A stretch of 64,000 nucleotides of DNA, taken from NCBI GenBank assembly GCA_002839855.1, contig PGYV01000004.1:389988-453987 (forward strand), in the 5' to 3' direction. Numbering within the stretch: position 1 is the first letter of the stretch; the number at the start of each line of letters is the position of its first letter. Under the pieces are notes generated by a model. The model was given only the letters and a program-made list of their open reading frames with translations, searched no databases and had not been told where the DNA came from. Shown here piece after piece: positions 1 to 64,000 of this stretch. This stretch comes from Candidatus Goldiibacteriota bacterium HGW-Goldbacteria-1. Its GTDB lineage: Bacteria; Oederibacteriota; PGYV01. Position numbers and translations under genes: made by a program.

Positions 1-742
1 CCGCCGCGCTGCCGGCTTTCTGATGAAAAGAAATACCCGTGCCCAGTGCAACGCGCCCGCTTGTGGAAATAGAACAGGTAAAATCAAGGCTTGTTTTATA
101 CCCTATGAAATTACTTGCGCCCAGGATAAGCGATAAGTCCATATTATCAAAATTACCCACATTACTTACCTGCAGCCCCGCGTTCAAATCTAACGTCTGC
201 GAGACAAACCAGTGCCCCCTTGTATAAAGCCCCAGCCCCACTGAATTTTCCAGTATATTTAAGCTGACTGACGCGTCCATTACATTATTAAAAAAGTACG
301 TGCCGGCGTAAAGGTTAATAGATGCTGTGCCGGCGCTGCCCATAAGATTGCCCGATAAAAAGAAGTCGTAGCCATTTTCGCTTTTTGCGCCCGCGCCCCA
401 TTCTTCTGTTTTTTGAATTTTGCCGTTTTCATTTACTGACCACAGTTCTGATACCAAATCCCCGCCGGATACCGATACCATGCAGGCGTTCCCTTTATTA
501 TTATTGCCCCATTCTTCAACCGCCGCTTTTATTATTATCTTACGCGTGCTGTCACTTTCAAGGTTGAATTTTTCAGACACATCCAGAAGAAGAATTGCGC
601 CGGTTTTTACGGATGCGGAATTAAACATGCCGCCTGAATAAATATCAGACCGCTTAAAATCATCCAGCGGGGCGGCAAACGCGGGTATTGATAAAATAAT
701 AAAAATCGCGGAAAGAATTAAATTTTTATTTAAGGCGGCCAT
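1..742 (-). CDS. Exported, probably outer-membrane beta-barrel protein (partial, C-terminus beyond left edge)
   Basis: The reading frame opens at an ATG at 742 and stays open to the window edge (247 codons, no stop seen). Residues 1-23 form a signal peptide: a Lys/Asn-containing start, a hydrophobic run rich in Ile/Leu, and a likely cleavage after AFA. From about residue 110 the protein alternates short polar and hydrophobic stretches rich in Gly, Ser, Asn and aromatic residues, as in outer-membrane strands. The start codon shares one base with the stop of the upstream gene (TAATG), so translation is coupled. It is the last visible gene of a four-gene run of exported proteins. I do not recognise the family. 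Confidence 0.8.
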   Translation of the reverse strand, partial: MAALNKNLILSAIFIILSIPAFAAPLDDFKRSDIYSGGMFNSASVKTGAILLLDVSEKFNLESDSTRKIIIKAAVEEWGNNNKGNACMVSVSGGDLVSELWSVNENGKIQKTEEWGAGAKSENGYDFFLSGNLMGSAGTASINLYAGTYFFNNVMDASVSLNILENSVGLGLYTRGHWFVSQTLDLNAGLQVSNVGNFDNMDLSLILGASNFIGYKTSLDFTCSISTSGRVALGTGISFHQKAGSAA

Positions 743-2037
743 TAAAAGTACCTCGTAGTGCCGACATAAACCGATACTGATGGGTCATCGCTTACAAGGG
801 TTTTATTAAGTGATAATATGATGTCCGCGCTGCTTGATTTTTTATCAAGATACCATGAAAAACCGCCGTTTAACGCAATGGAGATTGAAAGGCCGTCTCC
901 CGATACCCCAAAGATTACCGCCGTGCCGGGATTTAAACTGTAATTTTCATCAATAAAATATCTGTAAGTGGCGCCCACGCTTAAATTTAAGCCCGATAAT
1001 GTGTCAAAACCCGCGCCAAGAGAAACTTCCATTTCTTTTAATACCATTATTCCAAGCCTGCCGGAAAGCGCCAGTGAAAAATCCCCTCCGCCGCCAAAAC
1101 CCATATTGGCGCCGCCAAAACTTATGACGTATGTGTCTTTAACACCCGGTGTTTCAAGTTCCGGATTTTTATTGCGCATCCACGCTTCTTTGTCGCTCTG
1201 TTTTATCTGCCCAAGTTCTTTTACCCTTTGGCTTACTTTATCACCATCAGCCTTGCCAAGCCCGGTTATAGTCTGCGCGGCTTCTGCGGCTGCGCGCGCG
1301 GAATCAAAAGCGCCCGCGCCTTCCAGCGCAAGGGAGCACCCCATGTATGCTATCACCCAGCCGGGATATTTTTCCGCCATTTTTCTGAAAGCATAAGCCG
1401 CGGAAAAGTATTTTTCTTCGGAATAATACATAAGCGCTGTTTTTAAACTTTCACGGGCTTCTGCAGTATCAGGCTCCGCGGATTTCACATAGCGCGGCAG
1501 CGGTTTATCCGCGCCAAGTTTTCCGGCGCAGTATAATTTTTCAGGGTTTGTTGTGTTAAGGGCGTCTTTTGCAAAATAAGCGTGATATCCGCCGCCGTTT
1601 TGCGCCGCTTTCCACATGTCCCTTCCCATATCGCGGTACCCTGCAAGGTGGTAAACCCAGCCCGCGTAATAATATGCCGCGGCGCCGTATGGTTCTTCCT
1701 GCCTGTCCGTATCAAGAAAATTTACCGCGGGTTCATACATTCCGCCCGCGCCAAGCGCCATTGCGTATTCCGGCCTTATTTTTGACCATTCGCCGGAATC
1801 TTTAAGCGCCTTGTAATAATTGATGGAATTTATGATGTCGCCCTGAATTAAAAAATCCCTTGCCCCTGCAATACGGTCCGCTGAAGACCACGGCATTGAA
1901 GCGGGCGCTGTTTTATATTTTATGTTCCAGCCGCCGCAGTCACCGGGATTAAATTCGGGAAGCGGTTTGGCATATAAGGCGCCTGTAAAAAATAAACACA
2001 CCAAAGCCGCTGATATAAGAAAATAAGTTTTTTTCAT
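742..2037 (-). CDS. Exported TPR-type protein with C-terminal outer-membrane-like domain
   Basis: 431 residues. Residues 1-23 are a signal peptide ending in LYA. Residues about 50-290 are helical with Tyr/Ala/Gly patterns of tetratricopeptide-like repeats (for example the ALMYYSEEKYFSAAYAFRKM segment). From about residue 305 the sequence becomes Gly-rich and strand-like and ends in TTRYF, a terminal aromatic typical of outer-membrane barrels. It overlaps the upstream gene by 4 bases (ATGA) and the downstream gene by 1. Role inferred: an outer-membrane protein with a periplasmic TPR scaffold, acting with its operon neighbours. Function unknown. Confidence 0.85.
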   Translation of the reverse strand: MKKTYFLISAALVCLFFTGALYAKPLPEFNPGDCGGWNIKYKTAPASMPWSSADRIAGARDFLIQGDIINSINYYKALKDSGEWSKIRPEYAMALGAGGMYEPAVNFLDTDRQEEPYGAAAYYYAGWVYHLAGYRDMGRDMWKAAQNGGGYHAYFAKDALNTTNPEKLYCAGKLGADKPLPRYVKSAEPDTAEARESLKTALMYYSEEKYFSAAYAFRKMAEKYPGWVIAYMGCSLALEGAGAFDSARAAAEAAQTITGLGKADGDKVSQRVKELGQIKQSDKEAWMRNKNPELETPGVKDTYVISFGGANMGFGGGGDFSLALSGRLGIMVLKEMEVSLGAGFDTLSGLNLSVGATYRYFIDENYSLNPGTAVIFGVSGDGLSISIALNGGFSWYLDKKSSSADIILSLNKTLVSDDPSVSVYVGTTRYF

Positions 2038-2939
2038 TTACGCGCGTATCCTTTGAAGTCCGAAATATTGTCAACCTGAAGCACAGCGGTTTCTGACGGG
2101 ATGTACACATATAGTTTTCCGCCGGATACGCTGATAGACGGATTGGACACGGCTAAAAATTCCATTGAATTGTTTTTACCCGCATAACCCACGCCTTTTG
2201 CGGTGCAGTAAAAAAGCCCGGCATTGGCATCATACGCAAGCCCTGTTATTGCTTCTTTTGAATGTTTAAAAATACCTTCTGTTTTATCAGCCCCTAAAAC
2301 TGACGCCGCTACAAGTTTATCCATGGCAATAAATGTGGTTTTGCCGTCTCCCGCTGCCGCGGATATTTTATTGCCCGCGGAGAAGAGTTTTTTATAAACC
2401 ATTTTCATTTTATCATCAGACGCGCCCTCACCGGACGCGGTAAACACTTCATACCGCCCGTTTGCAGGGTTCTTTCCTATTATATATATGACGCTGCCCG
2501 TTCCCGCAGAAAGCCTGCATTCATTTACCGGAAGTTTTGCAATGGGCTGAAAAGGGTGAATGCCGTTATCAGTGGTGCTTCCTTTAACCGGCGGGATGTA
2601 ACCAATATAACCCTTTGCGGCAAAATACAGCGCGCCTTTTGCCGTTAAAACAAAATCATCATACTGCCGGTCAATGCCAAACATGTAATTTTTATTGGGG
2701 TTAAGCACGTATTTACCGCCGCGGCCAAGCCAGATATTGCCGCTGCCGTCCATTTTAAAAACTAAACCTGCGCCTGTATTTTTACTTTCTGCCGGCGGTA
2801 TAATCCAGTTGAATTTTACTTTGCTTGCCGGCGGCAGAAGCACGGCCGCGTTTTTTAAAAGGTTTGGTTTATTTTCCGCGCCGTACGAACAGACAGATAA
2901 CGCAAACAATACAAGCGCGGCTGTTAAAATACGTTTCAT
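2034..2939 (-). CDS. Exported protein of unknown function, beta-rich
   Basis: 301 residues with a clear signal peptide (residues 1-20, MKRILTAALVLFALSVCSYG). The rest is rich in Gly, Lys and short hydrophobic strands with repeated patterns such as GSGNIWLGRGGKYVL and FYCTAKGVGYAGK, suggestive of a beta-propeller-like fold, though I cannot assign a family. It lies 21 bases after the preceding gene and overlaps the next by 4 bases, so it belongs to the exported-protein operon at the left edge. Confidence 0.8.
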   Translation of the reverse strand: MKRILTAALVLFALSVCSYGAENKPNLLKNAAVLLPPASKVKFNWIIPPAESKNTGAGLVFKMDGSGNIWLGRGGKYVLNPNKNYMFGIDRQYDDFVLTAKGALYFAAKGYIGYIPPVKGSTTDNGIHPFQPIAKLPVNECRLSAGTGSVIYIIGKNPANGRYEVFTASGEGASDDKMKMVYKKLFSAGNKISAAAGDGKTTFIAMDKLVAASVLGADKTEGIFKHSKEAITGLAYDANAGLFYCTAKGVGYAGKNNSMEFLAVSNPSISVSGGKLYVYIPSETAVLQVDNISDFKGYARK

Positions 2940-2960
2940 TTTGTCCTCTTTTGTTTTTTA

Positions 2961-4241
2961 TTACTGCCCGTCGTTATGAAATAATTCATTTATATCGCTC
3001 TGCGTATAATTCGGGTTTGTCGCTATGTCGCCGGCTTTTTTAAGGCCCTGCATTACATTTTCCGTAAGGTTGGTTGTATAATTTTTAATTATATTTATGC
3101 TCTTGTCCGCTATCGCTCCCTGCACGCCTTTCATCTTGCCTGACAGATATCCCACAAGCTGGCCGTTCATCTCTGTACCCAGCGCTTCATTGCCCTGTTT
3201 TGCCGCGTTATCAAGGTTTTTAATATTGCCGTATATGCCGTAAACTTCCACAGCGGCACCCATACCTTCTTTTATATTCTCATTTCCGCCGGATATGGCA
3301 TCCATAAAAGCATCTGTGCCCGCGTCCGTTACTTTTCCTTCCACTTTGGAATACATATCATCAGCCAGGAATTTAAGTACGCCCGCGTCATTACCGGATT
3401 TTCCTTGTGCTTTTTCCGCCTGTGCCATAGCGGAATTGTAATCATCCCCGCTTAATGTGTTGCACCTTTTTTCGTCAATCACCGACGGCACGCGCCCTGC
3501 AAGGCGTTCAGCAAAAGGCCTCTGCGGGTCATACGATTTAAGCAGCGCGGGGTCAACTGTGTCCTGCCCGTCATCCAGGCAGACCACATTTGGGTCATTG
3601 CATGGATTTACGCGCGGGATTGCAGGCGCGGGTTTTACAGGCACAGGTGTTGGTCTTTCAGATTTGCCTTTAGTATTATTTTCATCAGGTTTGTGAAACT
3701 TATTATACGCCGTAAGCATCTTTCCCAGCCAGTAATCCCTGGAAGTCATCTTATCGCCGTATGACATAATATAATTTTCCGGATTATCAAAACCATAATT
3801 AAGGGAGACCCTTTTTAAAACTTCCCATTTCTTCTCATTTGACAATAACCAGTTTTTTGTTTCATCCTGTGAATTGGGGGTAAAAAACCCGGTGCCGTAT
3901 GTGTCGCTTGCGGCATTAATACTTCCGCCGGCGCCGCTGCGGCTGCAGTCGGGCATGTTTCCCGCGCACGTGCATCCCGGAAAATACGCATTTACCATTC
4001 CCGGGCAGCAGTGCATATAGTCGTTCACGTTTACGGATGTTGAATATGAAGTGGCTGTGGCAATTACAACGCCGCAGAATCTGCATTTTAGGGTACAGGA
4101 CGCGAAAGTGGTGGTACTGGTGCATGACATGTTTATCCATTCTACCGTGGTGGAATAACTGTAGCTGAAAACCCCGGCGGGGATAAAAGCGCAGAATATT
4201 ATCAGGAATAGTTTTTTGATGATTTCCATTTTAAGTTTCAT
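2961..4241 (-). CDS. Exported Cys-rich protein of unknown function, first gene of the exported operon
   Basis: 426 residues. A signal peptide spans about residues 5-26; an ATG at codon 5 (4229) is an alternative start. Residues 35-110 hold a dense set of Cys (CTLKCRFCG, HCCPG, PGCTCAGNMPDC), which suggests a disulfide- or metal-stabilised module. A Pro/Lys-rich linker (about 200-215) follows, then CNDPNVVCLDDGQD, then a long helical, Gly/Ala/Asp-rich C-terminal half. No known family recognised. Three further exported genes follow closely downstream. Confidence 0.78.
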   Translation of the reverse strand: MKLKMEIIKKLFLIIFCAFIPAGVFSYSYSTTVEWINMSCTSTTTFASCTLKCRFCGVVIATATSYSTSVNVNDYMHCCPGMVNAYFPGCTCAGNMPDCSRSGAGGSINAASDTYGTGFFTPNSQDETKNWLLSNEKKWEVLKRVSLNYGFDNPENYIMSYGDKMTSRDYWLGKMLTAYNKFHKPDENNTKGKSERPTPVPVKPAPAIPRVNPCNDPNVVCLDDGQDTVDPALLKSYDPQRPFAERLAGRVPSVIDEKRCNTLSGDDYNSAMAQAEKAQGKSGNDAGVLKFLADDMYSKVEGKVTDAGTDAFMDAISGGNENIKEGMGAAVEVYGIYGNIKNLDNAAKQGNEALGTEMNGQLVGYLSGKMKGVQGAIADKSINIIKNYTTNLTENVMQGLKKAGDIATNPNYTQSDINELFHNDGQ

Positions 4242-4527
4242 GAATTCGCTCTAACCGCCCTGTGTCAGCCTGAAATCCCGATACATAATCAATTTCAAAT
4301 TACCACTTGGCATTACAAAAGTCAATTGAATTGTATTATTGTTGATTATTTTGCAGTATTTTATATTTGGATGCTTGGACGCTTAGATGTTTGGAGGCTT
4401 GGCATACAAAAATAAGGGACGATAAAGCAGATGCTTGGATGTTTGGAGGCTTGGAGATTTGGTAGCCGCACCTTTTAAGGTGCGTTGTTTAGATTTTGTT
4501 TTTGCTTAATACGCTGTCTGCCTTTTT
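4242..4527. repeat. Intergenic low-complexity repeats
   Basis: No gene seen. The stretch 4367-4462 is built of variants of GGATGCTTGGA and GGAGGCTTGG, words that recur in both orientations at 7226-7265, 7530-7620 and 9338-9368. At 4462-4485 a palindrome of the GGTAGCCGCACC/GGTGCG type appears, a member of the dispersed palindromes noted elsewhere in this window. Confidence 0.6.
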
Positions 4528-5862
4528 CTACCCCAGGCCCCTGCCCTTTAAGTCCTTTAACGCGCGCAGGGCTTTTTCATAATCCGGTTTAAGCTTTAAG
4601 GCTTTTTCCAGATGTTCCTTAGCTTTTTTGTAATGGCCTAAAAAAAAGTGGCTTACAGCCATATTGTGATGCACCACGTGGTTTATGTCCGACAATTCGC
4701 AGTATTCTTTATACAGTTTAAGCGCGGCAGCGTGTTTGCCGTTCTGCCCAAGTTCAAGGGCCTGATTATAAAGCTTTTCGGCCTCTTTTTCTTTTTCAGC
4801 GCATATTTCTTTAACCTGAAAACTGTAGCCAACCCTTAGTTCCGGGTTTCCCATTTGTTTTCTTTCATCTATAACCGCCTGTTCCGGAGATTTGCCGTCA
4901 AGCGCCATGTTAGGCAGCTTCATCCATTCCTGAACTTTTTTATCCGCTTCATCCTGATTGGTAATCTTTCTTTTCTGTAATTGTTCATGCATATACGACA
5001 TTGCAAGTTCTATCACAGCTGTCTCTATGGGCCCTTTTTGCGTTGAAAAAGGAAGCAGGCTGTTCCAAAATTTATAAACAGCGTCCAGAAACGGCTCTGC
5101 CATTTTATTATTTTTATTCATTACTATACGCGCGTATGGATCTATAATTTCATTAGGCATTTCCGTTCCTTTAGCGCCTTCTTCAAGTTCTTTAATAAGT
5201 TTTAATGTTTCATCCGCGCTGAATCCCGCCCTGCCTGCTTCATGCAGAACCCGGTCTTTTTCCGACATTTCAACTTTATCTTTTTTTCCAAACAGCCCTG
5301 CCACGTCAACAGGCGTTAATCCTGCTTTTATACCCTCAAAACGCCCCCGGTTGATTCTGATTATTGTAGCGGCTTCAGACGGCATTTTAATCGCGCTTGT
5401 TGCCATTATCTTTATATCTTCAAAAGTCAAAATACGGCCTATTATTACATCCCCTTTTTGTATGAATTTTGTCAGCGTGCCATCTGTTACATGATGTTGA
5501 GCCGACCCAAAAAGTTCGCGCAGTATTGCCTCTTTGCCGGTTTTTAAAGCCACAACTTCAAAAATACCATACCAGTTATTTTTAAACTGAGCACATATGT
5601 CCTTATTGTCAGGGTGGGTTCCGGAATTTTCCATAAAATCATCAAGTACCCCCTGATTTGTGTCCGGTATTTTATAATCAAATATAAACCAGTCAAGGGC
5701 CATAATTCTCCGCTGATGCGGCTCTGCAGGCATTAAATCAAACAACGATTCCTGTTCTTTCAATTTAGCGAATAAAACCGGCTTTGACACTATAAATTCA
5801 AGAATATCAACGTAAAACTCTTCCATAAAATCCCTGTAATCGTACATTTTGTCGCTGTCCAA
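4528..5862 (-). CDS. TPR-containing cytoplasmic protein of unknown function
   Basis: 444 residues, no signal peptide or membrane segment. The first ~150 residues (FMEEFYVDILEFIV, HQRRIMALDWFIFDYKIP) form an unassigned domain rich in aromatic and acidic residues. The C-terminal ~80 residues are recognisable tetratricopeptide repeats (AEKLYNQALELGQNGKHAAA; HVVHHNMAVSHFFLGHYKKA; KAKEHLEKALKLKPDYEKAL). TPRs mediate protein contacts, so an adaptor role is plausible. It stands alone, with intergenic repeats on both sides. Confidence 0.75.
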   Translation of the reverse strand: MDSDKMYDYRDFMEEFYVDILEFIVSKPVLFAKLKEQESLFDLMPAEPHQRRIMALDWFIFDYKIPDTNQGVLDDFMENSGTHPDNKDICAQFKNNWYGIFEVVALKTGKEAILRELFGSAQHHVTDGTLTKFIQKGDVIIGRILTFEDIKIMATSAIKMPSEAATIIRINRGRFEGIKAGLTPVDVAGLFGKKDKVEMSEKDRVLHEAGRAGFSADETLKLIKELEEGAKGTEMPNEIIDPYARIVMNKNNKMAEPFLDAVYKFWNSLLPFSTQKGPIETAVIELAMSYMHEQLQKRKITNQDEADKKVQEWMKLPNMALDGKSPEQAVIDERKQMGNPELRVGYSFQVKEICAEKEKEAEKLYNQALELGQNGKHAAALKLYKEYCELSDINHVVHHNMAVSHFFLGHYKKAKEHLEKALKLKPDYEKALRALKDLKGRGLG

Positions 5863-5942
5863 GATATCCTCCTTTTATATAACATTTAATATTAACCATT
5901 GGTTTTACGCAAGTTTTTTATATACCACATAAATATTAAAGC

Positions 5943-6015
5943 GAGGCGCAATATATTGCGCCTCTACATTAAGAACACAATACAACTGCCGCGCCCTAAA
6001 AGGACGCGCCTACCA
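5943..6015. repeat. Two dispersed palindromes between genes
   Basis: 5943-5964 is a perfect 22-base palindrome (GAGGCGCAATA followed by its reverse complement). A second copy with one symmetric base change lies at 14902-14923. 5988-6015 holds an imperfect GCGCCCTAAAAGGACGCG palindrome followed by CCTACCA. Both sit 3' of the Fic gene and could fold as RNA hairpins in the intergenic transcript. Confidence 0.7.
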
Positions 6016-6045
6016 AAACCAAATCAAAATATAAAAAATCCAACA

Positions 6046-7140
6046 CTACTGATTATTAAAATCTTTTTCTTCATTTCCCATGTTTATATACGCGGTTGCC
6101 CTGCCGCTGCCGGTTTTTTTAATAAGTTTAAGTTTTACAAGCCTTGCAAGTGACTGGCCTGCGGTTTCCCTGTTCATTTTAAGTCTGCTTACAATAATCT
6201 TATTTGTTATCGTTTCATATTTTTCAAAGAGTTCTAAAATCGCCCTGTGTTTTTCAGAGATTAAAAAAAGAGGATTTTCACCCTGCACAGTTTCTTTTAC
6301 TGTTTCAGCGTGCTTCACCAGCACATCAAGAATAAAATCAAGCCATGGTATTATATTTTCCGCTTTTTTACCCCTGTTCATCTGGCTTTTTCTTAAAGCA
6401 AGGTAATATGAAGCTTTATTATCTTCTATTATTTTTTCAAGCGATGCATAGCGCGCGTATGAATACCCGCTTTTTAAAAGCATAAGATTTAAAACAGCCC
6501 TGCTAAGCCTTCCGTTGCCGTCCTGAAACGGGTGTATGGAAAGAAATTCAAGGTTAAAATTGGCGGCTATAAGCAGCGGATGAAAAATTCCGTCAGCATA
6601 CGCTTTTACAGCCCAGTCAATAAGTTCCCTTGTTTCTTTCTGCGCAAGATAAGGTTCTGTGGGATTAAAAATAACCGACTCATTGCCTTTATTATCCCTT
6701 GCCACAACGGCATTTGAAAGAAACTTATACCTGCCCTTGTGCCTTTTGTCTTTTTCAGAGAACTTAAGCAGCGCATCATGAAAACCAAAGATTATATTTT
6801 CAGTTATTTGAATCTGATTATAATTATCAAATATAGTTTCCAGTAATTCCGCATAACCCGCGACTTCCTGCGAGTCTCTGTCTTTTAACCTTGATACCTT
6901 AAGTCCGTTAAGAAGTTTTTTAACCTGCTCATCGGACATCTTTGAACCTTCTATCCTTGTTGACGAACCTACCGAAGACACAATTGTGCTCTGTTTAAGG
7001 CTGCCAAGTATCTGCGGGCCAAGCCCGGGAGCAGCTTTAAACCACCCTTTAAATTCATCTATTTTTGCTATTTTCCCGTAAATACGCGCTGCGTCATTTC
7101 CGGAAATGGCATTTAACCGTCTGGTAAGATTTGATTCCAT
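6046..7140 (-). CDS. Fic-domain protein (predicted AMP transferase) with N-terminal inhibitory motif and C-terminal winged helix
   Basis: 364 residues. The Fic signature HPFQDGNGRLSR lies at residues 203-214, with catalytic His203 and all phosphate-contacting Gly/Asn/Arg present, so the enzyme should be able to transfer AMP from ATP to protein hydroxyls. At residues 60-65, STRIEG matches the class II inhibitory helix motif (S/T)xxxE(G/N), whose Glu blocks ATP, so activity is probably self-restrained. The last ~70 residues (EKYETITNKIIVSRLKMNRE) look like a winged helix-turn-helix. Three 10-base direct repeats directly upstream (7161-7190) suggest autoregulation. Confidence 0.9.
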   Translation of the reverse strand: MESNLTRRLNAISGNDAARIYGKIAKIDEFKGWFKAAPGLGPQILGSLKQSTIVSSVGSSTRIEGSKMSDEQVKKLLNGLKVSRLKDRDSQEVAGYAELLETIFDNYNQIQITENIIFGFHDALLKFSEKDKRHKGRYKFLSNAVVARDNKGNESVIFNPTEPYLAQKETRELIDWAVKAYADGIFHPLLIAANFNLEFLSIHPFQDGNGRLSRAVLNLMLLKSGYSYARYASLEKIIEDNKASYYLALRKSQMNRGKKAENIIPWLDFILDVLVKHAETVKETVQGENPLFLISEKHRAILELFEKYETITNKIIVSRLKMNRETAGQSLARLVKLKLIKKTGSGRATAYINMGNEEKDFNNQ

Positions 7141-7160
7141 ATTGCCTCCTTTTTAACTAT

Positions 7161-7190
7161 ACCCAATTATACCCAATTGTACCCAATTAA
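7161..7190 (-). promoter_or_regulatory. Three direct repeats upstream of the Fic gene
   Basis: ACCCAATT occurs exactly at 7161, 7171 and 7181, a strict 10-base period or one helical turn, ending 20 bases before the Fic start codon. On the coding strand this gives AATTGGGTAT repeats that include a TATAAT-like box. One regulator bound on one face of the helix would cover the promoter; the winged helix at the Fic C-terminus is a candidate binder. GGAGG at 7145-7149 is the ribosome binding site. Confidence 0.6.
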
Positions 7191-7662
7191 TCAACGGGAG
7201 AATTATACAAACCCGAGGGACGGTGAAACAGATGCTTGGATGCTTGGATGTTTGGAGGCTTGGCTTATAAACCAGAGGGACGGAGGGTCGGATGCACGGA
7301 GGGACAGAAGTAAAATCAGACATTCAGACCTGCAAATCAACTGCCGCGGGCTGCCATCTCCGCCATAGCATTTTTTTTGCTGCGACGGCCGGGAAAGACC
7401 CGCGTCTACCATGACAAAAAAATCTAAAACACGCGCCCTAAAGGGACGCGGCTACCACTACATAGACCAAAAACACATAGGATCAGAGTCTATTCCGTCT
7501 TCTTACGCTCGCATGCCCGCTTCAACCGGATCTTACCAATCCTCCAAGCATCTAACCTTCTAAGCATCCGTCCTTATAACCTTCCAAACATCCAAGCGTC
7601 TAAGCATCCAACCTTCCAAACGTGCTATAATAAATTTATTATTACAAACGAGAGGAAACCTT
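7191..7662. repeat. Intergenic repeat field
   Basis: About 470 bases with no credible gene; short open frames here are low-complexity artefacts. It contains GGATGCTTGGATG/GGAGGCTTGG words (7226-7265), GGGACGGAGGG words (7265-7305), a CCGCGGGCT...AGACCCGCGTCTACCA palindrome interrupted by ~50 bases (7338-7412), a CGCGCCCTAAAGGGACGCG palindrome with a CTACCA tail (7431-7456), and inverted CCAAGCATCTAACCTTC words (7530-7620). An extended -10 (TGCTATAAT, 7623-7631) precedes the next plus-strand gene. Confidence 0.65.
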
Positions 7663-8319
7663 ATGCCTTCGAAATGGCTTACAGATAATGGCTCTAAAAT
7701 CACACTTGTAGTATCCGGCAGAAATAATATTTTTCTTGTGGAATCACAGGGTACCACCCTTCTTGTGGATGCCGGTATGGGTTATATGTACGACAACCTG
7801 CTGCTGAAAATAAAAAAGACCGGCGCTGAGCCTTCTATAATCGTTTTAACCCACGCGCATTACGACCACGTGGAAAACACTTCAAGACTTAAAGCGCATT
7901 TTAATGCCAAAGTACTTATTCACCGCGCCGAAACAGAACACTTAAAAGCCGGGGTAAACCCGGAAGACAAACCGGTTAAAGGAAAATTTACGATAGAGGG
8001 TGAAAATTATCCTCCTGTAATACCCGATATTATTGTTGATGAGCTATATAACGCAGGGGGCGGAATTACCATTATACATACGCCCGGCCATACTCCCGGT
8101 TCAATAAGCATACTGGTTGATGATGAAATAGCCGCCGTCGGCGACGCGATGTTTAACGTGTATCCCGGGCAGGCAATGGTACCGTATGTCATGGACAGGC
8201 GCGTGCTGATAAAAAGCTGGAAAAAACTACTGGATACAAACTGCAGGCTTTTTTTGCCGTCTCACGGCAGGGCAATTACAAGACAGACAGTGGAAAAGGT
8301 TTATAAAAAGTATACTTAA
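7663..8319 (+). CDS. Metallo-beta-lactamase-fold hydrolase
   Basis: 218 residues. The metal-binding THAHYDH motif (HxHxDH) is near residues 64-70, followed by HTPGHTPGS near 144-152, a downstream Asp in GDAMFNVYPG and a final SHGR His. Together these give the full two-metal site of the glyoxalase II/MBL superfamily. The substrate cannot be read from the sequence; thioester or organophosphate hydrolases share this layout. A GAGAGGA ribosome binding site and an extended -10 box precede it, so it is probably monocistronic. Confidence 0.9.
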   Translation: MPSKWLTDNGSKITLVVSGRNNIFLVESQGTTLLVDAGMGYMYDNLLLKIKKTGAEPSIIVLTHAHYDHVENTSRLKAHFNAKVLIHRAETEHLKAGVNPEDKPVKGKFTIEGENYPPVIPDIIVDELYNAGGGITIIHTPGHTPGSISILVDDEIAAVGDAMFNVYPGQAMVPYVMDRRVLIKSWKKLLDTNCRLFLPSHGRAITRQTVEKVYKKYT

Positions 8320-8358
8320 ATCAGAATTGCTTCTTTGAAGTATAATATTTTATACTCC

Positions 8359-8376
8359 GGTATAATTAATTATACC
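8359..8376. terminator. Perfect palindrome between convergent genes
   Basis: GGTATAATT is followed directly by its reverse complement, and at about 8338-8356 lies a second hairpin AGTATAA-TATT-TTATACT. Both are AT-rich and sit between the stop of the MBL hydrolase (8319) and the stop of the convergent membrane-protein gene (8398). A role in ending transcription from both sides is likely but neither has a classical GC-rich stem. Confidence 0.4.
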
Positions 8377-8397
8377 CTGACATCTGCCGGTTAAAAT

Positions 8398-8925
8398 TTA
8401 TTCCCCCGCGAAAAGGCCCACAAGCGCCAGAAGAAAGAATATCCCGCCCAGTATTAAAACTGTTATCTGTCCGCCGGAAAGATTTGTTTTTAAAACAAGT
8501 TCCGGCTGTTCTTTTTTCCAGTAATCATTAAGCGTTTCCTGTACTATTGTCAAAGGCGCAATGGAAAAAAACGTTAATAACCAGTAAGGGTCAGGCAGCC
8601 TCCACAGCGCTGTCAGCACAATATACTGAACAAGCATCCATCCCGGTAAAAACAGTTTTTCAATGCCGGAATTTTCCGCGTGCCCCCTGATATCATCAAA
8701 CTGCCTGTAAGTAAGTATAAGCCCCCAAATAGGAACAAAAAGCCCTGCTGTCCTCCAGCCCGGTTTTATATCAAGATTATGATGGGCTTTTAACTGTTTC
8801 CAGTTTTTATAAAACCAGAAGATCTGATATATCCCGAACGTGGCAATTGACAGCGCTACCATGTGCCATAAAGGTATTGCATTGGAATACTGCAGCTTTT
8901 CCTGTTTTAATACCTGCTGTTCCAT
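8398..8925 (-). CDS. Small multi-pass membrane protein, DUF4234-like
   Basis: 175 residues with about four hydrophobic segments. The first, SIATFGIYQIFWFYKNWKQL, resembles the GIYxxxWxYK pattern of DUF4234 proteins. The tail (GGQITVLILGGIFFLLALVG) is a final membrane helix. Function unknown. It starts 14 bases after the stop of the HTH gene at 8940 and may be co-transcribed with it. Confidence 0.7.
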   Translation of the reverse strand: MEQQVLKQEKLQYSNAIPLWHMVALSIATFGIYQIFWFYKNWKQLKAHHNLDIKPGWRTAGLFVPIWGLILTYRQFDDIRGHAENSGIEKLFLPGWMLVQYIVLTALWRLPDPYWLLTFFSIAPLTIVQETLNDYWKKEQPELVLKTNLSGGQITVLILGGIFFLLALVGLFAGE

Positions 8926-8939
8926 TTTTAACCCCCGGA

Positions 8940-9254
8940 TTAAACTATAGATATCTTTATCTTTTTTCCCATTCCATTCGCAATTTTATTAAGCAATCCA
9001 ATAGTTATATTCTGCCCGCCTTTTTCAACCCGTGATATTTCCTGCTGTTTGACACCCGCTTTTTCCGCAAGCTGTTTTTGTGTGTAATGCTTTTTACCCC
9101 TAAGTTCCTTTATTTCCTCCGCCACCATATAAGACAGCCTTTCTTCTTCATACGCTTCCCTGTATTCAGGACTTTTCTGATGTTCTTTTTTGCGTTTTTC
9201 ATAAATTTTACCGTCGGTATAAACACCTGCTTTTTTTGTTTTCATTTTTTTCAC
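8940..9254 (-). CDS. XRE/HigA-type helix-turn-helix regulator
   Basis: 104 residues. The N-terminal half is Lys/Glu-rich (YEKRKKEHQKSPEYREAYEE); the C-terminal half is a Cro/C1-type HTH (YTQKQLAEKAGVKQQEISRV, then GLLNKIANGMGKKI). This layout matches HigA-type antitoxins and short transcriptional regulators. No toxin of RelE/HigB type is visible next to it; the downstream gene encodes a membrane protein. A sigma70-like promoter with an embedded palindrome lies at 9288-9316 and suggests self-repression. Confidence 0.85.
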   Translation of the reverse strand: MKKMKTKKAGVYTDGKIYEKRKKEHQKSPEYREAYEEERLSYMVAEEIKELRGKKHYTQKQLAEKAGVKQQEISRVEKGGQNITIGLLNKIANGMGKKIKISIV

Positions 9255-9287
9255 CCTGTTTGATTCTCTTCTCTATACTTATAAATA

Positions 9288-9316
9288 AACATACAAGAAA
9301 TAACTTGTATTGTCAA
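9288..9316 (-). promoter_or_regulatory. Promoter with palindromic operator for the HTH gene
   Basis: On the minus strand TTGACA (9316-9311) and TATGTT (9293-9288) are separated by exactly 17 bases, a near-consensus sigma70 promoter. The spacer holds a palindrome with arms ATACAAG and CTTGTAT and a 6-base centre (9291-9310). An operator filling the spacer is the classical arrangement for an autoregulated HTH repressor. Confidence 0.7.
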
Positions 9317-9337
9317 CCCGGGTATACCGTTGAAAAC

Positions 9338-9420
9338 AGAGGCTTAGATGCTTGGATGTTTAGATGTAAAAAAACAACCATTTATTACAAAACCCGCGGG
9401 CTAAAGACCCGCGTCTACCA
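9338..9420. repeat. Intergenic repeat words and palindrome
   Basis: 9338-9368 has GGCTTAGATGCTTGGATG words. 9395-9412 is the palindrome CGCGGGCTAAAGACCCGCG followed by TCTACCA, a further copy of the palindrome family seen at 7.4, 15.0 and 19.9 kb. Confidence 0.65.
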
Positions 9421-9442
9421 AATCTAAATTACTATATAGTTA

Positions 9443-9526
9443 TTATTTCACAATTACCAGCTTTTTAAGTTTCCCGTTTTCTGTCTTTCCGCTTTCAACA
9501 ATCACAAACCGCGTAAACCATATGCC
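9443..9526 (-). pseudogene. Remnant of the C-terminal sorting domain of an exported protein
   Basis: The last 27 codons plus stop of an exported protein survive here without the rest of the gene. Reading the minus strand gives GIWFTRFVIVESGKTENGKL and then KKLVIVK-stop, which differs from the C-terminus of the Thr-rich protein at 12842-13594 at only two residues. Upstream of codon 27 the similarity ends in unrelated sequence. It is a truncated paralogue, left by recombination or deletion. Confidence 0.85.
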
Positions 9527-9545
9527 GAGTGCAAACACACAAAAT

Positions 9546-10532
9546 TTATTTCTGAGGCCGTACGCATTTTTTAAACAGGTCAAAACACGGACACCTGTTA
9601 TATTTTTCATATATCATCATACACGGACAGTTGGAAAACAACCCCCATATATTAAACAATATTATCACAAAATAAAACCATTTAGCATGCGGAAAAAACA
9701 GCGAAATCATATATGTAATTAATATAATAACAGATTTGTTAATATACGAAAATCCAACCTTTGGAGTTTTCATAAGCAGTCCCGTAAACACATGCGCTGC
9801 TATTATTATCCCAATTCTTACAGGCGTCATCTCTCCGTAAATCACAAGCGTTATAAAAAGAGCTATTAACGCAAACCTTAAAACCATACTGAACCATCCT
9901 TCAAATTTAGGCACTAATTGTTTAACAGAAGCGGAATGGATGGCAAAACCTGTCGGATCTGCTTCTTTAAGCAGTTTGTCTTCCGCGTTTGCCCTTGCTA
10001 TCATCATAGGCGTGTAAATGAATAATATAAGAATCAATGCTGCATAATTAAGAAACATTATACTGCTGCCTATAAGCCATAATATAATTGAACTGTACAT
10101 CGGATGGCGCACTATGGAATAAGGCCCTGCGGTAATAATTTTATGCCCTTCCTGTATTTCTATCATATTTGACCAGTATTTCCCCAGTGTGGACTTGGAC
10201 CATACATGTATAAAACATCCGGCAGCTGATAGTATCAATCCATAGGAAGCTGCGGCAACACGGGCTGTCAGATCAGTTTCCAATACCCCGATATCAGCCT
10301 GTAAAATATTAAAAATAATTACTATTACGGCAGCCATTGAAAAAGTCTCCACCGGGTGGGGCTTGTTCTCTTTCTCCTTATACGGCTTAGCCCCATATTC
10401 AATAAATTTATAAACCACAGATATTAATATTATCAATGCTGTCAGCCATATCCAAATCAGGTTATATATATATAATTCATTGGATTTATTAATAATATCT
10501 TTTATTATGTCAGTGTATAATTGCAGGTTCAT
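9546..10532 (-). CDS. Membrane methyltransferase-like protein (ICMT/PEMT family)
   Basis: 328 residues with about eight hydrophobic segments. The segment ITAGPYSIVRHPMYSS (near residues 131-146) is the signature of isoprenylcysteine carboxyl methyltransferase/phospholipid N-methyltransferase-like enzymes, which bind SAM at the membrane face. The C-terminus is Cys-rich (FSNCPCMMIYEKYNRCPC). The gene overlaps the upstream Lgt-like gene by 23 bases and is the last of the radical SAM/Lgt-like/ICMT-like run, so its substrate is plausibly a lipid or lipid-linked group. Substrate not determinable from sequence. Confidence 0.8.
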   Translation of the reverse strand: MNLQLYTDIIKDIINKSNELYIYNLIWIWLTALIILISVVYKFIEYGAKPYKEKENKPHPVETFSMAAVIVIIFNILQADIGVLETDLTARVAAASYGLILSAAGCFIHVWSKSTLGKYWSNMIEIQEGHKIITAGPYSIVRHPMYSSIILWLIGSSIMFLNYAALILILFIYTPMMIARANAEDKLLKEADPTGFAIHSASVKQLVPKFEGWFSMVLRFALIALFITLVIYGEMTPVRIGIIIAAHVFTGLLMKTPKVGFSYINKSVIILITYMISLFFPHAKWFYFVIILFNIWGLFSNCPCMMIYEKYNRCPCFDLFKKCVRPQK

Positions 10533-11202
10533 TTATTCTCCTTTTTATCATCAAAATTAAAAACGGCAGTATAAGTACGGCAATAACCTGATACACGGTA
10601 AATCCAAATAAAACTCTGGGTTCTATCCTTATAAATTCAATTAAAAAACGGAAAACCGAATATGCGGCAAGATATACTAAAAAATGCAGGCCTTTAAATT
10701 TACCTGTTTTATATAAATAAAAAAAGACTATACCGCACATAAACTGAAAAACGCTCTCATAAATCTGTGCAGGATGCACATAACTACCGGCATAGTTTTT
10801 TGTTCTGATAAAAAAATCTGTTTCAGTACCGCCGCAGCAGCCGTATATAGAACACCCTATTTTCCCCAGCCCCGCGGAAACACACAACGGCACTACAAAC
10901 CTGTCACCAAACGCGCCATTGATTTTCTTAACCATTTTATAAATATTGGATGCAATTAACGCTCCTACAAGCGCTCCAAAATAACTTTTACCCGTTAAAA
11001 TATATTCTTCACGGAAGCCATAAGACAAAAACACCGGCAATTTTGCTCCGATTATAGCGCCAAGTATCATAAAAGGCAGCACCGTTGTTTTTATATCCTG
11101 CTGCCCTTCACGGCGCATCACTTTCAGTAGAATTACCGCTGCTATAAGGCTTATAAAAGAAAAAAGAGTGTAATATAAAGGACCGGCATTTTCCGGATGC
11201 AT
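10510..11202 (-). CDS. Lgt-like membrane protein (divergent prolipoprotein diacylglyceryl transferase family)
   Basis: 230 residues, about seven membrane helices. The GLGKIGCSIYGCCGG segment aligns with the Lgt signature GRxGNFxNxE, and VHPAQIYES matches the conserved HPxQLYE of Lgt. However the Arg, Asn and Glu of the signature are Lys, Cys and Cys here, and the HGG motif of Lgt is replaced by SYFGALVG. Lgt moves diacylglycerol from phosphatidylglycerol to a lipobox Cys; this relative lacks several of those residues and probably handles a different lipid reaction. Its start shares one base with the radical SAM stop (TAATG). Confidence 0.8.
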   Translation of the reverse strand: MHPENAGPLYYTLFSFISLIAAVILLKVMRREGQQDIKTTVLPFMILGAIIGAKLPVFLSYGFREEYILTGKSYFGALVGALIASNIYKMVKKINGAFGDRFVVPLCVSAGLGKIGCSIYGCCGGTETDFFIRTKNYAGSYVHPAQIYESVFQFMCGIVFFYLYKTGKFKGLHFLVYLAAYSVFRFLIEFIRIEPRVLFGFTVYQVIAVLILPFLILMIKRRINEPAIIH

Positions 11203-12530
11203 TATTCAGCCCTTTTATTGAATACATTGTTAACACAGAAAGGTATAATTTTGCCTTTGCCTGTAGATACACCCACACAGCATTTTTCAGCCCTTTCAGT
11301 GTCAAAAGTATGGGCGTCCATAAAGTTCTTAACAATAATTCTTATCATTTTCATATCTCCGTTATTTGAACTGTTTCCATCTGTGAACTCTTTAAGTTTT
11401 TTTAACGGGGTAAGGTTATCTACAATCTGTGAACAGCACCCTCCTGAATTGCACGTGATTTGTTCTTTAAGGTATTTAAGAGCCCCGGAATCAAAACCTA
11501 TTTTATCTTTTATGGCTCCCTGATGTTTGGCAAAATCAATATATTTTGCCAAAGAATATGATTTTTTCCCGTCAACAAACAGAAATGAAATTGAAGTGCA
11601 GTTTTCATGTGAACAAGGCAACGGCACTATGTGATTATATTTAAGATAACCGGTTTTATCCATGGCAACCAGTATATCTTCCTGAAGCAAAGGTTTTTGT
11701 TTCAACCCTTTAGCCCACCCTGTACCTGTAAGCCTTTGAAATGTTATTCCGGTAATATTTTTTGTTTCTATAGCCAGTTCCAGTATTCTTCCTATTTCAC
11801 CAAGATTTCCGCGGGTTACGGTTACCGCAAGGCACATTTTAATACCGTCATTATTAAGTTTATTAATTAATGTAAGTTTCTTTTCAAGAAGAGAAGCTCC
11901 CCTAAGTTCAATTTCGGCTGTTGTGTCAAAACCGTCAAACTGAAGATAGATTTCAACTTTATCTTTAAGATCCCTGATTTTATTACAATTATCACTTTCC
12001 CCAAGAAGCGCAAGCCCGTTTGTATTTATTAACACGCGGTTAATATTCCTTGAAGCTGCATGTTCAAGAAAAGATACAAAATTCGTGTGAAGAGTCGGCT
12101 CCCCCCCGGAAATCTGCAGCACATCAAGGCTGTCATTTTCGGTTCGCATTATTACGTCAAGGCGCTTTTTAAATTCTTCAAAGGATATGTCGCCCGTATT
12201 TTTATCACCATAATAACAGACAGGGCACTTTAAATTGCATTTTCCGGTAATCTCTATCAAAGCTGTGCATAGGTGCTGCTTGTGTTTATCGCACCATCCG
12301 CAGTCATCCGGGCAGCCTTTGAAACTTTTAGTCTGTCTTTCATATACTGCTTTGCCGGATGAAGTAAAGGTTTTATCAAAAAAACGTTTTGCATCCCTGC
12401 TTATTAGCGTTTTAATTTTTCCGTGTTCCGGACATTCACGTACAAGAAAAACATCATTACCTTCTGTAATTTTTTCTGCCGGCAGTATTTTAAGGCAATG
12501 CGGACAGCATGATACTGTGTTTTTTACCAT
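11202..12530 (-). CDS. Radical SAM enzyme of the Tes/MJ0619-like type
   Basis: 442 residues. N-terminal zinc-like motifs CPHC (residues ~9-12) and CPEHG precede GCPDDCGWCDKHKQHLC, then the radical SAM cluster motif CNLKCPVC and the SAM-contact motif QISGGEPT. The order CPxC, CPEHG, GCPxxCGxCxxH, CNLxCPVC, SGGEPT, IYLQFDG, LRG is that of the archaeal MJ0619 family, which includes tetraether lipid synthase (joins lipid tails by C-C bonds). Further Cys lie in the C-terminal third (CSHENC, CNSGGCC), possibly for auxiliary clusters. Coupled downstream to Lgt-like and ICMT-like membrane proteins, which supports a lipid substrate. Exact reaction inferred only. Confidence 0.85.
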   Translation of the reverse strand: MVKNTVSCCPHCLKILPAEKITEGNDVFLVRECPEHGKIKTLISRDAKRFFDKTFTSSGKAVYERQTKSFKGCPDDCGWCDKHKQHLCTALIEITGKCNLKCPVCYYGDKNTGDISFEEFKKRLDVIMRTENDSLDVLQISGGEPTLHTNFVSFLEHAASRNINRVLINTNGLALLGESDNCNKIRDLKDKVEIYLQFDGFDTTAEIELRGASLLEKKLTLINKLNNDGIKMCLAVTVTRGNLGEIGRILELAIETKNITGITFQRLTGTGWAKGLKQKPLLQEDILVAMDKTGYLKYNHIVPLPCSHENCTSISFLFVDGKKSYSLAKYIDFAKHQGAIKDKIGFDSGALKYLKEQITCNSGGCCSQIVDNLTPLKKLKEFTDGNSSNNGDMKMIRIIVKNFMDAHTFDTERAEKCCVGVSTGKGKIIPFCVNNVFNKRAE

Positions 12531-12569
12531 CAGTCACGGCTGCCTTTTTTGGGATTCATAATATCTATC

Positions 12570-12806
12570 CTATTTGGGGTTATTTTTTTTGCTGAGTCTT
12601 ATAATATATTTTATTATGAAATAACCGCCGGCTCCCAGAATCAGACCTATCGGCACAAACATCCACATAGGAGTATACTCGCCTCCCGCTAAACCAATCA
12701 ATACAAAACAACCGGAAGATAAAACAAGCACAATTGCTATAATATATATAAATACTACTCCTATGCCGTATAGGATTTTACTTATTAAATTTTTTTCATC
12801 TCCCAT
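12570..12806 (-). CDS. Small two-helix membrane protein
   Basis: 78 residues. Two hydrophobic segments (IGVVFIYIIAIVLVLSSGCF and WMFVPIGLILGAGGYFII) are separated by a short Gly-rich loop, with a basic tail. No family recognised. It precedes the Tes-like radical SAM gene by 39 bases on the same strand and could be the first gene of that cassette. GGAGG lies at a good distance upstream of the ATG. Confidence 0.65.
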   Translation of the reverse strand: MGDEKNLISKILYGIGVVFIYIIAIVLVLSSGCFVLIGLAGGEYTPMWMFVPIGLILGAGGYFIIKYIIRLSKKNNPK

Positions 12807-12841
12807 ATAAACCCTCCAATTAGAAATTAACTTTAATATTA

Positions 12842-13594
12842 TTATTTAACAATTACCAGCTTTCTTAACTTTCCGTTTTCTGTCTTTCCGCTTTCAACAG
12901 TCACAAACCGCGTAAACCATATTCCGGGGGCAAGGTTGGGCGCGGTAAACGTGACCCGCTGTTCGCCGGAGTTTACGTCTTTTGTTTCTTCTTTTACTTT
13001 TCTTCCGTCAGCGGAATATATCTGAAGCGTGACTTTGGCGGTATTGGTGAATTTAAACAGCGCGTAGATAGGAGCGTTGTTTGACGCGGGATTAGGGTAT
13101 ATCTTCCCGTTTAAAATTTCAAAATTATAGCCTTCTACTGCCGGTGTTAAAAATGGCGTAGCAGTTATTGTGATTGTGGGGGTAACAGTCGGTGTAAAAG
13201 GCACGGGAGTTAATGTTACTGTGCCTGTAATAGTTTTGGTTGCGGTAACAGTGATTGTCCGCGTGTTTGTCGGTGTTATGGTTGATGTTGTTGTCATTGT
13301 TGAAGTCTCTGTTACGGTCATTGTCAACTCTTCCGTGTCTGTCATTGTCGCGGTTGCCGTCGAGGTTTCAGTAACCGTTTCAGTCACGGTTTCAGTTGCT
13401 GTCTCAGTCGCAGTTTCAGTCACAGTTTCTGTTGCTGTCTCTGTTGTAGTCTGTGTAACCGTGTCTGTTACGGTTTCTGTTGCCGTCTCTGTAGAAGTCT
13501 CTGTGACTGTGGGTGTTTCCGTGTCGGTAATGGCATACGCGAAAGCCGAGCAGGCAAAGATAAGTATTGTTATAAACAGTATTTTTTTCATCAT
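12842..13594 (-). CDS. Exported protein made of a Thr/Val/Glu repeat linker and a C-terminal sorting-like domain
   Basis: 250 residues. Residues 1-21 are a signal peptide (SAFAYA). Residues about 22-155 are almost only Thr, Val, Glu, Ala and Pro in TETVTDTVT/TATETVTE steps; the underlying DNA is a short tandem repeat. Residues about 160-250 form a domain beginning KIYPNPAS and ending GKLRKLVIVK, resembling type IX secretion-type C-terminal domains (YPNP start, Gly-x-W-F, final KLVIVK). No catalytic domain is present, so it is a stalk or spacer protein. It overlaps the upstream PorV-like gene by 4 bases. A remnant of a paralogue lies at 9443-9526. Confidence 0.85.
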   Translation of the reverse strand: MMKKILFITILIFACSAFAYAITDTETPTVTETSTETATETVTDTVTQTTTETATETVTETATETATETVTETVTETSTATATMTDTEELTMTVTETSTMTTTSTITPTNTRTITVTATKTITGTVTLTPVPFTPTVTPTITITATPFLTPAVEGYNFEILNGKIYPNPASNNAPIYALFKFTNTAKVTLQIYSADGRKVKEETKDVNSGEQRVTFTAPNLAPGIWFTRFVTVESGKTENGKLRKLVIVK

Positions 13595-14808
13595 TTCACC
13601 AGTTTCAGCCAGTACTTAAGCACTTCATTATCAGGCGAATAAAACAGCGCCTTTTCAAAATACTGCGCGGAATTTCTGTTATCGCGCAGGTTGTAATAAC
13701 ACAGCCCCATCCTCTGATAAAATGACGATTTTTCATTGTCTTTCATTGAATCCAGGTCTTTCCAGTACAGCACGTTTATACGCTCGTAAAACTTTACCGC
13801 CTGCGAATATTTTTTCGCGCGGAAATAATAATCCCCGCTTTTCATGTATTCCGTAAAGTTCTGCGCGGGCTCGCGTATTGCTTTGGTCTCCCCGCCTTCT
13901 TCTTTTTTATCTTCCGCGCCGAAAGATACGGCATTAATACCTATCCTGTGAGTATCACCAAGCACAGCGCCGGGAGAGTACGAATAATCCAATGACATAT
14001 CATTGTATTTTATTCCAAGCCCGGCGGAAAAATTTAATTGTGCATCGCCGTTAATTGACGCCCCTGCCCTTAAACTTAACATTTCAAGAGGCTTAAATTC
14101 CATGCCAAGCTGCCCTTCAAAATAATTTTCGTTTTTCAGATAATAAACGCCTGTCATTATATCAAGAAGCTCTTTTTCATTATCCCTGATTTTCCACGCA
14201 AACGCACACCTTGCCGCAAGCGGCAACAGCGCGCCTTCTTCATTTTTGCCGATATTGCTTATACTTATGCCAAGCCTGCCGTTTAAAATATCACTGTATG
14301 TGATGCCGATATCGGCAGCGCCGAAAGCGGATTCTTTTCCAATTTTTTCAAAGACGCCTTTAATAGCAGCGCCTATCCCTAAATTTCCGGTTTTTTTAGC
14401 GTATGCAATTGTAAAAACATCAGAACTTAATTCAAGGACATCCCCGGTAATAACAGGCCTTCCAAATTGGTCGGCTTCAAGCGCTTCCAGTGAGCCAAAA
14501 TTATACCCCTGATACTGCGCAGCGATTACCCCAAAATCAAATAACATTGCCCCTGTAAGCATTCTTCCGCTTATACCAAGCGGCATAAGCGCTTGTGAAG
14601 CGGAAACTTCCACTGCAGTTAAACCTGACGCGCACGCGGGATTTATATTCAGCGCGGATGATGAATTAAGCGCGGCAGAAGCGCCGCTGCCCAGCGCCGC
14701 CTGGCGCGGGCTTAAACCCGTTAACAGGTATGCGGCTCTTGACACATCCGCATACACCGCGGACGATATAATAACTGTAAGTGTGAATAGAATGATGGTT
14801 TTTTTCAT
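13591..14808 (-). CDS. PorV/PorQ-like (UPF0164-like) outer-membrane protein with TPR tail
   Basis: 405 residues from the ATG at 14808, chosen because it gives a normal signal peptide (MKKTIILFTLTVIISSAVYA); a longer frame begins at 14838. The mature start (GLSPRQAALGSGASAALNSS, then NPACASGLTAVEVSAS) follows the pattern of PorV/UPF0164 barrels, where surface proteins with C-terminal sorting domains dock in type IX systems. Barrel-like strands run to about residue 300; the last ~80 residues are a TPR (GDYYFRAKKYSQAVKFYERI; ENALFYSPDNEVL-like). It is coupled by a 4-base overlap to the Thr-rich sorting-domain protein, a likely client. Confidence 0.85.
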   Translation of the reverse strand: MKKTIILFTLTVIISSAVYADVSRAAYLLTGLSPRQAALGSGASAALNSSSALNINPACASGLTAVEVSASQALMPLGISGRMLTGAMLFDFGVIAAQYQGYNFGSLEALEADQFGRPVITGDVLELSSDVFTIAYAKKTGNLGIGAAIKGVFEKIGKESAFGAADIGITYSDILNGRLGISISNIGKNEEGALLPLAARCAFAWKIRDNEKELLDIMTGVYYLKNENYFEGQLGMEFKPLEMLSLRAGASINGDAQLNFSAGLGIKYNDMSLDYSYSPGAVLGDTHRIGINAVSFGAEDKKEEGGETKAIREPAQNFTEYMKSGDYYFRAKKYSQAVKFYERINVLYWKDLDSMKDNEKSSFYQRMGLCYYNLRDNRNSAQYFEKALFYSPDNEVLKYWLKLVK

Positions 14809-14838
14809 AATCAGAATGATAACATATTTTAAGGACAA

Positions 14839-15101
14839 ATACGAGAGACTGCAGCTGGGCGGCTAGGCAGCTTGGCAGCTCGGTTAAGACCTGGTTAAAG
14901 CGAGCCGCAATATATTGCGGCTCTACAATTAAATACTTACTACAACTGCCGCGGGATAACACCGCGCAGAACCTATAATATGCGCGGGCTAAAGACCCGC
15001 ATCTACCACTACTAAAACAAAATCAACAACCGCGCCCTAAAGGGACGCGCCTACCAGATCTAAACCAAGCTGCCAAGCTGCCTAGCCGCCCAGCTGCCGC
15101 T
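14839..15101. repeat. Intergenic palindrome cluster
   Basis: Holds an inverted pair of GGCGGCTAGGCAGCTTGGCAGC (14857-14880) and its complement (15068-15090) flanking: a 22-base perfect palindrome GAGCCGCAATA plus reverse complement (14902-14923), a GCGCGGGCTAAAGACCCGC palindrome with CTACCA tail (14981-15009), and CGCGCCCTAAAGGGACGCG with CTACCA tail (15031-15057). No gene seen. Confidence 0.7.
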
Positions 15102-15731
15102 TCACTTCATCTTATGCAGCTGCACCATCGCGCGCCATTTTAAACCGCGCCGAAGGATAAACTCCCTTATCGCGGAAAACTTTATCCTTCCAAAAACCGG
15201 CTGTACTATTATTTCTGCCTTTGTCCGGTGCTTTTTTAAAACCGCCTGCGCGTACCTTAAATCCGCAAGCGACCCTGCCACAAGTTTTACCTGGTCTTTG
15301 GGCTTTAACACTTTTAAATTAGACAGCATCATCTTTTCGCTGACACCGGATGATAAAAGTTTTATATCCATGCTTACGTTATCGGCATTAAGCCCCGCTA
15401 CAGAAATAGACCCGTTGGTTTCCACCGTTATTTTTTTACCGGGGCATTTTTTCCGCAGCGCTTTTATTAATACCTTTACACCGCTTTTCTGCAGCAGCGG
15501 CTCTCCCCCTGTTATGCTTATGTTGCAGCAATCGCTTTCAGACGCCATTTTTGCCAGTTTCGTAATGCCATACGGCTTGCCCTTGGCATAGCTTTCCTTT
15601 GTATCGCACCAGTTGCAGCGCAGATTGCACTCTGATAACCTTATAAAAAACGTGGGATAGCCCTGAAACCTGCCTTCGCCTTCCAAATCTTCAAACAATT
15701 CGCACACAAACAGCTGTTTTTCTTTCTTCAT
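15102..15731 (-). CDS. queE: 7-carboxy-7-deazaguanine synthase (radical SAM)
   Basis: 209 residues. QueE converts 6-carboxytetrahydropterin to 7-carboxy-7-deazaguanine on the queuosine/7-deazapurine pathway. LFEDLEGEGRFQGYPTFFIR is the typical QueE N-terminus, followed by the cluster motif CNLRCNWC, DTKES, and SITGGEPLLQ for SAM contact. The C-terminal portion (DQVKLVAGSLADLRYAQAVL; IIVQPVFG) also fits. No other queuosine genes are in the window. A GGGAG ribosome binding site lies upstream of the ATG. Confidence 0.92.
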   Translation of the reverse strand: MKKEKQLFVCELFEDLEGEGRFQGYPTFFIRLSECNLRCNWCDTKESYAKGKPYGITKLAKMASESDCCNISITGGEPLLQKSGVKVLIKALRKKCPGKKITVETNGSISVAGLNADNVSMDIKLLSSGVSEKMMLSNLKVLKPKDQVKLVAGSLADLRYAQAVLKKHRTKAEIIVQPVFGRIKFSAIREFILRRGLKWRAMVQLHKMK

Positions 15732-15825
15732 TATTATAATCTCCCTTTTATGCTTGACCTTGCCATTATATCTATATATAATTCTCTTTTGAAAGACGGT
15801 ACCAAACTATACTAAAAGGATGTTT

Positions 15826-17727
15826 ATGAAAAACCGCTTGCTGTTAATTATACCGCTATTCGCTTTTTTTTCAAGCATACACGCGGCAAATATAAAAATT
15901 TCCACTGACAAGCCGGAATACTGGCGCTATGAAATAGTGACCGTAATTTGTGAATTTGAAGCGCCTGCCGCCGCTATTCTTCCTTCATTTAAAAAGAAAG
16001 AACAGCCTTCTTTCAGAAATATGGAATGCACCGCGAAAATTTTTCACAATAACGCCCTTGTTACCACTGTGGGAAAAACCACAACAATTAACCTTTCATA
16101 CAACAGAAGCACAAAACAGTTTACCGGAAAATGGCCCATTCCTTTTAACCCAAAACTTGGCGAATATAGGGCAATAGTACTTTTAAAAGACGGTTCAAAA
16201 AAATACGCCGGCAATGCGGCATTTAAAATTAAAGGCCGCACAGCGCCTGAACTGCCCAAAGGTTTTTCCGTAATGAACATAGAACCCGGCGACAGCATTA
16301 TACGCCGCGTTCCGGGAGTGGGCGGAAAAGCCGTAAAGGTATGGGAAAATTACGTGCTGTGGTCAAAGTTTATGGGAGCCGACGCAATGTGGCACTGCGT
16401 GGGTCAGAGCCAGATATGGAACAAACCAAACGCGGTTAACAGCGAGGAATTCCCATGGGACCAGAAATCTGTCCGCCAGATGGGCGAAGTGGGCGAAGAA
16501 CTGCACAGGCATAATATAAAATACGGCACATGGATAACAAGTTTTGTGCTTTTAGGCAACAGGCAGGATTTGTCGCCATACGCGCACACAACCGGTTATG
16601 ACAAAGAAAACGATACACTGAGAAATTTAATTTATGTTTCCATAAAAGACAAAAAAAGGCACGATGATATCGCGGCCCTTCTTAAAAAGATGAACAGCAA
16701 TCCCAACGTGGATTACGTGGGGCTTGACTACGTAAGGACAGACTTTGGCGGTTATGAATACGCGTCTGAATTTGTAAGTGACATGCCCGTGCGCGGAGTG
16801 CCTTATGGCTGGTATTCGCTTTCCGAAGAAGACCGCATGCTTTGGCTTGGAAGAAAAATTGAAAAAGAAAAAAACAGGCCGGTAATAGAAATGTGGCAGT
16901 GGTGGCGCGCCCATAAAATGTCACAGATAATAATCTACATCCGCGAAAAAGCCGGGGTTACAAAACCCATGTGGGCGTTTACCCTTACATGGGAACAGGG
17001 CAGGCAGCACGGCCAGGACCCTTTAATGTTTATAGACGCGGGTATTGACATGACCGCCGCAATGTACTATTCAATTGATAAACTCACTTACCCAATGATG
17101 ATAACTGACTGGCGCAATTATTTAAGCAGGGGCAAAACATCCCTTGTGGCCGGACAGTGCGTGGACTGGAATCTGCTTGGCAAAACTTATGACCCATCCG
17201 GCCCTGACGAACATTTTTTAAGGCAGCAGCTTTTAGTGGACAGGCTTATAGGGGTTAACCCAAGCCTTGGCCTTTTCTGGCACGATTTAACGCGCGCCTT
17301 TTTAAGTACAAGCGGGCCATATTCTTCTTTGGAATGGGGCATCACAGGCGCCGCTTCTTTTACTTATTTAAGAAAAAAACAGGGTTACTTCCCTTTTACT
17401 GTAACCTGGGACGCACCCGACGAAGTAAAACTTAACACACCGTTTACAATGGAAATAAATATTAAAAACACTTCAAAAATTGGCGGCAATTACGTCATGA
17501 AACCCATGAAACTTGCCAACCTTGCAATGAGCGACGCGATAGACCAGACTTTTTACCTTGCACCGGGCGAGATAAGGACTTTTAACATTAATATGCAGGC
17601 CGCGCAGATAGACCGGCGCAAGCATAACATGCAAATGATTGCCTTTATGATACAATACGGCGATAAGCAGACGCAAAAACGTTACTTTGAATATAAATAC
17701 GTGAAGGTAGAAAAAAATGACAAATGA
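15826..17727 (+). CDS. Exported protein with N-terminal beta domain and TIM-barrel-like glycosidase-type domain
   Basis: 633 residues from the ATG at 15826, preferred because AAAAGGA ends five bases before it; an earlier ATG at 15820 overlaps that site. Signal peptide to about residue 20 (SSIHA). Residues 20-130 look like a macroglobulin-type beta domain ([20 protein letters not shown]). Residues 160-480 alternate strands and helices with Trp/Asp/Glu-rich turns ([45 protein letters not shown]), as in TIM-barrel glycoside hydrolases. A final beta domain follows. Family and substrate not recognised. It overlaps the lepA start by 11 bases. Confidence 0.75.
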
Positions 17728-19519
17728 TTACATGAAATTTATCAGAAATTTCAGCATTATTGCCCACATAGACCACGGCAAATCCACGCTTGCTGACCGC
17801 CTGCTGGAAGAAACCCATACTGTTGAAAAAAGAAATATGAAAGCGCAGTATCTGGACAGTATGGAACTGGAACGCGAACGCGGTATAACAATCAAAGCCA
17901 AAGCCGTTCAGATTCATTATGTAAAAAACGGGCAGGACTATACCTTAAACCTTGTGGATACCCCCGGCCACGTTGATTTTACATACGAAGTGTCAAGGTC
18001 GCTTATTGCTTCTGAAGGCGCGCTTTTGGTAGTGGACGCGTCACAGGGCGTGGAAGCGCAGACAATGGCCAACACCCACATTGCGGTACGCCACAACCTT
18101 ACTTTAATACCGGTTATAAATAAAATTGATATGCCCGCTGCTGACCCGGAAAAAGTTATGATGGAACTTGAAGAGCTGCTTGCCATTCCTTCTGAAGAAT
18201 GCATAAAAGCAAGCGCCAAAGACGGCATAGGTATCACTGAAATCCTTGACGCGGTAGTGGACAGAATCAAGCCGCCCGCCGGCGACGTTAACGCGCCTTT
18301 AAAAGCGCTTGTAATGGACGCGCAGTTTGATTATTACAAAGGCGTTATAATTTTCATAAGGCTTTACGACGGTTCCATAAAAAAAGGGATGCGAATCACA
18401 ATGATGGCCAGCGGCACAAACTGGGACGTTACCACCCTTGGCATTTTCCGCCCCGGCATGGTGGAAACAGACGAGCTTACAGCGGGTAATACCGGCTTTA
18501 TTACCGCGGGTATTAAAAGCTTAAAGGATATAAAAATAGGAGACACAATAACAGACGCATATAAACCATGCAGTGAAGCGCTTCCCGGATATCAGGAAGT
18601 AAAGCCTATGGTATTCTGCGGATTGTTCCCTGTTTTAAACGACCAGTACGCGGAATTGAAAGAAGCGCTTTTAAAACTTCAGCTTAACGATTCTTCCCTT
18701 ACTTTTCTGCCTGAATCTTCCGAAGCCCTTGGCTTTGGCTACCGCTGCGGCTTTTTGGGGCTGCTGCACATGGAAATAGTTCAGGAAAGGCTTGAACGCG
18801 AATACAACCTTAACCTTATTGCCACCGCGCCTAACGTGGAATACCATGTTTACACCACCGCAAAAGAGATGCTTGTGTGCGACGCGCCGTCAGAACTTCC
18901 TGATTTTGGCAGAATAGAAAGAATAGAAGAACCTTATGTGAAACTGTCGCTTATAACCCCGCCGGATTACCTTGGTTCTTTAATGCAGTTGTGCCAGTCA
19001 AAACGCGGCATTTATAAGACCACCGAATACATATCCACTACAAGGGCGATACTGCATTATGAAATGCCCCTTGCGGAAATAATATGGGATTTTTATGACA
19101 AATTAAAATCCATGTCACGCGGCTACGCGTCAATGGATTATGAACTTCTTGACTACCGCCCGGCGGATTTAAAGCGCGTGGATATTTTAGTTAACCACGA
19201 AGTTGTGGATTCACTCTCTTTTATCACCCACGCGGACTTTGCGTACGCAAAAGCGCGTGACCTGACGGAAAAATTAAAGGACGCGATTCCGCGCCAGCAG
19301 TTTCCCGTTCCCATACAGGGCGCCATAGGCGCGCAGATAATAGCCAGGGAGACCATAGCAGCCCTTAGAAAAGACGTCCTTGCCAAGTGCTACGGCGGCG
19401 ACATTTCAAGAAAAAGAAAGCTGCTTGAAAAACAGAAAGAAGGAAAGAAAAGGATGAAACAGATTGGCTCCGTGGAAATCCCGCAGGAAGCCTTCCTTGC
19501 CATCCTGAAAGTGGATTAA
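17717..19519 (+). CDS. lepA: Elongation factor 4 (back-translocating GTPase)
   Basis: 600 residues, the usual LepA length. GTPase motifs: G1 [10 protein letters not shown]2 region [13 protein letters not shown]3 DTPGHVDF, G4 NKID, and a SAKDG G5. The LepA-specific C-terminus ([20 protein letters not shown], then [15 protein letters not shown]) is complete. LepA acts on stalled or mis-translocated ribosomes. An ATG at codon 6 (MKFIRN) is an alternative start. Its start lies inside the end of the upstream exported-protein gene, so the two may be translated in a coupled manner. Confidence 0.96.
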
Positions 19520-20285
19520 TTGTAATTCCCTCCCGGGAATTTAAGCAGTACGCAGATAAGCAATTAAGCTATAGCGTAACCGAGAAACACAACTTAGACT
19601 TCGCTTATGCTTAATTGCCTATAGCTTAAACAACTTTTTTTATTCCTCAGTTTGCGCGGCACTTCTGGAAAAACACACATAACCCCTGTTTTAATACATA
19701 TTGCATCTGAAGTGGTTTAGGTTTGGTAGCCGCGTGTCTTTAGCCCGCGAGATCTTGTTTTGGGATTGGTTTTGTTCTGGTAGGCGCGCCTTTTAAGGCG
19801 CGGCAGTTAAAAATATTAATGCCGGAAGGATAAACGTTAAGAGCGCGCGCCCTAAAGGGACGCGGCTACCAATACTGAAGAGATACAAATCAAATATAAC
19901 TACCGCGGGCTGAAGACCCGCGTCTACCAAGGCAAAAACATCTAGCCCATAAACGTTTATCCCATATCCCATAAATAGAAACTAATCCAAACCAACTATC
20001 CCCTGTCACTTACGCTCAAAATTCGCGCAAGCTCAGAAATTTCCGCTTCGCAGGTTAACTACTACCAGAGATTTTCTTCCGTCCCTCTGTCCCTCCGTCC
20101 CTCTGTCCCTCCGTCCCTCTGTCCCTCCGTCCCTCTGTCCCTCCGTCCCTCCGTCCCTCCGTCCCTCCGTCCCTCTGTCCCTCCGTCCCTCTGTCCCTCC
20201 GTCCCTCTGTCCCTCTGTCCCTCTGTCCCTCTGTCCCTCTGTGCATCCGTCCCTCAAGTTTAAATGCCGAGCTGCAGTTTTAATA
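19520..20285. repeat. Intergenic repeat field with inverted repeats and palindromes
   Basis: No gene. 19524-19541 is a hairpin AATTCCC-TCCC-GGGAATT just after lepA. 19554-19576 and 19602-19629 form an imperfect inverted pair; the right arm (CGCTTATGCTTAATTGCCTA onward, ~30 bases) recurs exactly at 62166-62195. CTACCA-type palindromes lie at 19726-19752, 19776-19806, 19845-19870 and 19902-19929, in both orientations. The 8-base satellite follows at 20081-20255. Confidence 0.7.
20081..20255. repeat. 8-base tandem repeat (about 22 units)
   Basis: Units alternate between GTCCCTCT and GTCCCTCC. The array gives long but meaningless open frames of Gly/Arg/Thr/Glu/Gln repeats on the minus strand. 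Related GGGACGGAGGGACAGA words appear at 7265-7305. Likely to vary in copy number between strains. Confidence 0.9.
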
Positions 20286-20840
20286 TTAAATACCGGTTTT
20301 TAAATAAGAAAGCCCTGCCATAGCCAAAAGTATTATCATTGCATATATAAGCGAGCGCCTTTTTTCCGCTTTTATCCACGCGCCTTTATCGGCTTTCTGC
20401 GTGCCATCCAGCCCCCTTTGCCCCGCAAAAAGCACAAAATACCGCGCAAGGTAAATTATAAAAAGAGTTCCTGTTATATAATACTTTGTATTTTGTAATG
20501 CCGATATTATTCCATAAACCTTCCAGATAAGCTCTTCATCGCCTGACGCGGAAGCGGCCATAAGCAAACCTAATAGCACAAGGACAAAAACAGTAAAAAT
20601 ATATATTATTAACCCCGCGATAATTCCCAGAACCTTTGCCGCCCTTTCAAATTTTAAATCGCTTTCCCTGCCTGCGTTTATTTCAGACATACGTTTAACA
20701 TTTATCACAATCTGAAATATCACGAATATAAAAAGGACCGCCCCAAAAGCGTAAGGATTTGCCCCCGCTTTATACATAATAAAAAGTATCGCCGCCAGAG
20801 CAAGCGTGACAAATGGGAGGTATTTTTTTATTTTTTTCAT
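20286..20840 (-). CDS. Four-helix membrane protein of unknown function
   Basis: 184 residues with four to five hydrophobic segments (YLPFVTLALAAILFIMYKAG; FGAVLFIFVIFQIVINV; LIIYIFTVFVLVLLGLLMA; YYITGTLFIIYLARYFVLF; LIYAMIILLAMAGLSYL). No motif recognised. It stands alone, with repeats on both sides. Confidence 0.7.
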   Translation of the reverse strand: MKKIKKYLPFVTLALAAILFIMYKAGANPYAFGAVLFIFVIFQIVINVKRMSEINAGRESDLKFERAAKVLGIIAGLIIYIFTVFVLVLLGLLMAASASGDEELIWKVYGIISALQNTKYYITGTLFIIYLARYFVLFAGQRGLDGTQKADKGAWIKAEKRRSLIYAMIILLAMAGLSYLKTGI

Positions 20841-20867
20841 TATTATCCTTCTCTATTTATTTTTGTC

Positions 20868-20998
20868 TTCGTAGGGACAGCTCATGAATGCGGGCGTTGC
20901 CAAGGCATTCACGCTGTCCGGCTTTTACAGCATTTGATCTCCTAAATTAAAAACAATCCTAAACCACGGGACGCGCAGGAGCACGTCCCCTACAAGTA
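20868..20998. repeat. Intergenic palindromes
   Basis: 20868-20920 holds GTAGGGACAGC paired with GCTGTCC, with an inner GAATGCGGGCG...AAGGCATTC stem. 20968-20998 holds GGGACGCGC-AGGAG-CACGTCCCCTAC. A GTAGGGGACGCGC palindrome of the same type lies at 27222-27250. Confidence 0.55.
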
Positions 20999-21010
20999 CA
21001 AAATATTAAT

Positions 21011-21997
21011 CTAAAAATACCACCCGGAGCCCAGCATAAATCCGCCCGGATTTTTTGTGCCGTTTACCACCCTGAAATCATTAAAATATACAATTTCCAC
21101 TTTTAGGATATCGTTTACATAACCCACGCCTGCGGAGACAGACGTCCTGACCGCATATTCGTTTTCAAACGGATTAGAGTTGTTTTTGTTTTCACCGGAC
21201 TTGACCCCGGCTTTTACGATGAAATTATCCCCAACATTACCCTGAATCCCAAGTTTAAACTGCCTTTTAAAAATGTACTCGGCAGGAACACCGGATAACA
21301 ATTCCACGCGGGAGCGCGCTTCGAAGATATTATCAATATCAAAATTAAAACTTATAAAATCAACCGGCCTGAAGTTTATGCCAAGATTTACAAATACAGG
21401 CATCATGCATTTTGACAGTATGGAGTAATCATCAAGCGTATATATAAAAGATGAGTTCACAAGGTTTTTTACCGCAACTCCGGCCCTTACCCTTTCGTTT
21501 ATTTCAAACACCATGCCGGCGTCAAATGAAACGCCTTCTGCAATACCGGACAGCGCAATTATATTAAAAGCCGCGCCTGCTTTTATCACCCCTAAGTCAT
21601 ATCCAAACCCTCCGGTTAAAAGCAGGGTGTCTTCCAGATAACCGTTTCCATCAGCGTCCACGGTTAACTTGTCGCCCGCCTGCGTAAAAACCGCCCTGAA
21701 CCCAAACCCTTTAAATGCCGCGCCTGCCGATACCCCGGAATTAAAATAGTTTTCTTTGGCTGTATCCCCGTTAAAATCATAATTCATTATTTTGCCGTCA
21801 ATTGATATGGTACTTTTTTTAACGTAAACCATTCCGGCAGGATTGTAATACAGCGCGGTTTCGTCATCAGCACCGGCTGCAGCGGCGCCGGACATGGCCG
21901 CGCCGGATGCCGGTTCATAAAAAAAAGGTATATCAAGCGCGCATATATTAAAATACATAAAAAGATAGATTATGCCCGTTATTACTGCCCTTTTCAT
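21011..21997 (-). CDS. PorV/UPF0164-like outer-membrane protein
   Basis: 328 residues. Signal peptide ends near ICA-LD. The mature N-terminus (FYEPASGAAMSGAAAAGADDE followed by TALYYNPAGMVY) has the GAA...D.a..yyNPAG pattern of PorV/UPF0164 and FadL-like barrels. Regular amphipathic strands follow and the chain ends SGWYF. It lacks the TPR tail of the PorV-like protein at 13591-14808. Role in surface-protein export or small-molecule passage is inferred. A TATAAT-like -10 lies near 22036 on the minus strand. Confidence 0.8.
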   Translation of the reverse strand: MKRAVITGIIYLFMYFNICALDIPFFYEPASGAAMSGAAAAGADDETALYYNPAGMVYVKKSTISIDGKIMNYDFNGDTAKENYFNSGVSAGAAFKGFGFRAVFTQAGDKLTVDADGNGYLEDTLLLTGGFGYDLGVIKAGAAFNIIALSGIAEGVSFDAGMVFEINERVRAGVAVKNLVNSSFIYTLDDYSILSKCMMPVFVNLGINFRPVDFISFNFDIDNIFEARSRVELLSGVPAEYIFKRQFKLGIQGNVGDNFIVKAGVKSGENKNNSNPFENEYAVRTSVSAGVGYVNDILKVEIVYFNDFRVVNGTKNPGGFMLGSGWYF

Positions 21998-22313
21998 CTT
22001 GCCCCCAATAAATTTATTTGCTTTTTACGATAATTATTATATCACATACAAAATAGAAACACTTTTTGAATATTGTATTTTTCAGGGATTTTTTAAGGCC
22101 AGGGACATAGAGGGGTTTTACGAGCTAACGAGTAACTCAACCCTGGCCAATACCTTTATATCAAATACTTTATGCACAGTCAAGCAGGTTTTTTGTAAGA
22201 TTGTCAGGGTTTTGCCTTAAAATACTGTTTATGCACGTAAATAACTATAACTATTTACGTCAGATTTATTATATAAAAAACAATAATTTAAATATAAATA
22301 TATAAAAACTGCG
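21998..22313. other. Intergenic region with two hairpins
   Basis: No gene. On the minus strand, GGCCAGGG and CCCTGGCC pair around a 36-base loop (22102-22154) upstream of the PorV-like gene. At 22235-22260 ACGTAAATA and TATTTACGT pair around eight bases. Neither matches a riboswitch that I recognise. Confidence 0.45.
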
Positions 22314-23126
22314 CTAATTTTTGCGCATATTTAAATCATAAATCAGCTTAAAACCTTTAAGGGTAAAATCGCCGTCTTTTAACAGACACTTTTCATTAAG
22401 CCTTTTTATCACAAGCGGGTTTACCTCTCCGCCTGTAAATATAAGGCAGACACTGTCTGTTTTTAAATCTTTTTTTATCATCTTTACGGTTTCGTTTATC
22501 CCGCCGATTATGCTGTTTAAGACCCCGCTTGCAATGGAATCTTCTGTTGTTTTGCCTATCCCCAGGCTGGCATATTTAAGTTTTATCTGCGGAAGTTTAG
22601 CCGTGCGCGCAAACAGCGCGTGAAGCGACATATTAATGCCCGGCATTATAGCGCCGCCAAGAAAATTACCTTTTTTATCCACCACGTCAAAATTAATTGA
22701 AGTGCCCAGGTCAATTATTATATTATTCTTTCCCTTATTGATATGATACGCATAAGCCGCGTTGGCAAGCCTGTCATCGCCCACTTCGTTTTTATTCTTA
22801 TACTTATTTACAATGTTTAACCGGGTCCTTTTTTCTATTATCACAGGGTTAAGCTTAAAATACTTTTTTATCATGCCCGTAAAACTCTCGGTAATAACAG
22901 GCACAACGCTTCCCACAATGGCGCCTTTAATATCAGGCACGAATGTGTTGTTTATTTCCAGAAGCTGTTTAACCTGGGTATAATACTGGTCCTGCGTGAA
23001 ATTAATATTTGTGCGCAGGCGGAAACTGAACATTAAACTGTCCCCGGAAAATATCCCGGCGGTAATATTGCTGTTTCCCACGTCAAATACCAGTACACAC
23101 TCTTTAGTTTTTTCTTTTTTTGCCAT
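22314..23126 (-). CDS. coaX: Type III pantothenate kinase
   Basis: 270 residues from the ATG at 23126. That start has an AAGGCGG site upstream; a longer frame to 23171 would begin inside the T-tract of the preceding terminator and is rejected. CoaX phosphorylates pantothenate, the first step to coenzyme A. The ATP-binding FDVGNSNITAGIF at the N-terminus, GDDRLANAAYAY, IIDLGTSINFDVV and GGAIMPGI are all family hallmarks. It forms its own transcription unit after the fixX terminator. Confidence 0.94.
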   Translation of the reverse strand: MAKKEKTKECVLVFDVGNSNITAGIFSGDSLMFSFRLRTNINFTQDQYYTQVKQLLEINNTFVPDIKGAIVGSVVPVITESFTGMIKKYFKLNPVIIEKRTRLNIVNKYKNKNEVGDDRLANAAYAYHINKGKNNIIIDLGTSINFDVVDKKGNFLGGAIMPGINMSLHALFARTAKLPQIKLKYASLGIGKTTEDSIASGVLNSIIGGINETVKMIKKDLKTDSVCLIFTGGEVNPLVIKRLNEKCLLKDGDFTLKGFKLIYDLNMRKN

Positions 23127-23162
23127 TTTAACCGCCTTTAAGTTAGACGCCGATTTACCCGT

Positions 23163-23190
23163 AAAAAACAAAGGCGCCGTTTCCGGCGCC
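23163..23190 (-). terminator. Rho-independent terminator after fixX
   Basis: On the minus strand GGCGCCG-GAAA-CGGCGCC forms a 7-base-pair GC stem with a tetraloop, followed by TTTGTTTTTT. It lies 20 bases past the fixX stop and ends the grpE-dnaJ-fixC-fixX unit. Confidence 0.9.
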
Positions 23191-23210
23191 CTGTTATCTG
23201 TTATTATTTT

Positions 23211-23504
23211 TTATCCAAGCCTGTATACAATACCGTGGCCGCCCTGCGGATGTTCCCATTCCACAGCTTCCGGCGCAGCCACCCTGCACGTGCCGCATTC
23301 AAGGCAGTTTTCAAAAGAAACCACCACTTCGTCCTTTTCATTTAAGGTATAAACCTTTGCCGGACAGATAAAAAGTTTGTCATTAACAAGCTTCTTTGCC
23401 GCTTCGCCTGTTTTAAACCCGTCTTTTATTTTAAGGTGTGTCTGATGAAACAGGGTGAATTTATCAAGCCCCAGCTTGTCTTCCATTGACGTAAATTTGC
23501 TCAT
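23211..23504 (-). CDS. fixX: FixX-type ferredoxin
   Basis: 97 residues. FICPAKVY and CLECGTCRVAAPEAV provide the Cys set of the ferredoxin-like FixX family; a final HPQGGHGIVYRLG is typical. FixX carries electrons between FixC-type ETF-quinone oxidoreductase and its partners. It overlaps fixC by 4 bases and ends before a strong terminator. The usual ETF partners FixA and FixB are not in this window. Confidence 0.92.
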   Translation of the reverse strand: MSKFTSMEDKLGLDKFTLFHQTHLKIKDGFKTGEAAKKLVNDKLFICPAKVYTLNEKDEVVVSFENCLECGTCRVAAPEAVEWEHPQGGHGIVYRLG

Positions 23505-24811
23505 ATTATTACCCTCCTGCCCTTAAGGCCTGTTAATGCGAAGCTGATGGGGTTTTCTTTCCTTAACAGCCTCATTACAAGGCGCATCTGTTTGGCGTTT
23601 TTGGATTCGCCGTCCACAGTGAACATATCACGCACAAATTCTTCCATTATCACGGGATACTTTTCAAACAGCTGCGGAGTGGTGTCAAGTACGTGCGCCA
23701 GATGGCGGAATTTTTTCATATCTTTCATCACAAAACTTTCCCTTAAACGGTGTTCATACCTTGCCGTCATGGCTTCGCTGAAATCATTTGCCTCTTTTGC
23801 CTTTATCACGGTCTCTCCCGCAAGTTTTCCGGACATCATCGCAAGGTTTGTGCCTTCGTGGAAAAGCGACGCGTTTACAAAACCCGCAGCATCGCCCACT
23901 ACCAGCACATTATCTTTATAAAGTTTTGAAAGTTTGTTGTAGCCGCCGTCAGGAATTAAATGCGCGGCGTATTCCCTCTGCTCCCCGCCGTTTACAAGCG
24001 GCTTAATTGCGGGGTGGCTTTTAAACCATTCCAGCAGGTCATTGGGGTTTATTTTGTGTTCCATAAGCGATTTAATTGTGCCGCCCACGCCCACTGATAT
24101 GGTATTTTTGTTTGTATAGATAAAACCCGACCCAATGGCGCCCTTTGCGGCGTATCCAAAGTATTCATACGCCACGCCTTCGCCTTCATTTAAGCCAAAG
24201 CGGTCCATTATTTTTTCTTCCGGAAATTCAATTACTTCTTTGATGCCCACAATGGTGCATTCAGGGGCAAGTTCCTTGTGCATTTCAAGCTGCTTTGCAA
24301 GAAGGGAATTTACGCCGTCGGCAAGGATAACACAGTCGGCATAAATATCGCCGTCATCCATCCTGGCTTTAACCCCGTTAATTTTTCCTTTTTCATCCCT
24401 TAAAAATCCGTCCACCACGCATCCGGTAAGAATCATGGCGCCGGCTTCTTCGGTTTTCTCGGAGAACCACTTGTCAAATTTGGCCCTTAAAACCGTATAG
24501 CTGTTATTATGCGGCTGCTGCGCGAACTTTGAGAATTTAAAACCGCCGCCTATTTCACCGTCCGGGGTTAAAAGCGACCAGCGCCTTCTGGTGACAACCC
24601 TTTCCAACGGGGCGTCTTTTTCAAAGTCCGGAATAAGCTCCCTTAACACGTTTGTAAAAAACATTCCGCCGAACATATTTTTGGAACCGCAGTAATCGCC
24701 GCGCTCTAAAACCACAACCTGCAGCCCCGCTTTAGCCATTACATAAGCGGCCGTAAGGCCGGCAGGCCCTCCGCCTACCACTATGACATCAAATTTCTCT
24801 TCCGCTCCCAT
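23501..24811 (-). CDS. fixC: ETF-quinone oxidoreductase family flavoprotein FixC
   Basis: 436 residues, normal for FixC. FDVIVVGGGPAGLTAAYVMA is the FAD-binding GxGxxG/A fold; ERGDYCGSKNMFGGMF and VLVVGDAAGFVNASLFHEGT are conserved FixC segments. It passes electrons from electron-transfer flavoprotein to quinone or ferredoxin, in some species as part of an electron-bifurcating FixABCX complex. It starts 11 bases after dnaJ, an unusual neighbour. Confidence 0.94.
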   Translation of the reverse strand: MGAEEKFDVIVVGGGPAGLTAAYVMAKAGLQVVVLERGDYCGSKNMFGGMFFTNVLRELIPDFEKDAPLERVVTRRRWSLLTPDGEIGGGFKFSKFAQQPHNNSYTVLRAKFDKWFSEKTEEAGAMILTGCVVDGFLRDEKGKINGVKARMDDGDIYADCVILADGVNSLLAKQLEMHKELAPECTIVGIKEVIEFPEEKIMDRFGLNEGEGVAYEYFGYAAKGAIGSGFIYTNKNTISVGVGGTIKSLMEHKINPNDLLEWFKSHPAIKPLVNGGEQREYAAHLIPDGGYNKLSKLYKDNVLVVGDAAGFVNASLFHEGTNLAMMSGKLAGETVIKAKEANDFSEAMTARYEHRLRESFVMKDMKKFRHLAHVLDTTPQLFEKYPVIMEEFVRDMFTVDGESKNAKQMRLVMRLLRKENPISFALTGLKGRRVII

Positions 24812-24822
24812 TTATTCCTCCT

Positions 24823-25980
24823 TTACTGTTTTTCAAGGTGTTTTTTTGAAGCTTTTGAATACTGCTTAACGTCGTTATAGAATTCTTCCTTGTCCATCAA
24901 TTTAACATTTTTAAAGGCGTCTTTCAACTTTGAATTAAGGTTCCTGGGGATTTCCACCCTTATTACCACGTGCATATCGCCTTTTGCCCTGCCTGACAAA
25001 GACTGAAAACCGCCGCCTTTAATATTTATAGTATCGCCGGTTTGAGTTCCTTCAGGAATCTTTATCTCTTTTTTGCCATATAAGGTGGGAATTACAATCT
25101 GGTCGCCCAATACCGCCTGTGTTATTGTCACCGGAAGGTCAAGTATTACGTCGTTATCCTGCCTTTTATATATTTCATGCGTTTCCACTTTTACCGCCAC
25201 AAACAAATCTCCGGGTATTCCGCCAAACAGCCCTTTATGCCCTTCGCCGGAAAGTTTAAGGTACGACCCCGTGGCAACCCCTGCCGGTATATTTACTTCT
25301 ATGGTTTTCTTTTTCTGCTTAAGCCTTTTGCCGCTGCAGTCCGGGCACAGCGCTTCCGCTATTTCGCCTTCGCCGCCGCATTTGGGGCACGTGGTGACCA
25401 TGGAAAAAAATCCGGATGACTGCCTTACTTTTCCCTGCCCGCCGCACGTGGAACATGTCTTTTTTGAAGTGCCGGGTTTAATGCCTTCTCCCCTGCAGGT
25501 TTCGCAGACTTCCATCCTGTTTATGTCAAACGACGCTTTCTTGCCGAAAGCCGCCTCTTCAAATGTCATTGTGGTATTTACCTGAAGGTCTTCGCCGTCA
25601 GCGCGCCTTGACCTGCCGCGCCCGCCGCGCCGGCCTGATTCAAAACCGAAAATGTCGCCGAACATATCGCCGAAGACATCTCCCATTCCGCCCATATTGG
25701 TGAAGATATCTTCAAACCCGCCGTACTGTCCCGCGCCCTGATTTCCTTTTAAGCCGTCAAATCCATATGTGTCATATTTCTTGCGCTTATCCGGGTCGCT
25801 TAAAACGGCATAGGCATTGCCCAATTCCTTAAATTTTTCCTCTGCCTGTTTTTTTTCATTATCTCCCTGATGCGCGTCAGGGTGGTGCTTTTTGGCCATG
25901 TTTCTAAACGCGGATTTTATTTCATCAGCAGTGGCATTTTTGGAAACTCCAAGCACTTCATATAAATCTTTGTGTGGCAT
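24823..25980 (-). CDS. dnaJ: Chaperone protein DnaJ
   Basis: 385 residues. J domain at residues 1-70 with the HPD tripeptide (KKHHPDAHQ). A Gly/Phe-rich stretch follows, then four zinc-finger repeats beginning CETCRGEG, CSTCGGQG, CPKCGGEG and CPDCSGKR. The fourth has Arg where Gly is usual, a small deviation that leaves the Cys intact. The C-terminal substrate domains are complete. DnaJ stimulates DnaK. It lies 15 bases after grpE; no dnaK is seen in the window. Confidence 0.96.
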   Translation of the reverse strand: MPHKDLYEVLGVSKNATADEIKSAFRNMAKKHHPDAHQGDNEKKQAEEKFKELGNAYAVLSDPDKRKKYDTYGFDGLKGNQGAGQYGGFEDIFTNMGGMGDVFGDMFGDIFGFESGRRGGRGRSRRADGEDLQVNTTMTFEEAAFGKKASFDINRMEVCETCRGEGIKPGTSKKTCSTCGGQGKVRQSSGFFSMVTTCPKCGGEGEIAEALCPDCSGKRLKQKKKTIEVNIPAGVATGSYLKLSGEGHKGLFGGIPGDLFVAVKVETHEIYKRQDNDVILDLPVTITQAVLGDQIVIPTLYGKKEIKIPEGTQTGDTINIKGGGFQSLSGRAKGDMHVVIRVEIPRNLNSKLKDAFKNVKLMDKEEFYNDVKQYSKASKKHLEKQ

Positions 25981-25995
25981 CAGTCTTCCCCGCTC

Positions 25996-26532
25996 TTATT
26001 TTTTTTCCGCTATTTTAACCATCGCAGGCCTCATTACTTTATCCTCAAACATATACCCTTTCTGAAACACTTCGGTTATTTCCCCGTCTTCTTTTCCTTC
26101 CACAGGTTCTTTATGGACAACGTGGTGAAAGTCCGGGTTAAATACGCCCTTGCATTCAATTTCCACAACTCCCTGCTTTTTAAATATTTCCACAAACTGC
26201 TTTAACACCATTTCTACGCCCTGCCTTAACGGTTTTGCCTCTTTAACTTCCTTGGCTGACACAATCGCCCTTTCAAGGTTGTCAATTACAGGCAGAAAGT
26301 CCCTTACTATGTCGGCTTTCGCGAATTTTACAAAATCTTCCTTATCTTTTGCCACCCTTTTGCGGAAATTATCAAGTTCCGCAAGGGCGCGCAGATATTT
26401 GTCAGTGGTCTCTGCCAGAAGCTTTTTATCCTCTTCAATCTTCTTTTCAAGTTCCGCTTCCTGCTGTTCCAGGGAAGGTTCCTGTGTTTCTTCCTTAACA
26501 TCCTGCTTTATTTCTTCTTTTTCTTCCGCCAT
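25996..26532 (-). CDS. grpE: Nucleotide exchange factor GrpE
   Basis: 178 residues from the ATG at 26532, set by AGGAGG at a seven-base spacing; the longer frame to 26682 has no such site and an unlike N-terminus. An acidic, coiled-coil N-terminal half (EEIKQDVKEETQEPSLEQQE) precedes the GrpE domain (RALAELDNFRKRVAKDKEDF; VIDNLERAI; PDFHHVVHKEP; VMRPAMVKIAEKK). GrpE exchanges ADP on DnaK. First gene of grpE-dnaJ-fixC-fixX. Confidence 0.95.
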   Translation of the reverse strand: MAEEKEEIKQDVKEETQEPSLEQQEAELEKKIEEDKKLLAETTDKYLRALAELDNFRKRVAKDKEDFVKFAKADIVRDFLPVIDNLERAIVSAKEVKEAKPLRQGVEMVLKQFVEIFKKQGVVEIECKGVFNPDFHHVVHKEPVEGKEDGEITEVFQKGYMFEDKVMRPAMVKIAEKK

Positions 26533-26593
26533 AACAATACCTCCTTGCACCTTATTTACCGGGATTTTTATAAGGACTAAAATTGATATTAAT

Positions 26594-26629
26594 AAAATAC
26601 CATATCTGGCGGGAAAGTCAATATTGACT
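26594..26629 (-). promoter_or_regulatory. Promoter-like sequence with palindrome upstream of grpE
   Basis: A 14-base perfect palindrome AGTCAATATTGACT lies at 26616-26629. Its right half on the minus strand supplies TTGACT as a -35 box, followed 16 bases later by TATTTT. No CIRCE element (the HrcA site) is seen, so a different regulator would be expected at this palindrome. Confidence 0.45.
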
Positions 26630-26782
26630 GACAAAAACACAACCTGCCCCCTATATGGCAGGTGCATTTGCCCCGGGATCAACCGCCGGCTGTTAATTTT
26701 AAAAACTTTATTTTATCCCTGTTTTATGGTATTACTATAATCACAAAGCGGGACAATTCACATATATATAAGGAGGAGTCAA

Positions 26783-27139
26783 GTGGCGGAACAGGATGTA
26801 ACCAAAGAAAAAGAAGCTGAAAAGAAGGTAAAGTTAAGCCTTATCAACGAATTTAAGGATTTTCTAAAAGAATACAAGGTAATTGGACTTGCGGTTGGTT
26901 TTATAATGGGCGGCGCGGCAACTGAACTTGTAAAGTCGCTTGTGGACAATCTTATAATGCCTCTGGTTGGGGTTCTTATCCCGGGCGGAGACTGGGAAAA
27001 AGCCACGCTTAGCATATGGAAGTTCAACATAGGCTGGGGAGCTTTGCTTAGCTCTACAATTAACTTTCTGATAATTGCCTGGGTTGTTTTTCTGGTTGCA
27101 AAATTTATGTTTAAAGAAGAAAAAGTAACTAAAAAATAA
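26783..27139 (+). CDS. mscL: Large-conductance mechanosensitive channel family protein
   Basis: 118 residues starting at GTG, with AGGAGGAG (26771-26778) at a good distance. LINEFKDFLKEYKVIGLAVG followed by FIMGGAATELVKSLVDNLIM is the MscL N-terminal helix plus first membrane helix; LIPGGDWEKATL is the periplasmic loop; SSTINFLIIAWVVFLVAKFM is the second helix. A Lys/Glu-rich tail follows. The channel releases solutes on hypo-osmotic shock. A strong terminator follows. Confidence 0.93.
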   Translation: MAEQDVTKEKEAEKKVKLSLINEFKDFLKEYKVIGLAVGFIMGGAATELVKSLVDNLIMPLVGVLIPGGDWEKATLSIWKFNIGWGALLSSTINFLIIAWVVFLVAKFMFKEEKVTKK

Positions 27140-27150
27140 CGTTATTAATA

Positions 27151-27190
27151 AAAAAAGCCCGGTGGTTTTGCCACCGGGCTTTTTGTTTTT
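27151..27190. terminator. Bidirectional rho-independent terminator
   Basis: Stem GCCCGGTGG-TTTTG-CCACCGGGC flanked by A-run on the left and T-run on the right, so it works for mscL on the plus strand and for the DUF3078-like gene arriving on the minus strand. Confidence 0.93.
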
Positions 27191-27252
27191 ATAGCCTATA
27201 TAATAAAATTTTCTGTTTTCGTAGGGGACGCGCTCCCGCGCGTCCCGCGTTT

Positions 27253-28128
27253 TTAAATAAAGTTATAAGTAATTCCGGCAGTAAGCGACTCTTTTATCTG
27301 CCTCTTTGTGGATACGTCCTTGTCATACTTCATCATGAAATTTAAGCCCATATTGAAGTATTCGTTAAACTTAAATGTCAAAGTATTATCCCATGCAAGG
27401 TCTGTCCTGTCAGAAGCCTTAAAATCCGTAAAAGCTTCGGCCTTTGTCACATAAATTATATTATCCGCAAACTTTACCATGTAATCAAGTACGGCTTCAG
27501 CTCCCGGTTCTGTCTTAAATTTATTGGTGCCGCCCGCGTATAAAAGGGCGTATTTATCCGTCACTGTGTGCTTAATGGCCGCGCCGATTCTTAAACTTAA
27601 ATTATCAATAGGAGAATAAACAAAACCAAGGCTCTCTTTAAGATAACCCGGATCCATAAACGCGGACACTTCTATTTTTTCCGGAGAGTATACATATCCC
27701 GCTATCATCTGTGTCTGTGCCATAAAAGCCACAAAAGGGTCAAGCTTTATCCCAAGCCTGTAGCGCAGCATGGAATCAAGCCTTATTTCATCGTCTGATT
27801 TTTTGGGGTCAGCTGTTTCTGTATCTATCATTCCGTATTTCAATTTTAACGTGTTTTCCCAAAGCCATTTTTCCATGTCGTAATTTTCACCCGCAAGCAA
27901 AGACGCTGTCCATGCCCAGTTGTTTTCTCCGCCTGCCGCCCAGTTATCAAAACCCGCCTGCGAGAAATTTACCGCCCCTGTAACAACCGGCTTTAACCAG
28001 CCCTGCGGCGGTACAGCTGTTGCTGCTGCTTCCGGCTGAACAGCCGCAGCTGCTGCAACGGGTTCTTCCGCGAATACACTTAAAGCTAAAACAAGTATTG
28101 CAATAACACAGAATAAAACTTTTTTCAT
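27253..28128 (-). CDS. DUF3078-like outer-membrane protein
   Basis: 291 residues. Signal peptide ends near VFA; an Ala/Val/Pro-rich stretch (residues 22-42) follows. The FSQAGFDNWAAGGENNWAWT motif is the hallmark of DUF3078 proteins. Regular amphipathic strands continue to the end (SLTAGITYNFI, terminal Ile after Phe). Function of the family is unknown; an outer-membrane barrel is inferred. It lies downstream of a CPBP membrane protease gene, 27 bases apart. Confidence 0.85.
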   Translation of the reverse strand: MKKVLFCVIAILVLALSVFAEEPVAAAAAVQPEAAATAVPPQGWLKPVVTGAVNFSQAGFDNWAAGGENNWAWTASLLAGENYDMEKWLWENTLKLKYGMIDTETADPKKSDDEIRLDSMLRYRLGIKLDPFVAFMAQTQMIAGYVYSPEKIEVSAFMDPGYLKESLGFVYSPIDNLSLRIGAAIKHTVTDKYALLYAGGTNKFKTEPGAEAVLDYMVKFADNIIYVTKAEAFTDFKASDRTDLAWDNTLTFKFNEYFNMGLNFMMKYDKDVSTKRQIKESLTAGITYNFI

Positions 28129-28154
28129 TTTCTTCCTCCTGAATGATTTTTATT

Positions 28155-29099
28155 TCACGCCTTAGTGATTATTTTTTCTTTGCTGATTATTTTATCATAA
28201 AAATAAATTATTACATTCACTAATATAAGCACAATAAATCCGGAAGCGGCCATTACACCCGCCGTTAAATCATCCCCGCCTTTTATGTACATAACCGCGG
28301 CGCCCGCAGAAGCGTTAATTGCGCCGTGAAGAACAGCCGCGGAAAAAACAGAGCCTGTCTTTTCCACCGTATATGTAAAGATGGGAGAATACAGCACGCA
28401 GAAAATTATCATCATAAAGACGCCTGCTATCGGGTGCTGCGGGTAATTATAACCCTGTATGATAACGGGCAGGTGCCAGAAACCCCACACCGCGCCTATA
28501 AGCGCGGACTTTTTATAAAAAGACAGCCCTGATAAGTTCTTAAGAAAAAAGCCCCTCCACCCTGCTTCTTCGCCAAGGGCAAAAACAGCATTAATGATCA
28601 CTGCCGCAACTATCATCTGCACAATGCTCATAATTAAAACCGAAGGCCCCGCGCTTGCCAGCTGCTGCCGCATTGCTTCAACCTGCTCCGGCGAAAGCAT
28701 ATCTTTATACCGGTCAATCATGCCGCTCATGTCAGGGGAAAATGATATTCCCGGAAAAATAAGCGCGGACGCGGAGGCTAAGAACGATATTGCTATAGGC
28801 GCAAACAGGGCAAAAAGATACCACGGGCTCCATTTAAATTTAAAGCCTATCTCTTTTAAAGGCTCTTTATAAACAATTTTCTGCAGAATTAAAGTGACTA
28901 TAAGGGGTATTAACATATACACGGCAAGAAATATCAGGGAAAAGTTCACGGCGCAGATTTGATTACCCTGCGGCCCCGGCACATTTAAAACGCATATCTC
29001 CCCCATTTCTTTAAGCGGAATAAAAAAGAATGTGATTGAATATAAAAACGTAACTGTTAAAACGCTTACAACATACATCAAAGCCCTGTTATTTTTCAT
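28155..29099 (-). CDS. CPBP-family intramembrane metalloprotease
   Basis: 314 residues from the ATG at 29099, set by AGGAGG seven bases upstream; a longer frame begins at 29114. Eight or so membrane segments. The three CPBP motifs are present: EEAGWRGFF (Glu-Glu with downstream Arg), GFWHLPVI (His) and LHGAINAS (His). The family includes CAAX-type proteases and bacteriocin-immunity-like proteins. The long cytoplasmic insert (DRYKDMLSPEQVEAMRQQLA) resembles those of other bacterial members. Substrate unknown. Confidence 0.88.
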   Translation of the reverse strand: MKNNRALMYVVSVLTVTFLYSITFFFIPLKEMGEICVLNVPGPQGNQICAVNFSLIFLAVYMLIPLIVTLILQKIVYKEPLKEIGFKFKWSPWYLFALFAPIAISFLASASALIFPGISFSPDMSGMIDRYKDMLSPEQVEAMRQQLASAGPSVLIMSIVQMIVAAVIINAVFALGEEAGWRGFFLKNLSGLSFYKKSALIGAVWGFWHLPVIIQGYNYPQHPIAGVFMMIIFCVLYSPIFTYTVEKTGSVFSAAVLHGAINASAGAAVMYIKGGDDLTAGVMAASGFIVLILVNVIIYFYDKIISKEKIITKA

Positions 29100-29281
29100 A
29101 ATAACCTCCTGCATTAGTTTTAAAACATAATATAAAAATAAGATGGTAATTACAATTGGTTTTTTGATTAATTGAATTTATTCCCCAAAAGCCGTTTACC
29201 CCCATCTTTCTATTTCCTGTTCCTTATCCTTTTCTTTGCCCTGCTAAATCACAAACAAGACTCCGGCACTTTTTCAAATAA

Positions 29282-29935
29282 TTATATTATTTTTAATATC
29301 CCGCCAACAACCTTTTTCATATCCTCCCTGAACTCTTCATCAGAAGGCCTTTTAACCCACTTTATTCTGTCAAGCCCGGCAGTATCATACTCTTCCATTT
29401 TTTTCGCGATAAGCGGCGGATTTAACCCTGCAGCCTTACTGTCCGCCGCAGTAAAAATTTCCTTCCAGTCCACAGGCAGATTTTTAGAAATTACCCATAT
29501 ATCCGATATATCCTTCGGTTCATCCCTGTCGGAAAACGCCGTTATCTTATTGGCAAGAATATTCATCGGATTATCTATCTTTGAATACGGGCCGGATGCC
29601 CTTAGTTCAACCGTGCCATAATAGGCAGGTACATCATTCACAAAATCCACTTTTAAAATGTCCTGTACCGTCAGCCTGCAGAATGATTCATATTTTTTTT
29701 CCACAATACATTTCATTTCTTTTCCGGCAAGTGCCTTTATTATCAGATTGACGTAATCCTGAAATTTCAAATCATCATTAACAAAGAAATCAAGGTCGTC
29801 AGAATATCGGTGTTTAAAATGAAAACGGCTTAAGGCGGTACCGCCCGTTAAATAGAAAGGTGTACCAAGGCTGTCTATAAGCGACAGGACTTTATCTTGA
29901 AGCGGATACAGTGTATTTTCGTAGGGCATAGTCAA
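29282..29935 (-). CDS. AbiEii/AbiGii-type nucleotidyltransferase (DUF1814), toxin-like
   Basis: 217 residues. FYLTGGTALSRFHFKHRYSD and DLDFFVND form the GGTAL...RxSDDLD nucleotidyltransferase active site. Family members are toxins of abortive-infection type IV systems or tRNA-modifying nucleotidyltransferases. It overlaps the preceding 96-residue gene by 44 bases, so the two are translated together. No AbiEi-type HTH antitoxin is present; the small partner takes its place. Confidence 0.87.
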   Translation of the reverse strand: MTMPYENTLYPLQDKVLSLIDSLGTPFYLTGGTALSRFHFKHRYSDDLDFFVNDDLKFQDYVNLIIKALAGKEMKCIVEKKYESFCRLTVQDILKVDFVNDVPAYYGTVELRASGPYSKIDNPMNILANKITAFSDRDEPKDISDIWVISKNLPVDWKEIFTAADSKAAGLNPPLIAKKMEEYDTAGLDRIKWVKRPSDEEFREDMKKVVGGILKII

Positions 29936-30182
29936 TACCGTCTCTTATGCTTTTTATACGGAAGGTTTCTCTTATAGAAGGCCATACTTCAACTATTGTT
30001 TTAAAACCGACCAGTTCAATAAGTTCATAATAATTCAGGCCTTCTACGGCCCGCCTTACCGCCCATTTTCTGTTAAAACTGCCAAGTTCTTTTTTACCGG
30101 TTAAAATATCCATGTATTCTTCTTCGGTAAAATTGTAATCCCATAACAGTTTTTTTATTATGTCTTTCTGTTCCTGAGTCAT
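29892..30182 (-). CDS. Small helical partner of the AbiEii-like protein, possible antitoxin
   Basis: 96 residues, all predicted helical, with LLWDYNFTEEEYMDILTG and WAVRRAVEGLNYYELIELVG. The position before and overlapping a DUF1814 gene suggests a cognate antitoxin or substrate-recognition partner. I do not recognise a DNA-binding motif. The partnership is inferred from the 44-base overlap. Confidence 0.75.
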   Translation of the reverse strand: MTQEQKDIIKKLLWDYNFTEEEYMDILTGKKELGSFNRKWAVRRAVEGLNYYELIELVGFKTIVEVWPSIRETFRIKSIRDGIDYALRKYTVSASR

Positions 30183-30288
30183 AATAACAGTCCTTTAATT
30201 GGTTTTATTTATTATAGCACGCGGCATACTAAAATCAATGACAATACCCCGCCACCCCCATTCCTTATCCTCAACCTTCTCCTTATCT

Positions 30289-31065
30289 TTACCTGAATAT
30301 CTCTTTAAAAAACATTTTCATCTGCTCCCATGATTTTTCATCTGCTTTTTTATTATATGCAGCGCCGGTTGAGGTGTTGGAACCCGCGTCCGGGTTTGTA
30401 AAAGCGTGCACAGCTCCGCTGTACAGTACCATCTCCCACTCTTTTCCCGCATTGTCCATTTCCGAGCGGAAAGCGTCTATAGCTTCGCATGAAGCCGACC
30501 TGTCCTTTGCGCCGTGCAGGATAAGCACGCGGCCTTTTATGTTTTTCGCGTCCCGCGGATCAGGAGTGTCTGTATTGCCGTGAAAAGCCACGGCGCCCTT
30601 TATCATAGCCCCGCTGCGCGCAAGTTCAAGCGCCGCTGTGCCGCCAAAGCAGTAACCCATAACAGCAAGTTTGTCAGCATCCGTAAACTTAAATTTTTTA
30701 AGTTCATTTAAGCCCGCGTTTGCCCGCGCGCGCATAAGTTTTCTGTCGCCGCGGTATTTGCCTGCTTCTTTACCGGACTCTTCCCTATTTTTCGGCCTTA
30801 TACCCTTGCCGTATATGTCAGCCGCGAAAGCAACATACCCAAGCCCCGCCGTCTGTACAGCCCTTTTTTTCATGTAGTCCTGCAGCCCGTTCCATTCGTG
30901 AATTATCAGCACTCCGGGCACTTTTCCTTTCACCGCGTCGTCATACGCAAGAAAGCCTTCCAAAACAACGCCGTCTTGTTCGTAATCAACGGATTTTGTG
31001 ACAATCTTTGCATGTAATACACCTGCCAAAAATAAGATAAAAACAGCAAATAAAGTTTTTTTCAT
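30289..31065 (-). CDS. Exported dienelactone hydrolase family protein
   Basis: 258 residues. Signal peptide at residues 1-19 (MKKTLFAVFILFLAGVLHA). The alpha/beta hydrolase nucleophile is Cys in GYCFGG (near residue 142), with a downstream Asp (HGAKDRS) and His (GAVHAF), the Cys-Asp-His triad of dienelactone hydrolases. The mature start resembles periplasmic members of the family. Substrate unknown. Monocistronic, with an upstream segment free of genes. Confidence 0.9.
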   Translation of the reverse strand: MKKTLFAVFILFLAGVLHAKIVTKSVDYEQDGVVLEGFLAYDDAVKGKVPGVLIIHEWNGLQDYMKKRAVQTAGLGYVAFAADIYGKGIRPKNREESGKEAGKYRGDRKLMRARANAGLNELKKFKFTDADKLAVMGYCFGGTAALELARSGAMIKGAVAFHGNTDTPDPRDAKNIKGRVLILHGAKDRSASCEAIDAFRSEMDNAGKEWEMVLYSGAVHAFTNPDAGSNTSTGAAYNKKADEKSWEQMKMFFKEIFR

Positions 31066-31187
31066 ATCTAACCCCCGGATTTTAAAATATCCGGCGCGGC
31101 TTTATGCGCGCACCGGTAATTGTAATTATACAGGCAGGATTTAGAAGCGTCAAACGCGGGAAGATAAACCATCCTTAATTACCTCTG

Positions 31188-33161
31188 CTATGGTATTATT
31201 GCCAGCCTTCCCTTTCTTGACCTGCCATCAGAGTCAGCGGCCACGTAAATATAAATCCCGGCCGCTATTCGTCCCGCCTTGCGGCTTTTATTTATTTCCC
31301 ACAGATATGTGCCGTCATTTGAATTTGTATTTGTACTGAAAACAAGGCCCCCTGTTATGTCATAAATAAACAATTCTGCGTTTAACGGCAGGCCCGTAAA
31401 CAATATTTTATTACATCCCATGGCTGCAATGCAGTTTGACGGCTGTGCTTTTATTTCCTGCGATGGATTATAAATATATTCAGGCGTTGGGGTTATGCTG
31501 GCGGTTGCCGTTACCGTGCAGGTTATTGTAATTGTGGGGGTGGCAGTCGCGCTAAACACGGGCGTATTTGTCGGTGTTACCGTGGGCGTGCGTGAAAGCG
31601 AAATATTATTCCAGTCAACAAGGGCCCTGTACTTGTGCGCGTCAGCAACCGGCTGATTCTGATATTCCATGCTTCCCCACATTCCCCACCGGCTGAAATC
31701 CCCGCAGTCCACAAAATGGCAGAAAAGCCCTACGCCTGCCGCGTCAAGCTTATCAAGATAATCCGTGTAAACTCCGTAAATACGCGGATCCCTGTTTACA
31801 GCTATAAAGGTGTCGGTAAGCGCCGTGCTTTCGCTGCGCACCATGTGCTGCCCGCCTTCATAACACACCAGCTCTACTCCGTGCTCATCAGCCACGGTTT
31901 TATGCCCTGACACCATTCCGCCCGGCGCGTTCATAGCGTCTATATCCTGAAGGCACAGCGTAATTACCTGATCCACGGTCGCGGTGTCAGTAAGGCTTCC
32001 CATTCCCACCGGCGCAAAATACGGCGCAATAGCTATCGCGTCCGCGCTGTAACCGTCGGGATTTATAAGCGGGTTTGTCATCGCGTCTTCCAGCATAAAT
32101 TGAATGGGATACGGGTCGGCCTCTGTGCCTGAACCCCACCCTGCCTGCGATGCAAGCACTTTTACAAAACGCGTATCGCTTCCAAATTCCTGCGTAAAGA
32201 TGCGCCATATATCGCACGCCCTCTTGCAGTGATAAGCCCACCTGTATCCGAAAAAATTCGGAAGCCCAAGAAGTTCTCCCTGGTCTTCGCAATAGTTTGT
32301 CTGGCCAAACTGCCAGTTCCATGTTTCATTTGAATATTCCAGATATACCCTTAAGTTTGAATTTAAGTTATCCCTGATAAGCCGCGCCAATTGGGTTATA
32401 TAATCATCCGTTGCCATGTGCGGCACGCATATCCACGGCGGAATGTTAAGGTTATTGGCCAATTCTATCATCACTTCATACGGGACGCCCCTGCGTGTAT
32501 ATGAATAATCCCCGGTATGCGGCCTGTCAGCCCAATTGGCAAGAGTTGAATCATTTGTCGCGCCCCAATCCATAAATCTTAACGCCCTAAACATGGATAT
32601 CCTGGATGTGAATTCGGGATGAAATTTTTCTGCCTGATAAACAGATTCATAGCCCGGCATTATAAGGCGCATATTGCGCAGATTATCGCCGGCCTGCGAC
32701 TGTGTTATATCCATCCACGCGTTTCCGTCGCCTGCAACGTTAACGGTAAATGTGCCGCCTCCGTTTACGGTAAATGAACCGCTCATCATGCCGTTAAAAC
32801 TGACCACTCCCGTGCCTTCACATATAAATGTGTAGTTTCCTGTGGGCAGGTGCGCAATGGCCCAAACTGTACGCACAGCCTGAGGTATAGCCGGCCCCGC
32901 GCCGTCGGGATCAAAAGGCACCTGAGAGGGATATAAATTGGAATCCAAAGGAATTGACGCGCCATAACCCGTGTCCCAGCCGTCCGAACCGTCCGCGTTA
33001 AAAGTAAACCACTCGCGCGATATTTTCATTATGTCCACAAACGGCCACTCTGTTGTCCAGTCAGAAACCCCGTTTAAACCCATGCCAATTGTCATCTGCC
33101 CGGCAGTGAACGCCGTTGATACCCATAAAATACAGATTAAAGTTAAAATAAATTTACGCAT
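31188..33161 (-). CDS. Large exported carbohydrate-active-like protein with Thr/Pro linker and C-terminal sorting-like domain
   Basis: 657 residues. Signal peptide to about residue 20. Residues 20-520 contain a beta-domain (SFTVNGGGTFTVNVAGDGNA) and a barrel-like domain with VYLEYSNETWNWQFGQTNYC, which matches exported proteins often annotated as cellulose-binding or glycosidase-like. Residues 535-570 are the Thr/Pro linker (TPTVTPTNTPVFSATATPTI). The last ~90 residues form a beta-sandwich C-terminal domain (LFIYDITGGLVFS...AAGIYIYVAADSDG), as in proteins secreted through PorV-type pores. Glycan substrate not known. Confidence 0.78.
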   Translation of the reverse strand: MRKFILTLICILWVSTAFTAGQMTIGMGLNGVSDWTTEWPFVDIMKISREWFTFNADGSDGWDTGYGASIPLDSNLYPSQVPFDPDGAGPAIPQAVRTVWAIAHLPTGNYTFICEGTGVVSFNGMMSGSFTVNGGGTFTVNVAGDGNAWMDITQSQAGDNLRNMRLIMPGYESVYQAEKFHPEFTSRISMFRALRFMDWGATNDSTLANWADRPHTGDYSYTRRGVPYEVMIELANNLNIPPWICVPHMATDDYITQLARLIRDNLNSNLRVYLEYSNETWNWQFGQTNYCEDQGELLGLPNFFGYRWAYHCKRACDIWRIFTQEFGSDTRFVKVLASQAGWGSGTEADPYPIQFMLEDAMTNPLINPDGYSADAIAIAPYFAPVGMGSLTDTATVDQVITLCLQDIDAMNAPGGMVSGHKTVADEHGVELVCYEGGQHMVRSESTALTDTFIAVNRDPRIYGVYTDYLDKLDAAGVGLFCHFVDCGDFSRWGMWGSMEYQNQPVADAHKYRALVDWNNISLSRTPTVTPTNTPVFSATATPTITITCTVTATASITPTPEYIYNPSQEIKAQPSNCIAAMGCNKILFTGLPLNAELFIYDITGGLVFSTNTNSNDGTYLWEINKSRKAGRIAAGIYIYVAADSDGRSRKGRLAIIP

Positions 33162-33381
33162 TATATTTCCCCTTATAATGTATTAAAAAACGCCCCCCGG
33201 CGGCAATAAAAAAAGCATTTAAAACTTTAATTTATTACCACTTATAATAACAAATATAAATATTAAATCAACCGCATTAAAAAGGGAAAACGGCAACAGG
33301 CAGGAGTTTATCCATCGGCATTGATTTTAGCCCCATAATTCTGTATCATATGCCCATAAAGCAATAAAGGAGGCGGACATA

Positions 33382-33741
33382 ATGCGCGTACAGTGGACAG
33401 AACACAGGGGTAAAAAGATACTGGTTTCAGACATGAGCAATATCAGGGATATAGAAGAAGTTGTCTTAATACTTGATGAAATTGATAAAAAATTCAACGA
33501 AAGCAAAGAAAAAGTGCGGCACCTTTTGAACGTGGAAAACACAGCCGCAACGCCGGACTTTATGGAAAAGGCAAAAGCGCTTGGCAAAAAAAACGCGTAC
33601 CTGGTATATAAGGACGCGTACGTAGGCATATCCCCGCTTAAATCGGTTCTGTTAAAAGGGTTCCTTCTTTTTACAGGCGTGTCTGATAAGGCCAAAGTAT
33701 TCAGCAGCGTGGAAGAAGCGAAAAACTGGCTGGCGAACTGA
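33382..33741 (+). CDS. STAS/SpoIIAA-like small protein
   Basis: 119 residues with AAAGGAGG ten bases before the ATG. Alternating strands and helices (RVQWTEHRGKKILVSDMSNI; VVLILDEIDKKFNESKEK; LLKGFLLFTGVSDKAKVFSS; VEEAKNWLAN) resemble the STAS/SpoIIAA-like fold, where the protein may bind a partner kinase or lipid. It is monocistronic. Assignment is by fold pattern only. Confidence 0.6.
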   Translation: MRVQWTEHRGKKILVSDMSNIRDIEEVVLILDEIDKKFNESKEKVRHLLNVENTAATPDFMEKAKALGKKNAYLVYKDAYVGISPLKSVLLKGFLLFTGVSDKAKVFSSVEEAKNWLAN

Positions 33742-33847
33742 ATAAACAGGGACAGACAGACGGTCGTGAGTTAAAAATGATTTTTTACCGGTAACTATGA
33801 ATTTTCTTAGTTATGTTTTAGCACTTAAACATAACTACTCTATTTCC

Positions 33848-34537
33848 TCATCCCCCTATATTATGAAACCTGTTATACGCACGCTGTACCAGCTCCGGCA
33901 GAAGCACGGCGTTGGGTGTATTCATTCTTAACATCTTAAATACCTTTGCTTTGCCCTTTTTATCCTTGTACACATATATATAACCCTCGTGCGGCACCGG
34001 CAGGTAAACCTGTTCGCTCCACAAAACCGAATCTGTTCCGCCAAATAACTTTTTCTTTGAATACCCGTCTTTTGTAAATATAATATTGCCGACAGACACG
34101 CTTTTCCCGTTTTCAAATATATCTTTTATACTATTTGAAATTAATAAAGGCATGATATATTCACCAAGCAGGGTGACAAGTTTAAAAAACACAGCTTCCT
34201 TTTTTTTAGCGCCAATATAAAACGGCGTGGTAAATGTAAAATCAATCTTTTCTTTTCCAAAACGCAATCCCGCATAAAAGGAATATAAAACAGGGATAAA
34301 GTTTACAGACATTTTTTCAGAGTGATAAAAGACGGATGTCAGGTTAGAGTAATAGTAGGTTTTTTCTTTGTATACAAGATTGTCTTTGTTGAATATTATT
34401 GCATGTCGCCCAAACCCCGGTATTAATACCGCGTTTTTCTGCTGATACTGCATCTGCATAATATCATCCATATATCCTCCCTGTATCCGCGCCCCTTTCG
34501 CGGCGGCTTTATTTATTGTATCATTATCCGACGGCAT
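33848..34537 (-). CDS. Protein of unknown function
   Basis: 229 residues, no signal peptide, no clear membrane helix. Segments such as FNKDNLVYKEKTYYYSNLTS and RFGKEKIDFTFTTPFYIGAK resemble bacterial PH-like or stress-response domains with repeated beta-hairpins. The N-terminus may begin further in; MDDIMQMQYQQKNAVLIPG (codon 23) is an alternative start with a GGAGG upstream. No family assigned. Confidence 0.6.
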   Translation of the reverse strand: MPSDNDTINKAAAKGARIQGGYMDDIMQMQYQQKNAVLIPGFGRHAIIFNKDNLVYKEKTYYYSNLTSVFYHSEKMSVNFIPVLYSFYAGLRFGKEKIDFTFTTPFYIGAKKKEAVFFKLVTLLGEYIMPLLISNSIKDIFENGKSVSVGNIIFTKDGYSKKKLFGGTDSVLWSEQVYLPVPHEGYIYVYKDKKGKAKVFKMLRMNTPNAVLLPELVQRAYNRFHNIGG

Positions 34538-34662
34538 GCCCCAAAAATCAAATATTTTATTACCAAAAATGTAAGCCTGCCATATACCCTCGCGGTAAAT
34601 GGCGCGATGCCGGTGGTTTTATATTGAATGTTTTTTGTATAGCGGACAAATATAAGGTTATG

Positions 34663-34884
34663 TTAGTTTCCCAGAAGTTTTTTAAATTCGTCTTTATCAA
34701 TCCCGGCCTGCCTTAAGATACTTCTAAGCGTTCCTTCGGGGATTTCTTTCTTCGGCATGGGAAGAATGACGGTTTTACCTGCAGAATTTTTAAATTTCCC
34801 GTGCGAACCTTTTTGTGATATATGCGTAAAACCCAGCAGAGACAAGACAGATGCTATTTCTTTGGAGGAAAACAACTTAGACAT
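34663..34884 (-). CDS. hicA: HicA-type mRNA interferase toxin
   Basis: 73 residues from the ATG at 34884, which overlaps the hicB stop by 8 bases; the frame remains open to 34947 but that part is inside hicB. LLGFTHISQKGSHGKFKNSA carries the catalytic KGSH His of HicA, followed by VILPMPKKEIPEGTLRSIL. HicA cleaves mRNA when free of HicB. Confidence 0.9.
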   Translation of the reverse strand: MSKLFSSKEIASVLSLLGFTHISQKGSHGKFKNSAGKTVILPMPKKEIPEGTLRSILRQAGIDKDEFKKLLGN

Positions 34885-35083
34885 GTATTTTTTCTTTGCC
34901 CAGATAGATGTTATCAACTGCAGGAAGTTTTGAACCTTTTGTTTCAAGATACAACTCTACGGCTTCCTTAATATTTTTTGACGCTTCTTCCATTGTCTTT
35001 CCAAATGAAGAAACATCCACATTAAGGCACTGAGCTACATAATATTTTCCTTCTTTCCAGGCCACATAACTTATATCTTTCAT
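34877..35083 (-). CDS. hicB: HicB-type antitoxin
   Basis: 68 residues: VAWKEGKYYVAQCLNVDVSS and FGKTMEEASKNIKEAVELYL match the HicB partial RNase H fold. It lacks a C-terminal HTH, as in short HicB versions. It precedes and overlaps hicA. GGAGAT lies upstream of its ATG. Confidence 0.9.
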   Translation of the reverse strand: MKDISYVAWKEGKYYVAQCLNVDVSSFGKTMEEASKNIKEAVELYLETKGSKLPAVDNIYLGKEKIHV

Positions 35084-35223
35084 TAATAATCTCCTTTTAC
35101 AACCCTTTGATTAAATATAGCAAAACACATACTAAAAATCAAACTTTCTTTTCCCGCACCAGGAGAAACGGATACGGACAAGCAACCAGAAAATGATAAT
35201 AATTTTATCCTGATTTATCACCG

Positions 35224-35295
35224 CAGCAGCCTATCCCCAGTAGATGGAGCGATATTGCTTCTGTTAATTAAAGCAGGAAAACAGTTTTTTTATTA
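35224..35295. repeat. Left half of the ~150-bp dispersed element
   Basis: CCCCAGTAGATGGAGCGATATTGC, CTGTTAATTAAAGCAGG and TTATTATTTACG parts match the left halves of the copies at 39644, 42101 and 50212 when aligned. It runs into the stop codon of the gene ending at 35293. The right half with CTTGAGTCAAG is missing. Confidence 0.65.
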
Positions 35296-35751
35296 TTTAC
35301 GCCCTGATATCTTTTTCATGGGGCATTTTTTATTGCCGCAGCCTTTGCACACAAAAAGAAATATCTCCGCGGCTGCAATCGTTACGGCCGCCCAGTAAAA
35401 AATCAAAAGCGGAATGTTTTTTATAAGCCATGGCTGCGGCGTTATAACCGCCGCTGCCGCCACGGCAAGCGTCAAAACCATATCCGGCACTGTGTAGGCG
35501 GACTCGTTCGGCTTTGATACCAGCAGTTTTGAGATGGGCCCAAGTATCACGTGCATGCACTTATCCCTGCACGGGCATTTAGAGCAATAAACTGCAGGTA
35601 TGACGGTAAAAAATATAACAATAACCGCGGCGTATATAGAACCAAATAATATTGAATCCACAAACACCGCATACCCGCCCGACAGGAAAGCCCCGATAAA
35701 AAGTACAATGGCGGCAGCTCCGTGAATTCTTGATTTTTCTTTGATCTCCAT
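35293..35751 (-). CDS. Cys-rich membrane protein of unknown function
   Basis: 152 residues with four membrane helices. Two Cys clusters face the same side: YCSKCPCRDKC (near residue 55) and CKGCGNKKCPMKK at the C-terminus. These could bind iron-sulfur clusters or zinc at the membrane. No family recognised. It precedes, on the same strand, nothing obvious; a dispersed-repeat half abuts its stop codon. Confidence 0.68.
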   Translation of the reverse strand: MEIKEKSRIHGAAAIVLFIGAFLSGGYAVFVDSILFGSIYAAVIVIFFTVIPAVYCSKCPCRDKCMHVILGPISKLLVSKPNESAYTVPDMVLTLAVAAAAVITPQPWLIKNIPLLIFYWAAVTIAAAEIFLFVCKGCGNKKCPMKKISGRK

Positions 35752-35792
35752 TATTTTCCCGCCTTAATTATTTTTTCTTGCGTCAGATAAAG

Positions 35793-36230
35793 TTATTTCC
35801 CCGCAAAATAACTGATAATTCCTCTTTTATTCTCCTGATTAAAGAAAAAATCCCCTTTATCCGGGGTTACTTTTATCAGGCAATACATGGGGTCTGTTGC
35901 CCCTCCCGGAAAATATTCCTTCCAGCTGTCGTTCCAGAACCTTTCTTTTGTCTCTGTATCTGTTAATATAAGCGCCGTGCCGTAAACATTGGCGCAGTCT
36001 TCTGTTTTTGCGTCATAGAACATTATGCTTACCCTGTTATTATTATTTATCCTTTTTACTTTCTGCGAATCGTGCATGGTTGCAAACCAGAACACCCCTC
36101 CGCTTCTTTCATTATCCTGCACTTTATTCATTACCCTTGGCACGGCAAGGCCTGATGAATCTGTTGTTATAAGCACGGCGTCACGGCACGAATCTATCAG
36201 GCTTTTTATTCTAATATCCAGTTCTGTCAT
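35793..36230 (-). CDS. Pyridoxamine 5'-phosphate oxidase-like flavin-binding protein
   Basis: 145 residues. VLITTDSSGLAVPRVMNKVQ, FWFATMHDSQKVKRINNNNR and VSIMFYDAKT follow the split-barrel flavin-binding fold of the PNPOx/general-stress-26 type. It binds FMN or F420-like cofactors in known relatives. The ATG follows directly after the stop of the radical SAM gene (no gap), so it is the third gene of the LRR-radical SAM-PNPOx run. Confidence 0.85.
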   Translation of the reverse strand: MTELDIRIKSLIDSCRDAVLITTDSSGLAVPRVMNKVQDNERSGGVFWFATMHDSQKVKRINNNNRVSIMFYDAKTEDCANVYGTALILTDTETKERFWNDSWKEYFPGGATDPMYCLIKVTPDKGDFFFNQENKRGIISYFAGK

Positions 36231-37706
36231 TTAAACGCACCTGTTTGGCGAGCCGGGTGAAGTTATCGTGCCCGCAGGAAGTTTGGCGGAATGCGCCCCG
36301 CATGATTCCGCGCTTTGCTCCATATCGGGATAAAACCCGTACTTTTTAAGTATGTCCAGTTTTGGCATTATGTTTGACTGTACGTCTATAAGATAAAAAC
36401 CCGTAAAAATATCCGGGTGCTGCCTTATTAATTCAAATATATAACTGTATTTGTCTTCTATTGTCACTTCAGGATACCTGCACAGTTCATGCCCTGTTAA
36501 CATGTATTCAGGGATAAGCCCGGGGAAGAATTCGAATTTACCGCTGTCTTTATAATCGTCATACATCTGCGTCTGTGGAAGATAGGTAAGCAAAGACGGC
36601 AGTATCCTTACGCCCATGCCCCTGAATGACACCATCTGAAAAAGCGATGCGTAAAAATCCTGCATAGTTTCAAACGGAAAGCCCCATATATAAAAAGCGT
36701 CTGTCCTTTGAAATATCCGCGCGGACTCGGATATTACCTCTATCACCTGCTGCGGCGCAAATTCCTTTTTTACCCTTTTTAATATCTGTTCAGACCCGGA
36801 TTCCACCCCAAAACGCAGTTCTATGCACCCTGCGTCTGACATGGCGCGCATAAGCTCTGTATCAACAAGATTTATCCTTCCAAAAGCTTTCCATTTAAGG
36901 CGGCTGCCCCGTTTTTTTAATGTTTCGCAAAAATCCATGGCGCGCTGTTTGCCCGACAAAAAGAACTCATCCTGAAATAAAAAAAGCTCCTGCCCGGTTT
37001 TGTCATGCAGGGTTTCTATTTCTTTAATTATGCTTTCATTTTTTCTGAAATATGCAATGTGATCCCAGACCGGCGCGACCGAACAAAAAGTGCATTTATA
37101 CGGGCAGCCCCGTGAAGTAAGTATATTATACCCCTGATACTTTGTAAGGTCCACGCGCCCAAACGCGGGAAGCCCGATACTGTCCAGGTCACTGATTCGC
37201 TGCGGCCTTTTGTTTTCGTTTATCCTGCCGTCATGCCTGTATAGTACTGCCGGCACATCACGCAGACTTTGTTTTTTTAATACTTTTTCTATCAGCTCAG
37301 GCACATAGTTCTCGCCTTCACCTTTGCCGATGATGTCTATCCACGGGAACCTTTCCATTAATTTCATTTCCACGGCTTTTGGCCCGACCCCGCCCAGTAT
37401 CAGGATTTTTTGCGGCCATTTTTCTTTGACTGCTTTCATCATCAGGACTGTAAAAGGCAGAAGATTTGCCATGCATGAAAACCCTATTATATCCGCGCTG
37501 CCTTCAAGGAAAGACAAAAAATTATCCTTATCAAACGGTTCGTCCCCGTTATACAGCTGATAGTCGCGGAAATCCACGCTGATTCCTTTTTTTTCCAGGG
37601 CTGATATCAGATACATGCAGCCAAGCGGCGTGTGACATTCTTTTTCCACAAACGCGCGGAAACGCAGGTAAAGCATATTCAGGTTTACAAGGGTAAAGTC
37701 TGCCAT
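36231..37706 (-). CDS. B12-binding-domain radical SAM enzyme
   Basis: 491 residues. Residues 1-150 form a Rossmann-type cobalamin-binding-like domain (DIIGFSCMANLLPFTVLMMK; ILILGGVGPKAVE) without the DxHxxG His, as is common in this class. The cluster motif is in RGCPYKCTFCSVAPVWDH (near residues 200-217), followed by the (beta/alpha) barrel (ELFLFQDEFFLSGK; ELRFGVESGSEQIL). The C-terminus is Cys/Ser/Pro-rich. Members methylate or rearrange peptides, lipids or antibiotics. It starts inside the stop of the LRR gene (TGATG) and so is coupled to it. Confidence 0.9.
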   Translation of the reverse strand: MADFTLVNLNMLYLRFRAFVEKECHTPLGCMYLISALEKKGISVDFRDYQLYNGDEPFDKDNFLSFLEGSADIIGFSCMANLLPFTVLMMKAVKEKWPQKILILGGVGPKAVEMKLMERFPWIDIIGKGEGENYVPELIEKVLKKQSLRDVPAVLYRHDGRINENKRPQRISDLDSIGLPAFGRVDLTKYQGYNILTSRGCPYKCTFCSVAPVWDHIAYFRKNESIIKEIETLHDKTGQELFLFQDEFFLSGKQRAMDFCETLKKRGSRLKWKAFGRINLVDTELMRAMSDAGCIELRFGVESGSEQILKRVKKEFAPQQVIEVISESARIFQRTDAFYIWGFPFETMQDFYASLFQMVSFRGMGVRILPSLLTYLPQTQMYDDYKDSGKFEFFPGLIPEYMLTGHELCRYPEVTIEDKYSYIFELIRQHPDIFTGFYLIDVQSNIMPKLDILKKYGFYPDMEQSAESCGAHSAKLPAGTITSPGSPNRCV

Positions 37707-39547
37707 CAGTAATTAATTTCCACAGAAGAGATGGATTTTATATACGGTATATCGCCGTATTTTGCCTGATCAGACAGCGCGCACCCTGTAAGATCAACTT
37801 CAGCCCCGGAATAAAAACCATGTTTATTAGCGATTGCCACAAGGCCGGGAATTTCTGTTACCTGTGTGTTAACAAGCATCAGTTTCCTTAGTCTTGTGCA
37901 GTTACTAAACACCATGGTATCTGATACTTTTGTATTGGAAAGATATATAAAGTATATAAGTTCCATGCCCGATAACGCGCTGACATCGCTTAAGTTCGGG
38001 TTATCAATCAGGTTTATAGTAAGCATTCCTGTCATGCCGGCAATTGCGCTGATATCAGTTATATTATTACCGGATAAAGACAGTGTGCTTAAATTCAGGC
38101 CGGAGAGTCCGCTTATATCTGATATGCCTGTCCGCGAAAGATTCAAGTTATATAAGGAAGTAAGCCCTGACAAAGGCGGAACATTAGTAATCGGGTTCAG
38201 GTACAGATCCAGTACATTAAGGTTAATCAATTGCGTCACAAAAGAAATATCCGTCAGCCCGCAGTTTGAAAGATATAATTCAGTAAGAGCCGGGCAGTCT
38301 TTAAGCGAGGTTAAACCGGTTAATCCGGTGCTTCCTGACATGTCAATTTTTCTTAACAAAGTAAGGCCGCTTAAAAGAGTCATGTCCTTTAAATTGCTTC
38401 CGCTGCCTTTTATATACTGAAGTTTTGCCATCGCAGTAAGCCAGCCGTAATCCGCTATGGCGGCATTTGTCATATATAAGTTCTGCAGGTTCACCAGGTA
38501 TTCTATTCCAGACATATTTGTTATCGTCGCATCGGAAAGAGTCAGGTAGGTTATTCCTGTAAGGTCTGTACTGTATATCGTGCCCGTTGGTTTGCCAATG
38601 GCTGACCTGACCCTTGCCTGAAGGACAGGGTCCGGGAATAATACAACGTCCGTGGGAGTTGAAGTCGCCGTCGGGGTATTAGTGGGTGTGTTTGAACTTG
38701 TAGAAGTATTAGTAGGCGTAAAGGTATCGCCGCCCGGGGTAATTGTCGGCGTTGATGTATTTGTCTTAGTGCCTGTATATGTATGGGTTGGCGTGCTTAA
38801 AATGCCTGCCGTGGTACTTGTGCTGGTCGAGGTATAAGTTGCTGTATATGTATAACTGGGCGTGCCGGGAAGAAAAGTATTTGTGTATGTATGCGTGGCG
38901 GTTTTTGTATTTGTCTGCGTAAATGTATTGATATGCGTTACAGTCGGTGTACTTGTGCTTGAGCCTGTATTTGTATAAGTTGATGAAGGCGTATGCGTAT
39001 AAGTATTGGTTGCCGTGTCCTGCGGGGTGTTTGTATCTGTGTTTGTTGCCGAAGGCGGCTGCGCGGTGCCGGTAAATGTCGCGCTTGGAATAATGGGCGT
39101 GTCAGTTTCTGTTGAAGTCATAGTTTCCTGCGGCGTGTTGGTTATTTGTAACTGCAGGCCATCAGCCCCTGTAATATTTCTTTTATTGGAACACCCGCCT
39201 GCCGCAATTGCCGGTATTAAGCCCGCCGCCGCTATTAAAGCAGCTGCAGTGCAATTTTTAATTATCTTTAGTTTTTCATCCGGAAGCTTTATCGCGCCTA
39301 TCATCCATTCTAACTGCTGCAGCGGCACTGAATCCAGCATGTCAGCTTCAGTCTCGTCCAGCGCTATTCCCACTAATATGGCGGACGCAGAACGTTTTAG
39401 TATCAGTTCTTTTCTGAATTCACGGTCTGATTTTGCCTTGTAAAGCAGTACCTGAACCCCGCCCGGCGCTGTGATATTTGATTTTATGTCTTCAGGCGGC
39501 CTTGCGCCCACAATTGTGGGCTTTACCTGATCGTTATTATTGTCCAT
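37706..39547 (-). CDS. LRR protein with N-terminal RiPP-leader-like domain and internal membrane segment
   Basis: 613 residues. Residues 10-95 (PTIVGARPPEDIK; LLYKAKSDREFRKELILKRS; GIALDETEADMLDSVPLQQL) follow a pattern of helical leader-type domains: D-x-x-FR-x-x-L, then a Gly and Leu-x-x-x-E-x-x-ML-x-x-x-P-x-x-QL. Residues 99-119 are hydrophobic and end AAGGC, a possible anchor. Residues 130-290 are a Thr/Pro/Asn linker. Residues 300-600 are leucine-rich repeats of the internalin type (LTELYLSNCGLTDISFVTQL; LNVLDLYLNPITNVPPLSGL). Coupled by one shared base to the B12 radical SAM gene, which suggests it is the substrate or partner. Confidence 0.8.
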   Translation of the reverse strand: MDNNNDQVKPTIVGARPPEDIKSNITAPGGVQVLLYKAKSDREFRKELILKRSASAILVGIALDETEADMLDSVPLQQLEWMIGAIKLPDEKLKIIKNCTAAALIAAAGLIPAIAAGGCSNKRNITGADGLQLQITNTPQETMTSTETDTPIIPSATFTGTAQPPSATNTDTNTPQDTATNTYTHTPSSTYTNTGSSTSTPTVTHINTFTQTNTKTATHTYTNTFLPGTPSYTYTATYTSTSTSTTAGILSTPTHTYTGTKTNTSTPTITPGGDTFTPTNTSTSSNTPTNTPTATSTPTDVVLFPDPVLQARVRSAIGKPTGTIYSTDLTGITYLTLSDATITNMSGIEYLVNLQNLYMTNAAIADYGWLTAMAKLQYIKGSGSNLKDMTLLSGLTLLRKIDMSGSTGLTGLTSLKDCPALTELYLSNCGLTDISFVTQLINLNVLDLYLNPITNVPPLSGLTSLYNLNLSRTGISDISGLSGLNLSTLSLSGNNITDISAIAGMTGMLTINLIDNPNLSDVSALSGMELIYFIYLSNTKVSDTMVFSNCTRLRKLMLVNTQVTEIPGLVAIANKHGFYSGAEVDLTGCALSDQAKYGDIPYIKSISSVEINY

Positions 39548-39643
39548 TCACAACCCTCCCATTAATGTTAAGAACTTAAATATTTAGACAACTTAAACTT
39601 GAAAAAGTTGTATTATCACTGCTTTGCCGCTGTATCTTATAAG

Positions 39644-39795
39644 CCAACAGCCTTTCACCGGAGATAAAGTGATATTGCTTCTGTCATTTCAGCAAAAAAA
39701 CTGTCTTTTATTATTATTTTCAAATAACTTACACTTCCGATATATTTTATTGGCGTTTTTTCTATCCAAGTCTTAAGTCAAGGCGCGGTGTCGAG
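39644..39795. repeat. ~150-bp dispersed element, near-complete copy
   Basis: Begins GCCAACAGCCTTTCACCGGA, passes through AAGTGATATTGCTTCTGT and TTTTATTGGCGTTTTTTC, and ends CTTAAGTCAAGGCGCGGTGT. Same orientation as all other copies. It sits directly 3' of the minus-strand gene at 39822-40619. Confidence 0.85.
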
Positions 39796-39821
39796 TTATA
39801 ATTCTCAGTTAGCTGTTTTTT

Positions 39822-40619
39822 TTAAGACAAACCCTCTCCTTTTTCCACCATCTTGGTAAGTTTAGAAAGAACTCTTACTGCCGGGGCTCCGTCAATAACA
39901 TCGTGGTCCACCAGCGCTGTCAGATACAGATATTCTCTGATCGATATTTTATTATCTGCAACACCGGGTTTTTTTACAATTGAACCAACCGCAAAACAAA
40001 GGGGATGAACGCTAACCGGCATTACCCACCCGTTAATTTTGCCCATCATACCTACCGGAGTTACCGCAACTGTCCCCATATTCTTTTTAGCTATAAACGG
40101 GTTTTTTATTATTATCTGCCATATCATTTTTCTGACAAACCCCGGCATAAAATAATATAGCTTCATTAACACCGCCTGCCTTCTTTCCCCCAGAACATTG
40201 TCGCCTTCATTTTCTATCGCCTGTTCCGCGGCTGACTTTATTTCCCTGTATATTTCAGAAATACTTTTTTCATTTGTCTTTCGTATAACGTACGGCAGGG
40301 GAACTTTCTTTCCATTAACTTCCCTCTCTACCACAATTGAAATATCAACATCTTTAAATACAACAACCTCTCTTTTACCTTTACGCATTCCATGTATCTG
40401 CGGGCACTCTTTAGCCGCCATACTGATACATTTAATCAGCCAGGAATTAAAAGATATTTCATGCGAAATTTTCTTTTTTTCTCTTATCATTTTTCTGGCA
40501 TCAGTCACATCAAGCTCAATAAAAGCCTTTATATGGTGTTTTTGCAGGCCTACTTTACCTATATCAACAGTGGCAAGCCTGCTTTCGGGAAATTTCTCAA
40601 CATCATAATTTTTATTCAT
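39822..40619 (-). CDS. Stand-alone 2-oxoacid dehydrogenase E2-type acyltransferase domain
   Basis: 265 residues, catalytic domain only; no lipoyl or E1/E3-binding domain. The active-site HxxxDG appears in VDHDVIDGAPAVRVLSKL near the C-terminus, and MGTVAVTPVGMMG matches the conserved strand before it. Such short CAT-fold proteins transfer acyl groups from CoA to unknown acceptors. A dispersed element copy lies on its 3' side. No E1 or E3 genes nearby. Confidence 0.85.
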   Translation of the reverse strand: MNKNYDVEKFPESRLATVDIGKVGLQKHHIKAFIELDVTDARKMIREKKKISHEISFNSWLIKCISMAAKECPQIHGMRKGKREVVVFKDVDISIVVEREVNGKKVPLPYVIRKTNEKSISEIYREIKSAAEQAIENEGDNVLGERRQAVLMKLYYFMPGFVRKMIWQIIIKNPFIAKKNMGTVAVTPVGMMGKINGWVMPVSVHPLCFAVGSIVKKPGVADNKISIREYLYLTALVDHDVIDGAPAVRVLSKLTKMVEKGEGLS

Positions 40620-40900
40620 TTTACACTTTTACCCCTTGTCTTTGCTTGATAACATAAAGCTTTCACAATCCTGATTCATGCAAAAATTCTACTGGCATCG
40701 GATTAAAGTGTCAATAAGTATATCCGCTTCTACTGGCAGCCCCGGCGCCCAAAATAACAAAATTCCGCATATACAAAGAAGCCTGCCGTGCCGAAACAAC
40801 AGGAACATAACTTTTGCCTTCAATAAATCTGCAGCAGACCTGTGTTGACAATGATTTTTAACATTTTACCTGCGATAAACGGGCACGGTGTGGGTCCTTT
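40620..40900. other. Intergenic stretch without recognisable features
   Basis: I see no gene, palindrome or dispersed repeat copy of note in these ~280 bases. Confidence 0.5.
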
Positions 40901-41800
40901 TTACTTTCCACTTTCAGGGTCCGGCACTATAATTTTTTTCTTTTTATCCTGATTGTAAACCGAATAATTCACGCTGTTCTTCCCGCCCTTTTTTGAAATA
41001 TACATCATTTCATCCGCCAGTCTCACCAGCTCGTCCATGGATTTCGGCGGTGTTAAAAAGGTTACCACTCCTATGCTGAAAGTTATGTTCATGCCGTTGT
41101 CCTTCATGGAAGCCCTCATTACCTCATCCAGTTTTTCGACCGCAGTACGAGCCTGTTCCGGGTTTGTTTCAAGCAGCAGTATGGCAAATTCATCGCCGCC
41201 CATCCTGGCCACAACATCGGTGGGCCTGATATGGTTTCTTATGGCCCTGGCTAACCCGACCAGAAGCGTGTCCCCCGCGTTATGGCCGTAATTATCATTG
41301 ACGCCCTTGAAATTATCCACATCAAAATATACAATCGTAAAAGGCGCCTTGTAACGTTTCAGCCTTTCAACTTCCATGGAGGCATAATTAAAAAACGCCC
41401 TGCTGTTTGAAATTTTAGTAAGAAAATCCTCATTGGATGTTTTTTTCGCGGTTAAAAGCTGCTTTCGCAGGACTGCAGCTAAAGTGGTTATTATCGCGTA
41501 TAACAACATGCGGGAAAACGCGTTGACATAAGGGATATACGCGGCAGTATAAGAGCGCTCTCCTATAATATCCCCGATAAGCCAGGTAATCGCTGAAAAA
41601 AACGAGATGAACAACCCGCTTTTGACGCCTGAAAACCAGGCTACCAGCAGCGCGGGCACAAGGTACAAAACCACAAAAGAAAACTCATTGCCGGCATAAA
41701 CCCCCAGCCAGCCTACCAAACCGCACATAATGACGCCTATAACCAATATAAAATCTTCGCTAAATGGGCCTGTTCCTTTTTTTGTACCGGTATTTGCCAT
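40901..41800 (-). CDS. Membrane-bound diguanylate cyclase (GGDEF)
   Basis: 299 residues. Residues 15-120 hold about five membrane helices (VIGVIMCGLVGWLGVYAGNE; VVLYLVPALLVAWFSGV; LLYAIITTLAAVLRK), a MASE-like sensor part. The GGDEF domain has an intact RMGGDEF active site (near residue 203) with the RxxD inhibitory site RPTD five residues upstream, so it should make c-di-GMP from GTP with product feedback. A PilZ receptor is encoded at 52801-53175. Monocistronic. Confidence 0.93.
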   Translation of the reverse strand: MANTGTKKGTGPFSEDFILVIGVIMCGLVGWLGVYAGNEFSFVVLYLVPALLVAWFSGVKSGLFISFFSAITWLIGDIIGERSYTAAYIPYVNAFSRMLLYAIITTLAAVLRKQLLTAKKTSNEDFLTKISNSRAFFNYASMEVERLKRYKAPFTIVYFDVDNFKGVNDNYGHNAGDTLLVGLARAIRNHIRPTDVVARMGGDEFAILLLETNPEQARTAVEKLDEVMRASMKDNGMNITFSIGVVTFLTPPKSMDELVRLADEMMYISKKGGKNSVNYSVYNQDKKKKIIVPDPESGK

Positions 41801-42758
41801 TGATAAACCCCGATGAACCGCCTTTTAAACGCAATACATAACTGAAACAAAACCGGCAGTTAAGCTATATTATATCAGATAATAAGAACATTTATCTTTT
41901 ATGTTTACAGCCAAAAAGGAAGTAAAGCAGGAAAAGATCTTGACTTGACAGTTGACAGCATTTTACAGCTAACAACTTACAAGTTACAGCTTACAACTTA
42001 CAACTTGTTACTTGTTACTTGTTACTTGTTACTTGTCACTTGTCACCTGTCACCTGTCACTTGTCACTTGTCACTTGTCACTTGTCACTTGTCACCCCCT
42101 CAACATCCTTTCCCCGGAAGATAAAGTGATATTGCTTGTGTTATTTCAGCAGAAAAACAGCTTTTCTTATCATTTACGAACAAGTATCAATATCTCTATA
42201 TTTTATTCGTGTTTTTTCTATCCAAGTCTTGAGTCAAGGCACGGTGTCGAGCGGTTTGATACATAAGGCCTGTTTTCAAGCCGCTCTTTCTCTATTTTAT
42301 GCTGAATAACAACATTTTTGTCTATTTTTCGCTTTATGTTGTACAAATTCGTCCGATTTTGTTCATTATGTTGAACAAAATTCTTCTTTTCTGTCAATTA
42401 AACGGATTTTAGGCTAAAAAATACAAAAATTTCCCCCACTAAACGTTATTATAAAACTTCTTTGTTATGTTTTATCACTTAAACATAACTACTGTTCGCC
42501 TCTCGTCCTTTTCCTATTTTTCTCCAAAGTCTTAGGCCAAACCACTATGCCGGGTATTTTTGTAAACTATACTTTACATATGTAAAGTATAAAACCAATG
42601 ACAACAACGGGCAATCAGCCGGTAGTTCACAATGATTTTGACCGGCTGCCAAAGATTTAAATATACACCCGATCAGTCTTTTCTTATTATTTACCAACAA
42701 TTATTATCAAACCTGCCATATACCATTACAGTATATTGGCACGGCGGCGGGCGGTTTA
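41801..42758. repeat. Intergenic region: 7-base satellite, full dispersed element and a degenerate copy
   Basis: No gene seen. 41950-42000 has GTTACAGCTTACAACTTACA words; 42000-42096 is a 7-base tandem of TTGTTAC and TTGTCAC; 42101-42254 is a near-complete dispersed element; 42500-42555 is a degenerate right end (TCCAAAGTCTTAGGCCAAAC). 42290-42420 is AT-rich with TTGTACAAATTCG and TTGAACAAAATTC words of no clear role. Confidence 0.7.
42101..42254. repeat. ~150-bp dispersed element, near-complete copy
   Basis: From CAACATCCTTTCCCCGGAAG through ATAAAGTGATATTGCTTG and ATTCGTGTTTTTTCTATCC to CTTGAGTCAAGGCACGGTGT. Directly preceded by the 7-base TTGTCAC satellite, as is the copy at 50212. Confidence 0.88.
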
Positions 42759-42795
42759 ATAAATAGTTGACATATCAACTATTTATATGTATGCT
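42759..42795 (+). promoter_or_regulatory. MarR-type operator inside a sigma70 promoter
   Basis: Arms ATAAATAGTTGA (42759-42770) and TCAACTATTTAT (42775-42786) are perfect inverted repeats with a 4-base centre. TTGACA (42767-42772) and TATGCT (42790-42795) are 17 bases apart, so the operator covers the -35 and most of the spacer. It controls the NmrA-like and MarR genes that follow; the encoded MarR protein is the likely binder. Confidence 0.82.
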
Positions 42796-42827
42796 CTTAT
42801 TAACACTTAAAATACGGAGGTATTAAA

Positions 42828-43682
42828 ATGAAGAAAATACTGGTAACAGGCGCAACAGGCAATGTGGGAGCAGCCCTGATACAGCTGCTTAAAAATTCCG
42901 GGGCAGATTTTGAAGCTGCTGTTACCGATATCAGTAAAACGGAAAAAATTCCAAAAGGTGTTCCTTTAAGGCAGTTAGCTTTTGACGGAAAGTCTGACCC
43001 GGCGCCTTTTACCGGCATAGACAAATTATTCCTGATGAGGCCGCCCTGTATATCTGACGTAAAAAAATATATGTTCCCCGCAATTGACGCCGCGGTATCC
43101 GCCAAAGTCAGCCATTTTGTGCTTTTATCACTTCAGGGGGCGGAGCGCAACAGCTTTGTGCCCCACAGAAAACTGGAAAAATACCTTATTAAAACCGGCA
43201 TCCCTTACACCTTTATAAGGCCGTCATTTTTTATGCAGAACCTTTCCACCACCCATCTTAAAGAAATAAGGGATAATGATGAAATTTACGTTCCGGCAGG
43301 CAAAGGCAGAACCGCTTTTATAGACGTTTCTGACATTGCATACATTGCCTTCAAAGCGCTTACAGAAATCGGCCATGAAAACAAAGCCTATGAAATTACA
43401 GGCAACGACAGTTTAACTTACAGCGAGGTTGCATCAATGCTCTCTGAATCTCTTGGCAGAAAAATAACATATAAAATGCCTTCCGCTTTTTCATTTGTAT
43501 TGCGGAAAATTAAAGAAGGAATTAACCCTGAATTTGCTGTTGTAATGGCTGCAATATACACTGTATGCGCATTAGGCAAAGCGGGGGAAATAACGCAGGT
43601 ATTCAAACAGATAACCGGCAAAAACCCGGTTTCCATGAAAGAATTCATAAATGAAAATATAAACCTATGGAAGAGAGGTTAA
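42828..43682 (+). CDS. NmrA-like NAD(P)-binding protein (atypical SDR)
   Basis: 284 residues. KKILVTGATGNVGAALIQLL is the GxxGxxG Rossmann motif of NmrA/SDRa5 proteins; AKVSHFVLLSLQGAERN and PYTFIRPSFFMQNL are family landmarks. These proteins reduce quinones or sense NAD(P). GGAGG lies eight bases before the ATG. First gene of a two-gene operon with a MarR regulator, four bases apart; such pairs respond to electrophiles or phenolics. Confidence 0.9.
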   Translation: MKKILVTGATGNVGAALIQLLKNSGADFEAAVTDISKTEKIPKGVPLRQLAFDGKSDPAPFTGIDKLFLMRPPCISDVKKYMFPAIDAAVSAKVSHFVLLSLQGAERNSFVPHRKLEKYLIKTGIPYTFIRPSFFMQNLSTTHLKEIRDNDEIYVPAGKGRTAFIDVSDIAYIAFKALTEIGHENKAYEITGNDSLTYSEVASMLSESLGRKITYKMPSAFSFVLRKIKEGINPEFAVVMAAIYTVCALGKAGEITQVFKQITGKNPVSMKEFINENINLWKRG

Positions 43683-43686
43683 ACAA

Positions 43687-44118
43687 ATGGAAAACAATTT
43701 TATAAAAATAAGCCGCCTTATATCCGGTAATTACAGGTACGGCTCCGCTTATCTTCAGAGAGCCCTGAAAAAACTTAAACTGGGCTCTTCACAGCACGCC
43801 TATCTGCTTGTCATCCGCGACAAACCCGGCATATCACAGGAAGGCCTTGCATCGCACTTCATGGTGGACAAGGCAAACGTAACGCGTGTTGTGTCAAATC
43901 TTATTAAGAACGGTTTTATTAAACGCGAAAAGCATGATTTGGATAAAAGATGCATGCATTTAACCCTAAGCAAAAAAGGGGAATCTGCCATCCCGGTAAT
44001 TGAAGATATTCTATCAGGCTGGGCAAAACAATGCCTTAAAGGCATTAAAGAAAAAGACCTTAAAACCGCATTGAATGTACTTGATATAATGTTCAGCAAT
44101 TCATCAAAACTTATCTGA
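43687..44118 (+). CDS. MarR-family transcriptional regulator
   Basis: 143 residues. Winged HTH: HAYLLVIRDKPGISQEGLAS, HFMVDKANVTRVVSNLIKNG, FIKREKHDLDKRCMHLTLSK. Terminal helices for dimerisation are present. Co-transcribed with the NmrA-like gene; likely represses the promoter at 42759-42795 until a ligand binds. Confidence 0.92.
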   Translation: MENNFIKISRLISGNYRYGSAYLQRALKKLKLGSSQHAYLLVIRDKPGISQEGLASHFMVDKANVTRVVSNLIKNGFIKREKHDLDKRCMHLTLSKKGESAIPVIEDILSGWAKQCLKGIKEKDLKTALNVLDIMFSNSSKLI

Positions 44119-44126
44119 CAACAATA

Positions 44127-44174
44127 GTTTTTTTCTATCCAAGTCTTGAGTCAAGGCACGGTGTCGAGCGGTTT
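44127..44174. repeat. Right end of the ~150-bp dispersed element
   Basis: TTTTTTTCTATCC then CAAGTCTTGAGTCAAGGCAC and GGTGTCGAGCGG, identical to the right end at 42226-42254 over about 40 bases. Left part missing. It lies between the MarR stop and the stop of the nuclease gene. Confidence 0.82.
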
Positions 44175-44179
44175 GTTTT

Positions 44180-45202
44180 CTATTTTATTCGATACTGCTC
44201 GATGATTTTTTTGTCTCTGCTAATTTCATTTCTAAGTTCTTTTTCCGTGGGCAGATATAACTTATAACGAGACGCAAATATCTGTTTATTATTTTCAGGC
44301 AGCGTGTATTTAACAACTGTATCTTTTTTGTCCTCACAAAGTATCAAGCCGACTGTCGGATTATCGTTCTTCTCTTTAAGTTCCCTGTCGAAGTAATTTA
44401 CATACATTTGCATTTGCCCTATATCCTGATGTTTAAGCCGTCCAATCTTCAAATCAATCAGCATATAACATTTAAGAATTGTATTGTAGAATACCAGGTC
44501 AATGTAATAATGTTCGCCGTCAAAACTGATGCGCTTTTGCCTGGCTACAAAAGTAAAACCTTTTCCCAGTTCCAGAAGAAATTTGGATAAATTTTCAATA
44601 AGCGCCTGTTCCAGGTTATTTTCATACATTTTCCTGTCTGCCGGCAGTCCTGTAAACTCCAATATATACGGATCCTTTATCATGTCTCCATAAGTCTGTA
44701 ACTCCTGCCCTTTTTTAGCCATTTTTATAATGGCTTTTTTATTTTTACTCAAGGTCAGCCTTTCAAATAGCAGTGATGACTTCTGCCTTTCCAATTCCCT
44801 TGCGGACCAATGATTTACCGCGCATTCAATTTCATAAAGATCCCGTGCTTGTTTATTATCAATACGTATCAGTATCCGGTAATGGGTCCAGCTCAATTCT
44901 TGACGCAGTGCGTCAAGAATTGGATAAGTTAGATATAATTTGCGCATGATGTAAAGGTTACTGGCATCAAAACCCTGCCCAAATTCCAAAGTCAGGCGCT
45001 CTGAAAGATTTTCCAGAAGTTTTTTTCCATATTCCGCTTTTATACTGCCTTTTTGTTCCTGCTCTACAATAACCCTGCCAATCTCCCAATAAGCCCTGAC
45101 CATGACTGTATTAACCGCTTTGTAAACCTTTAATCTGGCTTCGTTAAGTATTACCTTTATTCTCGAATATGTCTCTGTCTGGGAAATAACTTTATTACGC
45201 AT
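44180..45202 (-). CDS. PDDEXK nuclease, DUF1016/YhcG family
   Basis: 340 residues. The N-terminal part (VNTVMVRAYWEIGRVIVEQE; YGKKLLENLSERLTLEFGQG; WTHYRILIRI) is the DUF1016 N-domain. The C-terminal part holds the nuclease core: YYIDLVFYN then LIDLKIGRLKHQDIGQMQMY, giving D...DxK. Family members occur near restriction-modification and other defence loci. Two dispersed-element boundaries lie close by. Function beyond DNA cleavage not known. Confidence 0.9.
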   Translation of the reverse strand: MRNKVISQTETYSRIKVILNEARLKVYKAVNTVMVRAYWEIGRVIVEQEQKGSIKAEYGKKLLENLSERLTLEFGQGFDASNLYIMRKLYLTYPILDALRQELSWTHYRILIRIDNKQARDLYEIECAVNHWSARELERQKSSLLFERLTLSKNKKAIIKMAKKGQELQTYGDMIKDPYILEFTGLPADRKMYENNLEQALIENLSKFLLELGKGFTFVARQKRISFDGEHYYIDLVFYNTILKCYMLIDLKIGRLKHQDIGQMQMYVNYFDRELKEKNDNPTVGLILCEDKKDTVVKYTLPENNKQIFASRYKLYLPTEKELRNEISRDKKIIEQYRIK

Positions 45203-45260
45203 TTTTGCCCCCTCTATGTTTTAAAACTTACGGCATTGTGCTGCTTTTTATTTTTTAACA

Positions 45261-45503
45261 CTAAAAAAAATCAATTATTGTGCCGTCGCATTCAGGATAA
45301 TGCTTACATACAATATATTCATGCCCGCTTTCCATTTCACGAATAACCTTAAATTCATTAAATATGAATTTATTCCCGCAATGTATACATTCCACTTTTT
45401 CGTTAAACTCTTCCGGGCTTTTCCGGAAAGGACTATAGCTTTCTATATATTGCATCTTGTTTTTTATAACCATCTCTCTAAACTGTTCTTTCTTTTTTCT
45501 CAT
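45261..45503 (-). CDS. Small zinc-ribbon-like protein
   Basis: 80 residues. CIHCGNKFIFNEFKVI and CKHYPECDGTIIDFF supply four Cys (CxxC...CxxxxxC) for one zinc. The N-terminus is basic. It starts 28 bases after the UvrD-like helicase gene on the same strand and could act with it on nucleic acid. Inferred from proximity. Confidence 0.72.
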   Translation of the reverse strand: MRKKKEQFREMVIKNKMQYIESYSPFRKSPEEFNEKVECIHCGNKFIFNEFKVIREMESGHEYIVCKHYPECDGTIIDFF

Positions 45504-45531
45504 CGTATTTCCTCCTTAAAAAAATTAGTAA

Positions 45532-47652
45532 TTATTCCCTGGTGCTGTTGCTGGTAAAATCAGCCATATAACCTATTGTCTGGCTGCTAACCATCCCTTC
45601 AGGCAAAAAATTACTTAAAACAAATTCGGATTCCCGCAACCTTACAGTCACGACAAAAACCCTTTTTTTTGCTCTGGTAACAGCCACATAAAACAGCCTT
45701 GTTTCCTCTTCCGCAAGGCTGAATTTATTTCCCCTGCATAAAGCCAGAATCCTGTCTTTAATCCTGTGAAAATTATCTTTGGCAGGAAAACAAAATGCCC
45801 CGTCTTCGCTGTTGACACAGCCTAAAATAATAACATTATCCGCCTGCAAACCTTTGGATTTATGTATTGTCATGTATTTATAATTTCTGCGTCTGAGCTT
45901 TTTGTTTAACACTTTCATATATGGTTCAATCTCCGGCATTGCCTCGCTGTATCTGCCAAGAATCTGAATACTTTCATTTTCCGGTATCTGTGCAAGCAGG
46001 TAATCGGCAAGTTCTTCTGCTTTAGTTTCGTCCAAAACATTTAAGACTGTCAGTACTTTATCTGTTTCCTGTTGTCCGTTTACAGCATTCCCTTTTACCT
46101 CTTTAAAACGCTGGCTTCTGTTATTTTTTATTATCTTGTTGGATATTTCAACTATCTTGGGGTGGCATCTGTAGTTAAACTTTAATTTCAGGACTTGCGC
46201 CTCCGGAAAATAATGCTCAAATTTAATAATAAACATAGGGTCGCTGCCCGCGAAGGAGTAAATACTCTGATAATCATCGCCGATGGCGAATAAATTTTGC
46301 TTTTTACCGGTTAACAGCCGTATAAACTGGCGCGTCAAAGGCTGTAAATCCTGAACTTCATCAACAAATATGCATTTATATTTCTCGCGCAGTTTTTTTA
46401 ACAGCGCCTTGTCATCTCTAAGCCTTTTTACAGCCAGATACAAAATCTTTGTAAAAGTCACTTTATTTTTCATATTCATGCTTGTTTCCAGTTCTTCACA
46501 AAAAGGGATGATAAAAGCCAGCACAGCCTTAATCAGCGGGTCCGCTCCGGGCATTAACTTTTTCATCTTGATACTGTAGGCCATTGTTATTTCAAGAGTG
46601 CTTATTATCAGTTCCACGACCTTATCTTCAATAATATTAAACATTTTTCTAAGCCTTATCTGATAATCCTGCACAAACCTTTCAGATTGATAATTTTTCA
46701 GCCTTGTTATAATCCATTCTTCAGGGGGCTTTTGAAATTCATTCACCTGCGGTTCTAAATCTATCAGCCGAAAACCGTATTTTTTAAACTGTTCTTTTTT
46801 CCACTGCATCTGCTCACGATATTTTTCCCTGATTGAAGCATTCTCGTGATGCATCATTCCCCAGTATTCCGCGTAAACACCATAATCAGGAAAGAAGAAA
46901 TCAGGCTCAAAATATTTATCGCCCCAAGCAACCATAGTTTCATAAACAAAATTAATTTTATTTTTTATCAGCGCTTCAGCAATCCTTTTTTCCGCGTATG
47001 AACGCACCATTGTCCCGTCAGAACATCTTATGCTTTTGCCCGGTTCAGCAACAGTCTTATATTTTTGTATCTTTTCCCTGGGCTTAACGTTGCCAAACAG
47101 GTTTATTGCCGTACCCATGTATTTAAACATATTTTTACCGGTCTTGTGTTTTTCCAGCACGTTCTTTACAAAATTCTTCATTTGTTTTTCATCAATTATA
47201 ATATCAAAATTTGGATTTTCTTCTCTGGCTATGCTGTAGGCAAAAGAATGTATGGTGCGTATGTTGTCTTTTAAAAACTGGGGTTTTTGCCCGATAGCGT
47301 CACCCACCCTTGTTGCCACTTCCAAAGCTGCATCTTTATTAAAAGCCATTACAAGCATATTTTTGATAGGTATTTTAAGATACTTATAAAATAATACTAT
47401 CCTTTTTTTAAGTATTTCAGTTTTACCTGCTCCTGCCCCGGCAATTACAAGTGTTTGTTTGAAAGGTGAAAGCAAAGCCTTTTTCTGATAATCATCCATG
47501 TGTCCCTGATTGGCAAAAGCAATCATTTCCGGAGACGGGTCTTTTAATTCATCAATAAGGGGTTTATAAACCTTTTTCACAACAGCACGTGATAAAAACC
47601 CAATCCCCAACCCCGCCACAACAATCCCCACAGCCGTAAATATCGTTGTCAA
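45532..47652 (-). CDS. UvrD/Rep-type superfamily 1 helicase with N-terminal membrane segment and inserted nuclease-like domain
   Basis: 706 residues. Residues 5-25 (FTAVGIVVAGLGIGFLSRAV) form a hydrophobic segment, unusual for this family. Walker A AGAGAGKT is at 71-78; DEVQD, IGDDYQSIYSFAGSD, MTIHKSKGLQADNVIILG and RLFYVAVTRAKKR are helicase motifs II, III, V and VI. Between motifs Ia and II, KNKINFVYETMVAWGDKYFE plus PDFFFPDYGVYAEYWG looks like an inserted PD-(D/E)xK-type fold (as in helicase IV-like proteins). It sits between a DUF1016 nuclease and a double GIY-YIG protein. Confidence 0.88.
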   Translation of the reverse strand: MTTIFTAVGIVVAGLGIGFLSRAVVKKVYKPLIDELKDPSPEMIAFANQGHMDDYQKKALLSPFKQTLVIAGAGAGKTEILKKRIVLFYKYLKIPIKNMLVMAFNKDAALEVATRVGDAIGQKPQFLKDNIRTIHSFAYSIAREENPNFDIIIDEKQMKNFVKNVLEKHKTGKNMFKYMGTAINLFGNVKPREKIQKYKTVAEPGKSIRCSDGTMVRSYAEKRIAEALIKNKINFVYETMVAWGDKYFEPDFFFPDYGVYAEYWGMMHHENASIREKYREQMQWKKEQFKKYGFRLIDLEPQVNEFQKPPEEWIITRLKNYQSERFVQDYQIRLRKMFNIIEDKVVELIISTLEITMAYSIKMKKLMPGADPLIKAVLAFIIPFCEELETSMNMKNKVTFTKILYLAVKRLRDDKALLKKLREKYKCIFVDEVQDLQPLTRQFIRLLTGKKQNLFAIGDDYQSIYSFAGSDPMFIIKFEHYFPEAQVLKLKFNYRCHPKIVEISNKIIKNNRSQRFKEVKGNAVNGQQETDKVLTVLNVLDETKAEELADYLLAQIPENESIQILGRYSEAMPEIEPYMKVLNKKLRRRNYKYMTIHKSKGLQADNVIILGCVNSEDGAFCFPAKDNFHRIKDRILALCRGNKFSLAEEETRLFYVAVTRAKKRVFVVTVRLRESEFVLSNFLPEGMVSSQTIGYMADFTSNSTRE

Positions 47653-47770
47653 TTTTTTACCCCTTGATCCCTTTTCCTTTTTTCTATCCTCACCAAGTCA
47701 CGATGTTAAATTCTTATCAATTTATGAATCAGGCAACGACACCTATATTTTAATTTCCTAATAAATCACG

Positions 47771-48688
47771 TTATTGGGATGTTTTTGTTACGTCTTCTTC
47801 CTGAATCTTTTCTTTTTCCTTTTCGGCTTCAGCAATAACGCTTTGCATTTTAAAAATTAGATTTTTAAACGCATTTTCTGCCAGTTTTAAATCCATTTCT
47901 ATTGGTTCACGGTTATGCGGAAGAGGTTTTCCCAGCATCTCCCACAATAACGTCTCGGCTAAAACGGGTTCTATAACATAACGGTATCTATAACTCTCCC
48001 AATTGTCTTCCCACGTAAAATTAACGTTCATGTCATATGATAATTCAATTTTAATAAACCCCGGTATATCCGGATTTTTTAACAGATAAATATAACCCAG
48101 TTTTGCTGTTTTCCAGATTTCTTCCAAATCTTTAGCACCAATACCACAAAACGGACAGCCCGCGCCTTCCGCTATCGCCATTGACCTTGCTTTCCATTTA
48201 TGCCCATTACTGCAAATAAAATTAGACTTCCCGGAACGGTCTGTAACATACCCTTCAAGCGATATCCCCCGGCCCTGCAACCGTTTTTTCATCTCTGCAG
48301 TATATGCATAAATATTGTCAAATTCAGGCTTTAAACCCGGCGGCGGCCGTAAACCTGCCTTCTTAGCTTTATCTAAAGCTGAAAATACCTCTTCCTGCTT
48401 AATTTCACATACTTCAACCCCTTTACTATAGGGTGTTACCAAGTAAGCCGTTGATGCCCAAAATACCTCTTCTGCCCAACCCATATCTGGTACAGCGTGG
48501 TATTCCTTCAACTGCCATTTCTGCCCGGTTTCTTTTACAATTTTACCCGCCTGTCTTTTGCAGTCATTATTATGCTCCGCTAATCTATCTTCGGGTTTCC
48601 AAGTAGTTATTCCAAACTTATATAAATTCTGATTAGAGGGATGCACTAATAAATATATAAACCCCGGTTTATCTGTTTTCTCACTCAT
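47771..48688 (-). CDS. Double GIY-YIG-like protein with central zinc ribbon
   Basis: 305 residues. Residues 8-85 (GFIYLLVHPSNQNLYKFGIT; RLAEHNNDC) are a T5orf172/MUG113-type GIY-YIG domain. Residues ~150-180 hold CSNGHKWKARSMAIAEGAGC PFCG, a treble-clef-like zinc site. Residues 190-275 (KLGYIYLLKNPDIPGFIKIE; AETLLWEMLGKPLP) repeat the GIY-YIG pattern in degenerate form. Its first 18 codons and 5' region are duplicated at 52035-52275. Nuclease or nucleic-acid-binding role inferred. Confidence 0.78.
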   Translation of the reverse strand: MSEKTDKPGFIYLLVHPSNQNLYKFGITTWKPEDRLAEHNNDCKRQAGKIVKETGQKWQLKEYHAVPDMGWAEEVFWASTAYLVTPYSKGVEVCEIKQEEVFSALDKAKKAGLRPPPGLKPEFDNIYAYTAEMKKRLQGRGISLEGYVTDRSGKSNFICSNGHKWKARSMAIAEGAGCPFCGIGAKDLEEIWKTAKLGYIYLLKNPDIPGFIKIELSYDMNVNFTWEDNWESYRYRYVIEPVLAETLLWEMLGKPLPHNREPIEMDLKLAENAFKNLIFKMQSVIAEAEKEKEKIQEEDVTKTSQ

Positions 48689-48882
48689 AGTAACCTGCCT
48701 TTAATGCGTTATTAGTTTTGTCTTTGTTATACTACAACTTATCATTTCTCCCCAAAAATCACAAATCCGATTATATCATCAATTCTTATTATTTACGAAA
48801 AAATAGCACTACCGCTGTATTTTATTGGTGTTTTTTATATCCAAGTCTTGAATCAAGGCACGGTGTCTGGTTGTTTTATTTT
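48640..48882. repeat. Left copy of a ~240-bp duplication, including a dispersed-element right part
   Basis: Spans the first codons and 5' region of the double GIY-YIG gene and a dispersed-element copy (48783-48873). The same order recurs at 52035-52277 with about one difference per ten bases. The element part ends CTTGAATCAAGGCACGGTGT. Confidence 0.85.
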
Positions 48883-48891
48883 TTACGCGTT

Positions 48892-49474
48892 TTAAATCAA
48901 ATTATCTGTAAACTTCATCAGCGGATCAAAATCGCCTTTATCCGCCTCTTTAAGGGCTTTTATATATTCTTTCCTTATATCTGTGTTGTCCACCATATCT
49001 TTATCCGGCCATTTAGGCATTGCATGCCCTGCTGTAAACAAAATTATATCGGAAACAAGCCTTGCGTGCCTTCCGTTGCCGTTTTCAAACGGGTGTATCA
49101 TGACAAGCCTGTGATGTATCCGTACTGCCTGTTCCAAAATCTGCATTTTATTTTCAGACCAGTATTTTGAATCGTCAATAAGTTTTTTTATTTCTACACC
49201 GATTTGTTCCGGGGCAATTCCTATGTTTAACACTTTTCTCCTGAAAGCCCCCGCCCACTTCCATGTAGCGCCGAACATTTCCTTATGCACGCCTTTTATT
49301 GTTTTTTCAGAAAGCTCAAAAGCTGTTTTTTTTTGACAGGTATTTACTTACCGCGTGCAGCACATTTTCCGCTTCCCAGACATCAAGTTCTTTTTTTGTG
49401 CTGATATGCCCGGGTATTAAACCTGAAATATCATCTATAGGCGTTGAATCTTCAGCGCCATGAAAATTGTCCAT
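48892..49474 (-). pseudogene. Fic-domain mobile-mystery-protein-B-like gene, frameshifted at an A9 run
   Basis: The gene opens at an ATG at 49474, directly after the HTH partner's stop, and reads MDNFHGAEDSTPIDDISGLI then WEAENVLHAVSKYLSKK. A run of nine A on the minus strand (T at 49326-49334) then shifts frame and meets TGA. With eight A the frame continues TAFELSEKTIKGVHKEMFG into the intact Fic part (48892-49290), which carries IHPFENGNGRHARL, the full HPFx(D/E)GNGR motif. The combined protein would match mobile mystery protein B (~190 residues). It is a decayed gene, a slippage-controlled gene or a sequencing error. Confidence 0.85.
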
Positions 49475-49927
49475 TTAATCCTCCCAGATTGAAGAATCCG
49501 CTTTTTCACTAAGCTCGTCTGTAAGTTCTTTTAAGCGTTTTTCATACGCGCTGTTATCAGGCGCCTGTTCTTCCAGCGCCATATTGGAGTATGTCCTTTT
49601 TAAAATTTTTTCAGCCCTGATTAAAGCATGCTTTCTTATAAACTCTTCAAAAGTCCCGGCCGGTTTAAAGGTAATAAGCACTTCGCAGTTAAGTTCTTTA
49701 GCGACGCGCGCGATTGTCTGCAGCTCAGCCGTATCCAATGCGGATTCTGTACGGTTAAAAGAAGACTGCTTTGTTCCCAGTCTTTTTGCCATCTGTCCCT
49801 GCGTAATTCCAAGGGCTTTCCTAAGCGCTGATTCTTTACCCGGAAGCATTGAAACAGGAAAAGGCTGCCCGCTTTCAAAAGCCGCGAATATCTGTTCACG
49901 CTGTAATTTCTTAAAATTATTCTTCAT
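49475..49927 (-). CDS. Mobile-mystery-protein-A-like HTH regulator
   Basis: 150 residues from the ATG at 49927, set by GGAGGTG nine bases upstream; a longer frame to 50005 crosses the operators and is rejected. The segment LRKALGITQGQMAKRLGTKQ plus SSFNRTESALDTAELQTIAR is a Cro/C1 HTH, followed by AKELNCEVLITFKPA, the mobile mystery A pattern. Its stop is immediately followed by the Fic partner's start. The pair is a toxin-antitoxin-like module often found on mobile DNA. Confidence 0.87.
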   Translation of the reverse strand: MKNNFKKLQREQIFAAFESGQPFPVSMLPGKESALRKALGITQGQMAKRLGTKQSSFNRTESALDTAELQTIARVAKELNCEVLITFKPAGTFEEFIRKHALIRAEKILKRTYSNMALEEQAPDNSAYEKRLKELTDELSEKADSSIWED

Positions 49928-49939
49928 AATACACCTCCT

Positions 49940-50024
49940 AATATGTATTAAGATACATATTGTTTCAATGTAATTATCACTTATAATACATATTTTGTAA
50001 AGCAAAAAATGTATTTAAGTACAT
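49940..50024 (-). promoter_or_regulatory. Operator sites for the HTH/Fic module
   Basis: 49940-49961 is a perfect inverted repeat, AATATGTAT-TAAG-ATACATATT. 50009-50024 is a related site, ATGTA-TTTAAG-TACAT. A half site TACAT lies between. They share the ATGTAT/ATACAT half site and occupy the promoter region upstream of the HTH start, so autorepression by the HTH protein is likely. Confidence 0.75.
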
Positions 50025-50211
50025 AAAATTGGAGGATCAGAAGGTTGGATGGTTGAAAGGTCGGTTGGAAAGAATAACCAAGGACGGACCTTCCGCCTGC
50101 GATAAATCTTTAGCGGACAAGTGAGTTGAGAGTAATTTACAGCTAACAGTTTACAGCTTGCAATTTGTCACTTGTCACTTGCAATTTGTCACTTGTCACC
50201 TGTTACCACCT

Positions 50212-50357
50212 GAACGCCTTCCCCCGGAGTAATAATTATTCTGTTATTTCAGCATAAAAATTGCTTTTCTTATTATTCCCACACAAACAACACTTCCGCT
50301 ATATTTTATTGACATTTTTTTTTCAAAGCCTTGAGTCAAGGCACGGTGTAGGGTTAT
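50212..50357. repeat. ~150-bp dispersed element, near-complete copy
   Basis: From GAACGCCTTCCCCCGGAGTA through CTGTTATTTCAGCATAAAAA to TTGAGTCAAGGCACGGTGTA. Preceded by TTGTCAC satellite words like the copy at 42101. Confidence 0.85.
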
Positions 50358-50516
50358 TTTTACAACCAGCAAACACATTTGTCAAATGACTTTTGTGTAT
50401 TTTTAACACATTTATCCAACGACTTTTTGCCAAAAATTACACTTTTGAAATAATTTTTATTTTTGCTTTATTTTATAGGTAATTTAACACTTTAAAATCA
50501 TATGAATACAGGCAAA

Positions 50517-50605
50517 TCTTATTATTTACAAACAAATAGCATAACCGCTATATTTTATTGGCATTTTTTCTATCAATGTCATGAGTCAAGGCACGGTGTC
50601 GGGTA
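50517..50605. repeat. ~150-bp dispersed element, right part
   Basis: From TCTTATTATTTACAAACAAA through AATAGCATAACCGCTATATT (a small hairpin ATAGC/GCTAT) to CATGAGTCAAGGCACGGTGT. Confidence 0.85.
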
Positions 50606-50696
50606 TTTCTTTACTTTCAAGGTCTGGCACCAGTTTTTTCTTTTTCTTCTTTTTTCATCAAAATCTTAAGTTAAGACACGGTGTCGGGTTGTTCAA

Positions 50697-51767
50697 TTAA
50701 GGATTTAGAGTAAAAACTTGTATTCTGCTATTATATGAGTCCACTACATACAACTTTGAAGAAACATTATGCCATGCTACTTTATTAGGATCATCAAATT
50801 GCCCATTCCCGCTTCCTGCACTTCCCCATTGAGTTATAAAATTTCCTGAAAGATCAAACATTTGGCAATAACTATTAAATGTATCTGCAATGTAAACACG
50901 GTTATTCACATTGTCAATTTCTATCCCATTAGGACGGTCAAACGTACCGTAACCAGTACCATTTTCACCGAACTTACTGATAAAATTTCCTAATAGATCA
51001 AATACTTGCACGTTGTGAAGTACTCCATCAGAAACATATACACGACTATTAGTTTTATCTATTTCAACATCCATCGGTGATTGAAATTGTCCGTCCCCCG
51101 TTCCTTGATAACCAAAATAAGAAATATAACTGCCATTTAAATCAAATATTTGTACTCTATGATTACCTGTGTCTGCAACATATACTTTTCCATTAGTTGT
51201 GTCTATATCAATACCACTAGGCATATCAAAATTCCCATTTCCTGTACCATTAGCACCCCATTTATCAATAAATGTACCATCCGTTGCCATTATTTGTATT
51301 CTATCATTGTCACCATCTACCACATAAATACGATTGTTCGCAAAATCACCTGCAAATTGATAAGGCTGACTAAACTGACCATCTCCGGTTCCAGGAGAGC
51401 CGATTGAACGTTTATAATTGGTACTTAAGTCAAAAACCTGAATTCTATGATTCAAAGCATCTGCAACATATATTTCAGAATTTGTATCATCTATTTCAAT
51501 ATATGAAGGTACGTTAAATTGCCCATTTAACGAGCCATAACTTCCCCATTGACCGGCATATGTAATATTTGGTGTTAATGTATTTGTTGGCGTATGTGTA
51601 GAGGTTTGTGTAGCCGTATTAGTCTGTGTTTGAGTTTCTGTTGCTGTATTTTCAATTATATTTGTAGCATCTGGTGGAGCTACAGGATTTCTTTTGCCGC
51701 AACCACTACAACCTGAAAAGATTGCAATTAAACCGATTAACATAATAAGAATTATTTTTTTCATCAA
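50697..51767 (-). CDS. NHL-repeat (six-bladed propeller) lipoprotein
   Basis: 356 residues. Signal peptide with a lipobox-like IFSGC at residues 16-20, so the Cys is probably lipidated. Residues 40-72 are a Thr/Asn/Pro linker (TATETQTQTNTATQTSTHTP). From residue 75 six NHL repeats follow, each with GTGDGQF.xP.g.eID..n..vYVaD..N.RvQvFD. Such propellers bind ligands or partners outside the cell. Base and codon use is more AT-rich than most neighbours (many ATA, AAT, TAT), which with the flanking repeats suggests acquisition. Confidence 0.88.
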   Translation of the reverse strand: MMKKIILIMLIGLIAIFSGCSGCGKRNPVAPPDATNIIENTATETQTQTNTATQTSTHTPTNTLTPNITYAGQWGSYGSLNGQFNVPSYIEIDDTNSEIYVADALNHRIQVFDLSTNYKRSIGSPGTGDGQFSQPYQFAGDFANNRIYVVDGDNDRIQIMATDGTFIDKWGANGTGNGNFDMPSGIDIDTTNGKVYVADTGNHRVQIFDLNGSYISYFGYQGTGDGQFQSPMDVEIDKTNSRVYVSDGVLHNVQVFDLLGNFISKFGENGTGYGTFDRPNGIEIDNVNNRVYIADTFNSYCQMFDLSGNFITQWGSAGSGNGQFDDPNKVAWHNVSSKLYVVDSYNSRIQVFTLNP

Positions 51768-52034
51768 TACCCTCCTGATTTTATTAACTATATCTTAATC
51801 CAAAGATCAAATATTTAACAGTTATTTTTTGCTCCGGTTTATTCTTCCTTCCCCAATCACCATGTTAACACTTTTTATCAAGTCACAAATTAGGCTCTGA
51901 GACCTATTCTTTTATTAGCAGAAAAACAACTTTTCTTATTATTTACGAACAAATAGCATTACCGTTATATTTTATTGGTATTTTTTCTACTCAAGTCTTG
52001 AGTTAAGATACGGTGTTGGATGGTTTTTTTCAGA
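51768..52034. repeat. Intergenic region with a dispersed-element copy
   Basis: 51912-52020 is a dispersed-element copy (GCAGAAAAACAACTTTTCTT; AATAGCATTACCGTTATATT; CTTGAGTTAAGATACGGTGT). No gene. The next bases begin the 240-bp duplicated segment. Confidence 0.82.
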
Positions 52035-52092
52035 TTAGACGGATGCACTAATAAATATATAAACCCCGGTTTATCTGTTTTCTCACTCATAA
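52035..52092 (-). pseudogene. Truncated duplicate of the start of the double GIY-YIG gene
   Basis: Reading the minus strand from an ATG near 52092 gives MSEKTDKPGFIYLLVHPSN, identical to the first residues of the protein at 47771-48688, before the similarity stops. The upstream region (to 52275) is also a copy. It carries the start signals but no domain, so it is a decayed duplicate. Confidence 0.88.
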
Positions 52093-52277
52093 TAACCTGC
52101 CTTTATCGCTTTATTTGTTTTGTCTTTGCTATACTACAACTTATCATTTCTCCCCAAAAACCACAAATCCGATTCTATCATCAATTCTCATTATTTACGA
52201 ACAAATAGCAATATCGCTATATTTTATTGGCGTTTTTTCTATCAATGTCATGAGTCAAGGCACGGTGTCGATTTTTC
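52093..52277. repeat. Right copy of the ~240-bp duplication (non-coding part)
   Basis: Matches 48689-48882: AATAACCTGCCTTTA, TTTGTTTTGTCTTTG, CTATACTACAACTTATCATT and TCTCCCCAAAAACCACAAAT, then a dispersed-element right part (52186-52272) ending CATGAGTCAAGGCACGGTGT. Confidence 0.87.
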
Positions 52278-52676
52278 ATATAAATAAACGATATTTATCA
52301 TTCCTCTAAAACCCCGGACCTTACGCGATGTTCTGCCAACCAAGCAACCGGCCGGGGCGCTGATTGTTACATTGTGTGATTTTTTTCATGCGATATAATA
52401 AAAGTTCATCATTAACAGTCTTCAATTCCTTGTCAATCATGGCTTCTCCCGTTACCAAAGATGATTGTTTCAAAAACCACTTCCAAACATTTTTTATTAT
52501 ACGCCTTGGGGGGAAATACGTCAATTTTTTAAAACCTTTATGTCAATGCAAAATAGAAATGTCCTATTTTTTAAAACCTTTACCCACCTGCTTCCCCGCC
52601 CCTTATTCTCCCCCATAATTCCCTTGAAATATTGCCTGTAAACCCTTATAATTACTTCTGCCTTAAGCCAAATAAT
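52278..52676. other. Intergenic region, possible mobile-element remnant
   Basis: No gene with recognisable motifs; a 67-codon open frame at 52321-52524 on the minus strand has no family pattern I know. 52524-52540 and 52566-52582 are exact direct copies of ATTTTTTAAAACCTTTA with GCAAAATAGAAATGTCC between them, reminiscent of sequences near IS21-type element ends. Weak evidence only. Confidence 0.35.
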
Positions 52677-52751
52677 GGTGGCGTAGCCAAGCGGTAAGGC
52701 ACGGGTCTGCAAAACCCTTATTCATCGGTTCAATTCCGATCGCCACCTCCA
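52677..52751 (+). tRNA. tRNA-Cys (anticodon GCA), CCA encoded
   Basis: 75 bases. Acceptor GGTGGCG pairs with CGCCACC; discriminator T; CCA is encoded. The anticodon arm GGGT-CTGCAAA-ACCC gives anticodon GCA. The T arm carries GGTTCAATTCC. D arm AGCCAAGCGGTAAGGC. A terminator follows directly. Confidence 0.96.
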
Positions 52752-52758
52752 TAAATAA

Positions 52759-52790
52759 AAAAAGCGCCCTTTACGGGCGCTTTTTTTTAT
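52759..52790. terminator. Rho-independent terminator after tRNA-Cys
   Basis: Stem GCGCCC-TTTAC-GGGCGC flanked by A-run and T-run, so it is usable on both strands, including for the pilZ gene that ends at 52801 on the minus strand. Confidence 0.92.
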
Positions 52791-52800
52791 TTATTAAAAC

Positions 52801-53175
52801 CTACAGCGTTGTCTCCCCTGTAAGCTTTTTAAGCAGTTTCGTATGGTCGGGGTGTAACAATTCAAAGTTAACGCCCGACTTCCAGATGCCTTCTTTTTTT
52901 GAATCGCTGAAGCACCATTCCACCCTTCCAAAAGTAACAACCGGCATTGGTTCTTCCGGGACCATTATTTCCATCCTTAACATCCTTCCGGGCGGAAGCA
53001 ATACTTTTGACACCACCTGAACCCCGGTTACGCTTATATCCGCGCTGTCTGCATGTATTTCGTTTTTTAAAGGGTCATCGGCTTCATTTTCTTCAAGGGT
53101 GTCTGCGGCTTTTAACGCAACTTTTGCCTGAAAACTTACCCTTGGATGCCTTCTTTTTTCTGTGTAATTTTCCAA
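52801..53175 (-). CDS. PilZ-domain c-di-GMP receptor
   Basis: 124 residues. RRHPRVSFQAKVAL gives the RxxxR c-di-GMP-binding motif and ADISVTGVQV the (D/N)xSxxG motif, so binding is expected. It lies two bases after ahcY on the same strand, as third gene of metK-ahcY-pilZ. A diguanylate cyclase is encoded at 40901-41800. The downstream effect of binding is unknown. Confidence 0.9.
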   Translation of the reverse strand: MENYTEKRRHPRVSFQAKVALKAADTLEENEADDPLKNEIHADSADISVTGVQVVSKVLLPPGRMLRMEIMVPEEPMPVVTFGRVEWCFSDSKKEGIWKSGVNFELLHPDHTKLLKKLTGETTL

Positions 53176-53177
53176 AA

Positions 53178-55645
<2,468 letters not shown>

Positions 55646-55754
55646 ATTATTGCCTCCTGAGATTATATTTAGCGCTGCAATTAATAACGAAATTATAGCA
55701 CAGCACTGTTTTGATTTCTATAAAAAATACGGCAAAAACAGCGCCTATGTGTAG

Positions 55755-55766
55755 TATAATCGTGTC
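55755..55766 (+). promoter_or_regulatory. -10 box six bases before a start codon (leaderless transcript likely)
   Basis: TATAAT at 55755-55760 leaves only CGTGTC before the ATG at 55767. Transcription starting about seven bases after the -10 would begin at the ATG itself. No Shine-Dalgarno sequence precedes this gene. No good -35 is seen. Confidence 0.5.
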
Positions 55767-56336
55767 ATGGAAAACACATCCGACAGAATACAAACACAGC
55801 AGTCAGATAACACTATTACCATAGAAATTAAACCTTACAACACTATGTTTAACGCTTTATTATCTGTTTTTGTGACAGGTTTTTTTGCGGGGCTTTTGTT
55901 TATAGCCATAATGACAGCAGCCACTTTGCTTTATTCTTCGGGCTCTAAAATTGACTTAAACCCCATGATTACCATAACCACAGCTGTATACGCTTTAATC
56001 GGCGTTTTTTTTATAGCACGCGCCGCGGTATGGACGCTGTTTGGCAAAGAAGAGATTATTATAACCGGCGGTGCTTTTTACTACAAAAAAAGCGCGCTGA
56101 TTAAACTTAAGGAAATTAAGGTTAACAATGAGGAAATTCTGGAATTTAAACTTACCGATTATTTTGAACCCAAGGATTTATTTTACGCGGTAAAAGCGGA
56201 ATTTGGTTTTTTAGGCAGGTCTTTTACCCTTAAAACCGCCGCTTATAAATTACGTTTTGGAATATGCCTGAATATTGAAGAACTGCGCGTGCTTGAAAGT
56301 TTTAAGGAATTTAAAACCCTGCTGAAAAAAACTTAG
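55767..56336 (+). CDS. Membrane protein with two helices and cytoplasmic domain, unknown function
   Basis: 189 residues. Two membrane helices (LLSVFVTGFFAGLLFIAIMT; IGVFFIARAAVWTLFG) are followed by a beta-rich domain (KEEIIITGGAFYYKKSALIK; LGRSFTLKTAAYKLRFGICL) like a bacterial PH-type domain. No family named. Its end overlaps the convergent nitronate monooxygenase gene by 4 bases. Confidence 0.72.
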   Translation: MENTSDRIQTQQSDNTITIEIKPYNTMFNALLSVFVTGFFAGLLFIAIMTAATLLYSSGSKIDLNPMITITTAVYALIGVFFIARAAVWTLFGKEEIIITGGAFYYKKSALIKLKEIKVNNEEILEFKLTDYFEPKDLFYAVKAEFGFLGRSFTLKTAAYKLRFGICLNIEELRVLESFKEFKTLLKKT

Positions 56337-57418
56337 CCCAGGTTTTCTTCCGCCTCTTTTACAAGTTCATCTATAAGGGTTTTTACCGGCACTATTTTAT
56401 CCACCCTGTAAACGTTTGAACCCGCAAACGCAAACCCATTTTCTAAATCGCCTTTGGCGGCGTTTGAAAGCGCGTCTGCTATACAGTATGGGGACTTTGC
56501 AGGATTGCATGTCCTCAGGCAAAGGTATGAACATTTAAACTTAATTTCACCTTTTTTTGCTTTCTCAAGAAATTCATTTTTTATCGCCCTTCCGGGCATT
56601 CCTACAGGGCTCTTTATTATTACAAGGTCTTCTTTTTTGGCGTTAATATAAGCGTTTTTAAAAGCAATATCCGCGTCGCATTCATCCGTGCATACAAACC
56701 TTGTACCCATCTGAATTCCCGACGCGCCAAGTTTAATCATGTGTGCAATGTCCTTGCCGTCATATATTCCGCCCGCAGCTATTACGGGTATTTTTTTACC
56801 GTACTGTTCTTCATATTTTTTTACGGTTTCTATTACTCCGGTTACTATACCGTCAAGTTTTGGCGATATGGCGTCTTCTTCTATTTCTTCATGGGAATAA
56901 CCAAGATGGCCGCCCGCCATTGGGCCTTCCACCACTATAGCATCCGGAATTCTGTTATATTTTGATGTCCATGTCTTGCAGATTATTTCCGCAACCCTTG
57001 CGGATGATACAATGGGCGCTATTTTTACGTCAGAGCCTTCAACAAGTTTGGGAAGGTTTAAAGGCAAGCCGGCCCCTGAAAATATGATATCCACTTTTTC
57101 ATCTACCGCCGCCTGTACAAGCGCGGGATAACTGGTAAGCGCAACCATGATGTTTACGGCGATAATCCCTTTGGTAAGTGCTTTTGCTTCCCTTACATAA
57201 CTGACAAACTCCCTTAAATCAAGCGCGTCGTCTTTTTCAATATTTTTTCTGTCTTTAACATGGTCGCTTTTGATAGCGGCCGATATTGTGCCCACCCCGC
57301 CGGCATTGGCTACCGCGGATGCCAGTTTTGCAAGTGATATTTTAATGCCCATTCCGCCCTGGATTATAGGCGGGCTTATCTTTAAATTTCCGATAAAAAG
57401 TTCAGGAAGATGTTTCAT
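56333..57418 (-). CDS. Nitronate monooxygenase/FabK-like FMN enzyme
   Basis: 361 residues. IIQGGMGIKISLAKLASAVA and NAGGVGTISAA are the FMN-barrel start of the 2-nitropropane dioxygenase family; VVEGPMAGGHLGYS and VIAAGGIYDGKDIAHMIKLG, GASGIQMGTRFVCTDEC complete it. A Cys-rich C-terminal part (CSYLCLRTCNPAKSPYCIAD) marks a subgroup with possible extra metal or disulfide. Could oxidise nitronates or reduce enoyl-ACP. A structured leader (57499-57578) lies upstream. Confidence 0.9.
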   Translation of the reverse strand: MKHLPELFIGNLKISPPIIQGGMGIKISLAKLASAVANAGGVGTISAAIKSDHVKDRKNIEKDDALDLREFVSYVREAKALTKGIIAVNIMVALTSYPALVQAAVDEKVDIIFSGAGLPLNLPKLVEGSDVKIAPIVSSARVAEIICKTWTSKYNRIPDAIVVEGPMAGGHLGYSHEEIEEDAISPKLDGIVTGVIETVKKYEEQYGKKIPVIAAGGIYDGKDIAHMIKLGASGIQMGTRFVCTDECDADIAFKNAYINAKKEDLVIIKSPVGMPGRAIKNEFLEKAKKGEIKFKCSYLCLRTCNPAKSPYCIADALSNAAKGDLENGFAFAGSNVYRVDKIVPVKTLIDELVKEAEENLG

Positions 57419-57498
57419 CTTTGTACTCTCGCTTTCGGGAATAGTTTCCCTTAAAATTCGTATATATAACTGAAGTATCTGAATTCTTTTCGGGGGAG

Positions 57499-57578
57499 GA
57501 TTATCTGAAAGGTTAAAGAAGCATTAAAAAATCTTCTTAGAACTTTAAAGAGTATTCCAGGTCCGTCATTAGATAATC
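57499..57578 (-). promoter_or_regulatory. Possible folded leader upstream of the FMN enzyme
   Basis: GATTATCT (57499-57506) and AGATAATC (57571-57578) pair across ~64 bases, with an inner AAAGAAG/CTTCTTT-like pairing. On the minus strand the arm lies next to a CCTCCCCC stretch, not a Shine-Dalgarno. It does not match the FMN riboswitch consensus. Low certainty. Confidence 0.3.
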
Positions 57579-57649
57579 TTCACTTGAGTATTATTATATC
57601 ACAAAACTTGCAGAAAACAAACATACTTGGGGGTATTAAGTAAAAGAAA

Positions 57650-58351
57650 TTACGTAAGGACGGCGGTATTAAGAATTTTTACCTCTTTGACGTATTCTTT
57701 CATTATTTCCGCGAACTCGTAAAGCACCTGTTCGGGATATGGAGGGATTCCGGTAAAAACATGCGACAGCGTGTTTTTATTGTCATACTGCTGTATGGAA
57801 AATCTGTCAGCCCCGTTTATCAGTTTTCCTATCTGTTCAAAATCTTCTTTTTCAACTATTCCCGGGACTGCGGTGGTTCGAAATTCGTGTTCAACACCGG
57901 AAATCATTATAAGTTCTATGGATTTTTTTATTTTGCCAAAATCAATTTCACGGCCTGATGCCATTTTATATTTTTCCGGAGAGGACTTTATATCCATGGC
58001 TATGTAGTCCACAAGCTCTTCATCAATCAGTTCTTTTATTATTTCCGGCCTGTAACCGTTGGTGTCAAGTTTTACCTTAAGTTTCATGTCTTTGATAAGC
58101 GAGCAGAAATCCACCAGCCCCGGGTTAAGCGTGGGCTCTCCGCCTGTAATTGCCACGGCATCAACAAATCCCGCGCGGTCTTTTATCTGTTCCAGTATCT
58201 CGCCAAGAAGAAGCGTGTCGTTATTAACCTCCACCAGGGACGCGTTGTGGCAGAATGGGCACTTAAAATTGCAGGGGGATGTGTATACTATGGAAGTGAC
58301 GTGTCCGGGGTAGTCAAGAAGCGACACCCCGGTAAAGCCGTTAATTCTCAT
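57650..58351 (-). CDS. nrdG: Anaerobic ribonucleotide reductase-activating protein (radical SAM)
   Basis: 233 residues. LDYPGHVTSIVYTSPCNFKC and CHNASLVE give the CxxxCxxC cluster motif (CNFKCPFC), and VDAVAITGGEPTLNPGLVDF the SAM contact. It generates the glycyl radical on NrdD. It starts 7 bases after the small glycyl-radical-domain gene, the third gene of the nrd unit. Its radical target here is expected to be Gly33 of that small protein. Confidence 0.93.
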   Translation of the reverse strand: MRINGFTGVSLLDYPGHVTSIVYTSPCNFKCPFCHNASLVEVNNDTLLLGEILEQIKDRAGFVDAVAITGGEPTLNPGLVDFCSLIKDMKLKVKLDTNGYRPEIIKELIDEELVDYIAMDIKSSPEKYKMASGREIDFGKIKKSIELIMISGVEHEFRTTAVPGIVEKEDFEQIGKLINGADRFSIQQYDNKNTLSHVFTGIPPYPEQVLYEFAEIMKEYVKEVKILNTAVLT

Positions 58352-58358
58352 TTATTTA

Positions 58359-58565
58359 TTAATTCATCACTTCAATTTTTTCAGCCGCAGGTTCTGATGT
58401 GTATGTTTCCCTTTCCGTATACTCTTCCTGTTTTCCGTTGTTCCACTGCTTTACCGGCCTGAAGTAACCCACTATTCTGCTGTAAACCTCGCAGTCAGTT
58501 CCTTTTACGGCCTGAAGCTTTGTTTCCAGTTCTTCAATCTTTGCGACGATGTCTTTTTTTTCCAT
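58359..58565 (-). CDS. Separate glycyl-radical domain of class III ribonucleotide reductase
   Basis: 68 residues from the ATG at 58565, set by GGAGG at 58571-58575; another ATG at 58577 overlaps that site. Residues 1-22 are a charged heptad helix (MEKKDIVAKIEELETKLQAV). Residues 25-48 read CEVYSRIVGYFRPVKQWNNG then KQEE, which aligns with the glycyl radical loop at the C-terminus of NrdD enzymes (RVxGY...GKQEE); Gly33 is the predicted radical site. The large subunit upstream lacks this segment. Stops in all frames separate the two genes, so this is not a simple frameshift. Confidence 0.88.
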   Translation of the reverse strand: MEKKDIVAKIEELETKLQAVKGTDCEVYSRIVGYFRPVKQWNNGKQEEYTERETYTSEPAAEKIEVMN

Positions 58566-58601
58566 TAGTGCCTCCAAAATTATATTATTTTATTTAAATT
58601 T

Positions 58602-60653
58602 TTATCTTACGTTCTGTTCCAGCAGTTCTTTTAATTCTGTTATTTCAGACAGTATTTTTCCCTTTTCTTCTTCTTTGCATTTGGGGCAGTTAAAGAATTC
58701 GCCCGCAAGGTAGCCATGCGTGGGGCATACGCTGAAGGTGGGCGTTAAGCTGTAATAAGGCATGTGGAAATTTTCCGCCACTTTTTTTACAAGCTGTTTT
58801 GTGGCTTCAATTGAATTTAACCTTTCGCCAAGGAAAATGTGGAATACGGTGCCGCCCGTGTACCTTGTCTGAAGCGGATCCTGGTGTGACAGCGCTTTGA
58901 ATAAATCCTTGGTATAAAATACGGGAAGCTGCGTGGAATTTGTGTAATACGGTTCCTTGTTTCCCATGGCTTTAATATCGGGGTATTTTTCCCTGTCTAT
59001 CTTTGCAAGGCGGTATGACGTGCCTTCTCCCGGTGTGGCTTCCAAATTATAGAAATTACCGGTTTTTTCCTGATACTCTTTCATTACGTCCCTCATAAAT
59101 TCAAGGGTTTCAATGGCAAACATCTGCCCTTCCGGCGACGCAATGTCCTTGCCCATAAAATTCAGCGCCGCTTCGTTCATGCCTATAAGCCCGATGGTGG
59201 AAAAATGGTTTGTCCAGAATTTTCCTGTCCGCTCTTTAATTCCGCTTAAATAATAATTGCTGTACGGGTACAGCCCCTGCTCTGTAAGTTTTTCAAGCAT
59301 CTTTCTTTTTATTTCAAGGCTGTCTTTGGCCACTTCCATTAAATACTTCAGTTCCTTATAATATGCTTCTTTGTTGCCTTTATTTTTGTATCCAAGCCTT
59401 GGCATATTAATGGTGACAACCCCGATAGAACCGGTTAAAGGATTGCTGCCAAAAAGGCCGCCGCCGCGTTTTCTTAATTCGCGGTTATCCAGGCGCAGCC
59501 TGCAGCACATGCTGCGCGCGTCGTCCGGGCTCATGTCTGAATTTACAAAATTCGCAAAATACGGAATGCCGTATTTGGCTGTCATTTCCCAGACCGGGTC
59601 AAGCTGCTTATTATCCCAGTCAAAATTGTTTGTGATGTTGTATGTGGGTATGGGGAACGTGAAGATTCTGCCCTTGGCATCGCCTTCAAGCATAACTTCC
59701 GCGAACGCCCTGTTTATAACGTACATTTCTTCCTGATAATCGCCGTAGGTGGAATCGTGTATTTCGCCCGCAATTACAACCGCTTCATCTTTCATGTTGC
59801 CCGGCACCACTAAGTCCATGGTGATGTTTGTAAAAGGGGTCTGGAACCCGACCCTTGTGGGGATGTTCATGTTAAAGATAAACCTTCTGATGGCCCTTTT
59901 TACGCTTTCATATGAGAGGTTTTCATACCTGATAAACGGCGCTAATAACGTGTCAAAGTTTGCAAACGCCTGCGCGCCGGCGGCTTCTCCCTGAAGGGTA
60001 TAAAAAAAGTTTACTATCTGCCCAAGCGCGGATTCAAAGTGCGACGCGGGCGCGGATTCTATCTTGCCTTCCACTCCGCCGAAACCGCGGATTAAAAGGT
60101 CCTTTAAATCCCAGCCGCAGCAGTAAACTGAAAGCAGCCCAAGGTCGTGCAGGTGCAGCGAGCCGCTGGAATGCGCTTCTTTAATTTCAGGAGTGTAAAT
60201 TTTATTAAGCCAGTATGTGGATGTAATAATGGAAGAGACGTGGTTGTTAAGACCCTGCAGGGAGTAGCTCATGTTGGAGTTTTCTTTTATCCTCCAGTCA
60301 AGCTTGCGGAGGTAATCATCTATCATCAGGGTGGAATCGCCAAGGATGCTCTTTAAATCCCTCATCTTGTTATGCTGGTCGCGGTAAAGGATGTAAGATT
60401 TGGCTATCTGTATGAAGCCGTTGTTGATAAGGGTCTGTTCCACAAGGTCCTGCACGTTTTCAACAGTGGGCACCTTGCCGTCTTTGTAAACCACGTTAAG
60501 AATGGACGCTACCTGCTCGCAGATTTTATCCGCTTTCTCACGGTCATAGTTATTATTTGCCTTGAACGCCTTGAAGATAGCCTCGGTTATTTTAGCCTGA
60601 TCAAAAGGCGCCAGGTCACCATTCCTTTTCAGGATGAACTGGATTTTACTCAT
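58602..60653 (-). CDS. nrdD: Class III (anaerobic) ribonucleoside-triphosphate reductase large subunit, lacking its glycyl radical loop
   Basis: 683 residues. ATP-cone at 1-90 (FILKRNGDLAPFDQAKITEA). The catalytic barrel is present: SMCCRLRLDNRELRKRGGGL, GSIGVVTINMPRLGY, NHFSTIGLIGMNEAALNFMG. A zinc site CPTHGYLAGEFFNCPKC lies near 643-659. The chain then ends in KEEEKGKILSEITELKELLE and four more residues, without the RVxGY glycyl radical loop. That loop is encoded by the next gene (58359-58565), 36 bases on. Both carry charged helices at the break, which could pair as a coiled coil. It reduces NTPs to dNTPs without oxygen. Confidence 0.95.
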   Translation of the reverse strand: MSKIQFILKRNGDLAPFDQAKITEAIFKAFKANNNYDREKADKICEQVASILNVVYKDGKVPTVENVQDLVEQTLINNGFIQIAKSYILYRDQHNKMRDLKSILGDSTLMIDDYLRKLDWRIKENSNMSYSLQGLNNHVSSIITSTYWLNKIYTPEIKEAHSSGSLHLHDLGLLSVYCCGWDLKDLLIRGFGGVEGKIESAPASHFESALGQIVNFFYTLQGEAAGAQAFANFDTLLAPFIRYENLSYESVKRAIRRFIFNMNIPTRVGFQTPFTNITMDLVVPGNMKDEAVVIAGEIHDSTYGDYQEEMYVINRAFAEVMLEGDAKGRIFTFPIPTYNITNNFDWDNKQLDPVWEMTAKYGIPYFANFVNSDMSPDDARSMCCRLRLDNRELRKRGGGLFGSNPLTGSIGVVTINMPRLGYKNKGNKEAYYKELKYLMEVAKDSLEIKRKMLEKLTEQGLYPYSNYYLSGIKERTGKFWTNHFSTIGLIGMNEAALNFMGKDIASPEGQMFAIETLEFMRDVMKEYQEKTGNFYNLEATPGEGTSYRLAKIDREKYPDIKAMGNKEPYYTNSTQLPVFYTKDLFKALSHQDPLQTRYTGGTVFHIFLGERLNSIEATKQLVKKVAENFHMPYYSLTPTFSVCPTHGYLAGEFFNCPKCKEEEKGKILSEITELKELLEQNVR

Positions 60654-60764
60654 TTATCGCTCCCCTTTATTTTTTTAGCCTTATTAAAACCCGGCTATTA
60701 TATTTGTTGTAACCATTTATGTCAATAATAAAAATCAATATGTTGATTTCCCTTGCATCCTTGC

Positions 60765-60871
60765 CCACAATATATTGTAGATTTACATAACTGTCAACAA
60801 TAAATTTCAAAAAAAACATATATGTAGTGTTTGATATGGCAAAAACATGCCTTTTTTCCCATATATTGTGG
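60765..60871 (-). promoter_or_regulatory. NrdR-box-like sites upstream of nrdD
   Basis: 60765-60780 CCACAATATATTGTAG matches the NrdR box core (ACAcwAtATaTwgtgt) at 13 of 16 positions and holds a 12-base perfect palindrome. 60858-60871 CCCATATATTGTGG is a second good match. 60816-60831 (ACATATATGTAGTG) is a weaker third. Centres are 48 and 44 bases apart, not the usual ~31-33. No nrdR gene is in the window. Confidence 0.68.
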
Positions 60872-60894
60872 TTTTTTTTCCTGCTTTTTGTGGA

Positions 60895-60959
60895 AAAACC
60901 CTGTTTTTATTGCTGTATTTTATACCATGACGTATAAAATACAGCAAATACAGGGTTTT
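60895..60959. promoter_or_regulatory. Large two-tier inverted repeat upstream of nrdD
   Basis: Inner arms TTGCTGTATTTTATAC (60910-60925) and GTATAAAATACAGCAA (60932-60947) are a perfect 16-base inverted repeat with a 6-base loop. Outer arms AAAACCCTG (60895-60903) and CAGGGTTTT (60951-60959) extend it. It lies 240-300 bases before nrdD and could form a cruciform, an operator or a terminator-like hairpin. Confidence 0.75.
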
Positions 60960-60969
60960 ATTGGCTTTT

Positions 60970-60988
60970 GTTAAAGTGTTACTTTAAC
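60970..60988. promoter_or_regulatory. Perfect small palindrome, operator-like
   Basis: GTTAAAGT-GTT-ACTTTAAC, eight-base arms with a three-base centre, 11 bases from the large inverted repeat. A binding site for a dimeric regulator is plausible. Confidence 0.5.
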
Positions 60989-61309
60989 CACAATTTTTAC
61001 CGTTTTTTTACGGCAAACTTGTGTTTTAAACTGATAAATCCGCCCGTCAAAACCCCATGAATCTTATTTGATAATTTGCGCAAATGAGTGGATTGGGCAG
61101 ATGCTTAGAAGGTCGGAAGGTCAGAAGGTCGGATGTAAGAACAAATCTATAAACAAAAACCTTCTGACCCTTCCCCTAACACTTCCGCTCGCAAACTCGC
61201 TTTAACCGACCCTCTGACCTTCCGACCTTCATATATATACTCTTTTTACGATATACAAAATCCGCGGCGTGTGTCAATATATCTTTGATAAAAATAAAGG
61301 AGGGTATAC

Positions 61310-61921
61310 ATGACAATAGAAACCGCTAAAAAAGAGTACTATGAACTGCTTAATACGGCGTTAAAACGGGAAGGCGTAAAAGAACTTGCCGCGTATCTGG
61401 AACGGCATGGCTTTTTTAAAGCGCCCGCGTCCACTAAATTTCACCTGTGCAGCGAAGGCGGGCTTTTAATTCACTCCGTGGGAGTGGCAAAAACCGCGCT
61501 TAAAATCAAGCCTGTTTTGCTTCCCTCTTACCCGGATGAATCTGTCATTTTATGCTGCCTTTTTCACGACGCCCATAAAGTGACAGACGGCTTTGGACAG
61601 GTCACATATAATAAGAATAACGGCGCCACAAAAGAACAGCAGCCCTATTTTTGGAACAAAAACCAGATGTCTTTTTCCGGCGCGCATAAAAGCCTGCTTT
61701 TGATAAATAAATTTGTGGAACTTACAAGGGAAGAAATGCAGGCCATTGCCTACCACGACGGCCCGTATGTGCCGTCTTTTGAGGATATTAAAGGAAACGT
61801 GTATCCGCTGACACACCTTATACACTTCGCGGATTTATGGTCCACCTGGGTGGATGAAAGGGGCTTGGGCGGTAATTTTGACCCGCATAAATTTTTGGAT
61901 GATAAAGAGACGCTGTTTTGA
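61310..61921 (+). CDS. HD-domain hydrolase
   Basis: 203 residues. GGLLIHSVGVAKTAL provides the first His, LCCLFHDAHKVTDGFG the HD pair, and THLIHFADLWST the later Asp, so the metal site is complete. Family members hydrolyse nucleotides or phosphoesters. GGAGG lies eight bases before the ATG. It is divergent from the nrd unit and shares its intergenic region. Substrate unknown. Confidence 0.85.
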   Translation: MTIETAKKEYYELLNTALKREGVKELAAYLERHGFFKAPASTKFHLCSEGGLLIHSVGVAKTALKIKPVLLPSYPDESVILCCLFHDAHKVTDGFGQVTYNKNNGATKEQQPYFWNKNQMSFSGAHKSLLLINKFVELTREEMQAIAYHDGPYVPSFEDIKGNVYPLTHLIHFADLWSTWVDERGLGGNFDPHKFLDDKETLF

Positions 61922-61938
61922 AAAACTAGCAATATAAG

Positions 61939-62195
61939 CTATAGCGAAGAAATAAGCATAAGCATTTTAAGCATTTAAGCTATAGCGAAGAAATAAACAT
62001 AAGCATTTTAAGCATTTAAACTATAGCGAAGAAATAAGCATAAGCATTTTAAGCATTTAAACTATAGCGAAGAAATAAGCATAAGCGTCTTAAGCATTTA
62101 AACTATAGCGAAGAAATAAGCATAAGCGTCTTAAGCATTTAAACTATAGCGAAACCGTATTTGTATCGCTTATGCTTAATTGCCTATAGCTTAAA
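61939..62195. repeat. 41-base tandem repeat with shared terminal inverted sequence
   Basis: CTATAGCGAAG begins at 61939, 61980, 62021, 62062, 62103 and (shortened) 62144, an exact 41-base period. Inside each unit AAGCAT occurs three times. The array ends at 62166-62195 with ~30 bases (CGCTTATGCTTAATTGCCTA onward) identical to 19601-19630. No spacers, so it is not a CRISPR array. Confidence 0.92.
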
Positions 62196-62213
62196 CCGCT
62201 ATCCTTTTTTATT

Positions 62214-64000
62214 CTAGAAACTTGCTGAAATTTTAGTTCCTACGGATAATCCTCCAAGGTACGTGTATCCCGGATAACCGGTCATGCCTACATGAACCTT
62301 ATTGTTTAAAAGGTTGTTCCCGTAAACCGTTACTGAAAAACGGTCAAGGATATGTTCAGCAACAAGGGTTAAATCAACCAGCTGTTCCTGCCAGCCGCTC
62401 CAGTATAAATCCCTTTCATCGGCGCTTTTTCCGTGATACATGTCAACAAATCCGTTCACATTTAAATTGGCAGAAATATCCTGCGTTATATACCAGTCTA
62501 ATCCCAGATTGTAAACATGTTTTGGCTCGCCTGCCGGTATGGCGTTATTAATCACAGTCTCTGCATACATGTAGTTGCCGTACAATGATAATTCTTTGCC
62601 TATATTGCCGCGCGCGTTTAATTCAATTCCGTTGCTAATTGCCACGCCTTTGTTGTAATGGCCGGCGTTCATGTGAACGTGCGTAACAGGGTCTTCTGTG
62701 CCGTCATCGTACCAGGTAAGGTAATCCATAATATAATAATTAAAGCCGGTGGCTGAAATGCTTAAAGCTTTATTATTGAACATTACCTGCACGTCATGTT
62801 CCTGAATTTTTTCGGATTTCTGCGCGTGGCCAAAATATCTGCCGAACTTTTTCTGCGCCGGCGGCCTGCCATAACCCGTGTTGTACGCGTATTTTGCGGA
62901 AATTTTATCATTTATCTGGTAAACAACCGCGGCCCTTGGCATTAAATTAATTCCCATTTCCCTTAAATCGTTGTATTCGCAGCTTAGCCCGCCCACAAGC
63001 GTCAGATTATCAGTTAAATCAATATTATCTTCCAGGTAAGCCCCCACGGTATTATCAATCGCGGGTTTAAGGGTCACTACGTATAAATACCCCACATTAC
63101 CCGAATCAGACATATCAGGCAGGTATTCAATACGCGTATCAGGCCCTATGTTTATCCTTGAAAATTTAATTCCGGCTAAAATCCTGTGGACATCAGCCAC
63201 ATTAGCGTGCAGTATGGCTTCTGTGGAAAAACCCATCTCTGTCATTGTTTCAATATCAGCCGCCACCCAGGTTACGCCTTGGGCATATGAAACAGGAATT
63301 CCCCTTTCATACATAAGGCCGTGCCCGTCAATTTTTGTAAGAATCGAAACCCCGTCAGCTAAATTATATATTCTTTCAAGTTCAAGAAACATGTGCTTCA
63401 TGGCCGCATCAGTCATTTTATAATCATAATTTGTGTTCCAAAGGTACTTCTGCGCCATATACGAAACGCGACCTTTTAAAATAAAATCTCCCAGGTCCGC
63501 TTTGCTGTACAGTTCAAAACTTGGCGAATAATCCAGAAGCCTTGGCCCTTTATTTTCTTCAAGCGCCGGATTTACAAAACCGCTTTGAATCGCGTCTTTT
63601 TCACTGCCCCACTGATAAACAGTATTGCCCTCATTTTGTCCCGCGCCATAAGCATACCCGCTGCTTTCAGTGTACGTTAAAGATACCAAATAACCGCCTT
63701 TATCCAGCTTTCCGCCGGCAAGCACATTTCCTGTTATCTGGTTATTGGCTGTTGAATAATCTCCGGTATATATAATCCCATCAACTTCAGCGCCGTTTTT
63801 TGTAATAATGTTTATGATGCCAAACGTGGCATCAGACCCCCATAACGTGGAAGCCGGGCCTTTTACAACCTCTATTTTTTCCACCATGCTAAGATTTGGC
63901 ATATCTATAAAGTTATATACCCCGTCCTGCATTATGTTGGTAATAGGAGAGCCGTCAATAAGAAAAAGAAACTTGTCATTCTGGTCGGATGTAAATCCTC
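62214..64000 (-). CDS. TonB-dependent outer-membrane receptor (partial, N-terminus beyond right edge)
   Basis: 595 codons are visible and the frame stays open through the right edge (GFTSDQNDKFLFLIDGSPIT precedes the first internal Met). The plug domain is clear: FLFLIDGSPITNIMQDGVYN, KIEVVKGPASTLWGSDATFG and IINIITKNG. The 22-strand barrel follows and ends in GTKISASF with terminal Phe. It imports siderophores, cobalamin or glycans with energy from TonB; the substrate is not evident. Cobalamin would fit the B12-type radical SAM enzyme at 36231, but that is speculation. Confidence 0.93.
   Translation of the reverse strand, partial: GFTSDQNDKFLFLIDGSPITNIMQDGVYNFIDMPNLSMVEKIEVVKGPASTLWGSDATFGIINIITKNGAEVDGIIYTGDYSTANNQITGNVLAGGKLDKGGYLVSLTYTESSGYAYGAGQNEGNTVYQWGSEKDAIQSGFVNPALEENKGPRLLDYSPSFELYSKADLGDFILKGRVSYMAQKYLWNTNYDYKMTDAAMKHMFLELERIYNLADGVSILTKIDGHGLMYERGIPVSYAQGVTWVAADIETMTEMGFSTEAILHANVADVHRILAGIKFSRINIGPDTRIEYLPDMSDSGNVGYLYVVTLKPAIDNTVGAYLEDNIDLTDNLTLVGGLSCEYNDLREMGINLMPRAAVVYQINDKISAKYAYNTGYGRPPAQKKFGRYFGHAQKSEKIQEHDVQVMFNNKALSISATGFNYYIMDYLTWYDDGTEDPVTHVHMNAGHYNKGVAISNGIELNARGNIGKELSLYGNYMYAETVINNAIPAGEPKHVYNLGLDWYITQDISANLNVNGFVDMYHGKSADERDLYWSGWQEQLVDLTLVAEHILDRFSVTVYGNNLLNNKVHVGMTGYPGYTYLGGLSVGTKISASF

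Follow-up and report, generated by a model that had tools for sequence, protein, structure and literature searches.

The window, meaning the whole 64,000-nt stretch of Candidatus Goldiibacteriota bacterium HGW-Goldbacteria-1 DNA that was analyzed, carries a tight operon on the minus strand. A radical SAM (rSAM) gene with an intact open reading frame (11202..12530, 442 aa), an Lgt-like gene (10510..11202, 230 aa; Pfam LGT, 93.4 bits), and an ICMT-like gene (9546..10532, 328 aa; Pfam ICMT, 56.7 bits, and PEMT, 45.5 bits) are all open, and all three products score above the Pfam gathering score. These three genes had been described in an earlier sequence-only reading, and the TAATG common to the rSAM and Lgt-like genes and the 23-base overlap of the Lgt-like and ICMT-like genes (10510-10532) were both confirmed. 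A gene for a 78-aa membrane protein (12570..12806, minus strand), preceded by TTGGAGG, was overlooked in that reading and belongs to the operon as its fourth member; position 12806, where the interval then considered ended, is its start codon. This small protein is the proposed acceptor, a putative mini-lipoprotein, and the codon of its proposed lipidation site, Cys33 in an SSGC motif read from the sequence, lies at 12708..12710 (minus strand). A promoter scan of the locus gave chance-level results.

The four genes form a 3.4-kb insertion flanked by 109-bp direct repeats. The left copy (9426..9534) is a duplicate of the 3' end of a gene with a T9SS sorting tail, and the right copy (12825..12933) is the 3' end of the gene at 12842-13594; the two are 109 nt long, 85% identical, and the only such pair in the window, and the block between them is exactly the four genes. 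The empty site is present in two same-genus genomes, and in the same-genus genome G001, window positions 9428 and 12835 are joined. A search of two genomes of the same genus and eleven of the same order did not find the trio of rSAM, Lgt-like, and ICMT-like genes. The sequence-only reading had held that a trio not conserved in close relatives would speak against a single pathway; the trio is literally absent from them, but the unit is not refuted, because the absence reflects insertion of the cassette. The module is widespread and mobile, and the window has a single copy of it.

The rSAM protein matched Zn_ribbon_HMPTM (60 bits) and Radical_SAM (49.8 bits) in Pfam and has a rubredoxin site (C9, C12, C33, and H36), an N-terminal auxiliary cluster (C73, C77, C80, and H83), the radical SAM motif CNLKCPVC, and the C-terminal cluster cysteines. 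The top Foldseek PDB match of its AF2 model (pLDDT 87) was 7TOL (E 3.8e-34, TM 0.83), and the next best folds were the peptide maturases SkfB and SuiB. The domain order is that of Tes/GDGT-MAS (MJ0619, 7TOL/7TOM), with the rubredoxin, N-cluster, and radical-SAM cysteine positions shared and, in the window clade, the C-cluster positions also matched; the ligands and the fold thus bear out the Tes-family motif order and architecture proposed earlier. An acting role on a pterin, as in the old MJ0619 annotation, or on another soluble metabolite, with the neighboring genes incidental, is highly improbable: the Pfam zinc-ribbon name HMPTM comes from that annotation, but the pterin role was not reproducible, the structure binds lipids (PMC9433317), and the neighbors are conserved across phyla. 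An anti-phage defense role was considered and rejected, as the only matches to pVip were weak and to the shared rSAM core.

Placement in a Tes/COG1964 tree, as suggested in the earlier reading, upheld the Tes-family architecture but put the enzyme outside the Tes clade in both trees, and outside that of TrsS. It sits in a third clade there; the branch joining all 54 non-Tes, non-TrsS rows had a support of 99, and TrsS formed a separate clade (support 99), but a grouping of the window clade with Tes was not rejected at 0.05 in the AU test (p 0.09). The Tes model NF045702 gave 205 bits and missed the cut-off of 450, whereas a true Tes in genome G058 scores 548 bits; the TrsS model NF045646, the best-scoring family model over the full length, gave 263 bits and missed the cut-off of 490. 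Unlike TrsS, the window rSAM has no selenocysteine, and the TrsS loci examined were without an Lgt-like or small-protein neighbor. In comparison with Tes, the gene setting is always different, with an Lgt-like gene and a small Cys protein.

The rubredoxin, N-terminal [4Fe-4S], and radical-SAM CX3CX2C ligands are all kept in the window rSAM and its clade. The C-terminal [4Fe-4S] cluster carries the Tes coupling intermediate, and Met439 and Tyr459 are strictly conserved in archaeal Tes (PMC9433317). The three cysteines of this cluster are retained in the window clade and changed to A, S, and E/D in most Lgt-linked relatives, so that the shared chemistry cannot depend on that cluster; Met439 is replaced by Lys and Tyr459 by Val in the window, and both Tes residues are missing from its clade. 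These residues bear on a reading in which free membrane lipids are the product, with the rSAM enzyme coupling or methylating the tails, the Lgt-like protein shuttling diacylglycerol, the ICMT-like protein methylating the head group, and the small protein serving only as a lipid-presenting helper. Such a reading is rather unlikely. The enzyme has the fold and cofactor sites of GDGT-MAS, its clade retains the three C-terminal cysteines, the GDGT-MAS variants M439A and Y459F/L are still active (PMC9433317), and bacterial Tes homologues have been proposed as makers of branched tetraethers (PMC8941075). Against it stand the tree position outside the Tes clade, the loss of the cluster in most Lgt-linked relatives, and the Cys-bearing small protein, which it leaves unexplained. 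A further point against it is Thermotoga maritima, which belongs to an order that makes diabolic-acid lipids but had no Tes or TrsS model match at the thresholds used; the known bacterial route (Mss) therefore seems to rely on another rSAM. The cross-linked or methylated membrane lipids suggested by the sequence-only reading, and lipid cross-linking by the module in general, are thus possible but not best supported, given the third clade, the missing Met439 and Tyr459, and the loss of the C-cluster cysteines in most Lgt-linked relatives.

Membership of the Lgt-like protein in the Lgt family rests on sequence profiles: hhalign aligned it to Escherichia coli Lgt over the length (99%, E 3.4e-18), and a Foldseek search with its model gave no usable match, E. 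coli Lgt not being returned although 5azb exists. The NCBIfam Lgt equivalogs scored 72.4 and 43.7 bits, and their cut-offs of 334 and 118.9 were missed by a wide margin. PF01790, HPxxxYE, and equivalents of R143, R239, Y235, E243, and R246 are common to canonical Lgt and the Lgt-like protein, but the latter is a paralogue in which H103 and N146 are replaced and whose gene is in an operon with an rSAM gene; the host genome also encodes a separate canonical Lgt (209 bits). In Lgt, R143 and R239 keep the donor in place, and the role proposed for H103 is binding of the lipobox peptide (PMC4728403, PMC13251419). The donor site of the window protein has Lys at R143, a conservative change, and Arg185 at R239; Phe stands at H103 of the acceptor-binding HGGL motif, where Tyr or Trp would also count as canonical, and Cys at N146. 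Across the Lgt-like family, R143 (as R/K), R239, and R246 (as R/K) were kept in 88/88 members and Y235 in 87/88, and H103 was retained in 0/88, with V/M/L/T in nearly all. Many canonical Lgts have Tyr at this position (PMC13251419), as was also seen in the residue table made here, so loss of H103 alone is weak evidence. The same two changes as in most Lgt-like family members are found in Mycobacterium smegmatis MSMEG_5408 (Y26H, N146C), which is presumed to have low activity (PMC13251419).

The ICMT-like protein (PDB match 4a2n, E 2.2e-13) shares PF04140 and the SAM-binding RHPxY core with isoprenylcysteine carboxyl methyltransferases but has an extra C-terminal membrane domain, which ends in NCPCM-x-YEKY-x-CPC, conserved in an alignment of 8 orthologues. 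The NF040696 equivalog was missed (83.7 bits; cut-off 160), and the assignment is at the Pfam family level only. The possibility that this extension corresponds to the DUF4395 protein found in the second ICMT subclade was rejected (hhalign probability 2.5%); DUF4395 was found by Pfam in loci L080 and L101, not in the window. An ICMT-like gene is present in 12 of the fetched rSAM loci (the window, L046, L048, L049, L050, L052, L053, L055, L080, L095, L101, and L104) and, outside these 12, at L179. It is an accessory of two subclades; the small membrane protein, passed over earlier, is the conserved partner.

The rSAM and Lgt-like pair was found in 73 of the 83 loci, which had been fetched by rSAM sequence alone, with the Lgt-like gene mostly directly upstream and overlapping; the arrangement is therefore not due to chance. 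In the third clade, the Lgt-like gene adjoins the rSAM gene in 92/122 leaves, an arrangement seen in none of the Tes or TrsS leaves, and of 9 genomes in which no Lgt-like gene is adjacent, 6 have a second, Lgt-like LGT match elsewhere. The module of rSAM, Lgt-like, and small Cys proteins occurs in at least a dozen phyla. A search for the same gene set in other bacteria thus recovered the pair in distant lineages, with the ICMT-like gene in a minority, and the view that the genes are one functional unit with lipid handling as the shared theme holds, given this conservation and the insertion as an exact four-gene block. Conservation of the module is solid, and a search of 5.39 million open papers gave no description of it. 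A contig profile search with the single window protein gave no match; the contig search relied on an alignment with two plasmid relatives, and the Persicobacter genes were read from ORFs since the record is unannotated.

The small protein of the window has about three TM segments, and Cys33 lies where TM1 ends on the outer side (K..K-ILYGIGVVFIYIIAIVLVLSSGC-F). It had no Pfam or PHROG family, only sub-threshold matches such as DUF4064 and YrvL. Small membrane ORFs accompany the rSAM gene in 64/82 loci, compared with 21/418 (5%) for other genes. A small 2-3-TM protein follows the rSAM gene in 57/77 Lgt-linked loci, 1/12 Tes loci, 0/16 TrsS loci, and 0/15 Chloroflexota relatives without Lgt, which indicates that it tracks the Lgt-like gene and not rSAM as such; about a quarter of the Lgt-linked loci had no small ORF by the filter used. 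In the second ICMT subclade (L080, L095, L101, and L104), it comes after the Lgt-like gene and has GSC/GAC. Since no shared sequence family is detectable, common descent was inferred from position and topology. A Cys is present in 57/57 small proteins, usually no more than 15 residues from the C-terminus, with G/A/S at -2 in 52/57, and a TM-end Cys equivalent to Cys33 was identified in 71/76. The net charge is +2.8 on the inner side and +0.1 after the Cys, in that order in 64/71. The consensus is [GAS]-x-C, with G-x-C in most relatives, and not a strict lipobox; [LVI][ASTVI][GAS]C is missed in the window, where SSGC has Ser at -3. Flavobacterium small proteins are under purifying selection (closest pairs, dS 0.45-0.53 and dN 0.06-0.07).

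Tandem copies of the small protein occur in at least 8 loci, and in L048, it is fused in frame to the rSAM C-terminus. Small, fast-evolving, tandem ORFs beside an rSAM gene resemble rSAM precursor peptides and, with this fusion and the SkfB and SuiB folds, would fit a RiPP-like system in which the rSAM modifies the polypeptide (thioether, epimer, or C-C cross-link), leaving the lipid untouched, and the Lgt-like protein lipidates it. This is improbable, as no core peptide is conserved apart from a single Cys, the nearest relative is an enzyme of lipids with alkyl chains in its pocket, and the Cys is predicted on the opposite side from the cytosolic rSAM. The same fusion, and the translational coupling of the small ORF to the rSAM stop in many loci, would also suit a membrane anchor or assembly subunit keeping a soluble rSAM near the Lgt-like protein, the true substrate being encoded elsewhere. 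That role is likewise unlikely: the duplication in tandem, the extreme divergence, and a single invariant Cys whose place in the topology is fixed suit a modified substrate better, and the Tes and TrsS relatives mostly or wholly lack the small protein yet would need an anchor too.

For the chemistry, we infer, with a probability of roughly 45%, that the Cys of the small protein is the acceptor of the Lgt-like enzyme and that the rSAM tailors the attached lipid. The small protein would be the substrate: a positively charged cytosolic loop leads into its helix and the Cys lies at the outer end, an arrangement that mimics the topology of a lipoprotein signal peptide; on this likeness, the Lgt-like enzyme is predicted to move diacylglycerol from phosphatidylglycerol to the Cys thiol on the outer side of the inner membrane. 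The donor site of this enzyme is intact, but its acceptor site has diverged. Before or after attachment, the cytosolic, membrane-associated rSAM would take hydrogen from an inert lipid carbon and then tailor or couple the lipid tail, and the ICMT, where present, may methylate the product, on either a carboxyl or a head group. This would yield a small lipoprotein that is embedded in the membrane and bears an unusual lipid; in the window protein, more predicted helices come after the Cys, which makes processing as an ordinary lipoprotein unlikely. MYXO-CTERM proteins of Myxococcota, handled by myxosortase, likewise carry an invariant Cys close to a C-terminal helix, on the outer side of the membrane, and have a predicted Lgt-like lipidation (PMC11980579), but their Cys precedes the helix, whereas it follows the helix here, and they are surface proteins with a sortase and without rSAM. 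More tentatively, the module may represent a new class of post-translational modification, in which Lgt-like and rSAM enzymes build a mini-lipoprotein with a radically altered or coupled acyl tail, possibly joined across the bilayer with another lipid as a membrane-spanning anchor, and in which ICMT lineages then methylate it, as a bacterial counterpart of CaaX lipidation-methylation.

Hundreds of bacterial Tes homologues are counted as possible branched-tetraether synthases, which is relevant to palaeothermometry. A large clade of these homologues is set apart here by its link to a tiny Cys protein and a paralogue of Lgt, so it may be wrong to count its members as lipid synthases. A probable substrate, a protein of 7-15 kDa, is named, which makes the role of bacterial Tes homologues and non-canonical Lgt paralogues testable. 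The module points to an undescribed way to attach or tailor lipids on a small membrane protein and, if the lipid is tailored by the radical enzyme, would provide a new lipid anchor.

The radical SAM (rSAM; 11202-12530), Lgt-like (10510-11202) and ICMT-like (9546-10532) genes, all on the minus strand, were found where the sequence-only reading had placed them, and their claimed overlaps were borne out by reading the window sequence. Pfam models scored above gathering thresholds for Zn_ribbon_HMPTM and Radical_SAM in the rSAM protein, LGT in the Lgt-like protein and ICMT/PEMT in the ICMT-like protein. At position 12806, taken in that reading as the end of the trio, a fourth gene begins on the same strand (12570-12806; 78 codons, good ribosome-binding site); it ends 39 nt before the rSAM gene and encodes a small membrane protein, whose copy here reads KNLISKILYGIGVVFIYIIAIVLVLSSGC-FVLIG. 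The cassette is flanked by 109-bp direct repeats (9426-9534 and 12825-12933, 85% identical), in each of which the 3' end of one T9SS sorting-tail gene is repeated. In G001, a genome of the same genus, the site is empty, with 7511-9428 joined straight to 12835-14849 and a PorV neighbour 95% identical to that of the window; the segment was also missing from G002 (same genus), and no full-length relative was found in any of the 13 other genomes searched from the host's genus or order, G001 and G002 included. The four genes therefore entered the host genome together as a block, which supports the cassette being one unit. Its G+C content is 36.8% versus 41.9% for the window (5 of 122 equal-sized stretches were equally low). 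The host genome has two more LGT-family members elsewhere: one is a canonical Lgt (209 bits), the other a weak paralogue. The T9SS sorting-tail protein at 12842-13594, whose 3' end is duplicated beyond the far side of the cassette, has a long Thr-Glu-rich repeat with a 149-codon antisense ORF (13170-13619). The host T9SS-like set seems expanded, since the PorV-family protein at 13591-14838 has 13 matches within the genome.

The rSAM protein matched the archaeal tetraether synthase (Tes) GDGT-MAS (PDB 7TOL) by sequence (E 2e-49) and by Foldseek of an AF2 model (pLDDT 87; E 3.8e-34, TM 0.83), with other folds at about 0.4 or lower by query length. NCBIfam scores were below cut-off for both TrsS (263 bits; cut-off 490) and Tes (205 bits; cut-off 450). 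A scan using an alignment of three rSAM relatives gave 80 loci, a set in which genomes closely related to one another are over-represented owing to sampling by similarity, and in which the taxon given for a MAG may be in error. Ten, at 48-53% identity, belong to Elusimicrobia, Kiritimatiellae, two rumen MAGs without classification and some MAGs labelled Alphaproteobacteria; the remainder, at 29-35%, were from Bacteroidota, Bacillota, Chloroflexota, Planctomycetota, Acidobacteriota, one cyanobacterium, Omnitrophota, Armatimonadota, Patescibacteria, Chlorobiota and one Woesearchaeota MAG, with Actinomycetota added by Mycobacterium branderi (L041). Trees extended with loci of TrsS and Tes that the two family models picked out in three phyla resolved three clades: Tes (support 100), TrsS (99) and a third containing the window rSAM (99). 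Joining the window clade to Tes cost 27.5 log units (p 0.09), which is not a formal rejection. A bona fide Tes (L010 in genome G058; 548 bits, above cut-off) was found in a genome reported to belong to the same domain as the host, in a phylum represented by one genome, making its owner a candidate bacterial tetraether maker. Many Acidobacteriota genomes have an additional long Tes-related protein (600-860 aa frames, e.g., G212:C1:2241431-2242855; model positions 13-431, about 180-210 bits), outside the tree sample. The TrsS genes L171, L172 and L173 each have one in-frame TGA, as expected for the selenoprotein form.

An Lgt-like gene was present in 73 of 83 loci, directly upstream of the rSAM gene in most, with contig ends concealing part of the neighbouring genes; by clade, it accompanied 92 of 122 third-clade leaves and none of the Tes and TrsS leaves. 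Six of nine genomes checked that lack the adjacent gene carry a second Lgt-like gene elsewhere. Within the third clade, the genes around the rSAM come in two arrangements or more, because a Chloroflexota subgroup (15 leaves) and M. vanbaalenii L040 lack the Lgt-like gene, a soluble-type methyltransferase gene following the rSAM gene in L040. Third-clade loci without this neighbour include L225-L239 and L244 (Chloroflexota) and L040 (Mycolicibacterium plasmid). In E. coli Lgt, the donor PG is held in place by R143 and R239, and the lipobox peptide is the assigned partner of H103 (PMC4728403, PMC13251419). Across 88 aligned Lgt-like proteins, R143 (R/K), R239 (R), Y235 and R246 (R/K) are kept, H103 is replaced by V/M/L/T/F and N146 by C (in 82), a pattern that would be expected of a diacylglyceryl transferase with a different acceptor.

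A candidate acceptor is the small protein, for which no fitting family was found in Pfam or PHROGs. An ORF with two to three TM helices, called simply by hydropathy, starts -60 to +250 nt from the rSAM stop in 64 of 82 loci versus 21 of 418 other genes at the same loci (Lgt-linked, 57/77; TrsS, 0/16; Chloroflexota without Lgt, 0/15; Tes, 1/12). dN well below dS supports its coding status. All 57 Lgt-linked proteins contain Cys, 52 with G/A/S at -2, and the Cys lies at a hydrophobic-helix end in 71 of 76 collected proteins. Mean net charge of the helix flanks is +2.8 (inner) and +0.1 (outer), so the positive-inside rule predicts an outward-facing Cys, on the side of Lgt activity. The genes occur in tandem at some loci, follow the Lgt-like gene in L080, L095, L101 and L104, and in an Elusimicrobiaceae MAG (L048:4612-6114) a Pro-rich linker joins the protein, in frame, to the rSAM C-terminus.

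The ligands of the rubredoxin site, the N-terminal cluster and the radical-SAM site are kept nearly everywhere among the aligned rSAM relatives. Position 456, beside C455, is always Cys in the third clade, and Tes proteins have an aliphatic residue there. In GDGT-MAS, it is the C-terminal cluster that bears the carbon-sulfur intermediate; the variants M439A and Y459F/L are still active (PMC9433317). The cysteines of this cluster are retained in the window clade, where Lys replaces Met439 and Val replaces Tyr459, so the window enzyme may be capable of C-C coupling. In most members from Bacteroidota and Bacillota, these cysteines are replaced by Ala, Ser and Glu/Asp; judged from these residues, coupling by the same means cannot be the chemistry common to the whole third clade.

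The ICMT-like gene is limited to two subclades of the third clade. In the window subclade, the protein has a membrane extension at its C-terminus, and all 8 copies carry NCPCM-x-YEKY-x-CPC there; this motif, which closes the extension (9549-9700 of the window, and likewise in the ICMT genes of L046-L055), may bind metal or have a redox role at the membrane. In the other subclade, a separate DUF4395 protein follows ICMT in L080 and L101. No description of the module was found among openly available papers, the part of the literature that was searched. The analysis establishes the module, its conservation, its insertion in the host genome and, from hydropathy and charge, the topology of the small protein. 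In the proposed mechanism, the Lgt-like protein would lipidate the small-protein Cys, the rSAM enzyme would tailor the lipid and the ICMT-like protein would methylate.
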